Assembly (NCBI RefSeq): GCF_004027225.2 | Contig: NC_044301.2 | Coordinates: 21,380,668-21,444,667 of the forward strand | Source: Strigops habroptila | Taxonomy: Eukaryota; Chordata; Aves; Psittaciformes; Psittacidae | DNA length: 64,000 nucleotides | Direction of reading: 5' to 3' | Shown here: positions 1 to 64,000 of the stretch, piece after piece | Layout: every line of letters begins with the position of its first letter | Numbering within the stretch: the first letter of the stretch is position 1 | The notes under the pieces: generated by a model | Databases searched by the model: none | What the model was told of the DNA's origin: nothing | The model's input: only the letters and a program-made list of their open reading frames with translations | Position numbers and translations under genes: made by a program

Positions 1-26
1 AATGCAAAGGCAAGGCAAAGGCAATG

Positions 27-249
27 TGTTGCTGCGTTGCTTCAGCCAAGACTTGCAGAACTAAGCCAACCCCTGGCTTAGGGCTAGAAGATCACAGACA
101 CCAATATGGAGGATGACCAAATAGCGTTTTATTAAACAACAGCAGGTGCTTTATACCTTTCGGCCACACGGAAGTACCTGTTCTGACCCAATCAGAAGGG
201 CAGGTTAACAAATTTTACCTTTTATGGTATTGTCCAGCCTAGCCCCACA
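27..249 (-). mobile_element. Short retroviral LTR, 3' end of a truncated ERV
   Basis: On the minus strand the segment starts TGTGGGGCTAGG (249) and ends CGCAGCAACA (27), so it has TG...CA ends. A TATA-like TATAAAG lies near 150-156 and an AATAAAA polyadenylation signal at 127-133. Immediately upstream on the minus strand (250-265) is a purine-rich GCATGGAGAGGGGAAT, a typical polypurine tract, so this is the 3' LTR of an element whose internal part is lost after about 350. Its 223-bp length and layout resemble short avian alpharetrovirus-like LTRs (inference). Confidence 0.72.
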
Positions 250-351
250 ATTCCCCTCTCCATGCTATGGGGCTTGTGAGAGTACCTAGGGGGGGGCTCT
301 CTCTTTCCGTACATCGCGATATCTTCCGGCCGCCATACCTTAACTACCTAC
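250..351 (-). other. Polypurine tract and internal remnant of the ERV
   Basis: About 100 bp of non-repetitive sequence between the LTR and the GGCAAA array. The 250-265 segment is the polypurine tract; the remainder (including a run of eight G at about 289-296) carries no recognisable coding sequence. It ends abruptly where GGCAAA units begin, so the provirus is truncated there. Confidence 0.55.
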
Positions 352-1227
352 AGCAATGGCAAAGGCAATGGCAAGGCAAGGCAAATGCAAAGGCAATGGC
401 AAGGCAAGGCAAATGCAAAGGCAAGGCAAAGGCAATGGCAAGGCAAGGCAAAGGCAATGGCAAGGCAAAGGCAAAGGCAAGGCAAGGCAAGACAAGGCAA
501 GGCAAATGCAAAGGCAAAGGTAAAGACAAATGCAAAGGCAAGGCAAAGGCAAAGGCAAGGCAAGGCAAATGCAAAGGCAAAGGTAAAGGCAAAGGCAAAG
601 GCAAAGGCAAAGGCAAAGGCAAAGGCAAAGGCAAAGGGAAGGCAAAGGCAAAGGCAAAGGCAAAGGGAAGGCAAAGGCAAAGGCAAAGGCAAAGGCAAAG
701 ACAAAGGCAAAGACAAAGGCAAAGGCAAAGGCAAAGACTAAGGCAAAGGCAAAGACTAAGGCAAAGGCAAAGACTAAGGCAAAGGGAAGGCAAAGGCAAA
801 GACTAAGGCAAAGGGAAGGCAAATTCAAAGGCAAAGGCAAAGGCAAAGACTAAGGCAAAGACTAAGGCAAAGGCAAAGGCAAAGGCAAAGGCAAAGGCAA
901 AGGCAAAGGCAAAGGGAAGGCAAACTCAAAGGCAAAGGCAAAGGCAAAGGCAAAGGCAAAGGCAAAGGCAAAGGCAAAGGCAAAGGCAAAGGCAAAGGCA
1001 AAGGCAAAGGCAAAGGGAAGGCAAAGGCAAAGACTAAGGAAAAGGCAAGGCAAGGCAAAGGCAAAGACTAAGGAAAAGGCAAAGACTAAGGCAAAGGCAA
1101 GGCAAAGGCAAAGGCAAAGGCAAAGGCAAAGGTAAAGGCAAAGGCAAAGGCAAAGACAAAGGGAAGGCAAGGCAAATCATGTCAAGGCAAGTCAAGGTAA
1201 AGGCCACGGCCATGTAAGGCAAGGAAG

Positions 1228-4200
1228 GCTGAGGGGATCAGGTAGAGCCTAGGGAGCATGTTTGGGTGTTAGAGGGGAGGGTCGGGGGTTTCAGGAGGTG
1301 TGCCATGGGCGGCAGAGATCCCGAGGCAGGGGGGCCCTGTGTCCCTGGGGCAGCTCTCTGGTCCCAGGCCGTGGGGCCCCAGTCACCCAGCACTGGCTAA
1401 AGGATGGGCCCATGACCCCTGACCCCAGGGACCTGCTGGCCACCTGGGTGGTTCATATGCTCAGGACAGCTTCTGCCTCTGCTCAAAATACCTGCCAGAA
1501 ATGGGAGAGTGATGGCAGGTCATGTTGGCAAAGGCCAGGTGAGTGCAGGGGTTGTGCTTCTACTCCCTTGAGTCACCTTCTGCTCCCTGTTCAGGCATGC
1601 CTTATCTGTGAGGTGCAGCTCTCCTTAAGCCATGTTACTTCACTTCTGGTCTAGGGTAAACACTATCAGGCTGGATCAGTAGTTTAAATTTGATGTCTTC
1701 AGGGACACCCCAGAACTTAAAGGAGAAAGTAATAGTGATTCTGTAGGTGAGCACCTGCTGCACTACTGCCTTCCTGCTGGGGACCATGTGCAGGTGGTTT
1801 GGAAGAGATGCAGTCTCTGCTGCCTAATCTCTAGTTTTCTTGGATTTGTGGACAAAAAATGCTTCTGGACTCAATGCTTTTGCCTTCTGTTTTTGAGAAG
1901 GCTGAGAGTACTATCATTAGTGGTTTGGAGATGAAAACAGAGTGGGAAGAAATGGTAAAAACTTTCAAAGGGCTTTATCTCAGCTTAAAACAACACCAAA
2001 CCCTTTGTAGCATCTACAGGGTAATGTACAAAAGTTAGTCTGAATTGGCTTTAAAAGCAGAGTACTTCACTGAAAATTCACATGTTGCTGTTTGTTGGCT
2101 TTGCTTGTCTAAATTAAGCTCTGATTTTCCTCCAGGCATGTATGATTAAAGCATGTCTGCTATGTAGTCATAACATATAATGGCAAAGCCACCTTGGTGA
2201 GGTGTAGAGGCTTATCAGGCAGGAGAAGGGAATGATAACCTGGCTGCTTTTTTGCAGTGGACTGACAGCTAGATGCAGTGGCTTTCTGTGTAGCTTTTGG
2301 TATTTATATTATATTTATATTGGTATTGTAAAGCTGGCCACAATGTGTTTTGTTCTTTGGGTCCAGCATCATAACGCTTCATTCAGGATCTGGCTTGTGC
2401 TTTGAGTCTTGCCCCCAACTTTTACCTTAAGAGAGACTCTAAGGTATTTGTGACCGAATTAGGGAGTTGTCTTTTACTATGGTGGCTTGATCTGGCCTTT
2501 ACCATAGCCAGTTCTGCACTGCTTATAGCTTTTATAATGAAAAAATCTAGCTTCCACAGGACCATAAATGGATACTGGCTGCTTACTTCTTTGCTCACTG
2601 GTGTCTGCTGTTGGTATTCCAGCACTGTTTACAGAGGCCTCTGTCAAGTCCAGGAGCTGAAAGGCAGCTGCTGCTCTTGGGTCTTTGATACTCAATAGAG
2701 ACTTGAGGCCCCCAGTACGCTGGAAAGAAAGGTCTGTGGGACAGTGGGGTGGTGCCTGGTGGAAGCATGGAGCTTTGGTGCTACAGAGCAGTAGTGGTGT
2801 GAAGAATTATCAGCTGATGATCAACTGTTTGTTTTACTAGAGAGCCTGTAAGTCTGGGTGAGGTGAGGGACCAGTTGTGTCTTTAGTCACACACTTCTAC
2901 AAGAAGATACAAACTGTACTGTAGAGAGCTTATTGTAGAGGTGGGGAAGAGAAGACAATTGTATTGAGTGTGACTCTAACTCAGGAAGCTCTGAAATGGT
3001 GGAGCTATGAGCAGAATTAAGGTACTCAGATTCCTGTTCCAGAGTCAGTTCACAAGGCCAGGAGTTTTTCAGCTGGTACATGAGGATTTTTTGAGCAGCT
3101 GACTGCTTCCTCCTACATGCACACCACCACCCCACCCTGCCCCCAATGTTTGGGATCCCCAGCACTGGGCCAAACCTGTCATCTGGCATCTCAAATTCCT
3201 GAGAGTGCAGTGGAGCACAAAGCTATGGGCCCAGCTATCCCTGTTGAGCAAATAAAACTGGCAGGGTGGCAGGTGTATTTTGAAGAAAGCTTGTTACTCC
3301 ACTAGTTTTTGAAATCTTCCATGTTTGCCTGCACCTAAAAGTCTAGTACAAGAACCAGGGGACATCAAAGAAGTTAGAGCCAGGTCCAGAACAAACAAAT
3401 AGTGTTTCTTCATGCAAGAGGGAGCAGACCAGTGGAACTCCTTGACAAAGGTTGTCGTGGATGCAAGAAGGTTAAGTAGATTCAGGGGAAGACTGGGCAA
3501 AAATGTGGAAAAGCAATTTGCTGCTGATTTTTGAATAACAAAGCACTGTGGGTTTAGGAAGAGCCAAAACCAGCTGGAGGTTGGGACAGTACTTGCAGAA
3601 ACAGTGTGCCTTGTCACTTGTCTGTGTTCGTTATGGTTGTTGCTTAATGCTTTTCAGAGTTAAGGGTTAGAAAAATGTCTTTGAGATATTTACTCTGGTG
3701 TGAATGACCCTGTTTCAGAGCAGGGACACTGCATGGTGGTCAGTCTTCATCTTGGCATTCTCTGTGGCATCTGGCATCTGGGAGGTGCTCCCTGGGACAC
3801 CTTCAGTATTAAATGAGCCCAGAAAAACACTTTGCTTCCCCCCAGCAAGCCAGGTTTAGCAGTGCCCTGAATGTTACCTTGAGATTATATTTCACATTGC
3901 CCTTTCCAAGTCCTTGATCCCAGTCATGTCTTTTTCAAACATGAAAAAGATCTTCTCAGACCAGGGATGAAGAATAAGGTGACTGTTTTAACTGCGCCAG
4001 CATGGCTGATGCAGCACCCTGCTATGTACACCCCTTGCTGATATAGTGAGACTTGTAAGTGTAGATCAAGGCCTAATTTATTCACAAAAAATGCACTTTA
4101 CCCCACTGCAATCAGTTGAGTGACAGGGGAACAATGTGCAGCTGATCAGAGCCAAGAGTGTTTGTCTTGTTTAAAAGTTACAGTTGTCTGATAAACTGTT

Positions 4201-7200
4201 CTGCTTTAGAGCATTGATTGCTGTAGCTGCAGCTATCAGGCTTTCAGTGGGTAATGCTTCCTCTTGATCCTGTGTAGTCACTGAAGCAGTGTCTAACTGT
4301 TGCCTTTTCTGGCCTTTGGTCACAGATTATTTGAACAGGATTGATGAATATCCATCAGTGTTACCTTGGGAGTGATTGTGTAATCCTGAAGAAGCCTCAC
4401 TGCTAAGAGATTGTTGAAGTTTGCTTCATGATTCCTGCAAACTAGGTACAGCAGGTTGGCCATTAGCTAGCCAACTCGCAATCTGTATGTTGTTTGACAC
4501 ATAGATCACTTTAAAGTTCCAATTTATTTACTGTGTAATAGGAGTAACAATTAAGATACTTAACCACAGAGCAAAATTTTACTGAAGTCTGAGAACATGA
4601 ACAAAATGCAGGTGATATGCAAAGACAGCAACTGAAATATCATAGGGGTTTCTGAGAGGCTGTAATCTCTTGTGCTTCAGAAAGCTTGTAAGTGACTGAA
4701 ATTATTTGAAAGCTGAGATAGCCTATGGCAATAGTGTAATTTTCTCCCAAATTGAGGTAGCTGGACCACCAGAATGTTATTACTTCTGATTGCAGTAGTC
4801 TAGAAAAGCAAGGGTAGGCTATGGCTAGAGTAAAAAAGGCTGGCTGCTCAGGTAGGTGTGAATGATGAGTGAGGAACTGGAAGAAGGCAGACTCTCTGAG
4901 GTCTGGTTCGGTCACACATGCACCCTCACAATCTGTAATTGACTTATTTTCACAAGCATTCTAGTGATAGAGGAACATGGTTTATCTTCAGTTTTAAACA
5001 CAACTAGAAGAGTTTGGAGATATGTGTTTCTTCAGTGTATACACTTTTGTTTGTTGCCTGAGTCCACAAGACACAGCAGCCACCACAGCTTTGTGTCTTG
5101 GCATGTGCTGCTGCTTCTGATGACTGTGAGAAATGTGACTAGAAATCTATTTGAATTGGTTTCCAAGTGGAATGAGCCTGACTTGTGACAACTCTAACCC
5201 AAATTGGTCAGTTGGTTTCAAGTATAATGTTCTTCAAACTGTTTCAAAGGAAGAAAATATTCTACCACTGACAGCTTCTCATTAAAGTTATATGGTTCTA
5301 ACAGAGCATTATCATTGAGATGGAAGTGGAGGGATGTATCAGATGGTTGTTTACACCAAAGAGGCAGCAAGTTTGAATACCCTTCTTTGTCCTTCGGCAT
5401 GTTTGAGTCCTGTGTACTCTGGTGTATCTGAAACCAAAACTCTGAGGCAGAAGGAGGAATGTCAAAGATCTGGTTTTGCTCATGCCAACTTGTTCCAGCT
5501 TTGCAGAGATGTTTTCAGGGAAACCTGTTCCATGTCTTAAAACAAGCTTTGAAGGATGTGTGGTTGATGAACACCGTTTGTGTCTAGGTGTACCTGCTTG
5601 TCCTTGTTTTCTGGCTTGTATGGTATTGGCACCTTGTTATTGCATAGTGATACTCTTCCCCAGTATTAGAGAAATAAGCCAGGAAAGGGCTTGGAATGAA
5701 AGCTGTTGCAACCTGATGATCTTGTGTCTTACCTGATCCATCAATCCAATTAGTTTTGTAGAGCTTAGTGCTGCTTCAGAGCTCATTTGTAGTCTGCAGT
5801 GGGTCTGTAGCAGCAGTTGCCAGGCAGACGTATGCAGACAGGCACTTGGGAGTTTGTGAAAAGGTGGTTGGCTCTTGGCTCTCGCCTTACTGCAGTGCTA
5901 TGCTCTCACAGGCCTTTGCTGCATGCTTATGGTTCTGACTTGCTGCTGCTTTTTGCTTGCTCCATATCCCTTCTAAAGGCTACACAGATAAAGCATCTTC
6001 TGAGGTCTCATGAATAAATACAGCCCTGCTGGCTGAACACCGGAGATGAACTATGTGAGCTGCTAATTAGGGAGTGAGTCATCAAGGGCAAACTTTGCCA
6101 CCTTGGAGCATTGGTAACATTTAAAGTGAGCTTGGAGTGAATATGGGGCTGCATGGCTCCCTGCTCTGCTGTTCTTCTCTGGACCCAGTTTGGAGAACTC
6201 GATTGAAAGATCACACTGAAATGGTGCTTTTGAGAGCACCTCTTGTAGCTGTGAGTGCTGCAGAGCATGAGGATGTCTTGGGTTTCCTCTCCCCCCTCTA
6301 AGTCTCCTGACTGTGGCAAGAGCAGGCTGGCCTCCCTTTGGTACCACCTGGGCCAGGGACTCTTAAGCTGGTGATGGCTGTTGTGTTTTTACTTTGCAAT
6401 GACAGGGTTCTCCCTGTAGAACTGCTTTCTCTGCTCAGTGGTGTTGGTCATACCCTTCCAGAACTGGTGCTTCAGAACTATTAATGTTGCTGTCAATGTG
6501 TACTTTATTGTGTGCTGAAGGCTCCAGTGACAAGGAGGTTCCAGTTCTGTTACTGTTGTTGAGGAAGACTTCTGAGGACTGGCACTTGGGCCCACCTCTC
6601 TTGCTCTTGTTTGCTTTTGTCTGTTTCTCTTCAGAAACAGACATTTTTCAGCCATTGTTTCCTCTGGAAGTACTCCACTCCCCCACTCTCCCCCCCCCCT
6701 CCAGGTTTGCAACACTTCCAGTTTTCATGTTTTCCTGCAGTCCTGTGTAAATAGTCTGGGGTTACATTTGCTCAGGTATGACAAGGTAAGAATTGTCTGG
6801 TTGCAGTTGTGGCTGTCTAGACTAGGGAGTCCTTTCAGAAAGATGATATGCTGGAGTTTTTCTTTTGGCTTGGGGATTACAGCAAAGGACAGATGTGTGT
6901 GAATAAATAATTTTTTCCTATTTGTGGATTTAGCAAGTGCATAGAAAGGCCTCAGACCCAAAGAGGAGTAAGCTTTACCTTTCTTCTTGTCTCTATGTGC
7001 AAAGACTGAATGCCACCAAAAGCCAATATTCACTGCATGTTCCCTGTTACTGCTGGTCTAGTCCCTGATCTGATTCTCTCTAAGATCAAGTGAGCCTGAG
7101 GGTTGGTGTGGGAGAAACAGCAGCAAGACTTGTAGCCAGGCATGGAGGGCATGAGCAGAGTGGAGCCTCAGTGGTTTTACAGCTAAGGCAATCTAATAAC

Positions 7201-7511
7201 TGCTAACCAAACTGTGTCCTAGGACTGCAGACTTTGCCCTTTGTGGCTGCTGAGAAAGAGCCATGTTGATTTTGTTATGTGCCTGGACAATAAAGGGATT
7301 TATTCAGAATAAAGAGCTCTGAAAATAGGTTTGCAGGGTTGGCTGCAGCAACTCACTGGAGTAAACAACTGGACTGGTTTTGTGTCCATACTGAGTATGC
7401 TTGGTATGAAGCATGATAGCCAAGTGGGAATATTTAGACTTCTGGCAGCAAAAACAAGCTGAAGGAAGAGGAGCAATGACAACTGTTGTGTCTGTGGGAA
7501 GGAAAAGGATA
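1228..7511. other. Gene-free stretch, probably CYB5B intron 1
   Basis: About 6.3 kb of AT-moderate single-copy-looking sequence. I see no exon, RNA gene or recognisable mobile element in it. Short open frames (for example 1262-1654 and 2402-2698) look like chance. Because the next CYB5B exon begins with the codons that follow exon 1 in the cytochrome b5 family, this stretch is most simply part of the first CYB5B intron, with exon 1 off the left edge. Confidence 0.5.
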
Positions 7512-8133
7512 TATCATGGTTTAAGCCCAGCCGGTAACTCAGAACCACGCAGCCGCTCACTCACTCCCCCCCTCTTCTTCCCCCCCCAGTCCCAGAGGGA
7601 TGGGGAGGAGAACCAAAAGAATGTAACTCCCACGGGTTGAGATAAGAACAGTCCAGTAACTAAGGTATAATACAAAACCACTACTACTACCACTAATAAT
7701 AATACTGATAAGGGAAATAACAAGGGGAGAGAATATAAAACTAAAAGGGGAAAAGGAAAAGAAAACAATAAACACAAGTGATGCACAATACATTTGCTCA
7801 CCACCCACTGACTGATACCCAGCCCTACACGAGCAGCGATCTGGGCCTTCCGGGTAACTCCCCCCAGTTACTGGGCATGACGTGCTGTGGTATGGAATAC
7901 CCCTTTGGCTACTTTGGGTCAGGTGTCCTGTCTCTGCTTCCTCCCGGCTTCCAGTGCCCCTCCACACTGGCAGAGCATGAGACCGAAAAGTCCTTGATCA
8001 GAGTAAGCATTACTTAGCAACAACTAAAAACATCGATGTGTTATCAGTGTTGTTCTCAGACTAATGTCGAAAACACAGCACTGCACCAGCTCTAAGAAGG
8101 AGAAAAATAACTGCTACAGCTGAACCCAGGACA
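7512..8133 (-). mobile_element. Solo LTR, ERVL-type family of this window
   Basis: The sequence matches the other copies of this LTR (28115, 29322, 36610, 37692, 54692): minus-strand start TGTCCTGGGTTCAGC (8133) and end GGCTTAAACCATGATA (7512; intact copies end in ACGACA or ACAACA). It carries the family's purine-rich 3' part and AT-rich (ATT)n segment. No matching 5-bp target duplication is visible (GGATA on the left, CAGAG on the right). No internal sequence is attached, so it is a solo LTR. Confidence 0.85.
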
Positions 8134-9364
8134 CAGAGAAAAGCAGGTATGTTAGTCCTTTGATCTGAAATTTAACCTCTCAAGTTCCAGGCTTATAGCT
8201 GTTGGGTGCATTTCAGGCAGCAGTAAGTCTCATCTCAACTAGCACATTTAGTGCTTGTTGCCTGATGCTGTAGAAAACTGGGTTAGTCCCTGTGTGTGCA
8301 CTCAGAAGCCAGACCACTTTATTGGTTTGACTGGATTAACTGATAGTTTAAAGTGAACTCATTGTTCACGCTCACACTGTAAAGACATTGAACTTTGCTG
8401 GCTTTGTGGTTAGCACTTTCCATTGCCAGCCTGTTCCTGGAATTATGGTATTGACAGTGCTAGAGAAGAGCCTAACCCATCAAGGAGAACAGAATTGCAC
8501 CAGGGTTCTGTGTCAGTTCATACTACTTGGTCTGACAGTTGTCTGTGACTGCCACCGCAGAAATGTCAAGTGTTGTTATGGAGCATCCTGTGGATTTGGT
8601 ACTTTTGTTGTTATAGCCTCTGAATCTGAAATCAGTTTGTGATGTCAAACTGATAATTTTTCATGACACTTTTTTTCTCTCCCTGGTCATTGAGTGGTTG
8701 GTTGTACCACTGGATCAAGTGCAGTATTGTTTGGGCTACACTAGAGTCATAGCTTCTTGTGCCACTAGAAAACATGATGCACTACTACTCTGTTCTTTTC
8801 CATTCATTTGGCTGTCAGACAAATGCTAATTTTTTTTTTTTTTTTTTTTTGGTAGTATCTGAAGAAGTAGGATATCCTTTCCTGGTGACTGTGAAGACAG
8901 TGTTGTGCTTCACTAGCAGCTGAACTGCCTCAGGACAGTTCTTGAGAAAATCATGCAGGAGAGGCTCCTCTGCAAGCAAGGGAGTCTGATTTATGCAGCA
9001 AAGCCCATGAAGAGCTACATGAGGATATCCTTTCTTCTGTATTGTTTTCTTGCCCAAATCCATTATGGAATCACAGAAGGGATAGCTTGGCTGTGGAAGA
9101 CAAAGCTGCGCTTCCTGTGTATGTTGGATTTACCTCTTTGGAAAGAATTTTTATTATGGAAGGTATTTCTTAGGCTGTGCAGCACATGTTGTTCTCTGTG
9201 AATTCCTAAAGGAGAGGTTGGACAATTGAATCTTTGGAAGATTTTATTGATGTTGGTTTGAGGCATCTGTGATGAATGCAAGAAAGGAAGGCAGGCAGGC
9301 TGCTGACACTCTTGTACTTTTTTTTGCATCTAGCCCTTTGCTCACCTGAAGTCTTCTCTTCCAG
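8134..9364. other. Intron sequence with a 21-bp T run
   Basis: Non-coding sequence between the solo LTR and CYB5B exon 2. It contains a T21 run at 8830-8850. Just before the exon lies a pyrimidine-rich acceptor tract (about 9345-9362). Nothing else is recognisable. Confidence 0.6.
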
Positions 9365-9493
9365 CATCCAGGTGGAGAAGAGGCTTTGCTTGAACAAGTT
9401 GGTAGAGATGCCACAGAGAGCTTTGAAGATGTTGGGCATTCCTCAGATGCCAGGGAAATGCTCAAGCAGTACTACATAGGGGACATCCACCTG
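9365..9493 (+). CDS. CYB5B: CYB5B exon 2: cytochrome b5 haem-binding core
   Basis: 43 codons, phase 0 at both ends, reading [20 protein letters not shown] and on to [25 protein letters not shown]5B is the tail-anchored cytochrome b5 of the outer mitochondrial membrane. It passes electrons from NADH-cytochrome b5 reductase to acceptors including the mARC amidoxime-reducing system. This exon carries both axial haem ligands of the family: the His of HPGG (first residue) and the His of VGHS. The KQYYIGDIH stretch is typical of the B paralogue rather than CYB5A. The acceptor (TTCTCTTCCAG at 9354-9364) lies exactly where the cytochrome b5 family has an exon boundary, so this is a genuine exon and not a processed copy. 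The donor is unusual: CTG|GCAAGG, a GC donor, where the family normally has Pro (CCx) and GT. The + strand gene lies upstream of NFAT5, as in mammals. Confidence 0.93.
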
Positions 9494-10022
9494 GCAAGGA
9501 CCAGCTGGCTGTCACAGACTCTTTCAAACACAGGATAGGACTGTGTGAAAGTGCGATTCTCCTTTGTGTAACCCACTGAACACATACACCAAGATGTCTT
9601 GTGAAATAAGTAGTTAAGGGGTTTAGGCAGTCTCTGTGTTGTCCAGGATCTCTGTTGAGGAAATAAAACTAAATTAGTCTTCCCACCATTTAAAACAGAT
9701 TTCTCACTACAATTAAATCAAGAGCACTTAAATAATGTAATCCAATCAATTTCCTCCTTTAGCTGGTGGTACCATAACTTTGCCTTGCCTTGTAATTTAG
9801 AGTTCAGGAGGGTGAGAGATCACAGGGGCATGGCACAAACACCAGCTTCCTGCCTGCTGAAACGACTGTGCCTTTGGGTGCTGAAGGAATGACTCCTTTG
9901 AAACCTGAGTCCAGGCAATTGCCCCTATGATGACTGTGTACAGAACAATTCCCTGGTAAAGACTGCAGGTTTCTCTTGAAGTCAGTGCTTATCTCTTTTC
10001 TTCTGTTTTTTCCTTTTGACAG
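9494..10022 (+). other. CYB5B intron with GC-AG ends
   Basis: A 529-bp intron. It starts GCAAGG after exon 2 and ends TTTTGACAG before the next exon. The phase-0 junction is consistent on both sides. No GT lies at a position that would keep the reading frame and the family's length. Confidence 0.7.
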
Positions 10023-10049
10023 CATGATTGTAAAAAAGAAGGTTCCAAG
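10023..10049 (+). CDS. CYB5B: CYB5B exon 3: 27-nt linker micro-exon
   Basis: Nine codons (HDCKKEGSK) between a good acceptor (TCCTTTTGACAG) and a consensus donor (AAG|GTAAGC). The known CYB5B sequence has a short linker after the haem domain that ends in GSK. This micro-exon matches it in position, phase (0/0), approximate length and the terminal Gly-Ser-Lys. It forms the start of the flexible linker between the haem domain and the C-terminal membrane anchor. It is too short to be found by open-frame length; the call rests on splice sites, phase and order. Confidence 0.8.
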
Positions 10050-11894
10050 GTAAGCTATTAGTATTCTTTTCTGTTTTAATTTAATGCTGTGGAAATGATA
10101 TGCTCATAAAAATCAAACAAAAGTTGTCACATGCCTTTTAGATTTTTTTTCTTGTGGAGCTTGTGGCTTTCTGTTTACACAAACTAAAGTAATGAATAAA
10201 TCTTCTAAGCAAATTATGTTTGTTTTTTGTTCTGAAGCTCAGCAGTCACCTTGGTGTGAAATTGGAAGGGTTTTTTGTGCCCTGACATCAGCAATGTTAT
10301 TTCCACACCTTGAGCCACAGACTGGTTTTTTGCATCACTTGCTATGTCCTGACCACTGAGATGTTGGTGGTGTTACATTCAAGCCAGGAGACAGGCACAG
10401 CCACCATGGGGTTGGCTGTAAAACAAGAATTCTGTTAACTGCCCTAGTAATCATTGGTGTTGCTTAAAACTTGGGTATTCCTGGATTAGAACAGGGCACA
10501 GTGTTGCAAAAATACCTTTGAAATGGATGGGGAGGGGGAAATGTTAATAAATAGAATCCCGTAGGAGAGGTAAACATGTGCCTTGCAGCTGGCTTCTCTT
10601 CTTGCTTGGCTTGAAGGCTTGGACCAGGCATAGCTCTGCCTTCAACGCTTTCATTAGCTGCTGTTCAAAGCAGGGCCACTTGCAGAGTAGCAGGAATCAA
10701 GAAGGAAAGTGTCAACAGAGGGAGTGGTGGCTGAAGCCCTTGGGAGTGTTTGCTTGCTCTAGTAATGGAATAATTGAGGCTGAGTGAGGCCTAGGCTTAG
10801 TTATAACATGGGGCTGCATAATTATGCATATATTTGCCTTAAAATTTATTGCTTGGTTCAACTGTTTCATAAACAGGATCATAAAATAAATATGCATAGA
10901 AATAGGTAGTAATCTGAGTAGCTCCCTTTGTTTAAGTTAAGTCCCTGAGTTAAATACTTTGGGGTTTTTTTTTCCTCTTCTGAGGAGAAAGTCCAGTGAG
11001 TGATGTACTGCTAAGGCCTTTCTTCAGTGTACAACATCTGTTTCAAAAGCAAGCCCAAGTATAACTTTAAAACAGCAGCAAGAGGTAGAAGTCAGTAATA
11101 TGAAAATAAATAGGGGGGAGCAACAAAGAAGCTGTACTTGTATACTCTTGTGATGCAGCGCAAGGGGTGGCTCCCCACAGGTAAGTGTCAATGTTTAGCA
11201 GCCACTGAATGTATTATGGCAGAAGAGCAAGCACTAAGGCTCTCAAGAAATGGAGATAATTCTGTTCAGGATGGGCAGGTAAGGTGATTTTTTTGGTTGG
11301 TAGGTATTGATTGGTTGGTAGGAGAGCAGCAACAACCATTGAGGCTGTAGAGTTGATGAAAGCCCAAGTGAGAATTGCAGGTGACTGGAAGGAGGATTTA
11401 AATTCTCAAGAGTTTTATGAAAGAAGTATGAAAATTTGGAAATGGGTTGTGTGCAAGGGAGGAGCTGATGAGAACATTGTGGTTGTATGCTTCAGTGGTC
11501 AGGGAGCAGGATAGCAAATGGGAACATGGGCAGGGGTTTGGAGAGGGGATCATGCTGAAAGGATGGTCTGTATCGGAGCACAGGTCATCATCTCTAGTGT
11601 TTAAAAGGAACAGGCTGCTTTGCAAGGTAATGAGCAAGACCTTTTCTTGTGAGGGGTGCAAGTTCCAGTGTGAAGTTGGTAACTAGATGGGAGGGATTGG
11701 ATTAATGGAAAGAATGCGGAGGCGAGGACAATGGCAAACAGCCCCAGAAACATCTGTGCTTGTGACAGGGTGTTTGGGAGAGGAGGGGAGGATTATTTTT
11801 CCTCAGTGTTTGTAATTTCATGTTCAGTCTTGTAGTCTGATTAGCACATGTCTGTTTCCTTTTTCCCCTGCTAACTCTCGATTTCTTCCTTCAG
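10050..11894 (+). other. CYB5B intron 3
   Basis: 1.85 kb of non-coding sequence starting GTAAGC and ending in a strong pyrimidine tract plus CAG (TTTCTTCCTTCAG at 11882-11894). No mobile element or gene was recognised in it. Confidence 0.6.
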
Positions 11895-11926
11895 AATCAA
11901 AGTATGACATCCTCAGGCCAATCAAG
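11895..11926 (+). CDS. CYB5B: CYB5B exon 4: second linker exon (probable)
   Basis: 32 nt after a very good acceptor, followed by AAG|GTATAG. It reads NQSMTSSGQS plus two bases (phase 2). In the cytochrome b5 family the equivalent exon is about 10 codons of polar, Ser/Thr-rich linker directly before the exon for the C-terminal membrane anchor, so length, composition and order fit. Residue-level conservation is weak, as expected for the linker. If the donor were not used, the frame would run on to a stop 10 codons later (11955-11957) without a membrane anchor. The next exon (a Trp-rich transmembrane segment and short charged tail) was not found downstream. Confidence 0.68.
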
Positions 11927-11984
11927 GTATAGTATCCTGTTAAGAGTAAGAAATTGAGGAGTTAGGACTCTCCCTTTGTAGAAC

Positions 11985-12600
11985 TGTAGGCTTAAATTGT
12001 AGGTTTAAACTAACAATGGTGTGTGCGTCTTTAAACTAACAGTAGAATACAGCAAACTGTTCTAACTTGCCAACACATAGAGAGAAAGGAATGTTTGGCT
12101 GACAGGGGAAGGAACATCAGGGGACTGATAACAACTAAGGAGACAGTAAATAAGACCAAGGATGCCAGCCTTCAAGATAGCAGAGTGGCGCTCAACATGG
12201 TGCAAGACTGGAACAGAACAGAAGCAAGGACATAGCAACTGCTAACTCAGCACTAGGACCTTGCGAGCATGCACAGGCACTGAGGTCATTCAGTAAACAC
12301 AGTGAGGAAGACTGTCAGTGACCACCAGAGACCCCCACTCAGCAAGAAAGCGCATGTGTAATTGGCATGCAAATATTATAATTAGTTCCCGAGAATCTCA
12401 TGAATATGTAAACAATTTCCTGGAAAAGCTGTAAATATGCATGAGTATGCTAAATATATAGCTGCTGTTGGCAAGTAACGGGTGCGCTCACCTTTACGAA
12501 ACAATTTGCGTGTGAGCCCAGCGCTGCAATAAAGAATGCTGCTTTCTAAAACTCCAAATTGAGTCTTAGAGAGTTTCTCCAAACGACTTTTGCGGTAACA
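11985..12600 (+). mobile_element. 5' LTR of gammaretrovirus-like ERV
   Basis: The right end is clear: ...TTTTGCGGTAACA at 12600, followed within 3 bp by a primer-binding site. A TATA-like TAAATATATAG lies near 12450 and an AATAAAG polyadenylation signal at 12527-12533. The left end is uncertain; the first plausible TGT is near 11985. It lies about 60 bp after CYB5B exon 4, so the provirus sits in the next CYB5B intron or in the 3' flank. Confidence 0.75.
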
Positions 12601-12603
12601 ATT

Positions 12604-12621
12604 TGGCACCCGAACAGGGAC
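12604..12621 (+). other. Primer-binding site, tRNA-Lys type
   Basis: TGGCACCCGAACAGGGAC lies 3 bp after the LTR end. It differs from the widely used tRNA-Lys3 primer site (TGGCGCCCGAACAGGGAC) by one G-to-A change. Confidence 0.85.
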
Positions 12622-13290
12622 CCTCTGCTGTGTTTCCTGCGGATCCGGGAAGTCTCTGGGACCTTCATGCTGGCGTCGGGGAATTTCCCTGAAAGGAACC
12701 ACAGATCCCCAGACTGACTCAGGACCTCAGTAAGATCCCTGATTTTATTTCTTTAAAAAGGCATTCTTTCTGGTCCCTTTCCACATAAGGCGCAGGGGAC
12801 ACCCTGCGCAGTGGGTAAAGGTAGTCTGGTTCTGGTTCTGGTTGTCCGGACTCTGGTATCTGGGTGGAGGTCAGGACCACTGCCTCTGACTCTGGTAAAA
12901 TACTGTAATCAGTAGTGGCTGTTGTACAAACTGGATTTTGGGGAAAAGTGGCCTGTGAACAGCACGATTAATTATAATACTTTGTAAGTAAGTCTTTGTT
13001 ACAATTGATGTTATTCTTGAGACGAGAAGGAAAGTGGGATGAAGTAGCTTATGCGGATATGTTTTTCACTTTGAGAAATCATCAGGAATGGCAAAAGGAT
13101 TGTAGTTTTAATCTTGCACCCCAGGACCTGTTAGTATTGTCCTTGGAGAAAGATAGTAAAATTCGCTTAAACGCTGTTGGTCTTTGTGAAGCTGTTGCGT
13201 GAAAGGGTAAAATAATTTGGCAGAAAATAACCCCCCTTGCTTTCCAGCTGGTCCTCAGATATTAGAGGGGCTGGGTGCGGCTAGGCTTAG
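12622..13290 (+). pseudogene. ERV leader and gag matrix remnant
   Basis: The leader runs from the primer site to about 12995. The frame at 12996-13202 then includes YADMFFTLRNHQEWQKDC. A near-identical peptide (YADMFFTLRNQQEWQKEC) occurs at about the same distance behind the second, unrelated-looking LTR at 26012-26396. I take it as the gag matrix (MA) region. The frame ends at a stop at 13200, and a further LTR interrupts gag from about 13295. Confidence 0.6.
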
Positions 13291-13294
13291 ATTC

Positions 13295-14235
13295 TGAGTG
13301 ATGCCCAATTTGCCGCTATCAGTCCGGTCGCATTCAATATATTGAATAATCACGATTCCGGATGCACTAATAGTGCACTGCATCTTCAGTCTAATCATGC
13401 TCACGAACTAGCACGGCCACACTGAGGGAGCTGGTTGCGTTCAATGAGAGATTTACGATTAGCTACTTAAACAGTGCAGTTTATTAAAGCAACAGATACA
13501 GGTTCTTGTGGATTGCTGGTGATAAATACACTGTCTGCAAAAGCACGTGCAAATAATAAGGTATACAACCACGCGACAAAGTTATGAATAATACAGCCTG
13601 GCTTTAAAGTATAAAAGTAAAAAGTAACTCTATATAGAGATTCCTAATTTTCCCGGGGAAGCACTGGATACAGTGCAAGTCTTACCCAAAGGCGTCCCTA
13701 TGGGGGGGAAGAAAGGTCCAGCCCGTCGACCGGTCCCAGGAGTCGAGAGTAGTCAGCTGATGGGGTCTTCCTCAGCTCGTCCACGATGATGTCTTCCCTA
13801 AAGCCCCCCACTTTTTGGGTCATTTTTATAGTATTTTTCACTTTCAAGGTGGAGCTTGAGTGACTCTAGTCATACATACCTTTATTGTTATTGGTGTAAA
13901 TTTTCCTCGCTTCGCTTTTAAAGGTATATGCCACAAAAAATTCAAAGAGCATGCTCAAAGAGGGGTGGTCTCACTTTGGAGGTGGGTAGCATTGGAGGTG
14001 GAGGTGTGTTTTCGTATTAAAATGCATTATAATGAAGCAAAGTTCACACAAAGGACAGCATTTTGTCAAAAGATGACAGACCATTGGCTCAGGGCATCAA
14101 GTATGCAGCTTATCAGTTTTAAGTACCACCTAGTTCCCATCTCTGCTGGTGTTATGACAGAGTTTGGCTGCAGAATCTCCACTCTGCTCCATCCTCCGTC
14201 AAGGAATGTTGTCACGGGAACCGCTGTGGAGTGAA
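13295..14235 (-). mobile_element. Solo LTR nested in the gammaretrovirus-like gag
   Basis: On the minus strand this stretch has an LTR layout: a TATA-like ACTATAAAAATG near 13830, a GC-rich R/U5-like part with a run of eight C at about 13700-13707, and a TTTAATAAACTGC polyadenylation signal near 13475-13487. It ends ...GCATCACTCA at 13295. It separates the matrix remnant from the capsid remnant of the surrounding + strand gag. The right boundary is approximate and I could not find the target duplication, so length and family are uncertain. Confidence 0.6.
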
Positions 14236-14399
14236 TTCCTGGCATACCACGTGCAGCTGCATCTTACCCTGAAAGTCCGTTTTTCCTTTATGTGTGAGCA
14301 ATGCTACATTTTTAAATATAAGTTTAATTTCTAAATCATATTCAGTAATTATCCCACAGAAGCACAGGACAGTTATACACTAAACATCTGAGGAATGCG

Positions 14400-15192
14400 G
14401 AGGAGGATTTGGATTTGATGGTAGCTCCCCAGAGAAGGGGTATTGTGAATAACAGGGCCGAAGGTGCTGGCAATGAGAATCAAGCACAAGCACAGGCACA
14501 GGCACTGGAGATGTTAAAGGGAGCTGAAGGATTTTGCTCTACAGCAGGGCAAACTAGGGGAAAACAAGGGGAAACTGTGATTGTGCCTTTAAGACAAGCT
14601 GTGGGCAATGATGGTCCAGTCATGATAAAGATTCCCTTTACCAGTATAGATTTGAATATTTGGAAACAAGTGGCTGGTAATTATGCATCATGCTTTTGAG
14701 AGTGTTGACAGGGATATGATTATTCATATGGCTCGGACCGCAGTAGAGCAACAAATAATGGCAGGCACATTGGCAGGTACAGTGAATCTTCACGTACCCA
14801 TCGCTGATCCTAACTGGGACCCTAATCGGGACCAGGACAGGCAGGCTTTGAAACAGTATCAGAGGTGGATTTTATTCGGTATTAAGAATGCGGTCCCCAA
14901 GGCAGTGAACTGGTCTAAGCTATACGAAATAAAGCAAGATATAAATGAATCACATTCTGGATTCATGGAAAGATTAAAAGAGGCAATGCATAAATATACT
15001 ACTATTGATCCTGAATCAGAGGAAGGAAGGAGAGAATTAGTCCATTTAATAAAAGGTCAATCCATGGAAGATATAAGGAAAAAGGTACAAAAGCTTAAGG
15101 GGGAGAACCAATATGATTTGGGAAAAATAATGGATGTGGCCTGGGAGACCTATCACAATCGGACCACCATTGCTCTGGTGCAAATTCCCTGA
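14400..15192 (+). pseudogene. Gammaretrovirus-like gag capsid (broken)
   Basis: Two frames that overlap around 14690. The first (14409-14699) ends near PVMIKIPFTSIDLNIWKQVA, the typical start of a gammaretroviral capsid N-terminal domain. The second (14683-15192) carries a capsid C-terminal region with NESHSGFMERLKEAMHKYT, which matches the major homology region and surroundings of gammaretroviral capsids. A frameshift lies between them. The frame is lost at 15190 and followed by AT-rich repeat and a CR1 insertion. The Gag product would assemble virus cores; this copy is dead. Confidence 0.85.
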
Positions 15193-15233
15193 AATGGTTC
15201 AAATTGTGGTGGGAAGGGGTTTGAGTCCCAGAT

Positions 15234-15292
15234 TATTAATATATATTATTAATATAATTATTAATATGATTATTAATATAATACTATATTGT
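15234..15292 (+). repeat. (TATTAA)n-like simple repeat
   Basis: AT-rich run of ATTAATATA-type units directly after the capsid remnant. Probably a microsatellite that expanded in the decaying provirus. Confidence 0.8.
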
Positions 15293-15410
15293 GTATTGTG
15301 GATTATAGTGTGTTGGGTTTCAACTAGGAATCTGTTATTGTATATGTGGGGGAATAAGATAAGCTCCAGGGTAAAATTGGAATGTTTAGAAAAAAAAAGA
15401 AAAATTGTTA

Positions 15411-15583
15411 GAATCATAGAATAGTTAGGGTTGGAAAGGACCTTAAGATCATCTACTTCCAACCCCCCTGCCATGGGCAGGGACACCTCACACTAAACCA
15501 TGTCGCCCAAGGCTCTGTCCAACCTGGCCTTGAACACTGCCAGGGATGGAGCATTCACAACTTCCTTGGGCAACCCGGAAAGG
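15411..15583 (-). mobile_element. CR1 LINE 3' fragment
   Basis: Reads on the minus strand towards the CR1 3' end: ...GGTCCTTTCCAACCCTAACT..., then ATTCTATGATTCT at about 15411-15422. 5'-truncated at about 15583. It interrupts the ERV between capsid and nucleocapsid. Confidence 0.88.
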
Positions 15584-16070
15584 GGGGAGCAGCCCAGGAG
15601 GAAAGGGCCAGAAAGAAAGATTACATGGACAGGTTTGTGAACAGACTCCACGGGTTGCACTGGAAGAGAGAATGCCCTCAGAATCAAAATAAACACCAGA
15701 GATTTAGTGGAATGTCAGGACAGGCAGAGAAAATGCTTACTTTAGATGAGGGCTGAGGAGGACTGGGGGAAGATTCGAAACCCTCCCCAACAGACCCCCT
15801 AGTTACAGTTAGGTTGGGGAATGATAAGGTAAAATTTCTTGTAGAAACAGAAGCTACTTATTCTGTTATAAATACTTGTAAAGGGCAATTAAGCAAACAA
15901 AGAGCTTCAGGCATTGGTGCCACAGGGTGGATAGGAACCTGGCCTTTCTTTCAACCTTTAAATTTTAAAATTGGCAAACAGATGTTGACCCATCAATTTC
16001 TTTACATGCCTGAGTGCCCCGTGCTTTTATCGGGTAGAGATATACTGAGTAAATTACATGCATAAATTAG
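15584..16070 (+). pseudogene. ERV nucleocapsid remnant and retroviral protease
   Basis: 15584-15760 keeps a nucleocapsid-like tail with HWKRECPQ, part of a CCHC zinc knuckle. The frame at 15814-16065 is the protease: the active-site motif, normally Asp-Thr-Gly, reads VETEATYSVI, so the catalytic Asp is Glu and the Gly is Glu. The C-terminal PVLLSGRDILSKL matches the usual gammaretroviral protease end (leucine-rich, GRDxL). The enzyme would be inactive. Confidence 0.78.
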
Positions 16071-17110
16071 GTTTAAAGAAAGAAAATTCAGATACATATT
16101 CCTGATGAAAAGGCTGTGGAGGCCCAAGTTTTTATGTTACAGAAACCAGCCACTAAGCTGGATATACCAGAGGAAGTGGAGAATACACCCCGCAAGTATG
16201 GGCTGCTGGAGCACCGGGACGACCACAAAATGCAGAAGCAGTAACTATTCATCTGAGACCAATCTTCAGACTGGTAAGACAGAAACAATATCCTATAAAA
16301 CCAGAAGCAAGAAAAGGACTAGAGCCTCTAATAGAAAATTTTATTGAATACTTTGGGACAAAAATGGACCGTATTTGTACTTCACATGGTAACAACCATT
16401 CTGGAACAGAAAAGCAGTCATTGTCTTTCCCCAAGCAGGCTGTTAAAATATCAGGCTGTGCTTTTAGAACAAGAGGACATAGAACTGAAAGTAACTAACC
16501 TTTTGAACCCAGCAGTGGTTTTGACAACTGACCCAGAAGCAGGAGAGCTGACTCACGACTGTTTACAGACTATTGAGCAGGTGTATTCCAGTCATACCGA
16601 CCTGCAAGATACATCCCTGAAGGATGTGGACTACGAACTGTTTGTGGATGGTAGCAGCTCTATGAAAATGGAAACTGGAAAGCAGGATACCCTGTGGTAA
16701 CCAAACATAGTAGAGGCTAAAGCCCTGCACACCCCACCCCCCCCCAACACATCAGCACAGAAAGCCAAGCTGATGGTGCTACCGAGAGTTCTGGAATTGT
16801 CAGAAAGTCAAAATTTGCTTTTAAGGCACATCGATTTGATAACACTCCAGTGAATATTGGTAATTGTGTTGCTGACAAAGAAGCCGAAGCCAAAGAAGCT
16901 ACGGGTGGGGACCTTTTATTAATATTGCCTCATAAGTATCAGTGCTTGGATAATGAAGTTCCAAGTTATCAAACAGAGGATGAGAAATTAGCCAAGAACA
17001 ATGATGAAGGATGGTGGGTTACACCAAACAGGCAAGTAATAATTGCCCAGCCTCTTATGAGAAGAAAACCACCAGGCAACTCATGGGGGAACAGAACCAA
17101 TGACTGAGGC
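16071..17110 (+). pseudogene. ERV reverse transcriptase / RNase H remnants
   Basis: 16078-16347 keeps only the start of reverse transcriptase (KQYPIKPEARKGLEPLIENF), with several frameshifts. The catalytic palm is missing: the sequence jumps at about 16345-16430 to the connection/RNase H part, where DYELFVDGSSSM (about 16627-16662) is the RNase H entry motif. 16850-17107 is the end of RNase H and the beginning of integrase (NCVADKEAEAKEAT). A large internal deletion makes this pol non-functional. Confidence 0.78.
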
Positions 17111-17690
17111 TTTAAAGCTCCAAGTTCTGAGTATGCAAATGGCTAGAATTATACAAGTGTTATAAAGAAGTGTGAACCTTGTTTATCATGCTAAGAGACC
17201 CCCACCTGGAACAACAAAGGCAATTGTCCAGGAGACTATTGGCAAGCGGACTTTATAGAATTGCCACAGCATAACAGGCTCAGGTGTATATCTATTGGTA
17301 CTAATAGATATGTTTTCTGGTTGGCCGGAGGCTTTCCCTTGTCACACCAATATGGCTCGTGAAGTAGTAAAACATTTATTGAATCAAATAATACCCCGAT
17401 ATGGTGTACCAGCAGGCTTGTCCTCGGACAGAGGTCTGCATTTTGTTACAGAAGTAGTTAGGAAGATGGGAGAGTGTTTGGGAATGAAGTGGGATCTGCA
17501 TACCCTATATAGACCTCAGGCTAGTGGGAAAGTGGAACGTATGAATCAGACACTCAAGTTACAATTAAGTAAAATATGTCAAGAAACTTCTTTAACCTGG
17601 TTACAAGCCCTACCAATTGCTTTGTTTGTTAAGGATACGAATACAGCCAGGAAGGAATCATGTGAGTCCATATGAACTGATGTATGGGTG
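17111..17690 (+). pseudogene. Gammaretrovirus-like integrase core
   Basis: The integrase catalytic core is well kept. The three acidic residues are seen in LIDMFSGWPEAF, LSSDRGLHF and GKVERMNQTLK. The downstream SPYELMYGWPYQLPF (in the next frame, about 17663-17710) is the characteristic gammaretroviral integrase C-terminal motif region. The frame breaks near 17630-17670. Confidence 0.85.
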
Positions 17691-18265
17691 GCCTTACCAA
17701 CTGCCTTTTGTTCCTGGTGATATGTCTTTGCAGGGAAAACAGGATCCCAGACAATACCTGCTGGCACTGGGTAAAACTCTTAGCTCTGGTAATATCTTGG
17801 TAGGACATTACCCAAACTGTAGCTGGACAATGCAACTCCAGATTAAGGGACCCCAAACTGGCTATTGGCTGGCTATTTCCCAGAAGGGAAAGGGTGGTAT
17901 TGATTGTGTAATAATACTGCTAGAAAGGCCATTTCCCCAGGATGGACTGGAACATGTACGCTGGGTGTTGTACTCCCGGATGCTATACGGGCATTACAGA
18001 TTGAGGTATCCAGCCTACCCCAGGTAACATTGCAGAACCGTATGGCTCTTGGCACATACATAGACCAGAATGGCAGAATATCCACAGATCTAGCAGAAAT
18101 CTGGAAGCAAAGATCTTACATCAGGTCATTAGAGATGATACTTCCTGGGGATTTGAAGAATTATGGCCTGGACTTACTTCTTGGCTACCAAATTGGATAT
18201 GGTTAAAAAAACTTGTTTGTGATCATTATGGTAATAATTTGTGTCTGTATCCTAGCATGTATCAT
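17691..18265 (+). pseudogene. ERV env remnant (mostly transmembrane subunit)
   Basis: Short frames keep the end of an envelope gene. The last part, about 18135-18265, reads in shifted frames SWGFEELWPGLTSWLPNWIW and then a hydrophobic anchor (about 18205-18265). Most of the surface subunit is missing. At 18266 the sequence changes abruptly to an ERVL-type LTR, and no 3' LTR of this provirus follows. Confidence 0.6.
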
Positions 18266-18384
18266 TGTCCTGGGTTCAGCTGTAGCAGTTATTTTTCTCC
18301 TTCTTAGTAGCTGGTGCAGTGCTGTGTTTTCAACTTTAGTCTGAGAACAATGCTGATAACACACCGATGTTTTGTTGTTGCTAA
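18266..18384 (+). mobile_element. Truncated ERVL-type LTR fragment
   Basis: First 119 bp of the family LTR, beginning TGTCCTGGGTTCAGCTGTAG. It ends after GTTGTTGCTAAG. It is fused directly to the env anchor of the gammaretrovirus-like element. Confidence 0.85.
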
Positions 18385-21317
18385 GACACATACCCCTGGT
18401 GTCTTTTTCAGGGACACACCCAACAGAAATTACTATAAAACAAGTTTCCTGCCAACATCAGTGGCTCTAATGAGTCAGGAACCAGTAATCTGGGAATAGG
18501 GGAACTGTTGACAGAGCCTAATTATTTTCTGACAGTCTTTCTAACACAGTTAGAAAAATAAAACACCTACATAGACTTTGAAATTGGAAATGGGGTTAGC
18601 AGCACTACACATGCACCTGCTAATTTATCCCCATGATCCTGGTTTAGGCTCCTTCCCCTTCACACCTTAATTACACAGAACACATAACTTTTAATGGGAA
18701 GTCTTCTGTTTTAGTGTCTGGCAGTTAATTTGTTATGACTTTTGTGTATTTTAGTTACATTTATTCCATATATTATAACTGCAAAAAGCATTGCCACATT
18801 TCAGAGACATGTGAGTGAGAACAGACTTGTTGAGGTGTTGTCTTAGCTGTGTCCCTGGCCACATGCTGCTGCTCCTCAGTTCATTCATGCTTTGGGAATC
18901 AGCAGTTCTCAGACTCCAAAGGCAGAATCCCAAGCAGAGCCCATCTTCTTCTAAATTTCTGCATGGGAAAAACCCATGATAGCTGCATACCACCCCCAGC
19001 TGCAATCCCTCCAGCTCCTAAACAGGGTGCAGATTTCCTTTACTGTGTTATTTCAACTTCCACTGTTCGTGTAACTTCCACAGTTTGGATCCTGCTCACT
19101 GTTTCCACCACAGGCACCGGTTGGAGTTTGCCCTTTCAGGACATTAAAAGTTTTGCCCAACAGCCAAACTGACATTTGAAAAGGATCTACAGAGCTCGTA
19201 TAAAAAATCCCCCATCAAACCTGCCTGGACCTGGCATTGAAACTGGATGTTTATCAAATGCAAAAGGCACAAATGTTCAAAAATCATAAAAGTAAAGAAA
19301 AATTCATAAGCGGCTCAGTGTTCATTCATCTACAACCTCCTTTAGCATATAATAAACCTCTCCAGCTTACAGTTTTATTTGTGATCAAGTCCTAGAGCCC
19401 AGCACCAACCAAAGGGTTGGAGGACTCAGTCCCACACTGACTTTTGAGGTTTGGTACCAAAGAGCTGTGCTGTGCCACCCTCGCAAGCAGCTGGTATGAA
19501 TCCCTCCTACACTGTCCCTTAATTTTCCTGGACAGGGAATACAAGCCAGGTTTCATTTGCTGTCAACACAGCGCATCAATACAGAGGGATATGAAGTGTG
19601 TGACCTGGGGCTGGTGAGAACGCCCAGGAGAAAGATTTAATTGAATGTTGTAGTTGCTTTTGTAGCTTAAACCTCACCCAGATCTTAGGCAAGTCAAGGG
19701 AGGTTTTGGAGGCTAAGGTCCTGACTGAGAGTCATTGGCAAAGGTACCCTCTCTCTTTCCTTGCTTTATCAGGTTCAGCCTGTTCACGTGAACATTTTCT
19801 CTGCCTTGGGAAGTGTAAGCAGCTTTTCTTTCCCTGGGTAATTAGTACCAGACCTATCATCACCAGTGACAGTTTGGTGCTGGGCTTCTCCAGGCAGCCC
19901 TAAAGTTCCCCTGTGATTCAGCAAAAGGGTATGTCCACAAGAAGTAAAAACGTAAGTAAAACCAATCCTGTAAGTCCTTACTGCTGCTATCACCAACAAT
20001 TGGAGACAGGACACAATTAATGTGCTACTTCATGGCATCTCCTGGCCAGCACAATCACTGTCATCCGTGCCACAGGATCCTCTGCCATGGGCTCCAGTGG
20101 CTGCCTGCTGCAGTGGCAAGACCCTTCACTGGTGTACCCAGGGTAGGAGCCACTGGAATTTTATTTTTCATGTATTTCCATCATACACCATTCAGGATAA
20201 GCATTTGTCTTAAGGTTTGTCAAAGGCATGGGAGTGGGTCACTCCATAGGCTGGATAGGCAGTTCAGCAGCTCTGCTTAATGCAACATCTTTTACTGCCT
20301 TCAATAAATCTGTGTCCCAGGTCAGTGTGTCAATGCTGGGTACGTGCAATGTCCTGAACACACTCCTGGGCTCTAGCTGGTGAGATCCTTCCATTCGCCC
20401 GCTCGTGCCTCATCTTTTTACTTCTCTGCCCCTTTCAACATATCTTGTAACTCAAGCTGGATTTCAAAACTGTAAGATAAGGAGGTGCAGCCCCACCTTC
20501 CCTGGCAGCACCTCTGCTGTGAGCTCCACATGGTTTTTTCACGTGCTGGGGTCCACAGGAGGAGTTTATGGCTTTAACTGGATTCCAGTAAACCTTGTAC
20601 TTGTTTTGCTGACCTGTCAACAATCAAGTGGCAGCAACTGGTAACAGTTAAATGCAGCCTGTGAGTGCCCTGGGTGATACACAACACTTACTGTGCCCCT
20701 CATCCTCCTCTAAGGACACCCAACATACCCACGTCAGCTGTCCCTCCTCCTTTACAAAGCAGTGTGCTGCCCACCCCGGCTTCCCACAGCCACCAGTGGG
20801 GAGCTGCACTTGTTCTCAGGGTGTCAGCTGCTTTTGGACATGATGCATACCATCTCTTCACCCCTATGGACAGCTCAAATCACACACAGCTTCTCAGCAG
20901 CTACAAGACCATGAAACTGTCCATGAAATGCCTTCAGCTGTAATTCCAGATCTGCCTCACGTTGCTTCCCTTTGCTCCGTTAACAAAAGGATGGTTTTGC
21001 TCTGGTAACGTTTCCAGAAGCAGCCCTCTGAAAGGCTGCTATCTGGATGCTCCCCATCTCTTTTCAGCGAGGGAATTTTTTGCCAAAGTCAGCCACACAG
21101 AATTCGGTAGCAGCACACTGCACTCTGACCGTTGGTAACCACTCCTTGCCATTGCCATAGCTTCAGAAAGCAGACAGCCATGCGGAAATGTTACCTGTCA
21201 GCTGAATGATAGTGATTACAGGAAAACCCTTTGGAAGATTTTTAACTTGGGAGGATACTTGTGCCTGGCTTGAAGCAAATGAACAATTTCCTCAGATGAT
21301 GCTGTCTGTCTGCTCCA
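18385..21317. other. Gene-free stretch, no recognised element
   Basis: 2.9 kb without a gene I can support. Short open frames are unremarkable. I looked here for the CYB5B membrane-anchor exon and 3' UTR and did not find them, but a roughly 30-codon exon could be missed by eye. Confidence 0.45.
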
Positions 21318-21697
21318 CTGGAGAAAAGAAGGCTCTGGGGAGACCTTAGAGCAGCTTCCAGTGCCTAAAGGGGCTGACAAGAAACCTGGAGAGGGACTTT
21401 TGACAAGAGCCTGTAGGCACAGGACAAGGGGGAATGGCTTTAAATTGACCAGGGGGAGATTGAGATTAGACATTAGGAAGAAGTTCTTCCCTGTGAGGGT
21501 GGTGAGGCACTGGCACGAGTTGCTCAGAGAAGCTGTGGCTGCCCCATCCCTGGCAGTGTCCAAGGCCAAGTTGGATGGGGCTTGGAGCAACCTGGTCTAG
21601 TGGAAGGTGTCCATGCCCATGGCAGGGGGTTGGAACTAGATGAGCTTTAAGGTCCATTCCAACCCAAACCACTCTGTGATTCTGTGATTCTATGATA
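21318..21697 (+). mobile_element. CR1 LINE 3' fragment
   Basis: End of CR1 ORF2 and 3' UTR in + orientation: the codons for [20 protein letters not shown] at about 21450-21510, then GGTTGGAACTAGATGAGC and a tail of CTGTGATTCTGTGATTCTATGAT. 5'-truncated. Confidence 0.92.
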
Positions 21698-21723
21698 GGG
21701 TAGGGTAGACGGTGACAGAAAGG

Positions 21724-22054
21724 TGAGGAGAGACGACAATGGACCCTACACGATTCAATGTGAATCAAGCAGAAGCCTCTTTATTGTTCCCACGATGCCT
21801 TTATATACAGAGTTTTCTATCTCTACATACGGTCACGCGCCCTTTGATTGGTAAGAGCCCTCTTGCACGAGGCAATCACGCAGCTCGGTAAGTGTCCTTA
21901 TTGGTTCATCTAATTCCTGGTGTTCTTCCCATGTATCCGACTGCAGATGTTTTCTTCCTCTTATCTTCTTCTTGGTATGCGGCTGCATGCTTAGAAGAGG
22001 CCCTCATACAGCTGGCTCATCACATGCCCGCTGTCCTCCAAATACCACCCCACA
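21724..22054 (-). mobile_element. 3' LTR of ALV-like provirus
   Basis: 331 bp. Minus-strand start TGTGGGGTGGTATTTGGAGG, end CGTCTCTCCTCA. TATA-like TATATAAAGG at about 21790-21800, AATAAAGAGG at about 21777-21786. Directly preceded on the minus strand by the purine-rich AGAGAAAAAGGGGGAAT (22055-22071), the polypurine tract. Confidence 0.93.
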
Positions 22055-22063
22055 ATTCCCCCT

Positions 22064-22620
22064 TTTTCTCTTTGAACCAGCCAAACTTTCTTCAAGGAAT
22101 TAGTAATCATGTTAGACACCCCCTTTAAGATCCAGGGAACGATTAACAATACAATCACAATTATACTTAAAGTTACAGTGTCTTGTCTACAAAGATCTAA
22201 AAGCCATCCCGTTATGCCTCAACCCCTTAACCACTTATCTAAACCTGAATTGACCACCGTTAGTTTGTTCGTGTTGTCTTTTATCTCCTTGAGAACTTCA
22301 TGAATTGACGCTGAATGGTCAGACAGATTCATACAGCACATCCCTTCAAAATCCTCAAGCCCATGACCCTGTGCTAAAAGCAAAAATCAATTGCAGCTCT
22401 ATTTTGCAAAACAGCGTGTCTTGTGCTATCTACATCATTAAGCGTTTGTGTAAGTACTTCTGACGTTAAATTTATCTGCTTTGCGGCCCAACACCCTAAC
22501 TCAGTCACGTCTCCTAATGCTTTTGCTGCAGCTACTCCAGGTGCAAACAAGGAGGCAATAACTCAAGACGGCACATCCCAAAATTGTACCTGATCATTAC
22601 AATTGGGCCTCAGTTGTATC
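22064..22620 (-). pseudogene. ALV-like env transmembrane subunit remnant
   Basis: Shifted minus-strand frames carry the ectodomain of an alpharetrovirus-like envelope transmembrane subunit: LQNRAAIDF (about 22385-22412) and, a little further on, GMCCMNLSDH with the paired cysteines of the disulfide motif. A membrane anchor with IIVIVLLIVPWI follows near 22130-22165. Frameshifts and stop codons interrupt it. The receptor-binding surface subunit is not recognisable between integrase and this remnant. Confidence 0.75.
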
Positions 22621-22794
22621 CTTGTTGATAAGTAATATTGACTCTAACTTGAACAGTGTGTCATTTGACACACATCCCTAGAACCATTGTGACTGATAAC
22701 CTTCTACCCCGCGCGTGCTCTAGAACTTCGACAATACCATCTGACCCCACAATACTCGCAAACACACAAACTCCAAGGCTCCCAAGTTCCACAG

Positions 22795-23626
22795 TTATGG
22801 CACAGAGTCCTTAGGTGCTGGGGTGTTTTCGGGTGGGTCATGCAACTTTTCTTGCCATGGCTTTACCCACTTGGCTGGTATCCATCTGGTTCCTGTATCT
22901 GTAACAGCACATGCATATCCTCTTCCCCATGTGATTAACTTAAATGGTCCTTCCCAGGCCCCTGCTATCCCGTTTTTAATCATTACCTTACATTGTCTGC
23001 TCTTAACTTCTTCCAACCCTCCTTGTAGACCAGCCCCGTGTTTTACCATTGGTGGCACCAAGCTATCTTGCGGCAATTGTAAGAAATTTAACACATATAG
23101 GACTTTGTTTAATCTATCTGTTGGTGATATAGCACTTTCTCCCCCTTTTTGTTTTTGAAGCAAACGCTTCAATGTCTGATTCATACGTTTGACCATAGCC
23201 TGACCGGTACGTGAATGGGGCGTACCCGTCACGTGAGTAATGCCCCAGAGCTGGAAAAACGCTTGCGTGGAATGAGGTACATAGCCAAGGCCGTTGTCAG
23301 TTTTGATTTCTCGTGGCACACCAAGGGCCGCTATAGCCGTGTGACGCATGTGATGCTGCACGTTTGCTAGATTCGCCAGTCTGAGCTGTAGCCCAAACTG
23401 CAAGAGAAAAACAACCCAAGCAGACATGCACATATTTTTGTTCACCGAATTCTGGGACATGCGTAACATCCATTTGCCAAATTTCTAAAGGTCCAGTACC
23501 ACGAGGATTGACTCCAGGAGCCAAGCCTCCGGGATACTGTTGACAATCAGGGCACGACTGGACAATGCCTTGGGCATCTGATTCAGACAGCCCGAATTGG
23601 CAGCGCAGTACTTTGGCTGACTGGTG
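22795..23626 (-). pseudogene. ALV-like integrase (broken, catalytic Glu lost)
   Basis: Two minus-strand frames. 23524-23297 holds the end of the zinc-binding domain and the first catalytic Asp (EIWQMDVTHVPEF). 23469-22795 (224 codons) holds the second Asp (REIKTDNGLGYV) and the C-terminal domain with ITWGRGYACAVTDTGTRWIP, matching the alpharetroviral integrase end. A frameshift lies around 23300-23400. The third catalytic residue is changed: the usual AxVER reads AMVKRMNQ, Glu to Lys (AAA for GAA). The product would be inactive. Confidence 0.88.
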
Positions 23627-24619
23627 TTAAAAATCATGAGACCGTCTGGCTTGTGCGAACCGGTCCGTTGAGGAAGCCACCCATAGCGGCACTACCAGCT
23701 TGTCGGCTCTCCGGTTGCCTTCCGCTAAGCCTTCGATTATTCCTGTGTGACTCCGAATATGGGTGATAAAATATTCACATTGTCTTTCTGACAGCAATAG
23801 CCACAACCTCCAAAATAGTTTGTACAATACCTCATCGTTTATCTCTTTCAGCAATGCTCGTTCTATACTTGATACAACTCCTACTACATACAGTGAATCA
23901 CAAACAACACTGACTGGTGGTGTCTTCCATCGAGCAAACACTTCTACCATGGCTCGCAACTCCAAATGTTGTGTGGAGCCTTGACAGTCTGTTAAAACTA
24001 CATCATGCCATTGCCCGTTGGCCTGCCACGTGATGGCAGCCTTTTGAGATCTTCCTCCTGTGTCTGTAAAGACTGTAGCACTGTCTACCGGATGTGCAGA
24101 GCGTCTAGGTCGCTCTTCTATTTGACAGGAATGTAGTACACTAAAAAACTTGTGTGGTGGATAGTGCACCTTCACTTCACCCGAATAATCCAGCAACGCC
24201 ACTTGCAATAAAATACACTGGCGCAAAGCCCAAGCTAAATATTCTGCCACTAAAGGTATTATGATAAAAGATGGTTCTTTCCCTGCTATTTCAACAATTC
24301 GATTTCGCCCCCTCATGATTAATTGTGCTAGCGCCTCCATTCGTGTTGTAACTGTCCGCTTTGACTGTGCCGATAGAAACACCCACTCTAATAACCGCAA
24401 AGGATCTCTTCCAGGAATCCATTGCAGTATTACAGCAAAAGGGTGCTGCTCACTATTGATTATTGCTAAACCTATCCCATAATCAGGGTTCCAGCAATGG
24501 GTGTAGGCTTTACTAATTTTTATGCTAATCTGCTGTAAAGCCTCTTTGGCCTCATTTGTCAACATCCGGGGTGCGTTTGCACCACCTCCTCCCCTGAGTA
24601 ACCTCATCAGAGGTGCCAA
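23627..24619 (-). pseudogene. ALV-like RT thumb/connection and RNase H (330 codons open)
   Basis: A long minus-strand frame covering the end of reverse transcriptase and all of RNase H. RNase H acidic residues are visible in TVFTDTGGRSQ, QHLELRAMVEVF, VVCDSLYVVGV and GNRRADKL. The degree of openness fits a young insertion. A frame change near 24610 separates it from the upstream reverse transcriptase. Confidence 0.88.
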
Positions 24620-25325
24620 CTCCTCATTGGTAATACCACATAGGTCCTCAACCGGTTTAAATCTCCTAACAATTTTTGTACATCATTTAAGGTGTGGATC
24701 TCTGTCCGGAGTTCCACCTTTTGAGGTCGAACAACTGTTTTGTCGATTTCCCAGCCAAGATACTTCCATACTTCTGTTTTTTGTATTTTTTCAGGGGCCA
24801 ATTGTAGCCCGTTTGACTGCAACACATTTTGTAATTCAACAATCAATTGGTCTCCATTCAGCTGTTTTCCGGCTATCAAAATGTCATCCATGTAATGATA
24901 AATAAGCAAGTCTGGATGCGCTTCACGTACCGGAGTAAGTGCCCAGGCCACGTAAACCTGGCACATGGTTGGTGAATTTTTCATGCCCTGCGGTAACACT
25001 ACCCAGTGGTACCTTTTCATAGGTTCACTTTTGTTTACGCTCGGTACAGAAAAAGCGAATTTCTGATAATCTTCTGGATGCAGGGGAATGGTAAAAAAGC
25101 AATCTTTTAAATCGATAATTAAAATGTCCCAATTTTTCGGAATCATATTTGGGGAGGGTAATCCAGGCTGTAACGCCCCCATATCCTCCATGACCTCATT
25201 AATTTTTCTCAGATCATGCAATAGGCGCCATTTGCCACTTCTCTTTGGAGTTGTAAAAATTGGGGTATTCCAAGGGCTTGTGGTCGGTTTAATGTGACCT
25301 TTCTCTAATTGCTCCTGTCCCTTTC
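24607..25325 (-). pseudogene. ALV-like reverse transcriptase palm/fingers
   Basis: The minus-strand frame contains GKWRLLHDLRKIN (about 25200-25240), LIIDLKDCFFTIPLHPED (first catalytic Asp) and the intact YHYMDDILIAG active-site box (about 24880-24912). The frame starts after a junction with a foreign gag fragment at about 25310-25325; the N-terminal reverse transcriptase codons and the protease are missing. Confidence 0.9.
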
Positions 25326-25990
25326 CAAAGCTAAAATTAAGGGATCTGGCAGAGCTCTCTTAATTCCACATTCCTTCTGCCACTCCTGCTGGTTTCTTAA
25401 CGTGAAAAACATATCTGCATACATTACTTTGCTCTGTTGATATCCCATTATTAATTTTACACACACACACAAGGGATCCCACAAACACACTCCACACAAC
25501 TACAATACCTAAAACACAAACAAAATCCAATTAGACAAACAACTATTAAGGACACAATCACAACATACAGTGCAGCCTTAACCATATTATATCGTCAACA
25601 CCAAAATCGTTACCGTGATAATCCACAAAACTAGGTCAAATACCAGCAAGTCACAAACAGAAACAAATCCAAATGTATACCAATCAAGCGCTAGCAGCCG
25701 GGTATACGCCTTTACCTACGAGATTTCTATATCTCGATTTACAGAAGGCTCCAAACAAAAGGTTAACCCACCAAAATCCAAACTTCAAACAGACTCCCGT
25801 GCAGGACGTCTCCTACGACTTACGGAATGTTAACCAAAACAAAACAATATTTACAAAAGAATACTTTCTTAAAGATGGTCCTTGGCTGCTCCCACAGTGA
25901 TCCGAGTGAGTCGAGGGGTCCCTCCGGGAAAATTCCCCGGGGGCCCTAGGGAGCCCTGTTCTCAGCGGGTCCTGCAGCCGAGCAGAGAGG

Positions 25991-26008
25991 GTCCCATCTG
26001 GGTCGCCA
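25991..26008 (-). other. Primer-binding site of the second retrovirus
   Basis: Minus-strand TGGCGACCCAGATGGGAC, 3 bp after the LTR end. It starts TGG like every tRNA-derived site; I cannot name the tRNA with confidence. Confidence 0.65.
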
Positions 26009-26011
26009 AAC

Positions 26012-26396
26012 TGATTCGTAGAACTCGTTAAGAACTTGCCAACTTAATTAGTTCGGTAACACTGCTGGCATAAATGAGTGATTTCTCCTTGTCCTTCTAC
26101 TTATCAGTTAACTTTGCTACATCACCTCCTGAACATCTGCTTAGTTTCAGCTGCTCCTTAGCTACAATCCTGTTTTGGCTACAATAAATTTTGTGCGAAG
26201 GCCATAAGGTTCCACAACTATGTCAGCTACAACGATTCATCTTAGACAAGGACCCTTATTGTGTTCTTTTGGTCGGGCCCTTTTTAGGTTTGGAAAGTTT
26301 TGTTGTTATATACAAAGCCACCAAGCTTAAAGTTACTTAGAACTAAATTTTCTTATTTACAAAAGATTATATTTCATTTTGTACTTCCTTGTCTCA
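26012..26396 (-). mobile_element. LTR of the second retrovirus
   Basis: 385 bp with TG...CA ends on the minus strand, a TATA-like TTTGTATATAAC (about 26303-26314), and internal viral sequence on both sides. Distinct from the flanking ALV-like LTRs and from the LTR at 12000-12600. Confidence 0.75.
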
Positions 26397-26410
26397 AATC
26401 CCCCTTTTTT

Positions 26411-27289
26411 CTATCCTTTTGCAAATTCTTTTGCAATTTTTTTTTTTTTTTTTTCACTAATGCATTCTGAATAATCCCTCTCCATCGTCCTGTTGGGTCC
26501 CCGTCAGTTTTAGCAGTTTCATCTCTTGCCTCCCCCCACCCCCTGGAGCTTCCCGCAGCTTGCTATCGCGCCCTCCTCCTCCCCCCTGTGTTCTTCTCGA
26601 GCGATCTTATCTCTTTCCAAGTCCTCCAACTTTTGAAGCAGTTTCTGTGCCCAGTCCAGTTCCCTGTGGGGCTCGAGCGTGGATGATTTTCACGGAGACG
26701 TTGGTGGGGGAGGCATGGATGGAGGGAGAGGTGGAAAAAGCGATGGCTGGCTCTTGGAGTGAGATGGGTTGGGTGGGACGGGCAGCGGCTCTCCCCTGGG
26801 TGGCTTTTCTACGAAAGGGTCAGGAGGCAGCGGTACGGACCAGGATTCATTCACTTCCATCCCCTCGTTTTTCTGGGGATCCATCTCGTCCTCTGTCGGA
26901 GATGCCGACGGGGCAGCGGGGGAAGGGACAGGGAGCCGATCGAAAACTTTGATCTTAGACGATGGGGGCTGTAAAGCTATAAAAGCTCCGGCAGCGGCTG
27001 ATCACACTGCCCTCATCGCTTGAAGGGTCATTAGAATCAGATTCCAAGTTGTTGCTAGTCCCTTAGCTTCTTTCTTGCCGTCGCTTACGGCATCCCATAA
27101 CCATTCCCCAACCTCTTCCCAAGTTTCGACCTTAAAAGCGGCCTGTGGATCTGGGAGGAACCCGTTCTCTTGGCACCATATTAATAGTTTTCGGAGCACA
27201 AGCTCATCGTGTTTAATTCCTCTCTTAGAGAGTATATGTAGGAGCAGTTTCACAATCGCACTTTCTTCCTTTGTTACACTCTGCCCCAT
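26411..27289 (-). pseudogene. ALV/beta-like gag: matrix, proline-rich and coiled-coil part
   Basis: Starts with MGQSVTKEES at 27289: Met-Gly with a Ser/Thr context, a myristoylation signal for membrane targeting. A helical matrix domain follows with LRKLLIWCQENGFLPDP and WEEVGEWLWDAV (to about 27050). A proline-rich part (about 26884-26690, PPLPPSMPPPPTSP) and a short coiled-coil-like LLQKLEDLERDKIAREEH (about 26640-26587) come next. An 18-bp A run on the coding strand (26437-26454) interrupts the frame shortly before the foreign block. No capsid or nucleocapsid follows. Confidence 0.82.
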
Positions 27290-27448
27290 CTCTTATTACC
27301 AGCTGCTCACCTCTAAGGGTGTCCCGTTGCAACATACATTCTTTTTCTTCACGGACCGTCCTCCGATCCGTCCCGACTCCAGTCCCGCTGGCTCGGCTCT
27401 CCAGCCGGTCCTCTCCTTCGGGGTTGCTCCTGGTACTATCATATGACG

Positions 27449-27466
27449 ATCATGTCGGGGTCACCA
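27449..27466 (-). other. Primer-binding site, tRNA-Trp type
   Basis: Minus-strand TGGTGACCCCGACATGAT, two bases after the 5' LTR end. It matches the tRNA-Trp site of avian leukosis/sarcoma viruses with one G-to-A change. This supports the alpharetrovirus-like assignment. Confidence 0.88.
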
Positions 27467-27468
27467 AC

Positions 27469-27865
27469 TGAGGAGAGACGACAATGGACCCTACATGATT
27501 CAATGTGAATCAAGCAGAAGCCTCTTTATTGTTCCCACGATGCCTTTATATACAGAGTTTTCTATCTCTACATACGGTCACGCGCCCTTTGATTGGTAGG
27601 AGCCCTCTTGCACGAGGCAATCACGTGGCTCGGTAAGTGTCCTTATTGGTTCATCTAATTCCTGGTGTTCTTCCCATGTATCCGACTGCAGATGTTTTCT
27701 TCCTCTTATCTTCTTCTTGGTATGCGGCTACGTGTTTAGGAGAAGCTCTCCGATGGCTGGTTCACATCCTCTTATCTTCTTCTTGGTATGCGGCTGCATG
27801 CTTAGAAGAGGCCCTCATACAGCTGGCTCATCACATGCCCGCTGTCCTCCAAATACCACCCCACA
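27469..27865 (-). mobile_element. 5' LTR of ALV-like provirus (66-bp internal duplication)
   Basis: 397 bp, same ends as the 3' LTR. It has an extra 66-bp copy around 27729-27794, a diverged tandem duplication of the part containing CTTCTTGGTATGCGGCT. Target duplication GAAAGG follows at 27866-27871. Confidence 0.93.
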
Positions 27866-28526
27866 GAAAGGGATGTTAGATTCTATATACAAACAAGCCT
27901 GTGGACAGTGCTGAAATCTGTAGCTGTATTCCACAGGCCTCTCAAAAAACCATGAATGATGATGAAGTCAGGCAGAAGAGAGGAAAAGCCAGCACAGCTC
28001 TGGGGGATTAAAGCAGAATGTCTGGGATGAAAGAGATACCTGACTTCAAATAAAAACAAACATGTACCATGCAGTTGCCATCGTTCTTCCACAGGGCTGT
28101 GAATCAGGGATGCCTGTCCTGGGTTCAGCCGTAACAGGTTTTTTTCTCCTTCTTAGTAGCTGGTGCAGTGCTGTGTTTTCGACTTTAGCCTGAGAACAAT
28201 GCTGATAGCACACCGATGGTTTTAGTTGTTGCTAAGTAATGTTTACTCCGATCAAGGACTTTTTCAGACTCATGCTCTGCCAGTAATGAGGGGCACAGGA
28301 AGCCAGGAGGAAGCAGAGACAGGACACCTGACCCAAACTAGCCAAAGGGGTATTCCATACCACAGCACATCACGCCCAGTATATAAACTGGGGGGAGTTA
28401 CCCGGAAGGCCCAGATCACTGCTCAGATTGGGCTGGGTATCATGAGGCAGGTGGTGAGCAACTGTATTCTCTCCCCTTGTTATTTCCCTTATCGTTATTA
28501 TTTTCCCCGAGGCTGGACAGTCATGA

Positions 28527-28826
28527 GTGGCAGAGTGTGTGGGATCGTATGGGCTGTTAAAAACTACACTGAGAGCAATGGGTGGTGGGACTTTCAAACA
28601 CTGGGATACACATTTACCAAAAGCCACCTGGTTGGTCAACAGTAGGGGATCTGCCAACAGGGCTGGCCCAGCCCAATCAGAACTTTTACCTTCCGTAGAG
28701 GGGGATAAAGTTCCTGTGGTGCACATAAAGAATTTGTTGGGGAAGACAGTCTGGGTTATTCCTGCTTCGGGTAATGGCAAACCCACTTGTGGGGTTGCTT
28801 TTGCTCAGGATATGCTTGGTGGGTAA
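28527..28826 (+). pseudogene. ERVL-type integrase C-terminal fragment
   Basis: The frame contains GLLKTTLRAMGGGTFKHWDT and VPVVHIKNLLGKTVWVIPAS, nearly identical to the integrase end of the provirus at 37692-43139. The catalytic core is not present. Confidence 0.88.
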
Positions 28827-29199
28827 TGCAGGAAGATGGGGAACTCCAATGTGTACCTCAAGAGGATTTAATTTTGGGGGAAAACAGCCAATGAACTCAA
28901 TTGTACGCTGTTGCCTGCTCTATAACACTTTTATAGCCCACCAGCTAGATATCTTCAGGTCACCAGCAACTGACCCTGACTTCCCTCCGATCATCACCCC
29001 AACAAAGAATGAATTTTGAGGAAACCAGACAAGCTCAGCAGTGACCAGATGAGTTTGGCGGTGTTGTCAGCATGCAACAATCCAACACTACACATCGTCC
29101 CTCCTGCCCTGAAGGACTGTTACAAGAGACGGAGCCTGACATCATGGACTGGATGAATTCAGTAACTTTATAGGGATTGGTCCATGAACTAAGGAATGA

Positions 29200-29243
29200 T
29201 ATCTCTCTCTCTTTGTGTGTGTGTATATATGTGTATATATATA
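29200..29243 (+). repeat. (CT)n-(GT)n-(AT)n simple repeat in ERVL-type 3' region
   Basis: A compound microsatellite located between integrase and the 3' LTR. The same compound repeat is present at the equivalent place in the minus-strand copy (38337-38416), so it is part of the element. Confidence 0.9.
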
Positions 29244-29321
29244 TGAGACAAAAAGCAATGGTGCATTTTAAGATATGGGATCTGAGCATGACGCGAATGG
29301 TATGGAATAAGGGGTGGATAC

Positions 29322-29895
29322 TGTCCTGGGTTCAGCTGTAGCCATCTTTTTTTCTCCTTCTTAGAGCTGGTGCAGTGCTGTGTTTTCGACTTTAGTCTGA
29401 GAACAACACTGACAACATACCGGTGCTTTTAGTTGTTGCTAAGTAATGTTTACTCTGACCAAGGACTTTTTCAGTCTCATGCTCTGCCAGGGAGGAGGGG
29501 CACAGGAAGCCGGGAGGAAGCAGAGACAGGACACCTGACCCAAACTAGCCAAAGGGGTATTCCATACCACGGCATGTCATGCCCAGTATATAAACTGGGG
29601 GGAGTTACCCGGAAGGCCTAGATCACTGCTCGTGTAGGGCTGGGTATCGGTCGGCAGGTGGTGAGCAATTGTATCCTCTCCCCTTGTTATTTCTCTTATC
29701 ATTATTATTATTGGTGGTGGTAGTAGTAATTTTGTATTATACCTTAGTTACTGGACTGCTCTTATCTCAACCCGTGGGAGTTACATTCTTCCGATTCTCC
29801 TCCCCATCCCTCCAGGAGTGGGGGAGGGGAAGAAGCAGGGGAGTGAGTGAGCGGCTGCGTGGTTCTGAGTTACCGGCTGGGCTTAAACCACAACA
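29322..29895 (+). mobile_element. 3' LTR of deleted ERVL-type provirus
   Basis: 574 bp from TGTCCTGGGTTCAGCTGTAG to AAACCACAACA. A TATA-like AGTATATAAACTGG lies near 29585-29598. Confidence 0.92.
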
Positions 29896-29900
29896 ATGCC

Positions 29901-30636
29901 GCATGCATTCGACGCCACACTGACTCCACAGGCACCATGCTGGTGCCCTGTTCACGTGGGTAACATGGCAGAATGAAACCCCAGCACCCAAAGCACTGAA
30001 GCAACTGTGACATGAGCACAAGAGTGTGGTCAGGCATCTGGTGGATACCGGGGAGGCTGGCCCATGGTGACTGACCAACCAGTGGGCAGCCAGCGGTGCA
30101 TGGTGTTCATCAAACCCTCCTGTGTGCCTCAGCCAGGGCTGGTGAGGGGCAGTGAGTTTTTAGAAGCTGCTGAGTGTTTTTGGAGAGCAATTCTGTTGGG
30201 ATCTGAGAGCAGACTGGCACTGGAGCTGGCTGCCAGGGGGACAGGAGCCAACTGGACCCTCTGCGGAGCCTGAGGTATGCATCAGCTGTTCACAGCTGCT
30301 TCACCTCCATTTTTCACAGTTTAAGCATTTGCCTGGCATCTCCATCAGCTCACAAATCAGGCCACCTCACTTTCTGATCCCTTCCCCACGTCCAAACTGA
30401 ATTTTTATCACCTCGGAAAAATAATGTTAAATCTGTGTGCATGGCCTTTCCTCACCTCCCCATCCTCCTTACACCTTTGTCACCAGGTAAAGGGGCTCCC
30501 CAACTCCCTCACCCCTCAAACTGTTCAGTACTCCTGGTCTCCAAATTACCCACATCCAGGGTACTGGTTTTCTTAAGGTGTATGCCATTTTTTTCACTTA
30601 ATTAAAAACCACTGTCAATTCTCTTTCCACAATTTT
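29901..30636. other. Gene-free stretch
   Basis: 736 bp of single-copy-looking sequence between the ERVL-type provirus and a CR1 tail. No gene or element recognised. Confidence 0.5.
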
Positions 30637-30947
30637 TACAAGGGCATGTAGGGACAGGACAAGGGGGAATGGCTTTAAATTGACAGGGGGAGATTGAGAT
30701 GAGATTTTAGGAAGACCCGGCAAGTATGTTTTAATCCCTGTGAGGGTGCTGAGGTGCTGGCACAGGTTGCCCAGAGAAGCTGTGGCTGCCCCATCCCTGG
30801 CAGTGTTCAAGGCCAGGTTGGACGGGGCTTGGAGCAACCTAGTCTAGTGGACGGTGCCCCTGCCCATAGCAGGGGTTGGAACTAGATTAGCTTTAAGAAG
30901 GTCCTTTACAACCCAAACCAGTCTGCGACTCTATGATTCTATTATTT
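30637..30947 (+). mobile_element. CR1 LINE 3' fragment
   Basis: AGGGACAGGACAAGGGGGAA through CATAGCAGGGGTTGGAACTA to CGACTCTATGATTCTATTA. 5'-truncated and more diverged than the other copies. Confidence 0.9.
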
Positions 30948-31019
30948 GCATTCTGTTTGTTTAGAAATATCCGCTTCTTCATTTGGGACAACGCAGAGCA
31001 ATTTGCTTAGATCATAAAC

Positions 31020-32280
31020 TCTCCGCACCGTGTTTCAGGCAGTGACAACCCCTGTCCCGCGGCCGCAGTCCCCTCAACGCCGCGCACTCTCCCAGAAGCC
31101 GCCTCCGCCCCCTTCTAGACGCCTCCGCCCCCTTCTAGACGCTTCCGCACCCCCCGCCGCCACCGCGGCGGCTCTCCAACCGGCAGCCCCCCAGCCCTCC
31201 GCCTCCTTGTTCCGCATGCGCAGTGCGGCGCTGACGGCGGCGGCTGGTTCATCGTGCCTCCCCGCCCGCCGAGGCGCATGCGCGGGCCGGCAGCACTCGT
31301 ATTCCCTGTGCCGTTCTACACCCCACCCACTTTCTCTCGGCGGCCGCGCAGGCGCAGGGTGGTGCCTGAGGAGGCTGTTGGGCGCGTTCCGTTGGCAGCA
31401 GCTGGTTCCTGTCAGCGGTGGCGGAGCCCTCGGCCTGGCCCGACCCGGCCATATTTGTGGCCCCGACGGGCGGAGCGCTGTGCTCTTGCCTGCCGGCGTC
31501 TCCCCTCCTCATCTCGGGGCGGCGGAGGCAGCAGCGCCCCCCTCTCGGCCAGGTCCTCTCCTCCCGCCGCCTCCCTCGCCCCTGCCGGGCCGTGGAGCTG
31601 CGATGCCCTCGGACTTCATCTCTCTGCTCAGCGCCGATCTCGACCTCGAGTCCCCCAAATCCCTCTACTCCAAGGGTGAGTGTGGCACCGGGCCGGGAGG
31701 CTGGGGGTGCGCCGTGCCCGCGCCATTAACCGTCGTTAACGGCTGGCCTTGCTTCCCTCCAGGCGACGGCGGGGTGCTTCGCCCGCCCCAAACCACCATC
31801 CCCCCCCTCCGCTGCCGGCTTATGGGTCGCACCGGGATGCTCGATCCGAGCCCGGCTCCCCCGGCCGCATTCCTGGCCTGGCCGCGGTGGCCTCAAGAAT
31901 GTGTCCTGACAGGTTTCTGTGTTCGGGGCCCGGCGGCGGCCCCCGTGAGAGCGGCGCCGCAGCGGGGGGCTTTCCCCCTCTTTCTTTCTTTCTTCCTTCC
32001 CTTCCCGATCCCTGCTTCCCCGCTGGTGCTGGCCGGGAGTGCGGCCGCGGCCCCGCTCGCCGCCCAGTTAACCTCGCTGTTTGGCGGCGCATCCCTAGGG
32101 GTGCGGCTGGGGCCCGGCGCTGCCGCGGGGGGCGGGGGTGGCCGCTTCGGCCTGGAGCCTGGAGCGCGAAGTAACGGGGCGTCGGCGGCTCCAGGCTTCC
32201 CGAAAGCTGCTTCCGAATTTCGGGAAAGGGCCTCGGTGGAAGCGGTGGCCTCGGAGCGAACCTGAACGCTCTGGTTTGGG
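31020..32280 (+). promoter_or_regulatory. NFAT5: NFAT5 CpG island promoter
   Basis: 1.2 kb of very CpG-rich sequence around the NFAT5 first coding exon. It has no TATA box at a sensible place. Visible elements: an exact 20-bp tandem duplication (GCCTCCGCCCCCTTCTAGAC at 31101-31120 and 31121-31140), each carrying a CCGCCC GC box; three NRF1-like palindromic CpG motifs (GCATGCGCAG at 31214-31223, GCGCATGCGCG at 31274-31284, GCGCAGGCGCAG at 31346-31357); and GGCCATATTTG at 31447-31457, a YY1-like core. This fits a broadly expressed housekeeping-type promoter. The transcription start is not determined. Confidence 0.82.
31603..31675 (+). CDS. NFAT5: NFAT5 exon 1 (coding part): N-terminal export signal
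   Basis: Encodes MPSDFISLLSADLDLESPKS and then LYSK, 24 codons plus one base, ending AAGG|GTGAGT. This is the N terminus of the long isoform (isoform c type) of NFAT5, the Rel-family factor that switches on osmoprotective genes in hypertonic stress. Residues 8-15 (LLSADLDL) are the known leucine-rich nuclear export signal, conserved here. The start codon has a purine at -3. The phase-1 join to exon 2 restores Glu25. The reading frame stays open for a further 191 codons upstream, with in-frame ATGs at 31030 and 31216; I chose 31603 because it begins the conserved protein. Confidence 0.95.
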
Positions 32281-33044
32281 TTAGAAATTGGCCAGGAGCC
32301 CCCGAAAGTGGAGGGCTGGTTTCCAGCCCGGGGGCTCGGAGCATCCCCGGCTGTTCGCTTGTGGAGCAGGGGTAAAACAGCATCACTGGGCCGTGGGAAG
32401 TGGACCCTAAGTGAGAATGTGGGGAATGTTAAAAGTAAATGAACGGAAGGCCTATTTTCATAGAATTTGTGTTTTGAGAAGCACACACTAACCAAGGGTG
32501 TGTATGTTCAGAGAAATGTGTGCCACACAAGTAGTTTGTTGAGCACAGCTGGCAGGGAGCAGCTTTTGGGGGGGGTATGACAGAAGAAATGGACAGTCTT
32601 TTATTACCCTGAAGTGAAGGTACCTAAGCAAAGTTCAATATTCTTACAGGATTTCTGGAACTAATTGCAGTGTGCTCATAACTGAGTTGTGTGTTGTTAG
32701 TGGTGAAGCTACAAGAAATAAAAGGACTTTAACCAAATCAGAGCACACATTTAAAGCTCTCAAAGTGCTCATTGTCTTGCTGTTTAGAGATCTTAGAGCT
32801 ATCACCAGTGTGTAATAGTTTGTAAATTTTGTTAAAGATGTTACTGCAGGGGTTTAAGGCTCTCCTGTTCCCTAACACATATGTGTTCCAGTTGGTTTCA
32901 GTCCTAGTGAGGGCAGCAGAAGGGAAAAGAGTATTTTGAAATAGGGCAGTTTGGTTAAAAAAAAAATAAAAAAAAATACAGGTGCTAATGCCCCATCAAA
33001 GTGACCATTTATTGTATTGGATATTTGAGAAGTGTGCAGAGTTA

Positions 33045-33050
<6 letters not shown>

Positions 33051-33083
<33 letters not shown>
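33051..33083 (+). repeat. A33 run
   Basis: 33 consecutive A in NFAT5 intron 1, with no recognisable retrocopy in front of it. Confidence 0.95.
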
Positions 33084-33085
<2 letters not shown>

Positions 33086-35535
33086 TTCCATGTAAGTTGC
33101 TATACTTCTGCAAGGACTTGTGCTTAATTGAGCAGAACTTTTGAACTCGCTGATCTTGCTATAAATTCCCAACGTCTTTATATTTAATGGAATGGTTGAG
33201 ATCCTTTTCCTACCTGAAGCAGACACTGAAACTGATTAATCAAGAGTGTATTTTTTCTTCCAGTGGTGTTGATGCAGGTTCAGAGCTAGAAAAGGTCTAG
33301 AGAGGGATGTTTAGGAGTGGTCATAATGAGCTGCTTGATCCAAACAAGATGGCACATGATAGAGGTTTCTAAAGCAGTGAGTGGTTGTAAAGAGGTTAAA
33401 GCAAGGTTGGCTTGTCATGCTTTGTCATAACAAAAGATCAAGTTGAAATGCAGTTTAATTTAAATTAAAATTTAGAACCAATGAATATACTTTTCCAGAG
33501 CGAATAATGCCCTGGATCAAAGTATGAATACAGCTGATGAGATAAAGGGAAAGGTCTAAACAAAGTGAGAAAGCCACAAATATGCATTTGTGATGAGGGT
33601 GTGTTAGGAGCATGTAGTTTCTCATAATTGCTCTCTTTTTAGAAATGTAGCTACTCCACAGTTAGGAATCCATCTCGCAGATTGAATTAGGGCCAGTAAC
33701 TTTTCCTCTGAATTACATTCCTGTGTGCATGTCAGGATGGTTGCAGTTTAGTGATACCCATCTTGTAAGTTTGTCAGTGATGATCCCTGTGGTCTGGACA
33801 TGCAGAGATCATGAAATCAAGAGAAGCTGTGAGATTGGAGTGGTCTTGGGAGTAATGGGGGTTTCTAACATACAAACTTTAAAGTGGAAGAGTCTTAATG
33901 TACTGATTAAAACACTCTTAAAAGTGAACTTAAGGTGACATGGCAATTCAACCAAAGGGAAAGTCATTAATGTAAAATTTGATCTGATAATTTGAGTTAT
34001 TTCTTTTCATTTATGCGTGGCTTGGGAAAGGGAATATTTTGAGTATCTAAATACTTTATCTTCCAGTTTTCACCCTTGTAGGTGTGGTTTCATTAGCAGT
34101 TCCAGACAGTATGAATTCCCACTTGTTGAGTTCAAGCAGTCTAGTCCCCTGTCTGTTCCTTACTGCTCTGTTCATGCTAACACTTGTGGCCATGTAGAGA
34201 ACTGGGTTGGGGGATTAGTCATGTTAAAATGAAATCAGCTTTTCCCCTATTCATTCTCACACTGCCCCCTAACAACAAAAAGGAAAAGGGGAAGAGAAAT
34301 GTTGATTTTTAACTAGGGGAGTATCCTGGTCATGTTTGCTGTGGGTCTTCATGAATGGCTTGTGCTGATTCCAGGAAAGGACATGTGGAAACTATCAGTG
34401 GGGAAGGGTGGGACTATTTCTTTCAGCAGCAGTGCCAGCTTACATTGGCTTAAAATGATAGTGAAACTGTACTTTTAAGTTGCAGGCCTCCAGAATATGA
34501 CTGGTTATAGCTGCTAGAAATAAATCTGAAGTGTTGATTCTAAGGCATGTTTGCTGAAGTTCATCCCCGCAGCTCCTGAGGAACTGACTTGTGCTAAGGA
34601 CTAAAACCTGTCTTTTTATGTATAATCAGTATTTTTTAAAAGTATATCCTTTGTAACTATTGCAAAAGGATGGTATCTCCTAACAAGAAGACAATAGACA
34701 TGTACAAAAATGTATGCATTTTGAATGCTGAAAATATCTAGAATGTAATGGGTTTAATTCCCATCTTTACGTAACATACTGTCCTATTTGCAATAAACCA
34801 ACCCAAATGTGCATACAAATTAGTAATGTAAAAAAAAAAATCACTGGAGCATAAAACCTAAAACCTTGAGGCTAGTTGTTCTGTGGTTGAATATCATATG
34901 CACCATTTAGATATAGCACAGTTAGCTATTTATTGTCAACAGGCAGGGCTGAGAAGCTGTGATTAAAGCAGTTAATCAAGTGTCAGGTACTAAAGCCATA
35001 CTGATTAAATGTGTGATTAATTTAGCTAATACATTCATTTTGAACAATTACAAAGTAATGTGTGTGTATCTATAAAGTTGCATTTTTGCACTGCAGCAAG
35101 TACAATCAGAACTTTTTATTCATCATCTCCCCCCTCTGATTTTTCTTTACACAGCTGAGTAACTGTAAAACTGTGAGACTCTCTGGAACTTGGAAGCATC
35201 GAGAAAAATGTTTGTAGTCTCCTAAATAGCTCTTTTGCCCTAAAAATGTCATATAGTCAAAACTCAATTTTCCTTCATGCTTAAATATTAAATGACAGTA
35301 ATCTACTTGTATTTACTGAGAATTGTTGGTACAGCACATGGTTTTGGGTGATTTTTTTTTTTTTTTTTTTTTTTTTTTCTATCAGAAGATTTTTCTTTCC
35401 ATGATCCAAGGGACAACTCTGGTAATGGACTTATCAAAGGGATGGAACAGATGCTTTATAAAAACAGGAAGAACCTGCTTTTGGTTTTGAACTTTAGAAC
35501 TAGTACTAGCAGTTTTAGGAACAGAAATAATACTT

Positions 35536-36085
35536 AGAATCATAGAATCATAGAATCGTAAGGGTTGGAAAGGACCTTAAGATCATCTAGTTCCAACCCC
35601 CCTGCCATGGGCAGGGACATCTTGCCCTAAACCACGTGGTCCAAGGCTCTGTCCAACCTGGCCTTGAACACCACCAGGGATGGAGCATCCACAACCTCCC
35701 TGGGCAACCCATTCCAGTGCTTCACCACCCTCACTGTAAAGAACTTCTTCCTTATATCTAATCTAAACCTCCCCTGTTTAAGTTTGAAGCCATTACCCCT
35801 TGTCCTACCACTACAGTCCCTAAGGAAGAGTCCCTCCCCAGCATCCTTGTAGTCCCCCTTCAGATACTGGAAGGCTGCTATGAGGTCTCCACGCAGCCTT
35901 CTCTTCTCCAGGCTGAACAGCCCCAACTCTCTCAGCCTGTCTTCATACGGGAGGTGCTCCAGCCCTCTTATCATCCTCGTGGCCCTCCTCTGGACTTGCT
36001 CCAACAGCTCCATGTCCTTCTTATGTTGAGGACACCAGAACTGTACGCAGTACTCCAAGTGGGGTCTCACAAGAGCAGGGTATAG
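35536..36085 (-). mobile_element. CR1 LINE, ORF2 C terminus and 3' end
   Basis: The minus-strand frame at 36070-35627 (147 codons) is the C-terminal part of CR1 ORF2: [59 protein letters not shown]. This follows the reverse transcriptase domain. The tail ends with ATTCTATGATTCTATGATTC at 35536. The open frame suggests a fairly young copy. Confidence 0.95.
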
Positions 36086-36609
36086 GGGCTTAGCTTTTTT
36101 TAATAATACTTAGCTGCTTTCTGTAGCTCGCAGAAGGTGCCATGCTGGACAAGCAGTGCTGAGGGATGGACTGCATGCCTCTTCCTGTTGCAGCTCTGCC
36201 AGCTGACCCCAGCAACTTCTGACTTAAATCAAGGAACTGGGGTAGAATCCATTGAGTTATTCTGTGTCAGCCCTGTAAATGTCTATTGCCACTTTGAATC
36301 TTATTAGTTTATTTGCTTTAAAACCAGAAGTATTGAAAATCTTCAAGATGACTGTGTGGTGCTGGGGTTAAGGGGGAAGATTTTGAATGCACAGCTTTCC
36401 TCAGTGTAATTTGAATATTCTGGTGACAGAGCTGTTTTAAGAGACCCCTTTTCCTGCTGTTTGTTCTCACCCATGTACTGTTCTCTGCATTGTGCCAAAA
36501 CAATTGCTTTTTGTGGTAGCAAGATGAACGGGACTGGAAAACCAATCTAGAATGGTATCTTCTGATATTTGTAACATTGTTCTCCCTGGTCTTGTTTACT
36601 GTGCAGCGG

Positions 36610-37230
36610 TGTCCTGGGTTCAGCTGGAACAGTTATTTTCCTCCTTCCTAATAGCTGGTGCAGTGCTGCATTTGGGCTTTAGTCTGATAACAATGCTGAT
36701 AACACACCAGTGTTTTAGTTGTTGCGAAGTAATACTTAATCTAATCAAGGACTTTTCAGTCTCTCATGCTCCGCCAGTGAGGAGGGGCATGAGAAGCCAG
36801 AAAGAAGCAGAGACAGGACACCTGACCCAAACTAGCCAAAGGGATATTCCATACCACAGCATGTCATGCCCAGTATAGAAAGTGGAGGGAGTCACCCGGA
36901 AGAGCAGATCCCTGCTTGGGTTGGGTTGGGTATCGGTCAGCAGGTGGTGAGCAATTGTATTGTGCATCACTTGTGTTTATTTTTTTTTTTCCTTTCCCTT
37001 TTAGTTTTATATTCTCTCCCCTTGTTATTTCCCTTATCAGTATTATTGGTGGTAGGAGTAGTAGTTTTGTATTATGCCTTAGTTACTGGACTGTTCTTAT
37101 CTCAACCCATGGGAGTTAGATTGTTTTGGTTCTCCTCCCCATCCCTCCAGGAGCAGGGGGAGGAAGAAGGGGGGGGAGGGAGCGAGCGGCTGTGTGGTTC
37201 TGAGTTACTGGCTAGATTTAAACCATGACA
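36610..37230 (+). mobile_element. ERVL-type 5' LTR, + arm of inverted pair
   Basis: 621 bp from TGTCCTGGG (36610) to AAACCATGACA (37230). Followed by primer site and leader in the normal order, so this is a 5' LTR whose provirus is cut off at about 37505. Confidence 0.92.
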
Positions 37231-37238
37231 GTCCTTCT

Positions 37239-37505
37239 TGGCACCCAATGTGGGGCATGAAGGCTTGAGATAACAACAGATCTGACCAGAGTGTGTCTAA
37301 CTGTGATAAGCATTCATTATTTTGGATTAATAGTCACTCATAACAATGTTGATTTATTTGCTCTCGGAGTTGTTGCACTTGGTCTCAGAGTTTCAGCATG
37401 TCGTACCTTACTTGCAGCCAGTATTTGCTGTTTTAGTGTTTATCAGCTTAAGGGCCTGGGCTAAGGTTCTCATTTCATTGTACTTTATGATAAGTAACCC
37501 ATCCT
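37239..37505 (+). mobile_element. ERVL-type primer site and leader, truncated
   Basis: Primer site TGGCACCCAATGTGGGGC (37239-37256) differs by two transitions from the foamy-virus/tRNA-Lys1,2 type site TGGCGCCCAACGTGGGGC. The leader to about 37505 matches, in inverted orientation, the leader of the minus-strand provirus (about 42960-42715). It stops before the coding region. Confidence 0.85.
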
Positions 37506-37691
37506 AGGGAGCGTGAGTGACAAGGAGCGGGGCAAATGGGGCATGGCATGGCAGTTGGCAGGCAGGGCGAACGGGATGGTTAGCACTCGCCTCAGGACCA
37601 GGGCCCAGTCTGGGAGCTCTGCTCTGTCTGACCTGGTAGTCACCAGCATAGTCACCCAGACAAAGCTGGTGAAAGGGGGGGGCTGCAGTGC
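37506..37691. other. Spacer between the inverted ERVL-type copies
   Basis: 186 bp of GC-rich sequence matching neither ERV arm as far as I can see. Origin unknown. Confidence 0.45.
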
Positions 37692-38258
37692 TGTCGTAGT
37701 TTAAGCCCAGCCAGTAACTTGGAACCATGCAGTCGCTCGCTCACTTCCTGCATTCTTCCTCCCCCCACTCCTGGAGGGATGGGGAGGATAATCGGAAGAA
37801 TGTAACTCCCACGGGTTGAGATAAGAACAGTCCCATAACTAAAGTATAACATAAAACCACTACTATTACCACCAATAATAATAATGATAAGGGAAATGAG
37901 AAGAGGAGGGGATACAATTGCTCACCACCTGCTGACTGATAGCCAGCCTGACCTGAGCAGTGATCTGGGCCTTCTGGGTAACTCCCCCCGGTTTATATAC
38001 TGAGCATGTTGTGCAATGGTATGGAATACCCCTTTGGCTAGTTTGGGTCAGGTGTCCTGTCTCTGCTTCCTCCCGGCTTCCCCTCCTCCCTGGCAGAGCA
38101 TGAGACTGAGAAAGTCCTTGGTTGGAATAAACATTACTTAGCAACAAGTAAAAACACCAGTGTTATCAGTGTTGTTCCCAGGATGAAAGTCAAAACCACA
38201 GCACTGCACCAGCTACTAAGAAGGAGAAGAAAAGATGCCTACATCTGAACCCAGGACA
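37692..38258 (-). mobile_element. 3' LTR of minus-strand ERVL-type provirus
   Basis: 567 bp. Minus-strand start TGTCCTGGGTTCAGATGTAG, end AAACTACGACA. The sequence to its right (GTATCCACCCCTTATTCCAT) is the reverse complement of the family's polypurine tract. Confidence 0.93.
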
Positions 38259-38336
38259 GTATCCACCCCTTATTCCATACCATTCATGTCATGCTCAGAT
38301 CCCACATTTTTCAATATACCATTGCTTTTGTCTCAT

Positions 38337-38351
38337 ATCTCTCTCTCTCTC

Positions 38352-38387
<36 letters not shown>

Positions 38388-38420
38388 CAGATATGCACCC
38401 ACACACAAAGAGAGAGATAG
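38337..38420 (-). repeat. Compound microsatellite in the ERVL-type 3' region
   Basis: (CT)n(GT)n(AT)n followed by a CA/GA-rich part, so the whole is roughly self-complementary. Same position as in the copy at 29200. Confidence 0.9.
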
Positions 38421-38722
38421 CATTCCTTTATCCATGGACCAATCCCTATTAAGTTGCTGAATTCATCCAGTCCATGATGTCAGGCTCCATCTCTTGTAAT
38501 AGTCTTTCAGGGCAGGAGGGACGGTGTGTAGTGTTGGGTTGTTACCTGCTGCTGACACTGCCAGACTTGTCACTGCTGAGCTCGTCTGGTTTCATCAAAA
38601 TTCATTCTTTGTTGGGGTGATGATCGGAGGGAAGTCAGGGTCAGTTGCTAGTGACTTGAAGATATCTAGCTGGTGGGCTATGAAAGTGTTATGTAGCAGG
38701 CAACAGCATACAATTGAGTTCA

Positions 38723-39652
38723 TTAGCTGTTTTCCCCCAAAATTGAATCCCCTTGAGGTACACATCGGACTTCCCCATCTTCTTGCATTATCCACCAAGT
38801 ATATCCAGGTCCCTGAGCAAAAGCAACCCCATGAGTGGGTTTGCCTTTCCCTGAAGCAGGAATAACACAGACTGTCTTCCCCAACAAATTCTTTATGTGC
38901 ACCACAGGAACTTTATCCCCCTCTACAGTACGTAAAAGTTCTGATTGGGCTGGGCCAGCCCTGTTGGCAGATCCCCTCGTGTTGACCAACCAGGTGGCTT
39001 TTGGTAAATGTGTATCCCAGTGTTTGAAAGTCCCACCACCCATTGCTCTCAGTGTAGTTTTTAACAGCCCATTGTACCATTTGATTTTCCCAGAGGCTGG
39101 TGCATGACAGGGGATGTGATATACCCACTCCATGCCATGCTCTTTGGCCCAAGTGTCTATAAGGTTGTTCGGGAAATGAGTCCCATTGTCTGACTCAATT
39201 CTTTCTGGGGTGCCGTGTTGCCACAAGACTTGCTTCTCAAGGCCCAGGATAGTGTTCCGGGCAGTGGCGTGGGACACAGCGTATGTTTCCAGCCATCCGG
39301 TGGTTGCTTCCACCATGGTAAGCACATGGCGCTTGCCTTGGCGGGTCGGCGGGAGTGTGATATAGTCAATCTGCCAGGCCTCCCCATACTTGTACGTCAG
39401 CCATCGTCCTCCATACCAGAGAGGCTTTAACCGCTTGGCTTGCTTAACTGCAGCACATGTTTCACATTCATGAATAACCTGGGCAATAGTGTCCATTGTT
39501 AAGTCCACCCCTCGATCACGAGTCCATCTATATGTTGCATCTCTGCCTTGATGGCCTGAGGTGTCATGAGCCCACTGGGCTAAAAATAATTCACCCTTAT
39601 GTTGCCAATCTAAGTCCATCTGAGCCACTTCAATCTTAGCAGCTTGATCCAC
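38723..39652 (-). pseudogene. ERVL-type integrase (309 codons open, catalytic Glu lost)
   Basis: A continuous minus-strand frame. The zinc domain shows WAHDTSGHQG and IHECETCAAV (HHCC). The catalytic residues are Asp in WQIDYITLPP and Asp in RIESDNGTHFP. The third residue, normally Glu in a GKIERYNG-type motif, reads GKIKWYNGLL, Glu to Lys. The C-terminal domain follows (VPVVHIKNLLGKTV). Function in the family: insertion of viral DNA; this copy would be inactive. Confidence 0.92.
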
Positions 39653-39674
39653 CTATTGGTTGTTCTGATGTTTC

Positions 39675-40469
39675 TCAGTGGCCCGACATTGCTGTTATCT
39701 TGTTGATCACATCTGTGGGGATCTGGCGACGTCCATCTTGCCGTTTTATTCCCCAAAATTGAATCTCCTGTGCAGGTCCCTTGACCTTATTCCGTTTTAT
39801 GGCAAAACCAGCCTTCAGCAGGATTTGGATTATCTTCCTCCCTTTTTCAAAAACTTCTGCCACTGTATCACCCCACACGATGATGTCATCAATGTATTGC
39901 AGGTGTTCTGGAGCTTGCCCCTGTTCCAGTGCAGTCTGGATCAATCCATGGCAGATGGTAGGGCTGTGTTTCCACCCCTGGGGCAGTCGATTCCAAGTGT
40001 ACTGGACTCCTTTCCAAGTAAAAGCGAACTGTGGCCTGCATTCTGCTGCCAAAGGGATTGAGAAAAATGCATTGGCAATATCAGTTGTGGCATCCCCCTT
40101 GGCTGCCTTTGACTCCAGTTCATACTGAAGTTCTAGCATGTCCTGTACGGCAGCACTCAGTGGTGGTGTGACTTCGTTCAGGCCGTGATAGTTTCCTCTT
40201 GGTCTCCACTCTCCATTAGACTTTAGCACTGGCCATATGGGGCTATTAAAGGGTGAGCGGGTCCTGCTGATCACTCCTTGGCTCTCCAGTCTACGGATCA
40301 GCTTATGGATGGGAATCAGGGAGTCTCGGTTGGTGCGATATTGCCGCCGGTGCACTGTTGTGGTTGCGATTGGCACTTGTTGTTCTTCGACCTTCAGCAA
40401 CCCCACAACAGAAGGATCCTCTGAGAGACCAGGCAAGGTGGACAGCTGCTTCATTTCCTCCATCTCCAA
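39675..40469 (-). pseudogene. ERVL-type reverse transcriptase (264 codons open)
   Basis: The minus-strand frame shows the finger/palm motifs VISRTRSPFNSPIWPVLKSN, KGDATTDIANAFFSIPLA (first Asp), LPQGWKHSPTICH, and the active-site box YIDDIIVWGD. It ends at the thumb (INKITAMSGH), and the integrase frame begins only 22 bp later, so connection and RNase H are deleted. In the box the second residue is Ile (YIDD). Confidence 0.92.
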
Positions 40470-40951
40470 GGCAGCGATACCAAAAGCCCATCTATACCCT
40501 TTTGGGTCTTTGAAGTACCCTCTCCTGAGAGTCTTTTGTCACTCCTTCCCAGTCAGGCTGATTTCAGCCTTCAGTACAGTCAACTCTTGGGATCCTCCTG
40601 TCACTCCAGAAGTATAAGTGGGTTCCACCCCTTGATACCTTGATGGCAACTGGGTACACTGTGCACCGGTATCTACTAGAGCCTTATACTTCTATGGGAC
40701 TCATGTGCCAGGCCATCTGATCCACACAGTCCAGTAAACCCGATTATCCCTCTCCTCCACCTGGCTGGAGGCAGGGCCCCTCTAATAGTGATCATAACAT
40801 TCTCCACTTATGTCTTGTAGAAAGGAATTAGAATTCCTTATCACAGGAGTTGAAGGAAAATCAGCTCTTCCACTCCATCTGGGAAGCTGCTCACCAGAGA
40901 CTGGACCAGCAACTTTCATGGGAGGATCGTCCTTGACTGTTGTTCTCCAAT
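40470..40951 (-). pseudogene. ERVL-type protease region (broken)
   Basis: Between gag and reverse transcriptase, shifted frames at about 40720-40500 carry a protease-like part: the region with RYRCTVYPVAIKVS and GGTHLY corresponds to the strand behind the active-site Asp-Thr-Gly. Stops and frameshifts interrupt it. Assigned mostly by position. Confidence 0.55.
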
Positions 40952-41659
40952 TCACATATTTGTTCGTCCAGAGGTAGGTTTTCTATCCCACTTTCTCATG
41001 TCTTCTTCGGGAAATCGCAGGTAAAACCATAGGGTGGCCCGTGGAGTGTACCTCCTATATTTTGTGTTTTGGGCAATTGGGTGCCTTTTGTTGATAGCTG
41101 AGACGCCGGTCGGTACTCGTGGGGAGCTGGGTGGATCGTCTCTCACTTGTTTGAACTCCTGGGTCAGGAGTTTTTGCACAGCTGAAATGATGGAAGGGGT
41201 GAGATTGTCTTCAGTCTCCCAGAGTTGCTGACTGGCTTTATCCAGTGTTGGTGATGGTGCCTCACTCCAGGTCATTGATGCCAATAAGTGGGCATATGAT
41301 GATGGTGTAGTCTGTGTAAGTTTCTGCCACATGGGTCGTGTACATTCAACTTCATCTAGATCTCTGGGTGCATTCCTTTCATTTGGCCTATGATAGATCA
41401 TATCTAGAATGGCTGATTTCCTCAGGGACTGGATGCTTCTCTCTGTCATGGTCCACTTGCCTGAGGAACTCATAACATCATCTTTGTAGGGAAACCTTTC
41501 CTTCACAGCTTCCAAGAGCCGCCTCCAAAGGCTGAGGGCTCGTTTTCCTTTTGCAATCACTTTGTCAATTCCCCCTTCCCAAGCAAGTGATCCCAGCTGC
41601 TTGACTTCCCTACCTTCTAGTTTTTGACTGTCGGCCCCATTGTCCCAGCATTGGAGCAA
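40952..41659 (-). pseudogene. ERVL-type gag capsid part (235 codons open)
   Basis: An open minus-strand frame, charged and helical in composition (LSLWRRLLEAVKERFPYKDD, DNLTPSIISAVQKLL), upstream of protease and reverse transcriptase. Position and the C-terminal LRFPEEDMRKWDRKP fit an ERVL Gag. No CCHC zinc knuckle is visible. Confidence 0.75.
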
Positions 41660-41918
41660 CCGGGTGACAATGTGCTCCCCTGGAAGACGGCTGAAATCTT
41701 TTCACATATTTTGCAGCTCGGTCAAGGTCCAGGATTGAGAAGTCACTTCTTCCTCTTCCTCTGTTTCTTGTATTAATAACTCTTGTTCAGATGCTGTTCC
41801 CTGTACTACGTGCATTGGGTCTTCATTTTCCTTCACTGCAGAGGTTGCTCTTTATGTCTCTCATTTGCTTTTCCCTTTGCTTACAGGGGCAACCGCTATT
41901 GGCACGGATTGGTCCTTT

Positions 41919-42038
41919 GGTTTAGCTGCAGCGTCTGTCACTGTGGTTGGTTTAGCTGCATTGTCTGCCACTAGGGTTGGAGCGCCTGCAGTGTCTGTTG
42001 TTGAGGTTGAGTAGCTGTATTGTCTGTTGCTTTGCCAT
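41919..42038 (-). repeat. 4 x 30-bp tandem repeat in ERVL-type gag
   Basis: Four consecutive 30-bp units, starting at 41919, 41949, 41979 and 42009 (first + strand unit begins GGTTTAGCTGCAGCGTCTGT). On the coding strand each is 10 codons of Gln/Thr/Leu/Asn-rich sequence (QTLQALQP-type). Confidence 0.82.
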
Positions 42039-42201
42039 CAGATCCAGAGACATTTTTTTCTGGAGACGCTCTGTAGGTGTAGGCCAAGCCCCAGCATGTT
42101 GCAGTGAGTTGTCCCTCTCTGGTATTGCCAGGACGGCAGCCCACGTCATTTAAGTGTTTTACTAGGTTTTCTGGATTTTGCACTTGTTTACTGGTTAAGT
42201 T

Positions 42202-42866
42202 CTAAAGAACTGGAGTGGCCAACTGGCTTAGGTACTTGCCCATACTGTTCCACACACCCTGCCACTCATGACTGTCCAGCCTTGGGGAAGGTCTCTTGGT
42301 GATATTCTTGGATAGTTGTTTAACCTTAGAGAAGACCCGAGCCTGACCCTGCTTAACTTTTGAGATCAGACAAGATCGGGCACTCTCAGGGTGGTATGGC
42401 CATAGGTAAACCACAAGCAGCATATTCAGCAACATGCTGGTTCCCAAGAAAAGCAGCAGGATGGTTTCAAGGGTACTCAAAGGATTTTCAAAACCTTTAG
42501 ATTTCTCAAATGCTGCTGTAAATAGCCTGGTGGGGAGCAGAGGGTGTGAGGCACTGTCTCCTTCATAGGTTGACCCTTCGGGGGGAGGGGGCAAGTGGTG
42601 TAGAGGTCTAATTGTTGACAATTCCCATTACATGCCTCCCAAAGTACAGATGTGATGGCCATACTGAGAACACACCAGATCAGTTTCATGATCAATAATT
42701 CTATTGTATCACAAGCCATTATCATAAAGTACAATGAAACGAGAACCTTAGCCCAGGCCCCAAAGCCAATAAACACTAAAACAGCAAATACTGGCTGCAA
42801 GTAAGGTACGACATGCTGTAACTCTGAGACCAAGCACAGCAACTCCGAGAGCAAATAAATAAACAT
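42202..42866 (-). pseudogene. ERVL-type hydrophobic 5' coding region
   Basis: Two overlapping minus-strand frames (42866-42477 and 42621-42202), probably one frame broken by a shift near 42600. The first has at least two hydrophobic segments (YLQPVFAVLVFIGFGAWAKV and LLIMKLIWCVLSMAITSVLW). The second has a third (ETILLLFLGTSMLLNMLLVV, residues 52-71), followed directly by the 5S-derived stretch (residues 73-94) and a basic tail (SKVKQLSKNITKR). It sits where gag normally starts, but a multi-pass N terminus is not typical for retroviral Gag. Function unknown. Confidence 0.7.
42341..42405 (-). other. 5S rRNA-derived segment inside the ERVL-type coding region
   Basis: Read on the minus strand, this stretch corresponds to about nucleotides 3-67 of vertebrate 5S rRNA. 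Intact blocks include GGCCATACCACCCTGA, GCCCGATCTTGTCTGATCTC and TTAAGCAGGGTC. By eye I count about 9 differences in 63 aligned positions, most of them C/T or G/A changes at former CpG sites. It contains the region of the internal A box but not the C box, so it is not a working 5S gene. It lies in sense orientation and is read in frame as LWPYHPESARSCLISKVKQG and two more codons. Confidence 0.88.
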
Positions 42867-42961
42867 TGTGACGAGTGACTGTTAATCAGAAACACTGAAT
42901 GCTTATCACAAATACAGTTAGACACACTCTGGTCAGGTCTGTCATTATCTCAACCCTTCGT

Positions 42962-42979
42962 GCCCCACGTTGGGCGCCA
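42962..42979 (-). other. Primer-binding site, foamy-virus/tRNA-Lys1,2 type
   Basis: Minus-strand TGGCGCCCAACGTGGGGC, an exact match to the tRNA-Lys1,2-type primer site known from foamy and some betaretroviruses, 8 bp after the LTR end. Confidence 0.9.
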
Positions 42980-42987
42980 CAAAGGAC

Positions 42988-43139
42988 TGTTGTGGTTTAA
43001 GGCCAGCCGGTAACTCAGAACCATGCAGCTGCTTGCTCCCTCCCCCCCTTCTTCCTCCCCCTTCTCCTGGAGGGATGGGGAGGAGAATTGAAAGAAGAAA
43101 GGAAGGAGAAAAATTCCTGCTACAGCTGAACCCAGGATA
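42988..43139 (-). mobile_element. Internally deleted 5' LTR of minus-strand ERVL-type provirus
   Basis: 152 bp keeping only the outer ends: TATCCTGGGTTCAGCTGTAG at the start and the purine-rich end with TTAAACCACAACA. About 400 bp of the middle, including promoter and polyadenylation parts, is missing. Confidence 0.85.
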
Positions 43140-44354
43140 ATATAGGAATCTAAAAACGCTGAGGTGAAGAGAGTAAAATAGCAAGTGAAGGAGCACTTAC
43201 AAATTTCAGCTTTCCAGTGTGAACCACCAGCATTTTGCACTTTCACTGTAATACTGTCAGATCAGCTTCACCCACTCTTCCCTACCTTCTGTGAGTTATT
43301 TTGCCTAAATCTTTCCAAGGCCTCTCCTCCTCAAAGGCAGAGCTTCTGTCACCAGCTGCTGGGACTGATCCAGATACATGTTGACCCAACGTTATATTTT
43401 TGTGCAGGCTGATGGTGATGTGTCCAGCCCTTGCACAGATAGTTTTTGTTCAGTTCTTTCAATTTAAAATGACCCGATTTCAGTTGCGTGTAGCAGTTTA
43501 TGCTAGGTGAGCATCCCTTCTAGCAGTGTTGTATATTCTTTTGTTTATCTTCAGGGTTTGTTGCTGCTCTTGCAGCTCTTTGGGAAGATTGGCAGTGAGT
43601 ACCTTTCAGCTAAGATGGGATGCTGGATCCATTCCTGCTGATAGCCAGGTGTGCTGGGATGTTCATTATTTGTCTTGGGTCCACTATGTTTGATGTGCTA
43701 CAATAACAAGCAAGTTTAGTATCATATTACTTGATTATTTTTCATTAATATTTCAATTCTGAATGTTTTGTGCAGTTCCAAGCAGTACCCTGTCAACATC
43801 TCATGTTCCCCAGATTGAAAGTTTGGCATTGTTGGCTATCAACCTAATGGTTTGGTGCTGTTCTGCTCAGTATAGCTTCATGAAATGCAATTTTCTGAAC
43901 TGTCAGGATAACTGGCATGAAGATCCAAGTTAGAAACATCTGATCTCAGATAAGAGATTATAAGGATAGGATAATTGTATAAAGGGCACTTGAAGAAATT
44001 TGACAAAATACTTGTTGTAAATCTGTCTCTCCCTATGTGTCCTTGATTTCAGTAGTAGAATTTGTGAAGCCTGGGCTCATCTAGTTAGTTTAGTTGAGGT
44101 ATTTTGAGGGAAGGTATGAGATTTGGAAATTTATTGTAAAGAGTGTCTAAATGCGGGTGAAGGTTTCTATGTGGAAATGAGTGTGTGTGACTCAGCTGAT
44201 CATTAGTATATTGTTATTTTGTTTGTGTGTTGATCTTGTTTATATTTCATAACAACAGTGATCCTGAAACACATGTTCCTGTCTTCCTGTATGGGGGGGG
44301 GAGGGGAAAGGTGTTTAGGGGAGATGTTGGGTATAAATTGAGCTACTTCTAGCA

Positions 44355-44465
44355 AAAAACCAAAAAACAAAAAAAAAAAAAAAAGAAAAAAAAAACCAAA
44401 AACAAAAACAAAAAAAAAACCACACAAAAAAAAAAAACCCCAACAAACCCCCACCAAAAAACAAA
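44355..44465 (+). repeat. A-rich (CAAAAA)n-like tract
   Basis: About 110 bp of A runs broken by C, CC or G. Simple low-complexity sequence in NFAT5 intron 1. Confidence 0.9.
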
Positions 44466-45246
44466 ACCCAGAAACTTGAGGTCAACTAATATATATATCA
44501 AGAGGATTTGAAATGAGCAATAAGTTACAGGGCACTTTGTGCTGTCAGTGGCTGAAATTTGACTCATTGATTCAACACAGTGGCTGCTAAAACCAGGAAT
44601 TCTGTCTACGTATTTTTTTCTTGTTAATTGGGTAGAAATATGTAATGATGCTGAATTTTTACTTTTGCCTTCAAATGTGATGTTGCATTTACATATGCCT
44701 TTTTTTGTGGGTGTTTTTCACATGAATAACCATAAAATTATAGCAGATAATTTCATATACTCATTGTTCATGTGTGTACACACGTGTGTAAAACATGGAG
44801 GTGAGCTGATCAATAGGAGCTTTAGCTATTTAAATACAGTATCCGGTGTGGAGGGAAACTATATCCCCTGGGGAAGAATTAGCTTCCTTGCAATAACTCT
44901 AATCTTTCTGGAATTTGTCAGTATTTGCTTTAATGCTATTTATAGTGCAGCATATATAAACATTGGCCTGTGTTTAGGTGAAAACACAAGAGTTTCATTT
45001 GAAATTTGGTTTGTGCAGAGCAGGTTTATTGCAGCAAGCTTTCTTAAAGGTATCCAAACAATTTCAGATTCCTCAGAAAAGTGTTGAAGTGGTAGTTCCT
45101 AGTAATCCAGTTCCTAATCTTTAGTGTGTGTTTTAGACTATGAAGCTATATCTGTTCTAATGAAAAGTTAGGAGTGTGTTTGGGTTTTGGTTTTTTTTTC
45201 CCTTAAAGTTTGGATTTGATCTTAAACTTCATCCATGTGTTTGTAG

Positions 45247-45520
45247 AATCATAATCTGGCTTGGATTGGAAGGGACCTTTAAAGCTCATCTAGTTCCAAC
45301 CCCTACCACAGGTAGGGACACCTTCCACTAGACCAGGTTGCTCCAAGCCCTGTCCAACCTGGCCTTGAACACTGCCAGGGATGGGGCAGCCACAGCTTCT
45401 CTGGGCACCCTGTGCCAGGGCCTCGCCACCCTCACAGGCTAGAACTTCTTCCTAAGATCTCATCTCAGCTCCCCTCTGTCAGTTTAAAGCCATTCCCCAT
45501 TGTCTTATCCCTACAGCGAG
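45247..45520 (-). mobile_element. CR1 LINE 3' fragment
   Basis: AGAATCATAATCTGGCTTGG on the + strand is the complement of a CR1 tail. The rest follows the CR1 3' end up to CATTGTCTTATCCCTACAG. Confidence 0.9.
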
Positions 45521-46770
45521 GTGTGTGAGTTTCTTAGATGGCTTATCAGGAAAAATTTGTTGCAGGGTGCGCTTTGAGCTAAGATCGCTCTTTGTCAACA
45601 GACCTGACTGGGCATAATTTTCCATACGAGAGGTTGTGACAGATACCTTGGGTAGTAATTACAGCAGAGCAGCTGCTCCAGCACTGAACATCTGCCTGGT
45701 TCTTCAACAGAAGCAAGTTTGGATTTTGCTAACCTCCTGTAGGTAGTAGCACCGGTGCCACCAAGAATAAAGGCTGGTGCTTATTTACAAGGGATTGCTG
45801 TCTGGAACTGTTGTATGAACTGTTGGCTGCAGGGGCAATAATACTTCAAGGCGCAGGGATGTCAAGTAGGGAAGTACCCTCTCACATCCTAACTGTATTT
45901 TTCTTTGACTGGTATTTGTGCTTTTTGTTACTGGGACAAAATCTGAACCTTTCATTCTTCAGTCTTTTGAATTAAGATACTCATCTTGAAGAAAACTTGC
46001 AGTTCAGCAGAAAATAGAACCACATACGTCTTATGGTTTCCAAACACTACATTTTATTTGGAGCATTTTTTGGTGTATTGATAGCTAGCGGCCAAGCTTA
46101 CAGGAGCCATTCAATATAGAAGTAAGTAAACATTTTCTCTGAAACTGCTTGGGATTTTGTAGTTCACAGCTTTCTCAGAATCCAGCACGTCAAATAACAT
46201 CTGCAAATATGCAGTACTGGCTGTGCTTCAGGGGCTGTAGAATGTGAGATGGCTTGGGAGTGTGAGTTAGACTGGCTTGTTTTTAGCAAGGTGCAAACAC
46301 ATGTTTCATTCTTTCATATAACTTCCCTGGGCTTCATATGTCAGGACTGGCTTCGCAGCTTATGAAAGAAAGAAGACTGAGACTGAAAACCCCCAATAGC
46401 AGTCAGAAAGTATGGTAATAGGGTTCCCACTCTAATGATTCCATGTATTAAACCAGATTTGAATTTACAATGATACCTGTTGATAAATTGTACTGTCCTT
46501 ACAGTGCAGAAACTGCCTAGCAGTGACTGTTTGAAGTAGTAACTGGGCTTCTTGGCTTCCCGTTTCTGGACCTTCCACTTTCTTCCCTGTTGTTAAAGCT
46601 GCAAATACAACTGCAGAGACTCTTAAATGCTATTAGATCAGCTGTGCTCCTTTTTGCAAGCCAGATGATGCACAACCTCTCTCCTCTTCTTCAGTGGATG
46701 GTCCAGCCAGAACTTAACTGGTAGATTTTTAATTTCTTTACTCAAAGAAGAGTAAAGCAGAGTAGGTAAC

Positions 46771-47312
46771 TGTGAGAAATGGTTTCTAGGTTCAGGCAGG
46801 CCTTGGTTAGACACAGCAGTGAAGCAGTTATTTATTAGCGTTTTTGCAAAAACGGGTGTCCTAGCAAGTAGGCACACCCAGCAAAAGCAGAACTTTGATT
46901 TATATTTCCTATCCCATCTGCAGGTTCTCTCCCTTGTTTCCCCATTGGTTGGGTACTCCAAGGTTTACAGCCTATCTGATGTGTATAATCTACATGCCAA
47001 CTGTCCCGCCTCTGGTTACATCTCCCCTTACTCGATTTTGTACACCCCTTCCTCTTATTTATCTCCTTTTATGGTTCGATTTCATAACTGTCTGGCAGAC
47101 ATGTGGTACCCCAACTTACTGTTTAACTACAGAACCAGTTTGCACCGGCTTTGTTTCATAGGTTGTACAAAGATAGTATTCTTTTTAACCACAGAGTGTG
47201 TCTGTTTGAGTCATGGTATTTCAAACCCTTTATTTCGTTCCCTTAGTAACTTAGCCCCAGCCCTAATATTGCAAAGCCCCATCCCCAATATATGAAAACG
47301 CTTTCTCTCACA
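46771..47312 (-). mobile_element. Solo LTR with perfect 5-bp TSD
   Basis: 542 bp. Minus-strand start TGTGAGAGAAAGCG (47312), end ACCATTTCTCACA (46771). The flanks are identical 5-bp duplications GTAAC (46766-46770 and 47313-47317). A TATA-like GGAAATATAAATC lies near 46900-46912 and an AATAAATAAC polyadenylation signal near 46830-46840. A different family from the ERVL-type LTRs. An open frame on the opposite strand (46819-47295) is a by-product. Confidence 0.92.
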
Positions 47313-47447
47313 GTAACAGTTGATCTTTCAGTGCTCTGCTTATTTCTGCTGCGCTAGGAGTGAATACCTATTGCATCTTTCCCATGAATTAGCACTTGTG
47401 GTTTGCTGGCAGAAGTATATATAGTGCACATAGTATAAAGTGCACAT

Positions 47448-47482
<35 letters not shown>

Positions 47483-47620
47483 CCCCACATATGTCTCGGC
47501 ACCTAAATAACACCTAGAAAGGAATTTAATAAAGTTTTGTGGTGTGAAATGGTTGATTCAGTTTATAGCTGTTCATCTATAGCTGTTTATAGCTATATTC
47601 AGTTTATAGCTCTTGATTTA

Positions 47621-47705
47621 TGGCTGTCCCTGCCCATAGCAAGGGGGTTGGAACTAGATGATCTTTAAGGTCCCTTCCAGCCCAAACCATCTTATGATTT
47701 GATGT
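47621..47705 (+). mobile_element. CR1 LINE 3' tail (85 bp)
   Basis: CCCTGCCCATAGCAAGGGGG, GGAACTAGATGATCTTTAAG and CCAAACCATCTTATGATTTG: the very end of a CR1 element. Confidence 0.85.
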
Positions 47706-48523
47706 TTGAGGTTATTTACATTTCTAGATTGGGGGTTTGAAACAGGGCATCTTTGGCATATCCGCTGGAAAAGACATACATAGCTATGTGCTTATGCCCG
47801 AGTGGAGCTGTTTGTATCAATGAGTGATCCCGAGATAATTTCACAACAGAAAGCACAAAAAAAAAAAAAAAAATCATAGAGGTTCTACTACTGTACGGGA
47901 TCTGCCAGAGCTGTATCATGGGGCTTTCTGTGTAAACTGGACTGGTGCTAGCCATTCCGTTAGTGGAAACGGCTTTCTCTGGAGCATCCGCGTGAGTTTA
48001 CAGGGAGATTGAGGCAAAAAGAAACGTTGCAGATAAATGGAGATAAAGTGAAAATGCAGATAAAGTGAAGGATCTTAACAAGAATTGGCACTTATTACAT
48101 GGGAAGAGTACAGGGTGTTCTGCAGATGATGGTACTAAATTAATCTCTCTTTGGAAGCTAGTTGCTCAGCTCGAACTCTGAGAATGGGTTTGTCTTTGAT
48201 TCCCATGTGATTTGTTGTACATGCTGTCAACCTCTTCATTCTAAATGAGGACCTTTTCTGTCGAAGTTCCTGAATTATATTTTTGAACAAGTTTGTGTCC
48301 TTTTGTTTCAGTCTGGAGAATGTGTATCTTAACGTTTTTGTGGTTGGTTTGTTTTCTGAAATAACTTTATTCTATGATGTTAAGATCTCCAAGTGCTTAA
48401 TGTGACCTTTTCAAAAGGTTCTGAAAAGGCTGGTTTATAGTTCATATCTTAAGCAAAAATGTTATTTCTTTTCTCTTGCAGAACATGAATAAATTCTTGA
48501 TTAAATCCTTTTTTGTTCAACAG

Positions 48524-48649
48524 AATCTGTCTATGACCTTCTCCCAAAGGAGCTGCAGTTACCACCTTCCAGAGAAACATCTGTAGCATCCATGAGCCAA
48601 ACAAGTGGTGGCGAGGCAAGTTCGCCACCTCCAGCTGTAGTTGCTGCTG
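48524..48649 (+). CDS. NFAT5: NFAT5 exon 2
   Basis: 126 nt between TTTTGTTCAACAG and GCTG|GTAAGC. With the single base from exon 1 it reads [20 protein letters not shown] and then [20 protein letters not shown] and AA, residues 25-66, ending in phase 1. The sequence follows mammalian NFAT5 almost residue for residue (a Ser stands where human has Gly after GGEA). It is part of the disordered, Ser/Pro-rich N-terminal regulatory region. In the short isoform a, translation begins further downstream in exon 3, and these residues are absent. Confidence 0.96.
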
Positions 48650-51004
48650 GTAAGCATTCTCATTTGCTCAGTTGCTTTGTTAAGGTTGGCAATGTTCTGG
48701 CCAACATGAACAGTGCTGGCAAAGTTTAGATTGTAAAAAAGAGCTTGTGGAGAAGTAACAGAGTTCATTCTAGGAGAATTTAGGTAATATAAATTAAACT
48801 GGGTGATCTAAATTATCAGGTATTCTATGTTAATGGTTGCTGTATTTCATGTGTGTATATATGTCTTCATAAGAAATAAGTTACTTGTTTTGCTGTTTTG
48901 TTATTATGCAGCACAGGCCTGTTAACTCCTAGAATGCTCTCTGTCTTAAGAGGTAATAAATACCTGCTTGGAACTAAGGGAGAATGCCAACTGACTGTAA
49001 ACCAGCAAATCCTAGCTAGGATAAAAAATGGAATGGGAGATTATATTTTGGGCTGTGAAGCTTTTGCCAGACTGTAAGGAGGAAGAAAGGTCATGTTTTC
49101 CTTTAAGAGGCCTGAGGAAGCTTAGTATTTAAACTCCATTCACACATATTACAAAATTCTCAAATACATGAGAACAGAATATATGTCAGGATGGCACTTT
49201 TATAAACTGTTAAGTTTAAATTAGTTATTTTTTCTAATTGACAGCATATAAAAATGAGGCATGACCTTTGTATCTTCCTCTTTATCTTACTCCCAGTCAT
49301 GTTTTAGATTTCAATCTAAAGATGCTGTCATTGTTCTTTATTAAACATAAAAAAAATTAGGATTTAAGGACAAAGCTCTCTTCTGTGAAGTTAGCCTTAG
49401 TGCTGGTTTGCATATGGAGTTCTTGTCAGTAACTTGTATACATTAGTAAATATCTGTGCAATGAGGAAAAAATCATTATGCTCATGATAGATGCATCTTC
49501 ATTGAATAAGGAATTTTTTGTGTAATTGGATCCCCATATTTCTTGCAAGGTCATGTTCTGCTTTCCTAATTGGCCTTAAATTATTGCTTGAGAAAAATGT
49601 GTATATTTAAGGTGAGGATTCAGCTGCATTATTCTTTTTTTCTATGAGTTCATATGCATTAAATGTTTGCGCAAGAATGTTTCCCAGGTTTGCATGGTAC
49701 AGGAATCCTGATCAGAAACTGAAGAGATTGTAGACTTGTCAGAAAAACTTTACAGCACTGCTCACCATTCATGTTTTGCCAGACCTCTTCTGAGAGAACC
49801 TGTGGATTTAACTGTGCACAGCGGAACTTCGGTCATTGAAAGAATTTGATGGGTTTATTATATTGAAAGGATTCGTTATTTTTAATAAACGATAGAAAAA
49901 TAATTTGGGCATGTATTTCTAAAATCAAGATGCTTAATGATCGGTTTGGTTCAAAGACACAGCAGCAACCAAATCCTGTAGAAACATGTATTGTAAAAAC
50001 AAGTGAACAACAAAAAACAATCCCACAAACCCTGTTACACTCTAAGTCCACAGATAGACATGAACTGCTAATTGATTCTGAATGTAACAGAAAAGACTTA
50101 AACTTGAATGGAACTAAATGTCTGTTACCTCCAGGTATTTAGTGTCTGCTAACAGCCAGTTCAGTTCCTTTTAAAAAAACCTAAGAATGCATTTGCTGTG
50201 TTTGGGTTAAACTGCAGCACAATTTTCTTGAATGCAAAACTTAAACAGTGTTGAGATTTTTTTGTTAACACAGAAGGGAGACCTACTCATTCAATTAAGA
50301 ACACATTTCAGAGTTGTGTAGTTTCACAAAGACTTTTAAGGTGATACCACTGCCCAAAGAAGAGCTTTTCATGTGTGCACTGCATCAAGGACCTGCTCCA
50401 GGTTAGAGTTGTCCTGAGTGGGTTCACTGCAGGTCTGCACAACTGCTTTTGATGGCACAGGGAGAGGAGTGATACAGGGAAGAGGAGCAGGCAGAAAAGG
50501 TGGAGGGTAGCTTCTCTCAATGGCTGTCAGCTTGTGCAGTTTGAATTGTTCACTGACCTGTGGCTTTGGAGACCTTCCATAGGTGTTGTAACAAGATGGT
50601 TAAGTTCCTGGGTGCTGTATAAATCGGAAGTATTAAGCAAAAGCAACTACAGTTGTTAAAAATTGTGTTTAAAGAAAATTAACCAGCCAGACAAAACCAC
50701 CCAAACAGATCCAAGACTAGTTTTGTTTTCATTGCTTATGTCACTGTTCACTACAGTGAGACCAAAACCAGTTGAAATCCTGGTCTTCTGTAAACACATA
50801 ACTGGTGACCAAGGTCATTCAGTAGTGAGTTGTGCTGAAGACGTGTAAGGAGAGGCAAGCCCCAGCCCAAAGTAGCTGGGGCTATTATCAGGGAGTGGGT
50901 GCTGAACTTCATAGGTGTTGAGGTAGACTCAGCTGGTGAATGCTATGAGATAATTTCAGTGTAACATGTTGGGATGGGGGGGAGGCAGGCCGTCTTTGGT
51001 TTTG

Positions 51005-51060
51005 TGTGTGTGTTTTTTGTGGTGTTTTTTTGGTGTGGTTTTTTTTTTTTTTTGTTCCCC
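51005..51060 (+). repeat. GT/T-rich low-complexity tract
   Basis: TGTGTGTGTG, then T-rich runs interrupted by G. Intronic simple sequence. Confidence 0.85.
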
Positions 51061-52505
51061 CCCCATCCTTGAAAGAAAACACATGCATCTTGGATAAATG
51101 TTTACCAAAACAGGTCCATATACTTTGCTCCAAAACTATAGGGACAGAACAGAAAGCTGAACAGTCCCTGCTCCTCCCTCTGGTGTTGGGAGGTAAGATA
51201 TATATAGAGATAGATAATATGTAAGATATAACTCAAGGGTGGACAGGTCCTTCTGGTAAGTCTGAGGCCAGACTTTCTTTCTCTTTAAAGCTGGGGACAA
51301 ACTCTTAGGAACAAAGGAAGGAACATCGGTGTGTACAAAAGTCGTAGGTTGGGGTACAAGGAGAGGTAGACCTCAGTGGATTGTTTTATAGTCATAGTCC
51401 CCCCTCCCACAAATTCCTGCTGTGTTAGTGGCCAATTTGGATTCCTCCTATAAGCCATCTTGAACTCAGCACTTCTAAACTGATGCTGGTACTCTCAGCA
51501 CACAGCTGCCTTGGAGCAGGAGCCTTCCCCAGTGTTCTCAGTTGACTTCCAGAATCCCAGGAGTGTTTTCTTTTTCATTGAGGTTAGCTGTGTGTTCCGC
51601 ACCCAAATCTCTCTGTTTTCTCAAGAGAATAGGACACAAGTGTTTTGGCTTCATTCTTTCTGTAGCTGCGCCATATTTCCAGATAAAAGGGCGTATTGCA
51701 TTTTACTGTTTTCTTTAATTGTTTCAGGATTGTTACAGTGTTTTAATAGTTGCTACCATATTTCCAAGCCCTGGCACCCTGCCTCATGTAATAATGAGAA
51801 GTCTGGCTGGGCTGGGCTCTGATTTCTTAGCAGGAAAACAAGAGGAAAATCAGCCTGGGCTTTGTGCATGTCTATATGCTTGTACAGGAAAACAGATTCA
51901 GATTTTACATTTATAATTTAAAAGACCAAGATTGACTAATCATTTGCATATATCAAGTCTGTAGCAGACTATAGGCACATTTTTGAGGATCTGACACTGT
52001 ACAGATGAGAGGGTGAGGGGGAGATGACTTTTGCAACTTAGTGTGCCTGTATTTGAAATCTTTGTTTTGTGTGTATCTCTTCTTATTTTTATTTGTTTTT
52101 TTTATTATTATTTACTTAAAATTTTTGTGTCAGCTCTTACTTGCTTTATTTGGGAAATGATAGTTCAGTCTCCTTAGCATTGCAGGTGATCTCATTTACT
52201 CTTGTTTTTTGAAGGAAGGGCTGATTTGAGATGCTGCTAGCAACACTGTAGGTAGAAGTCAATTGCAGATATTACTCTCAATAATGAGAGGATTATGTTA
52301 CAGGGAATGAGCCACAGTGGTGAGAGCTTTTTACTATGGTAATAGTTAACACAGTTTGTTCTTTCCCAAAACACAGAGTAAGGTAGTATCTGGCTGAAAT
52401 TCAACTTACTTGAGGTTTTTCTGTCAGTTACTTTGCTGTGGGGTTTTGTTTCACATAAATCACATTATAGGTGAGAAATAGATATTGCTGCAGTTAACTT
52501 CTCTG

Positions 52506-52603
52506 TTGTTTGTTTGTTGTGTGTGTTTTGTGTGTGTGTGTTTTGTGTGTGTGGTTTTTTTTTTTTTGTTGGGTGTTTTTTTTTTTTTTGTTTTTTTTTT
52601 TTG
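52506..52603 (+). repeat. GT/T-rich low-complexity tract
   Basis: GTTTGTTTGTTGTGTGTGTT followed by TG and T runs. Intronic simple sequence. Confidence 0.88.
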
Positions 52604-54691
52604 GAGGAGCAGGATGGGCTGTTTTTAGCAGTGATGACCTTGCAGGGGCAGACTTCTAGTTCTTCCGTTTGGAAATTTGTTTTGTGATTTACAGACCAGT
52701 TTTATGAGTATTAAAATGGAATGTTGCTGATTGGATTTTAATTAATTTGTTAATAAATGTGCATCTCATTCATCCAGACAAAAGGTATTACCCACTCTCT
52801 GAATATCAAACAGGCAAGTATCATTTAACAGAACTCTAGGATTTTGAGCTGCGATGTTCACAACCTGAGCTGCTATCTCAAGCTTCTAATTCTGTTATTG
52901 TTCTGGAAAGCAGAAGGGAGGGAAAGGATCTAGGATACTGCTCGAAACTGTTCTCTGTGCTTGCTATTGGAATCACAAGTGTCTTTGTTCAGGGGACAGG
53001 AAAAGGAGGATTTTGCCTGGTGTGGTACCATAAATACATTAAATATGAATCATCTTCTAGACTCTTGAAATGCATGAGGGTGTCATGCTGAGAAATGTCA
53101 TTGTAAGTTGTGCCTGGAGATTTCTTGCATGAAACCAATGTGCCTGAAGCTTTAATATTGCCTTCTACACAATATTTTTAAGCTCCAGTTGCAAGGAAGG
53201 ATGCTTGATTCTTTCCAGTTGGTTCTTAAAGGTTGAGCAATTTTTTTCTTGTTGATCAAGACACATTGAACAAGTGCTTCAAATGCTCAAAATTCACACT
53301 GCTGATTTAAGCCCTTTCTCAAAGGCATCTATCTAGTTGGTAGGTCAACACATTATTCTTGTCTTTTGGGGATGATTCAGGAATATTTTTGGCCATGTAC
53401 TTTAAACAAGTCTTGCATTTTTACTTTCTATCTCCAGTACCAGGAATGCCTAAACCTATTGAAACCTCAGTGAAGAAAACTTACAGAAACTTGCTTCTCT
53501 GCTTACCATCTGTTCATTCTTTCTGTAGCAGATCTCTGGATGAGCTGCTTCAGTTTGCTGTCAATCTTTTAAGCTGCTCTCCATTTGCCACAGAGGCAAA
53601 TATATATATTTTTCCATATTTTTTTGCATTGCTCCACAGGACAGTATTTCCTGCTTTGTTTCTATTCTGACAGTTTCCAGTTCTTATCTCAAATTGAAAT
53701 CTCCAGAGCTGTAGCAAAAGGGGAATGGATTTTATGCTCCTGGAATGTCTTTACTGATCTCTCTTTGCATTTTTCATATTTGGATACAATTAACCTGTGA
53801 TGTATTGATATTTTCTGGCTCTCAAACATCTATGATTGTGTCCTGGAAAAATATTTGGTAAACAATGAAGCTTTACCTTTCTGTGGTCATGTCAAGTTTG
53901 TGCTCCTTTTTAATTAAAGGGATGAGCTACTTGTCCCAAGCAGGCGTAATTGGCTTTTTTGATCAGAGATGTTATTGAAGTACTTGCCATAATCATTTTT
54001 GGTCATTTAAATTATGAAAATAAGGCTTTGCTTCTCAATTGCTACTGTAGAGAAATGGATAAAAATACTTGCATCCTCTGTGGGGTGGAGGCTGGGTGCT
54101 GAGGGGTATGGGTCATGTTTTCCACTGCCAAGATATAAGGCATCATTCTCAAGCTGAAGTTTCTAATAAAGCCTCAGATAGGAGATGTGGGGTGGTTTGT
54201 TTTGTTTTTCTGAATAGCTAGTCAGACTTCTTAATTTTTATTGAAAATATTTTGTCAATTTATCATCCTTCCTGTTATCATTAGTCAGTTTTTCCTGTTG
54301 ATACAGAAATAATTACCAGAGATTTCAAAGGGGATGCCAGTGCTACTACTAATTCTATTATCTTGGGCTTATAAGTACATATTGTAAACAAATTATCAGA
54401 AAAAAAGATTATTCTTTGTAGTTGGTTTCCAGGGCCCGTAAAAACTTCCATTTCTTTGTAGGCTTCCTCTTCCCACCACCCTTCCAGTTGGAAATGCCTT
54501 CCTATAATTTCCTAAAAGGATGTCTTTCAGGGATTTCTGTCTGCAGCTTGCTTGCTTCAGTCGTGTGTCAAACCAGATTCTAATGTTCTTTAAAAATGCA
54601 TCTTCCTGGTGCTGTATGTTGGTACAGTGCCCTGGCTGCTCTGTCTTGCTAGTGCTAACATAGATATGAACAAGTTTAATAATTTTATGTG

Positions 54692-55326
54692 TGTCGTGGT
54701 TTAAGCCCAGCCGGTAACTCAGAACTACACGGCCGCTTGCTCACTCCCCCGCTTCTTCCCACCCCCACCCCTCGCTCCTGGAGGGATGGGGAGGAGAATC
54801 AAAAGAATGTAAATCCCATGGGTTGAGATAAGAACAGTCCAGTAACTAAGGTATAATACAAAACCACTGCTACTACTACCACTAATAATAATAATAAGGG
54901 AAATAACAAGGGGAGAGAATATAAAACTAAAAAGGGAAGAAAGAAAACCAACAATAAACACAAGTGATGCACAATACAATTGCTCACCACCTGCTGACTG
55001 ATACCCAGCCTGACCCGAGCAGTGATCTGGGCCTTCTGGGTAACTCCCCCCAGTTTATATACTGGGCATGATGTGCTGTGGTATGGAATATCCCTTTGGC
55101 CAGTTTGGGTCAGGTGTCCTGTCTCTGCTTCCTCCTGGCTTCCTGTGCCCCTCCTCACTGGCAGAGCATGAGAGACTGAAAAGTCCTTGATCGGAGTAAG
55201 CATTACTTAGCAACAACTAAAACATTGGTGTGTTGTCAGCATTGTTCTCAGTCTAAAGTTGAAAACACAGCACTGCACCAGCTACCAAGAAGGAGAAAAA
55301 TTACTGTTACAGCTGAACCCCGGACA
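54692..55326 (-). mobile_element. Solo ERVL-type LTR with perfect 5-bp TSD
   Basis: 635 bp. Minus-strand start TGTCCGGGGTTCAGCTGTAA (55326), end TAAACCACGACA (54692). Flanked by ATGTG on both sides (54687-54691, 55327-55331). This copy fixes the true ends of the family LTR (TGTCC...ACGACA). Confidence 0.95.
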
Positions 55327-58300
55327 ATGTGCCTTGAGTGCCTACCTGCTCCTCTGCATGGAGCAGAACTTCCTTTAATTGCCTGTAAAAGGTTATATAG
55401 ATGTAGTCTAGATCATCTCTTTTTTCCTAGATGAAGCTTATTTTCAAACTTCTTGAATCTCATGTAGTCAGTAAATCCAACTTTCCAGAACTGTTCAAAC
55501 ACAAGTTGTTTTATCATTGAGAGAATTTTTAATGGCAAATTCTTGCATTAAGTGGCTCCTATTCTTGCATCAAAAAGGTTTGAGAATTACTTTGCAACAA
55601 GAGAATTCCCCGTTCCTTAATGAATAATGAAAAACAAAGCCAGTGAAGGGCAAAAAGAGAACAGCCTTACTGTACTGTTGTTGGGGCACCTCCTTGCATC
55701 AACAACTTTGAAGGCCAAGAGGAGTTCTTATTTCTTAGGAAAAACCCAACCATGTATCTAAAGAACAAAAGAGTGTTTCTTCAGTTGAAGTGTTCTTTGT
55801 CAGATCCATCAATCCTGACATGATTGTACGGTCCCTCTTTTAGGGTGGCAGAAGCTGAGGAGATGACAGGTAGAGCTTGAAGAGAGCAACTGAGGGTCCT
55901 AGAGTTCTGACTTGCTTGGATGCAGCCGGTTATTGCTCCGAGTGGGGAAGAAGGATCTAAGATACATGGAATTGGTGTGTGAGCGCCACTAACAAAAGCT
56001 TTACTTAAATACCTAAACTGGAGTGTTAATTTAATAATGGATGTAATTTATTACAAAACCAGATTGTTTGATGTCTTTACCCAAAGTATAATACACTGCT
56101 TGGTTCAGCATGTGAATGTAAGGGGAATTTACACTGTTGGGCTTAATGTAAATTAAATTAACCTACCTATCTTGAATCTGAGTGTTTTTAATAACTGGTG
56201 AATTGGATTGCTTTATTTTATTTGCTGGGATGCTAGTTTTTTTTTCTCTATTAATACACTTAACTTGCATTCTAGCTTCGCCATTCAGAGACAGGCATCG
56301 AGTGGTGGGTTGTGTGACAGTGTCTGTCAATAGTGAAGACAAATAGTGCCAGAGACACTTAACCCATCCAATCTCACCCAGGGTATAGGTCGGTCTTGCT
56401 TTCAGACTTTTCTCTTCTTTCTTTTTTTTTTTTTTTTTTTTTTAAATCTTTATTTCTAAGTAGTGGATTGATATTGATTTGAAACTAAAGTTTTTGGAAA
56501 AGTTTTTGATATTATATCAGTAATACGAGAAGAAGAAAAGTAGAGACCAAAGTTTGGCATGTGAGGTGTTGAAAGCAGGTTTGCAGCCACTTTGTAAATT
56601 CTGGTGTTTACCTTTCAAACTTTTGGCAACACAAGGGCTGATGGTGGAAATTTTGCACATAGTACCCTCTGGTTTTGTTCTGAAATTGTTCTGCTGTGTC
56701 CAGTGGTTCAAATAAGCCAGTTAACATACAAAAGTATTATCAAGAACATGACATGTTAGATAAATTAACAAATTTAATAAATGGGTATACTTCATATATT
56801 AAGCTTATATACCACCTAAACCTTACCCTGTGTGGTGACTTTTCATTTTTGACACTTGTTTTCTGAACACAGCATAGGGATTATGCAGGATGCAGGCTAG
56901 GCTATGAGGAAGAGGCGAGTTCTTGAATGGCTTTTTGCTAGTCCTGGCTGTTCATGCACAGGTGGCTGAAAAACTTGTAACCCCCAAAATATCTCCACTT
57001 TATTTGTGTTCACAACCTTAAGCTTTCCAGTCTGGGAAATGACTCGCTTTGCACTCCAGCTGCAATTAAGGAAAAAAAAGTCATCAGGACACTATTTGTT
57101 TCTTTTGGAGGGCTTGGTAATCCTTGTTGTATTTAAGGATCTCTTTGGAAAGAACAAACAAGGATTTCGGGATTGGCTCCATGTAAGTGTTATCTGGAGA
57201 CAAGACTCCTTCAATGCCAAGTAGTGGGTTTTTTTAGTTTTTTTTCTTTTTCCTGCCTTTCAGACTTTTTTTTTTAAGAGGCTAAATGCCTTGTTTGACT
57301 TCACAAGATAATAGGATATAGAAATATATATCATTGCCTTAGTTGCTAACTCAGGAGGTAATAAATTTTCTTTATATAATGCTTTATGTTACTGAAAAGA
57401 AAAAGACTGCACTGATTTGCTCATGGGGATGCTCTTTGCTGTGTGTTCCCTTAGTCTCTGACGTTATATTAGCCTGTGACTTTTAGCAGTGTGCGTTTGT
57501 GCCACGTGTGTTGCATCCATTCTTCCACTGCCTGCTTTTTTGGCTGCTTTTTGTTTTCAGAGGAACCTGAATCACTCAGTCTCTTGGTTGTGAATTTAAT
57601 TCTGTTCACTGCCTGAAAGTAAGGTAAATGTTTGGGAGCAATAGGCACCTCTTTAGATTTTCTGGGAGGCAAATGTACAATGACTGGTAACTTGAACAAC
57701 TGGAATTTCTTTGAAATGTAGTCTTCCTCGGAGTCGTGCGGAGTAATTGGTTATCTTTATTTACATTCTGAACTCCAGCACTAAGCACTTTGTTAGTTCT
57801 TGGTTATTTCCTCTCTTTCATTTACACATTACAGAATTGCTTATTATTGATGTAAATTATGAAGTCCAAACCAGAACCAGGACTTCCTTACGCTGAACTG
57901 TTTGATACCATTCTGCCTCTCCTAGAGGAAAAAAAAAGCTTGTAGGACAGGCAACAAATTCTGAATTACTTATTTCAACTACCTTACATGTTACAGTGAT
58001 GGCAATGAATGGATTCAGGAGGTTTAATTTCAACAGTGATCAAGCTTGCTCTAATGTGGAAGTAGTTTTCTCTCTCCTTTTTTCAATTAAAAAAAGGAAA
58101 ACAAACCAAATCCTACCTTGTGATGCTGGTGCATGTTTCATTTCTAATACTGTAGCTGCATATTTGCCATAACATGCACTTGGCTTCTATTCAGCGTTGA
58201 AAAGCAATTTTTATTTTGAGATTGTGTTAAAACATATTCAGTCTTATGTTTCAAAATGTGCGTATTCACTTAAACTATATTTGTTGTTACAAGCACTGTT

Positions 58301-60984
58301 AAGCTGCAAATGAAAGAGCCACCTGTAACAATTCCCATTAATATGTGTCTAAAGAAAGTAACCTCAAATAAAAGAAATGCTGGAACTAGAGAAGGCATGT
58401 GTATGTTTCCATTCTAACTTGACAGATCAGCAAGCAGGTACACCCCGCACTGAACAGCCACTGTCTATATTTGGGTGGTTATCTGCATGTTGGGGAAAAC
58501 TTCATTCCTCAAAACCAGGAAATGCAAAATGTTCTCCCCTTTTAAAGCAATACCAGTCAAGTTTAAATTACTGAAAACTTCAGAATAAACTTTTTTTTTT
58601 TTTAAACCCTCCCAAATGCAGCATATTCAACCAAGAGATCTCTTTTGGGTATCAGATATGCATGTGTTGTCACTGGCTTTAGAGTAAATTGATAAAACAA
58701 AATGGGAGCCATGAAACATCCAGTGGTTTATTCTTTACAGTAACTTCACTAATTCTTTTTGACTCCGTTTACTTATCAGTTCAAAAGAAGATGCGTTGGC
58801 TAAAGGCCTGCAGACTCCATGAGAAAACATACATTTTACTATGTTTCTCAATACTTGCATAACTTAAAATGTTACTAAGGCAATTACTAATTTATCCCCC
58901 AAAATAGACTTTAGAACAATCAAATACACAAGTTTAATATAGCCAGTTTATTTCATTGTCTGTAATATTTGTCATACTTTCTTACATACTGTTAATTATT
59001 ATAAGAGAAGACACTGTAGATGCTTTAAAACACTTGCATGTTTATGGATGGTAATGGCATTCATCTGAGAATATATAAGGCTAAAGAGAGAGGTTTTCTT
59101 GCTATTACTGTTTAACTTGATATTTCGATAATCTAATCTTACTGTTACACAGGAGTGTATCTGGTAAATGGAGGAGAGTATAACTAATTTATAATGGATA
59201 GTAAAAATACACATACATGCTTTTTAACTTCTAGGGGGGAAAAAAAAGGAGGAGGAAAAAATGGTGGAAACAGTAATTTGTTTATTTTTCCCTAGGAAAG
59301 TGAGGGAAAAGTACAATTGTTGCATTTCTGGGCAGGATACGCATTGAACCATTTGATCAGCAGGGTATGATCAGTGTTTGACATAGATGTTCCAATGCAG
59401 ACCATGTCCCTTTTAATTTTTTCTTCCAGGTCTCTTAAAAGAACTTTCTAAAATGTTCCCAATATTTGCTGCAAAAAGATAAGTCTTCGATATTAATCTG
59501 TTGGAGGAAGTCTTCCAATTCGAGAGCCCTGCTACCTGGTTCAATGTACATAATTATTGATTTGTCAAAGTCTTTTCGTGCACAGGCAAACATGAGACAT
59601 GCATACACTCCGTTGTACTGTGCATGATACTCAGTTTCATCCATTTAAAGAAGAATTAATTTGAAATGGGGGAAATATTGCTGTTCAGTAATCCAGTTCT
59701 GCAGCATTACTGCCATGTGTGCCATGTGTTTGCCAACGCTTGCATGCAGCATATATGCTGTATGCATGCTGCACATTTCTATTTCTTTCTGTTTGAGTGC
59801 ATAAATGATGAATGGAAACTAATTGTATTTAACAAAACAAAGTAAAGATCCCAAATAGCAAAGGTCTTAACTCAAAATGGCTGCAAATCAGCTTCTAAAT
59901 ATTGTCACTGAAATTAATATCTAGATTTAATAGTTCTTGCCAATCCTGTAAGTGTTTTTGGAAAAAAAAGCATTGCATTAATGCATGATATAGAAAGGAT
60001 AAATTTGCCTTTAAATTGGAATGCAGTTCAAAGTGACTGAATTCTCCCAATTTCAGCCACTATATTTGCCAAAGAACAAACTGGAAAATGGAACTGGTAT
60101 CATTCATCTGCTCCTGCTTCACGGAGAGGTTCGGGGAAGGGACTTCCTATGAAGATAAAAGCAGAATAGTTTATGGATAAACTGTAATGACCACTAAATT
60201 TGACAATCTGAAGTAGTGTAGGTTTACTTTTAAATTCATTTAGCATAGAGAAGTTGTAAGAAATGGTACTGGTTTAAAAATTCTTTCTCATCAGTCATTG
60301 ATATCCCTGGTAATCACAAGTAGGCTGATTTATAGGAAGGTTTGCTACGTTTTGCCGTTAGCACTAAATATATATATGATGGCTGAACATACTTTATTCT
60401 GTTACTTTTAAATTGCTTAAACTGGATAAAATAGTTCAACTATTTCTAAACCTTTTAGACTTGAGAGATTAATATTTTGGATTAAAAAAAACTCAAGAAG
60501 AAGGAAAATATCATGTTCCTCTTAATAGGTATTACCCCTAGGACACCAGTAACTAGCTGAACAAACATATTGGGTTAGTATTTGTATATATTATGTACAA
60601 TTTGTTTCAAAAATTAGTTTATTTCTGTGGTTCTGGTTTATTGTGCAAGGTGTGGTCAGCAGGGCAGAAATACAGAAAATAGCATCTCTCCTGCAGGAAG
60701 CTTAAATCTGACCATAAAATTCAGTTATTTCTTTAAAACAGCTGCAGCTCATTGAGGAATAAAGACTTAACAATTGTTCATACTGCTTCCTCTGAAATAT
60801 TTCAGCCTAGGCTTTCAGCTGATTTGTCCATTAAAATTCTTCAGTGGAAATGATTCTGTTGGTATCCAGAAATATTCAGGGGTTTGTTTTAATCATTTAG
60901 CTGTCCTTTCATGTTTCTAAACCAGATTGATCTGTCTGAACTCCAGAGGAGTTACAATCATGTTCTTTAAAATACCCTGCTTCA

Positions 60985-62142
60985 TATCTACCTGGACTTG
61001 TGCAAAGCATTCAACACTGTCCCGCACAACATCCTTGTCTCTAAATTGGAGAGACATCAATTTGATGGATGGACCACTCAGTGGATAAAGAATTGGCTGG
61101 ATGGCCGCACGCAAAGAGTTGTGGTCAATGGCTCAATGTCCAGTTGGAAACCTGTAGCGAGTGGTGTCCCTCAGGGATCGGTGTTGGGACCGGTCCTGTT
61201 CAACATCTTTGTCGGTGACATGGACAGTGGGATTGATGCGCCCTCAGCAAGTTTGCTGACGACACCAAGCTGTGTGGTTCGGTTGATACGCTGGAGGGAA
61301 GGGATGCCATCCAGAGGGACCTTGACACGCTTGTGAGGTGGGCCAATGCCAACCTCATGAAGTTTAACCAAGCCAAGTGCAAGGTCCTACACCTGGGTCC
61401 GGGCAATCCCAGGCACTGCTACAGGTTGGGCAGAGAAGAGATTCAGAGTAGCCCTGCAGAGAAGGACTTGGGGGTGTTGATTGATGAGAAACTTAACATG
61501 AGCCAGCAGTGTGCACTCACAGCCCAGAAACCAACCGTATCCTGGGCTGCATCAAAAGAAGCATGACCAGCAGGTCGAAGGAGGTGATCCTGCCCCTCTA
61601 CTCTGTTCTCATGAGACCTCACTTGGAGTATTGTGTCCAGTTCTGGTGTCCTCAACATAAAAAGGACATGGAGCTGTTGGAGTGAGTCCAGAGGAGGGCC
61701 ACGAGGATGATAAGAGGGCTGGAGCACCTCCCATATGAAGACAGGCTGAGAGAGTTGGGCCTGTTCAGCCTGGAGAAGAGAAGGCTGCGTGGAGACCTCA
61801 TAGCAGCCTTCCAGTATCTGAAGGGGGCCTATAAGGATGCTGGGGAGGGACTCTTCCTTAGGGACTGTCATGATAGGACAATGGGTAATGGCTTCAAACT
61901 TAAACAGGGGAAATTTACATTAGATATAAGGATGAAGTTCTCTACAGTGAGGGTGGTGAAGCACTGGAATGGGTTGCCCAAGGAAGTTGTGGATGCTCCA
62001 TCCCTGGTGGTGTTCAAGGCCAGGTTAGACAGAGCCTTGGGCGACATGGTTTAGTGTGAGGTTTCCCTGCCCATGGCAGGGGGGTTAGAACTAGATGATC
62101 TTAAGGTCCTTTCCAACCCTAACTATTCTGTGATTCTATGAA
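60985..62142 (+). mobile_element. CR1 LINE, 1.2 kb, reverse transcriptase C terminus to 3' end
   Basis: The reverse transcriptase part reads [40 protein letters not shown] (motif after the catalytic palm) and [13 protein letters not shown]. After frame breaks, the C-terminal part reads [20 protein letters not shown] (61707-62054). The tail is TATTCTGTGATTCTATGAAC. The YxDD box region is disturbed by a frameshift near 61240-61260. 5'-truncated. Confidence 0.95.
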
Positions 62143-62973
62143 CTTTTCAGAGGTCTGTCCCAAGCTGTCTCTGTCTGCATAAGGGACTCGGCTGATAGTC
62201 TTGAGAGAAAACAGTTTCAGTGACTGAAAGAGTCAAATTACAGAAGTTTCACGTTGTCTTATATCAGCATGTCACCAATACAAATACTTCACCCGTTTTG
62301 AACCTTCAAAACAAACAACTCTGTCATAGTGACTGATACCAGTTCCATTTTGCCTACCAAGTCAGTTGATTTTATATTTTATTTCTCATTTGTGATGGAA
62401 TAATCAGCAGCTCTTTTTCTCATTTATTTTCTCATATTTTTATTCCAGGATTTGCCTCTGAAGCAGGGAGTGTCTGCATTAAAAATGACCTGTAGTTCTC
62501 TGCTTCATAGGTTAGAAACTTATTTTAATATTTTGTGGCTAAGCACAGTCCCGTCTTTTTCAAAAAATAAAAAAATTTCCAACAATAAATGGTTTAATTA
62601 GCATTGAATGTGGATTATAAGCATTTTGCATTGGGGCTTCCATTATTTTAGATGAAATGGCTTCTACACAAATAATTAGTCCAGCCGAGGTGATGAAAGC
62701 TGTGTTTACTTGCAGCCATTTTTATGAATTAACATTAAGCTTTAAAAAAGTTGATTCCAGTGGCTCATACTAAATCTCATTTGGGCATTTCCAAAGTATT
62801 GTATTGGTTAGGCTGTATTGCTTTAAGCATTTTCATTCTAAAACTTACCAAATTCCAAATACTTGTTGGGGGAAAGAAATTTGTTCATAAATCACTTTGT
62901 GTCAATGGGACTGCTATAGCCAGCACACACAGAACCATGTATCTTGTATTTACTTCTGAATTATACACCGCAG

Positions 62974-63532
62974 ATGCTTCTTCAGCTCCTTCCTCTTCCT
63001 CCATGGGCGGTGCTTGCAGCTCCTTTACCACCTCTTCCAGTCCTACCATTTACTCTACCTCAGTCACTGACAGCAAGGCTATGCAAGTGGAGAGCTGCTC
63101 CTCAGCTGTGAGGGTAAGTACCAGAGGGGTAAGTGAAAAGCAGTTAACCAGTAATGCAGTCCAGCAGCAGCAGTCAACGCCGAAGAGACACACAGTCCTG
63201 TACATCTCGCCACCACCTGAGGACTTGCTGGACAACAGTCGGATGTCCTGCCAGGATGAGGGGTGTGGATTGGAGTCAGAACAGAGCTGCAGTATGTGGA
63301 TGGAGGATTCACCCTCCAACTTCAGTAACATGAGTACCAGTTCCTACAATGATAACACTGAGGTGCCACGTAAATCACGCAAACGAAATCCAAAGCAGAG
63401 ACCAGGGATAAAACGTCGAGATTATGAAGAGTCCAACATGGATATATTTGATGCCGACAGTGCCAAAGCGCCTCACTATGTCCTTTCTCAGCTCAGCACG
63501 GACAGCAAAGGCAACTCAAAAGCAGGAAATGG
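62974..63532 (+). CDS. NFAT5: NFAT5 exon 3: alternative start, phosphosites and NLS
   Basis: 559 nt from acceptor CCGCAG to AATGG|GTTGGT; residues 67-252 plus two bases. [20 protein letters not shown] contains Met77, the start of the short isoform a, followed by Gly and a Cys at position 5 of that isoform, the motif known to be myristoylated and palmitoylated. Thr135 (STPKRH), Ser155 and Ser158 (DLLDNSRMS) are at the same numbers as the known regulatory phosphosites in human NFAT5. [18 protein letters not shown] at 199-216 is the nuclear localisation signal. The following Rel-homology DNA-binding domain is outside the window. Two perfect GTAAGT hexamers lie inside the exon (63114, 63129). The donor is weak (GTTGGT); another GT at 63537 would add one codon and shift phase, and I prefer 63532 because the conserved protein has Asn-Gly there. 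Confidence 0.95.
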
Positions 63533-64000
63533 GTTGGTATCTGCCTTTTTTCCTCCCCCCCCCCCCCTTTTTTTTTAAATTTCTATCACCATATGTAAAA
63601 CCAAACTAATAAAACTCTTCCCATGCCTCATCAAGTGTTCTATTCAGGTTCTCACATAAATCCCTTCTCTGCTGTTCCCTTTTGCGTCCTAGCCTGGGAT
63701 AAGGTCTCATTAGACTTGATAATCTTTTAGAAGATAAAGCTAACCTTCCCTGCAATCATCAAATGCAGGGCTGATGAGCTCATCTGTATTGTTCTTTAAG
63801 TGAAATTCCTCAAAGGTTGCGCAGTTCCATTTATAGAATGGCAATGAAAATGTATTTAAAAAGAAAGGCAGAAATGGACTGGATACATCCTAAATCTTAG
63901 TGGGTTTTGCAGGATTTTATGTGAGGATTTCAGTCTGTACACTTTACCTGCTTCTGTGTTTGCCTCTTTCTCTATTTATTGAATAGAGAGAGTGATGGGA
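63533..64000 (+). other. NFAT5: Start of NFAT5 intron 3
   Basis: Begins GTTGGT and runs off the window. Close behind the donor is a pyrimidine run (63543-63578) with 14 consecutive C and a T9 run. No further exon seen. Confidence 0.8.

Follow-up and report, generated by a model that had tools for sequence, protein, structure and literature searches.

SINEs headed by 5S rRNA sequence (SINE3 and AmnSINE1) are known in vertebrates, where the 5S part forms the promoter head of a short non-coding element. In plants, the LTR element Cassandra carries part of 5S rRNA in its LTR, which supplies the 5S internal promoter (available excerpts of PMC10853983). Retroviruses also encounter structural host RNAs during packaging: 5S rRNA has been reported in MLV virions, and 7SL RNA was patched into an experimental retroviral recombinant (Hajjar and Linial 1993, as cited in PMC4997597; available excerpts). 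An insertion of 28S rRNA has been described in the haemagglutinin of avian influenza (available excerpts of PMC3673898).

The locus described here shares something with each of these systems. It resembles Cassandra in being an LTR element that carries 5S-derived sequence, and SINE3 and AmnSINE1 in being vertebrate mobile DNA with such sequence. Unlike that of Cassandra, as far as the available text on that element goes, the 5S piece is internal, occupies a coding frame, is missing the promoter part at the 3′ end and is drifting away from 5S; unlike that of the SINEs, it has gag frame on both sides. As in the 7SL recombinant, a packaged Pol III host RNA appears to have been joined into retroviral DNA, an event ascribed to template switching. 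The 7SL case, as excerpted, was experimental, whereas here the insert sits in frame in the coding region of a many-copy family that includes a recent integration. As in influenza, a piece of host rRNA became part of a viral protein gene; the excerpts on that case concern another virus class, another rRNA and an outbreak strain, whereas here an old family trait is found in the Gag region of a retrovirus.

A literature search with subscription journals mostly outside its scope did not turn up any animal retrovirus reported to contain 5S sequence, and the available excerpts of PMC6381159, PMC9883250 and PMC4054807 hold nothing bearing on this subject. Capture of host RNA by retroviruses is known; as far as can be told, what is new is that the captured sequence became fixed in a coding gene throughout a family. 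To our knowledge, a structural RNA copied into a viral coding gene is otherwise known from the experimental recombinant and from influenza.

A 5S rRNA-derived segment in an endogenous retrovirus

The window, by which we mean the whole 64-kb stretch of DNA analyzed, contains a minus-strand provirus with a 3′ LTR, an internally deleted 5′ LTR, a primer-binding-site-like sequence and a piece of reverse transcriptase (RT). Its features are as follows.

42988..43141, minus strand: 5′ LTR, internally deleted (43102-43141 and 42988-43096 match the two LTR ends)
42962..42979, minus strand: primer-binding-site-like sequence, 8 nt after the LTR, read directly; presumably of the tRNA-Lys type
42202..42621, minus strand: open frame with the segment, 139 codons; listed start TTG, first ATG at 42435
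42406..42465 (approximate), minus strand: hydrophobic, membrane-like stretch directly before the 5S piece (Kyte-Doolittle)
42341..42405, minus strand: 5S rRNA-derived segment (5S nt 3-67, 56/65 identity, present in all copies read, junctions read)
42286..42339, minus strand: basic stretch directly after the 5S piece (charge count)
39675..40469, minus strand: RT piece (Pfam RVT_1, E 3.6e-19)
37691..38258, minus strand: 3′ LTR of the same provirus (LTR comparison)

With its LTR pair, primer-binding site and RT, the element is an endogenous retrovirus, which we take to belong to class III (ERVL-type). The segment aligns locally and without gaps to nt 3-67 of vertebrate 5S rRNA, with 56 of 65 bases identical (86%). 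An earlier, sequence-only reading of this locus had given the coordinates, an identity of about 86% and the reading frame correctly, the segment beginning at residue 73 of the open frame. Its alignment score of 85 compares with a maximum of 34 across 30 Markov-shuffled 64-kb windows and with 22 for the next best match in the window, so that the identity stands well above chance, the first point on which that reading had asked to be checked. Of the nine differences from 5S, all but one are transitions; CpG positions account for six, five of which represent CpG decay; over the matched stretch, 5S has seven CpG dinucleotides and the segment one. The concentration of differences at former CpG sites, noted from the letters, is thus confirmed.

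A chance or convergent likeness of a retroviral gag stretch to 5S would have to account for this score, which the alignment statistics place beyond such an explanation, and for the 49 of 51 non-CpG 5S bases retained in two other copies; we found no point in its support and give it practically no weight. The 5S origin of the segment is real. The sole strong 5S match in the window is internal, between the LTRs and not inside them. The parallel with Cassandra drawn earlier is therefore a loose one: both are LTR elements with 5S sequence, but in Cassandra, in the excerpts available, the 5S part is the LTR promoter.

The covariance model of Rfam sees the segment less clearly. Against 5S_rRNA it obtains 30.4 bits, below the gathering score of 38, and a scan of the window at that score returned no 5S_rRNA match. 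Three of 20 other similarity-picked copies scanned reach the threshold (41.0, 40.6 and 38.1 bits); none of the five copies of the unselected sample described below does. The gag segments that reach it are the following.

L029, 311-403: gag segment at the Rfam 5S_rRNA gathering score
L023, 251-351: the same
L010, 298-406: the same

Several other elements lie in or around the provirus. A second element of the same family (28115-29895, plus strand) has a large internal deletion, by which a truncated 5′ LTR joins gag just downstream of the 5S segment, followed by late pol; it lacks the segment region because of this deletion. A same-family LTR with about 260 bp of 5′ leader occupies 36610-37493 on the plus strand and stops ahead of the gag frame. 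Inside the provirus, 38342-38417 is a TG/TA-rich, hairpin-like microsatellite with sub-threshold scores against several miRNA families, and a related repeat is present in the second element at 29202-29244. The gag region has a tandem repeat of a 30-nt unit at 41917-41980 (2.1 copies). An RT-like sequence at 24868-25302 on the minus strand, with 34% protein identity to the RT of the provirus, belongs to another retroelement.

Presence across the family

Copies were collected from the assembly of the window, a presumed bird genome of 1.149 Gb, with a 259-nt query around the segment, and the best 40 of 1777 candidates were scored. Each of these 40, including the window copy, matches across almost the entire query and has the segment, with 49-58 of its 65 bases as in 5S. 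Since the query itself held the segment, this set is biased, and an unselected sample was therefore taken: 10-kb stretches, 20 in all, set on a fixed grid over the contig of the window, from 1.0 to 32.5 Mb in steps of 1.5 Mb, two of them 3 Mb, for a total of 200 kb. It yielded five copies with both flanks, all five of which hold the 65-nt segment; they retain 49, 40, 40, 39 and 49 of the 65 bases of 5S, against a shuffle maximum of 28-32.

In total, the segment is present in 45 of 45 copies read at the site and is exactly 65 nt long in 44 of them. The 45 copies sit at separate places in the genome, although two pairs are near-identical and may be duplications. No empty site occurs among the copies read. 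RT matches in three of the sampled stretches (L059, L052 and L050) have no gag 5′ flank, the copy being broken off before the site, deleted at the site or running off the stretch, and are not empty sites; the deletion in L052 resembles that of the second element in the window. A further RT match, in L044, is found at the border of the sampled stretch and is likewise not an empty site. No relative without the segment was found among the copies read and the viral contigs searched; the latter contained no relative of the 139-aa open frame or of the RT and no match to a pattern of 5S plus flank.

Absence of the segment from most family copies, as for a private late insertion, had been named as fatal to the idea of a captured 5S piece, and the 45 of 45 copies that hold it remove this objection. 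Host RNA is joined inside the viral genome and inherited in copies that differ in LTR age, as in a retrovirus with transduced host RNA. The locus represents a family-wide, old, in-frame capture of 5S in the 5′ part of a gag-like gene. The expectation that the family state would be closer to intact 5S holds slightly, the best copies having 57-58 of 65 bases against 56 in the window and 49 of 51 non-CpG bases against 48.

The copies are unevenly distributed: 37 of the best 40 matches fall on the 37.4-Mb contig of the window, which makes up 3.3% of the assembly. The pattern is as on an ERV-rich W chromosome (compared from the available excerpts of PMC8310711) and is a candidate likeness only.

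Coding frame and gag context

In the window, the open frame at 42202-42621 (minus strand) encodes 139 aa; its listed start is TTG, and its first ATG lies only 30 nt ahead of the segment. The same frame extends for hundreds of codons in other copies. Over 165 codons in 40 copies, the frame of the segment accumulates 54 stops in sum, and not one codon carries a stop in at least half of the copies. The other two frames accumulate 233 and 452 stops over the same codons and copies, with 4 and 11 stop codons common to at least half. One sampled copy is open for 791 codons in this frame and, past a single stop, continues in the same frame, as expected for gag followed by pol.

Searches for known domains were negative: Pfam returned nothing above threshold on the gag pieces, PHROGs had no match to one gag piece, and a protein search with the 139-aa open frame gave 18 candidates, all with E above 0.01. 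With Pfam negative, gag is assigned by position, which would place the segment near the start of a gag-like frame. Candidate starts of Gag differ between copies: an ATG at -30 from the segment is present in 31 of 45 copies, and another copy is open from an ATG at -489.

Two of the three sense frames of 5S run into stops early; the third, which does not, is the one used here. On one side of the segment, the 19-aa window just before it is hydrophobic (above 1.6 on the Kyte-Doolittle scale) in 37 of 40 copies; on the other, the following 18 aa have a mean net charge of +4.8 (40 copies). The arrangement read from the window alone, a 5S piece in sense orientation and in frame inside the 5′ coding region, after a membrane segment and before a basic tail, recurs across the family, with no family-wide stop in the frame. 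We infer that the segment is translated and has a role at the membrane-facing end of Gag.

Age and divergence from 5S

In a midpoint-rooted tree of the 45 copies, those with 39-40 bases of 5S are nested inside those with 49-58. The nested copies have short branches, and the one LTR pair measured among them differs by 0.5%. LTR divergence reaches 10.5% in an intermediate copy and 13.4% in the second element of the window, or roughly 18-34 million years at a neutral rate of 2-3 x 10^-9 per site and year; the LTR pair of the window provirus differs by 20%, over only 109 bp. Taken together, the divergences of 10.5% and 13.4% and that of 0.5% indicate that the segment was carried for a long time and reached recent insertions. 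The youngest sampled copies have kept length and frame and only 39-40 of the 65 bases of 5S. The segment is free of stops in four of the five sampled copies, and its amino acids turn over strongly between subfamilies.

Junctions and route of capture

The position of 5S nt 2 is occupied by C in all 45 copies, as in 5S. The two bases ahead of the match are GC in 17 copies, AC in 27 and TC in one. The 17 GC copies, in which nt 1 fits the G of 5S, include every one of the 14 members of a basal branch in the midpoint-rooted tree; nt 1 is A in 27 of the 45 copies, and a junction at nt 1 is not proven. A chicken small RNA starts gcctacggccat and reads gcctacggccatcccaccc (available excerpts of PMC9876980). 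This read, which we take to be 5S, fits a bird 5S beginning GCC. If bird 5S starts in this way, nt 1 of 5S may mark the 5′ junction, the position at which an enzyme running off the end of the RNA would have stopped copying. Should GC be the first state, for which the tree is no proof, capture would have begun at the first base of 5S.

At the 3′ junction, nt 67 is the last base of the match: base 68 departs from 5S in all of 40 copies, although 33 and 40 of them share bases 70 and 71, respectively, with 5S. The remaining 3′ portion of 5S is absent from the segment in this set. Within the segment, 5S nt 23-25 differ from the reference in 38, 40 and 39 of 40 copies, the reference being a vertebrate 5S and not that of the host itself. 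No flanking direct repeat of at least 5 nt was found in the 45 copies, and 4-nt repeats occur in four; an old duplication could have decayed.

These junctions bear on how the piece arrived. A 5S pseudogene or 5S-headed SINE might have jumped into an ancestral provirus through the LINE machinery, after which the changed provirus spread, and both kinds of sequence exist in vertebrates. Such an insertion would be recognized by a target-site duplication and a kept 3′ end, neither of which is seen: direct repeats of at least 5 nt are lacking, though decay may have erased them, and so is the 3′ portion of 5S, from which LINE copying would begin, the bases past nt 67 not continuing 5S. As both observations speak against it, we consider a LINE-type insertion very unlikely. 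The pattern of junctions and repeats fits template switching from packaged 5S better.

We infer packaged 5S RNA as the donor and template switching as the route. During an ancestral reverse transcription, the enzyme would have switched from the viral RNA to a packaged host 5S rRNA, copied some 65-67 nt of it as far as the 5′ end or close to it, and then rejoined the viral template within the 5′ part of gag. The copied piece would have landed in the only open sense frame of 5S, between the hydrophobic and basic stretches of the N-terminal Gag region, and stayed part of Gag while the family multiplied. Its later evolution would have been that of a fast-changing protein-coding sequence, in which 5S RNA fold and promoter had no part. 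We regard this sequence of events, capture of packaged 5S into gag by template switching followed by retention and evolution as protein, as probable.

RNA or protein

The segment could in principle act as RNA, either by mimicking 5S in the binding of TFIIIA or ribosomal protein L5, or by contributing to a Pol III promoter. Its sense orientation would suit such a role, as would the presence of both strands of helices II and III within nt 3-67 and the three of 20 scanned copies still at the Rfam gathering score. The alignment of copies points the other way. Covariation on the 5S helices is absent among 37 of the 40 copies (L016, L018 and L034 left out), with paired cells at 78.2%, as compared with 78.6% in shuffles, and double changes not in excess. 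The best fold of the window segment differs from the 5S fold. The 5S promoter consists of an A box, an intermediate element and a C box; since the match ends at nt 67 in 40 copies, the intermediate element and C box are missing, and no complete internal promoter is present. The youngest copies, with 39-40 of 65 bases, have lost most likeness to 5S, and the five sampled copies all score below the Rfam threshold. A function as RNA or as promoter is unlikely, and this particular reading strikes us as highly improbable; the 5S-like role in binding L5 or TFIIIA or in packaging or export, proposed from the sequence, finds no support. The lack of covariation, together with young copies that keep length and frame but not 5S bases, favors a protein segment over a 5S mimic or Pol III promoter.

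Selection was assessed through counts of shared and rare variants and pairwise pN/pS, with the other two frames as controls; L018 and L034, near-duplicates of L017 and L033, were dropped from the variant-count and 38-copy analyses. Over the same pairs, pN/pS is 0.45 in RT, 1.55 in the gag 5′ region, 1.89 in the segment and 1.05 in the part after it (Fisher test on rounded counts, p = 0.006, the pairs not being independent). The value of 0.45 for RT in the same copies indicates that the method can detect constraint. Other comparisons place the segment at 0.93 (young versus intermediate copies) and 1.43 (38 copies), and those between groups range from 0.93 to 3.82, the last value (intermediate versus basal) coming from few synonymous sites. 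Among shared variants, the coding frame gives 1.52 against 1.03 and 0.71 in the control frames, and a second comparison gives 1.21 against 0.94 and 0.74. CpG decay at codon positions 1-2 raises pN in the segment. Its conservation (0.882) is close to that of the flanks (0.880 and 0.918). Purifying selection on the frame, which the sequence-only reading had asked about, is thus not visible, pN/pS being mostly 0.9-1.9 against 0.45 for RT. We read these values as rapid protein change, relaxed or diversifying; positive selection is not proven.

Such values could also describe a passive passenger, captured once, tolerated and translated but neither needed nor selected, and preserved solely by the need to keep the surrounding frame open. 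A pN/pS near or above 1 in and around the segment, the strong turnover of amino acids between subfamilies and a conservation equal to that of the flanks all agree with this. Against it, 44 of 45 copies have a segment of exactly 65 nt, even though deletions that preserve the frame could be tolerated; the RT of the same copies is constrained, so the method is sensitive; and an excess of amino-acid change could equally mean positive selection. On balance, we hold a mere passenger to be unlikely, with more in its favor than the LINE or RNA explanations have.

A more far-reaching interpretation, for which the chances are close to even, is of a captured piece that became protein. Some 22 residues near the N-terminus of Gag would derive from 5S rRNA, fixed before the family spread; their frame would have been kept over millions of years into very recent proviruses, while they diversified as protein under host pressure and the traces of 5S function disappeared. 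Of the original interpretation, the sense orientation, the frame, the place in the 5′ coding region and the spread with the family endure, and the RNA role and purifying selection do not.

Implications

Because some copies reach the Rfam threshold for 5S, pieces of retroviral gag may be miscounted as 5S genes when such genomes are annotated automatically. The family itself looks like the fossil record of a retrovirus that copied a structural RNA into a coding gene and kept the copy. With copies from about 0.5% to above 10% LTR divergence, the turning of a noncoding RNA into protein can be followed.
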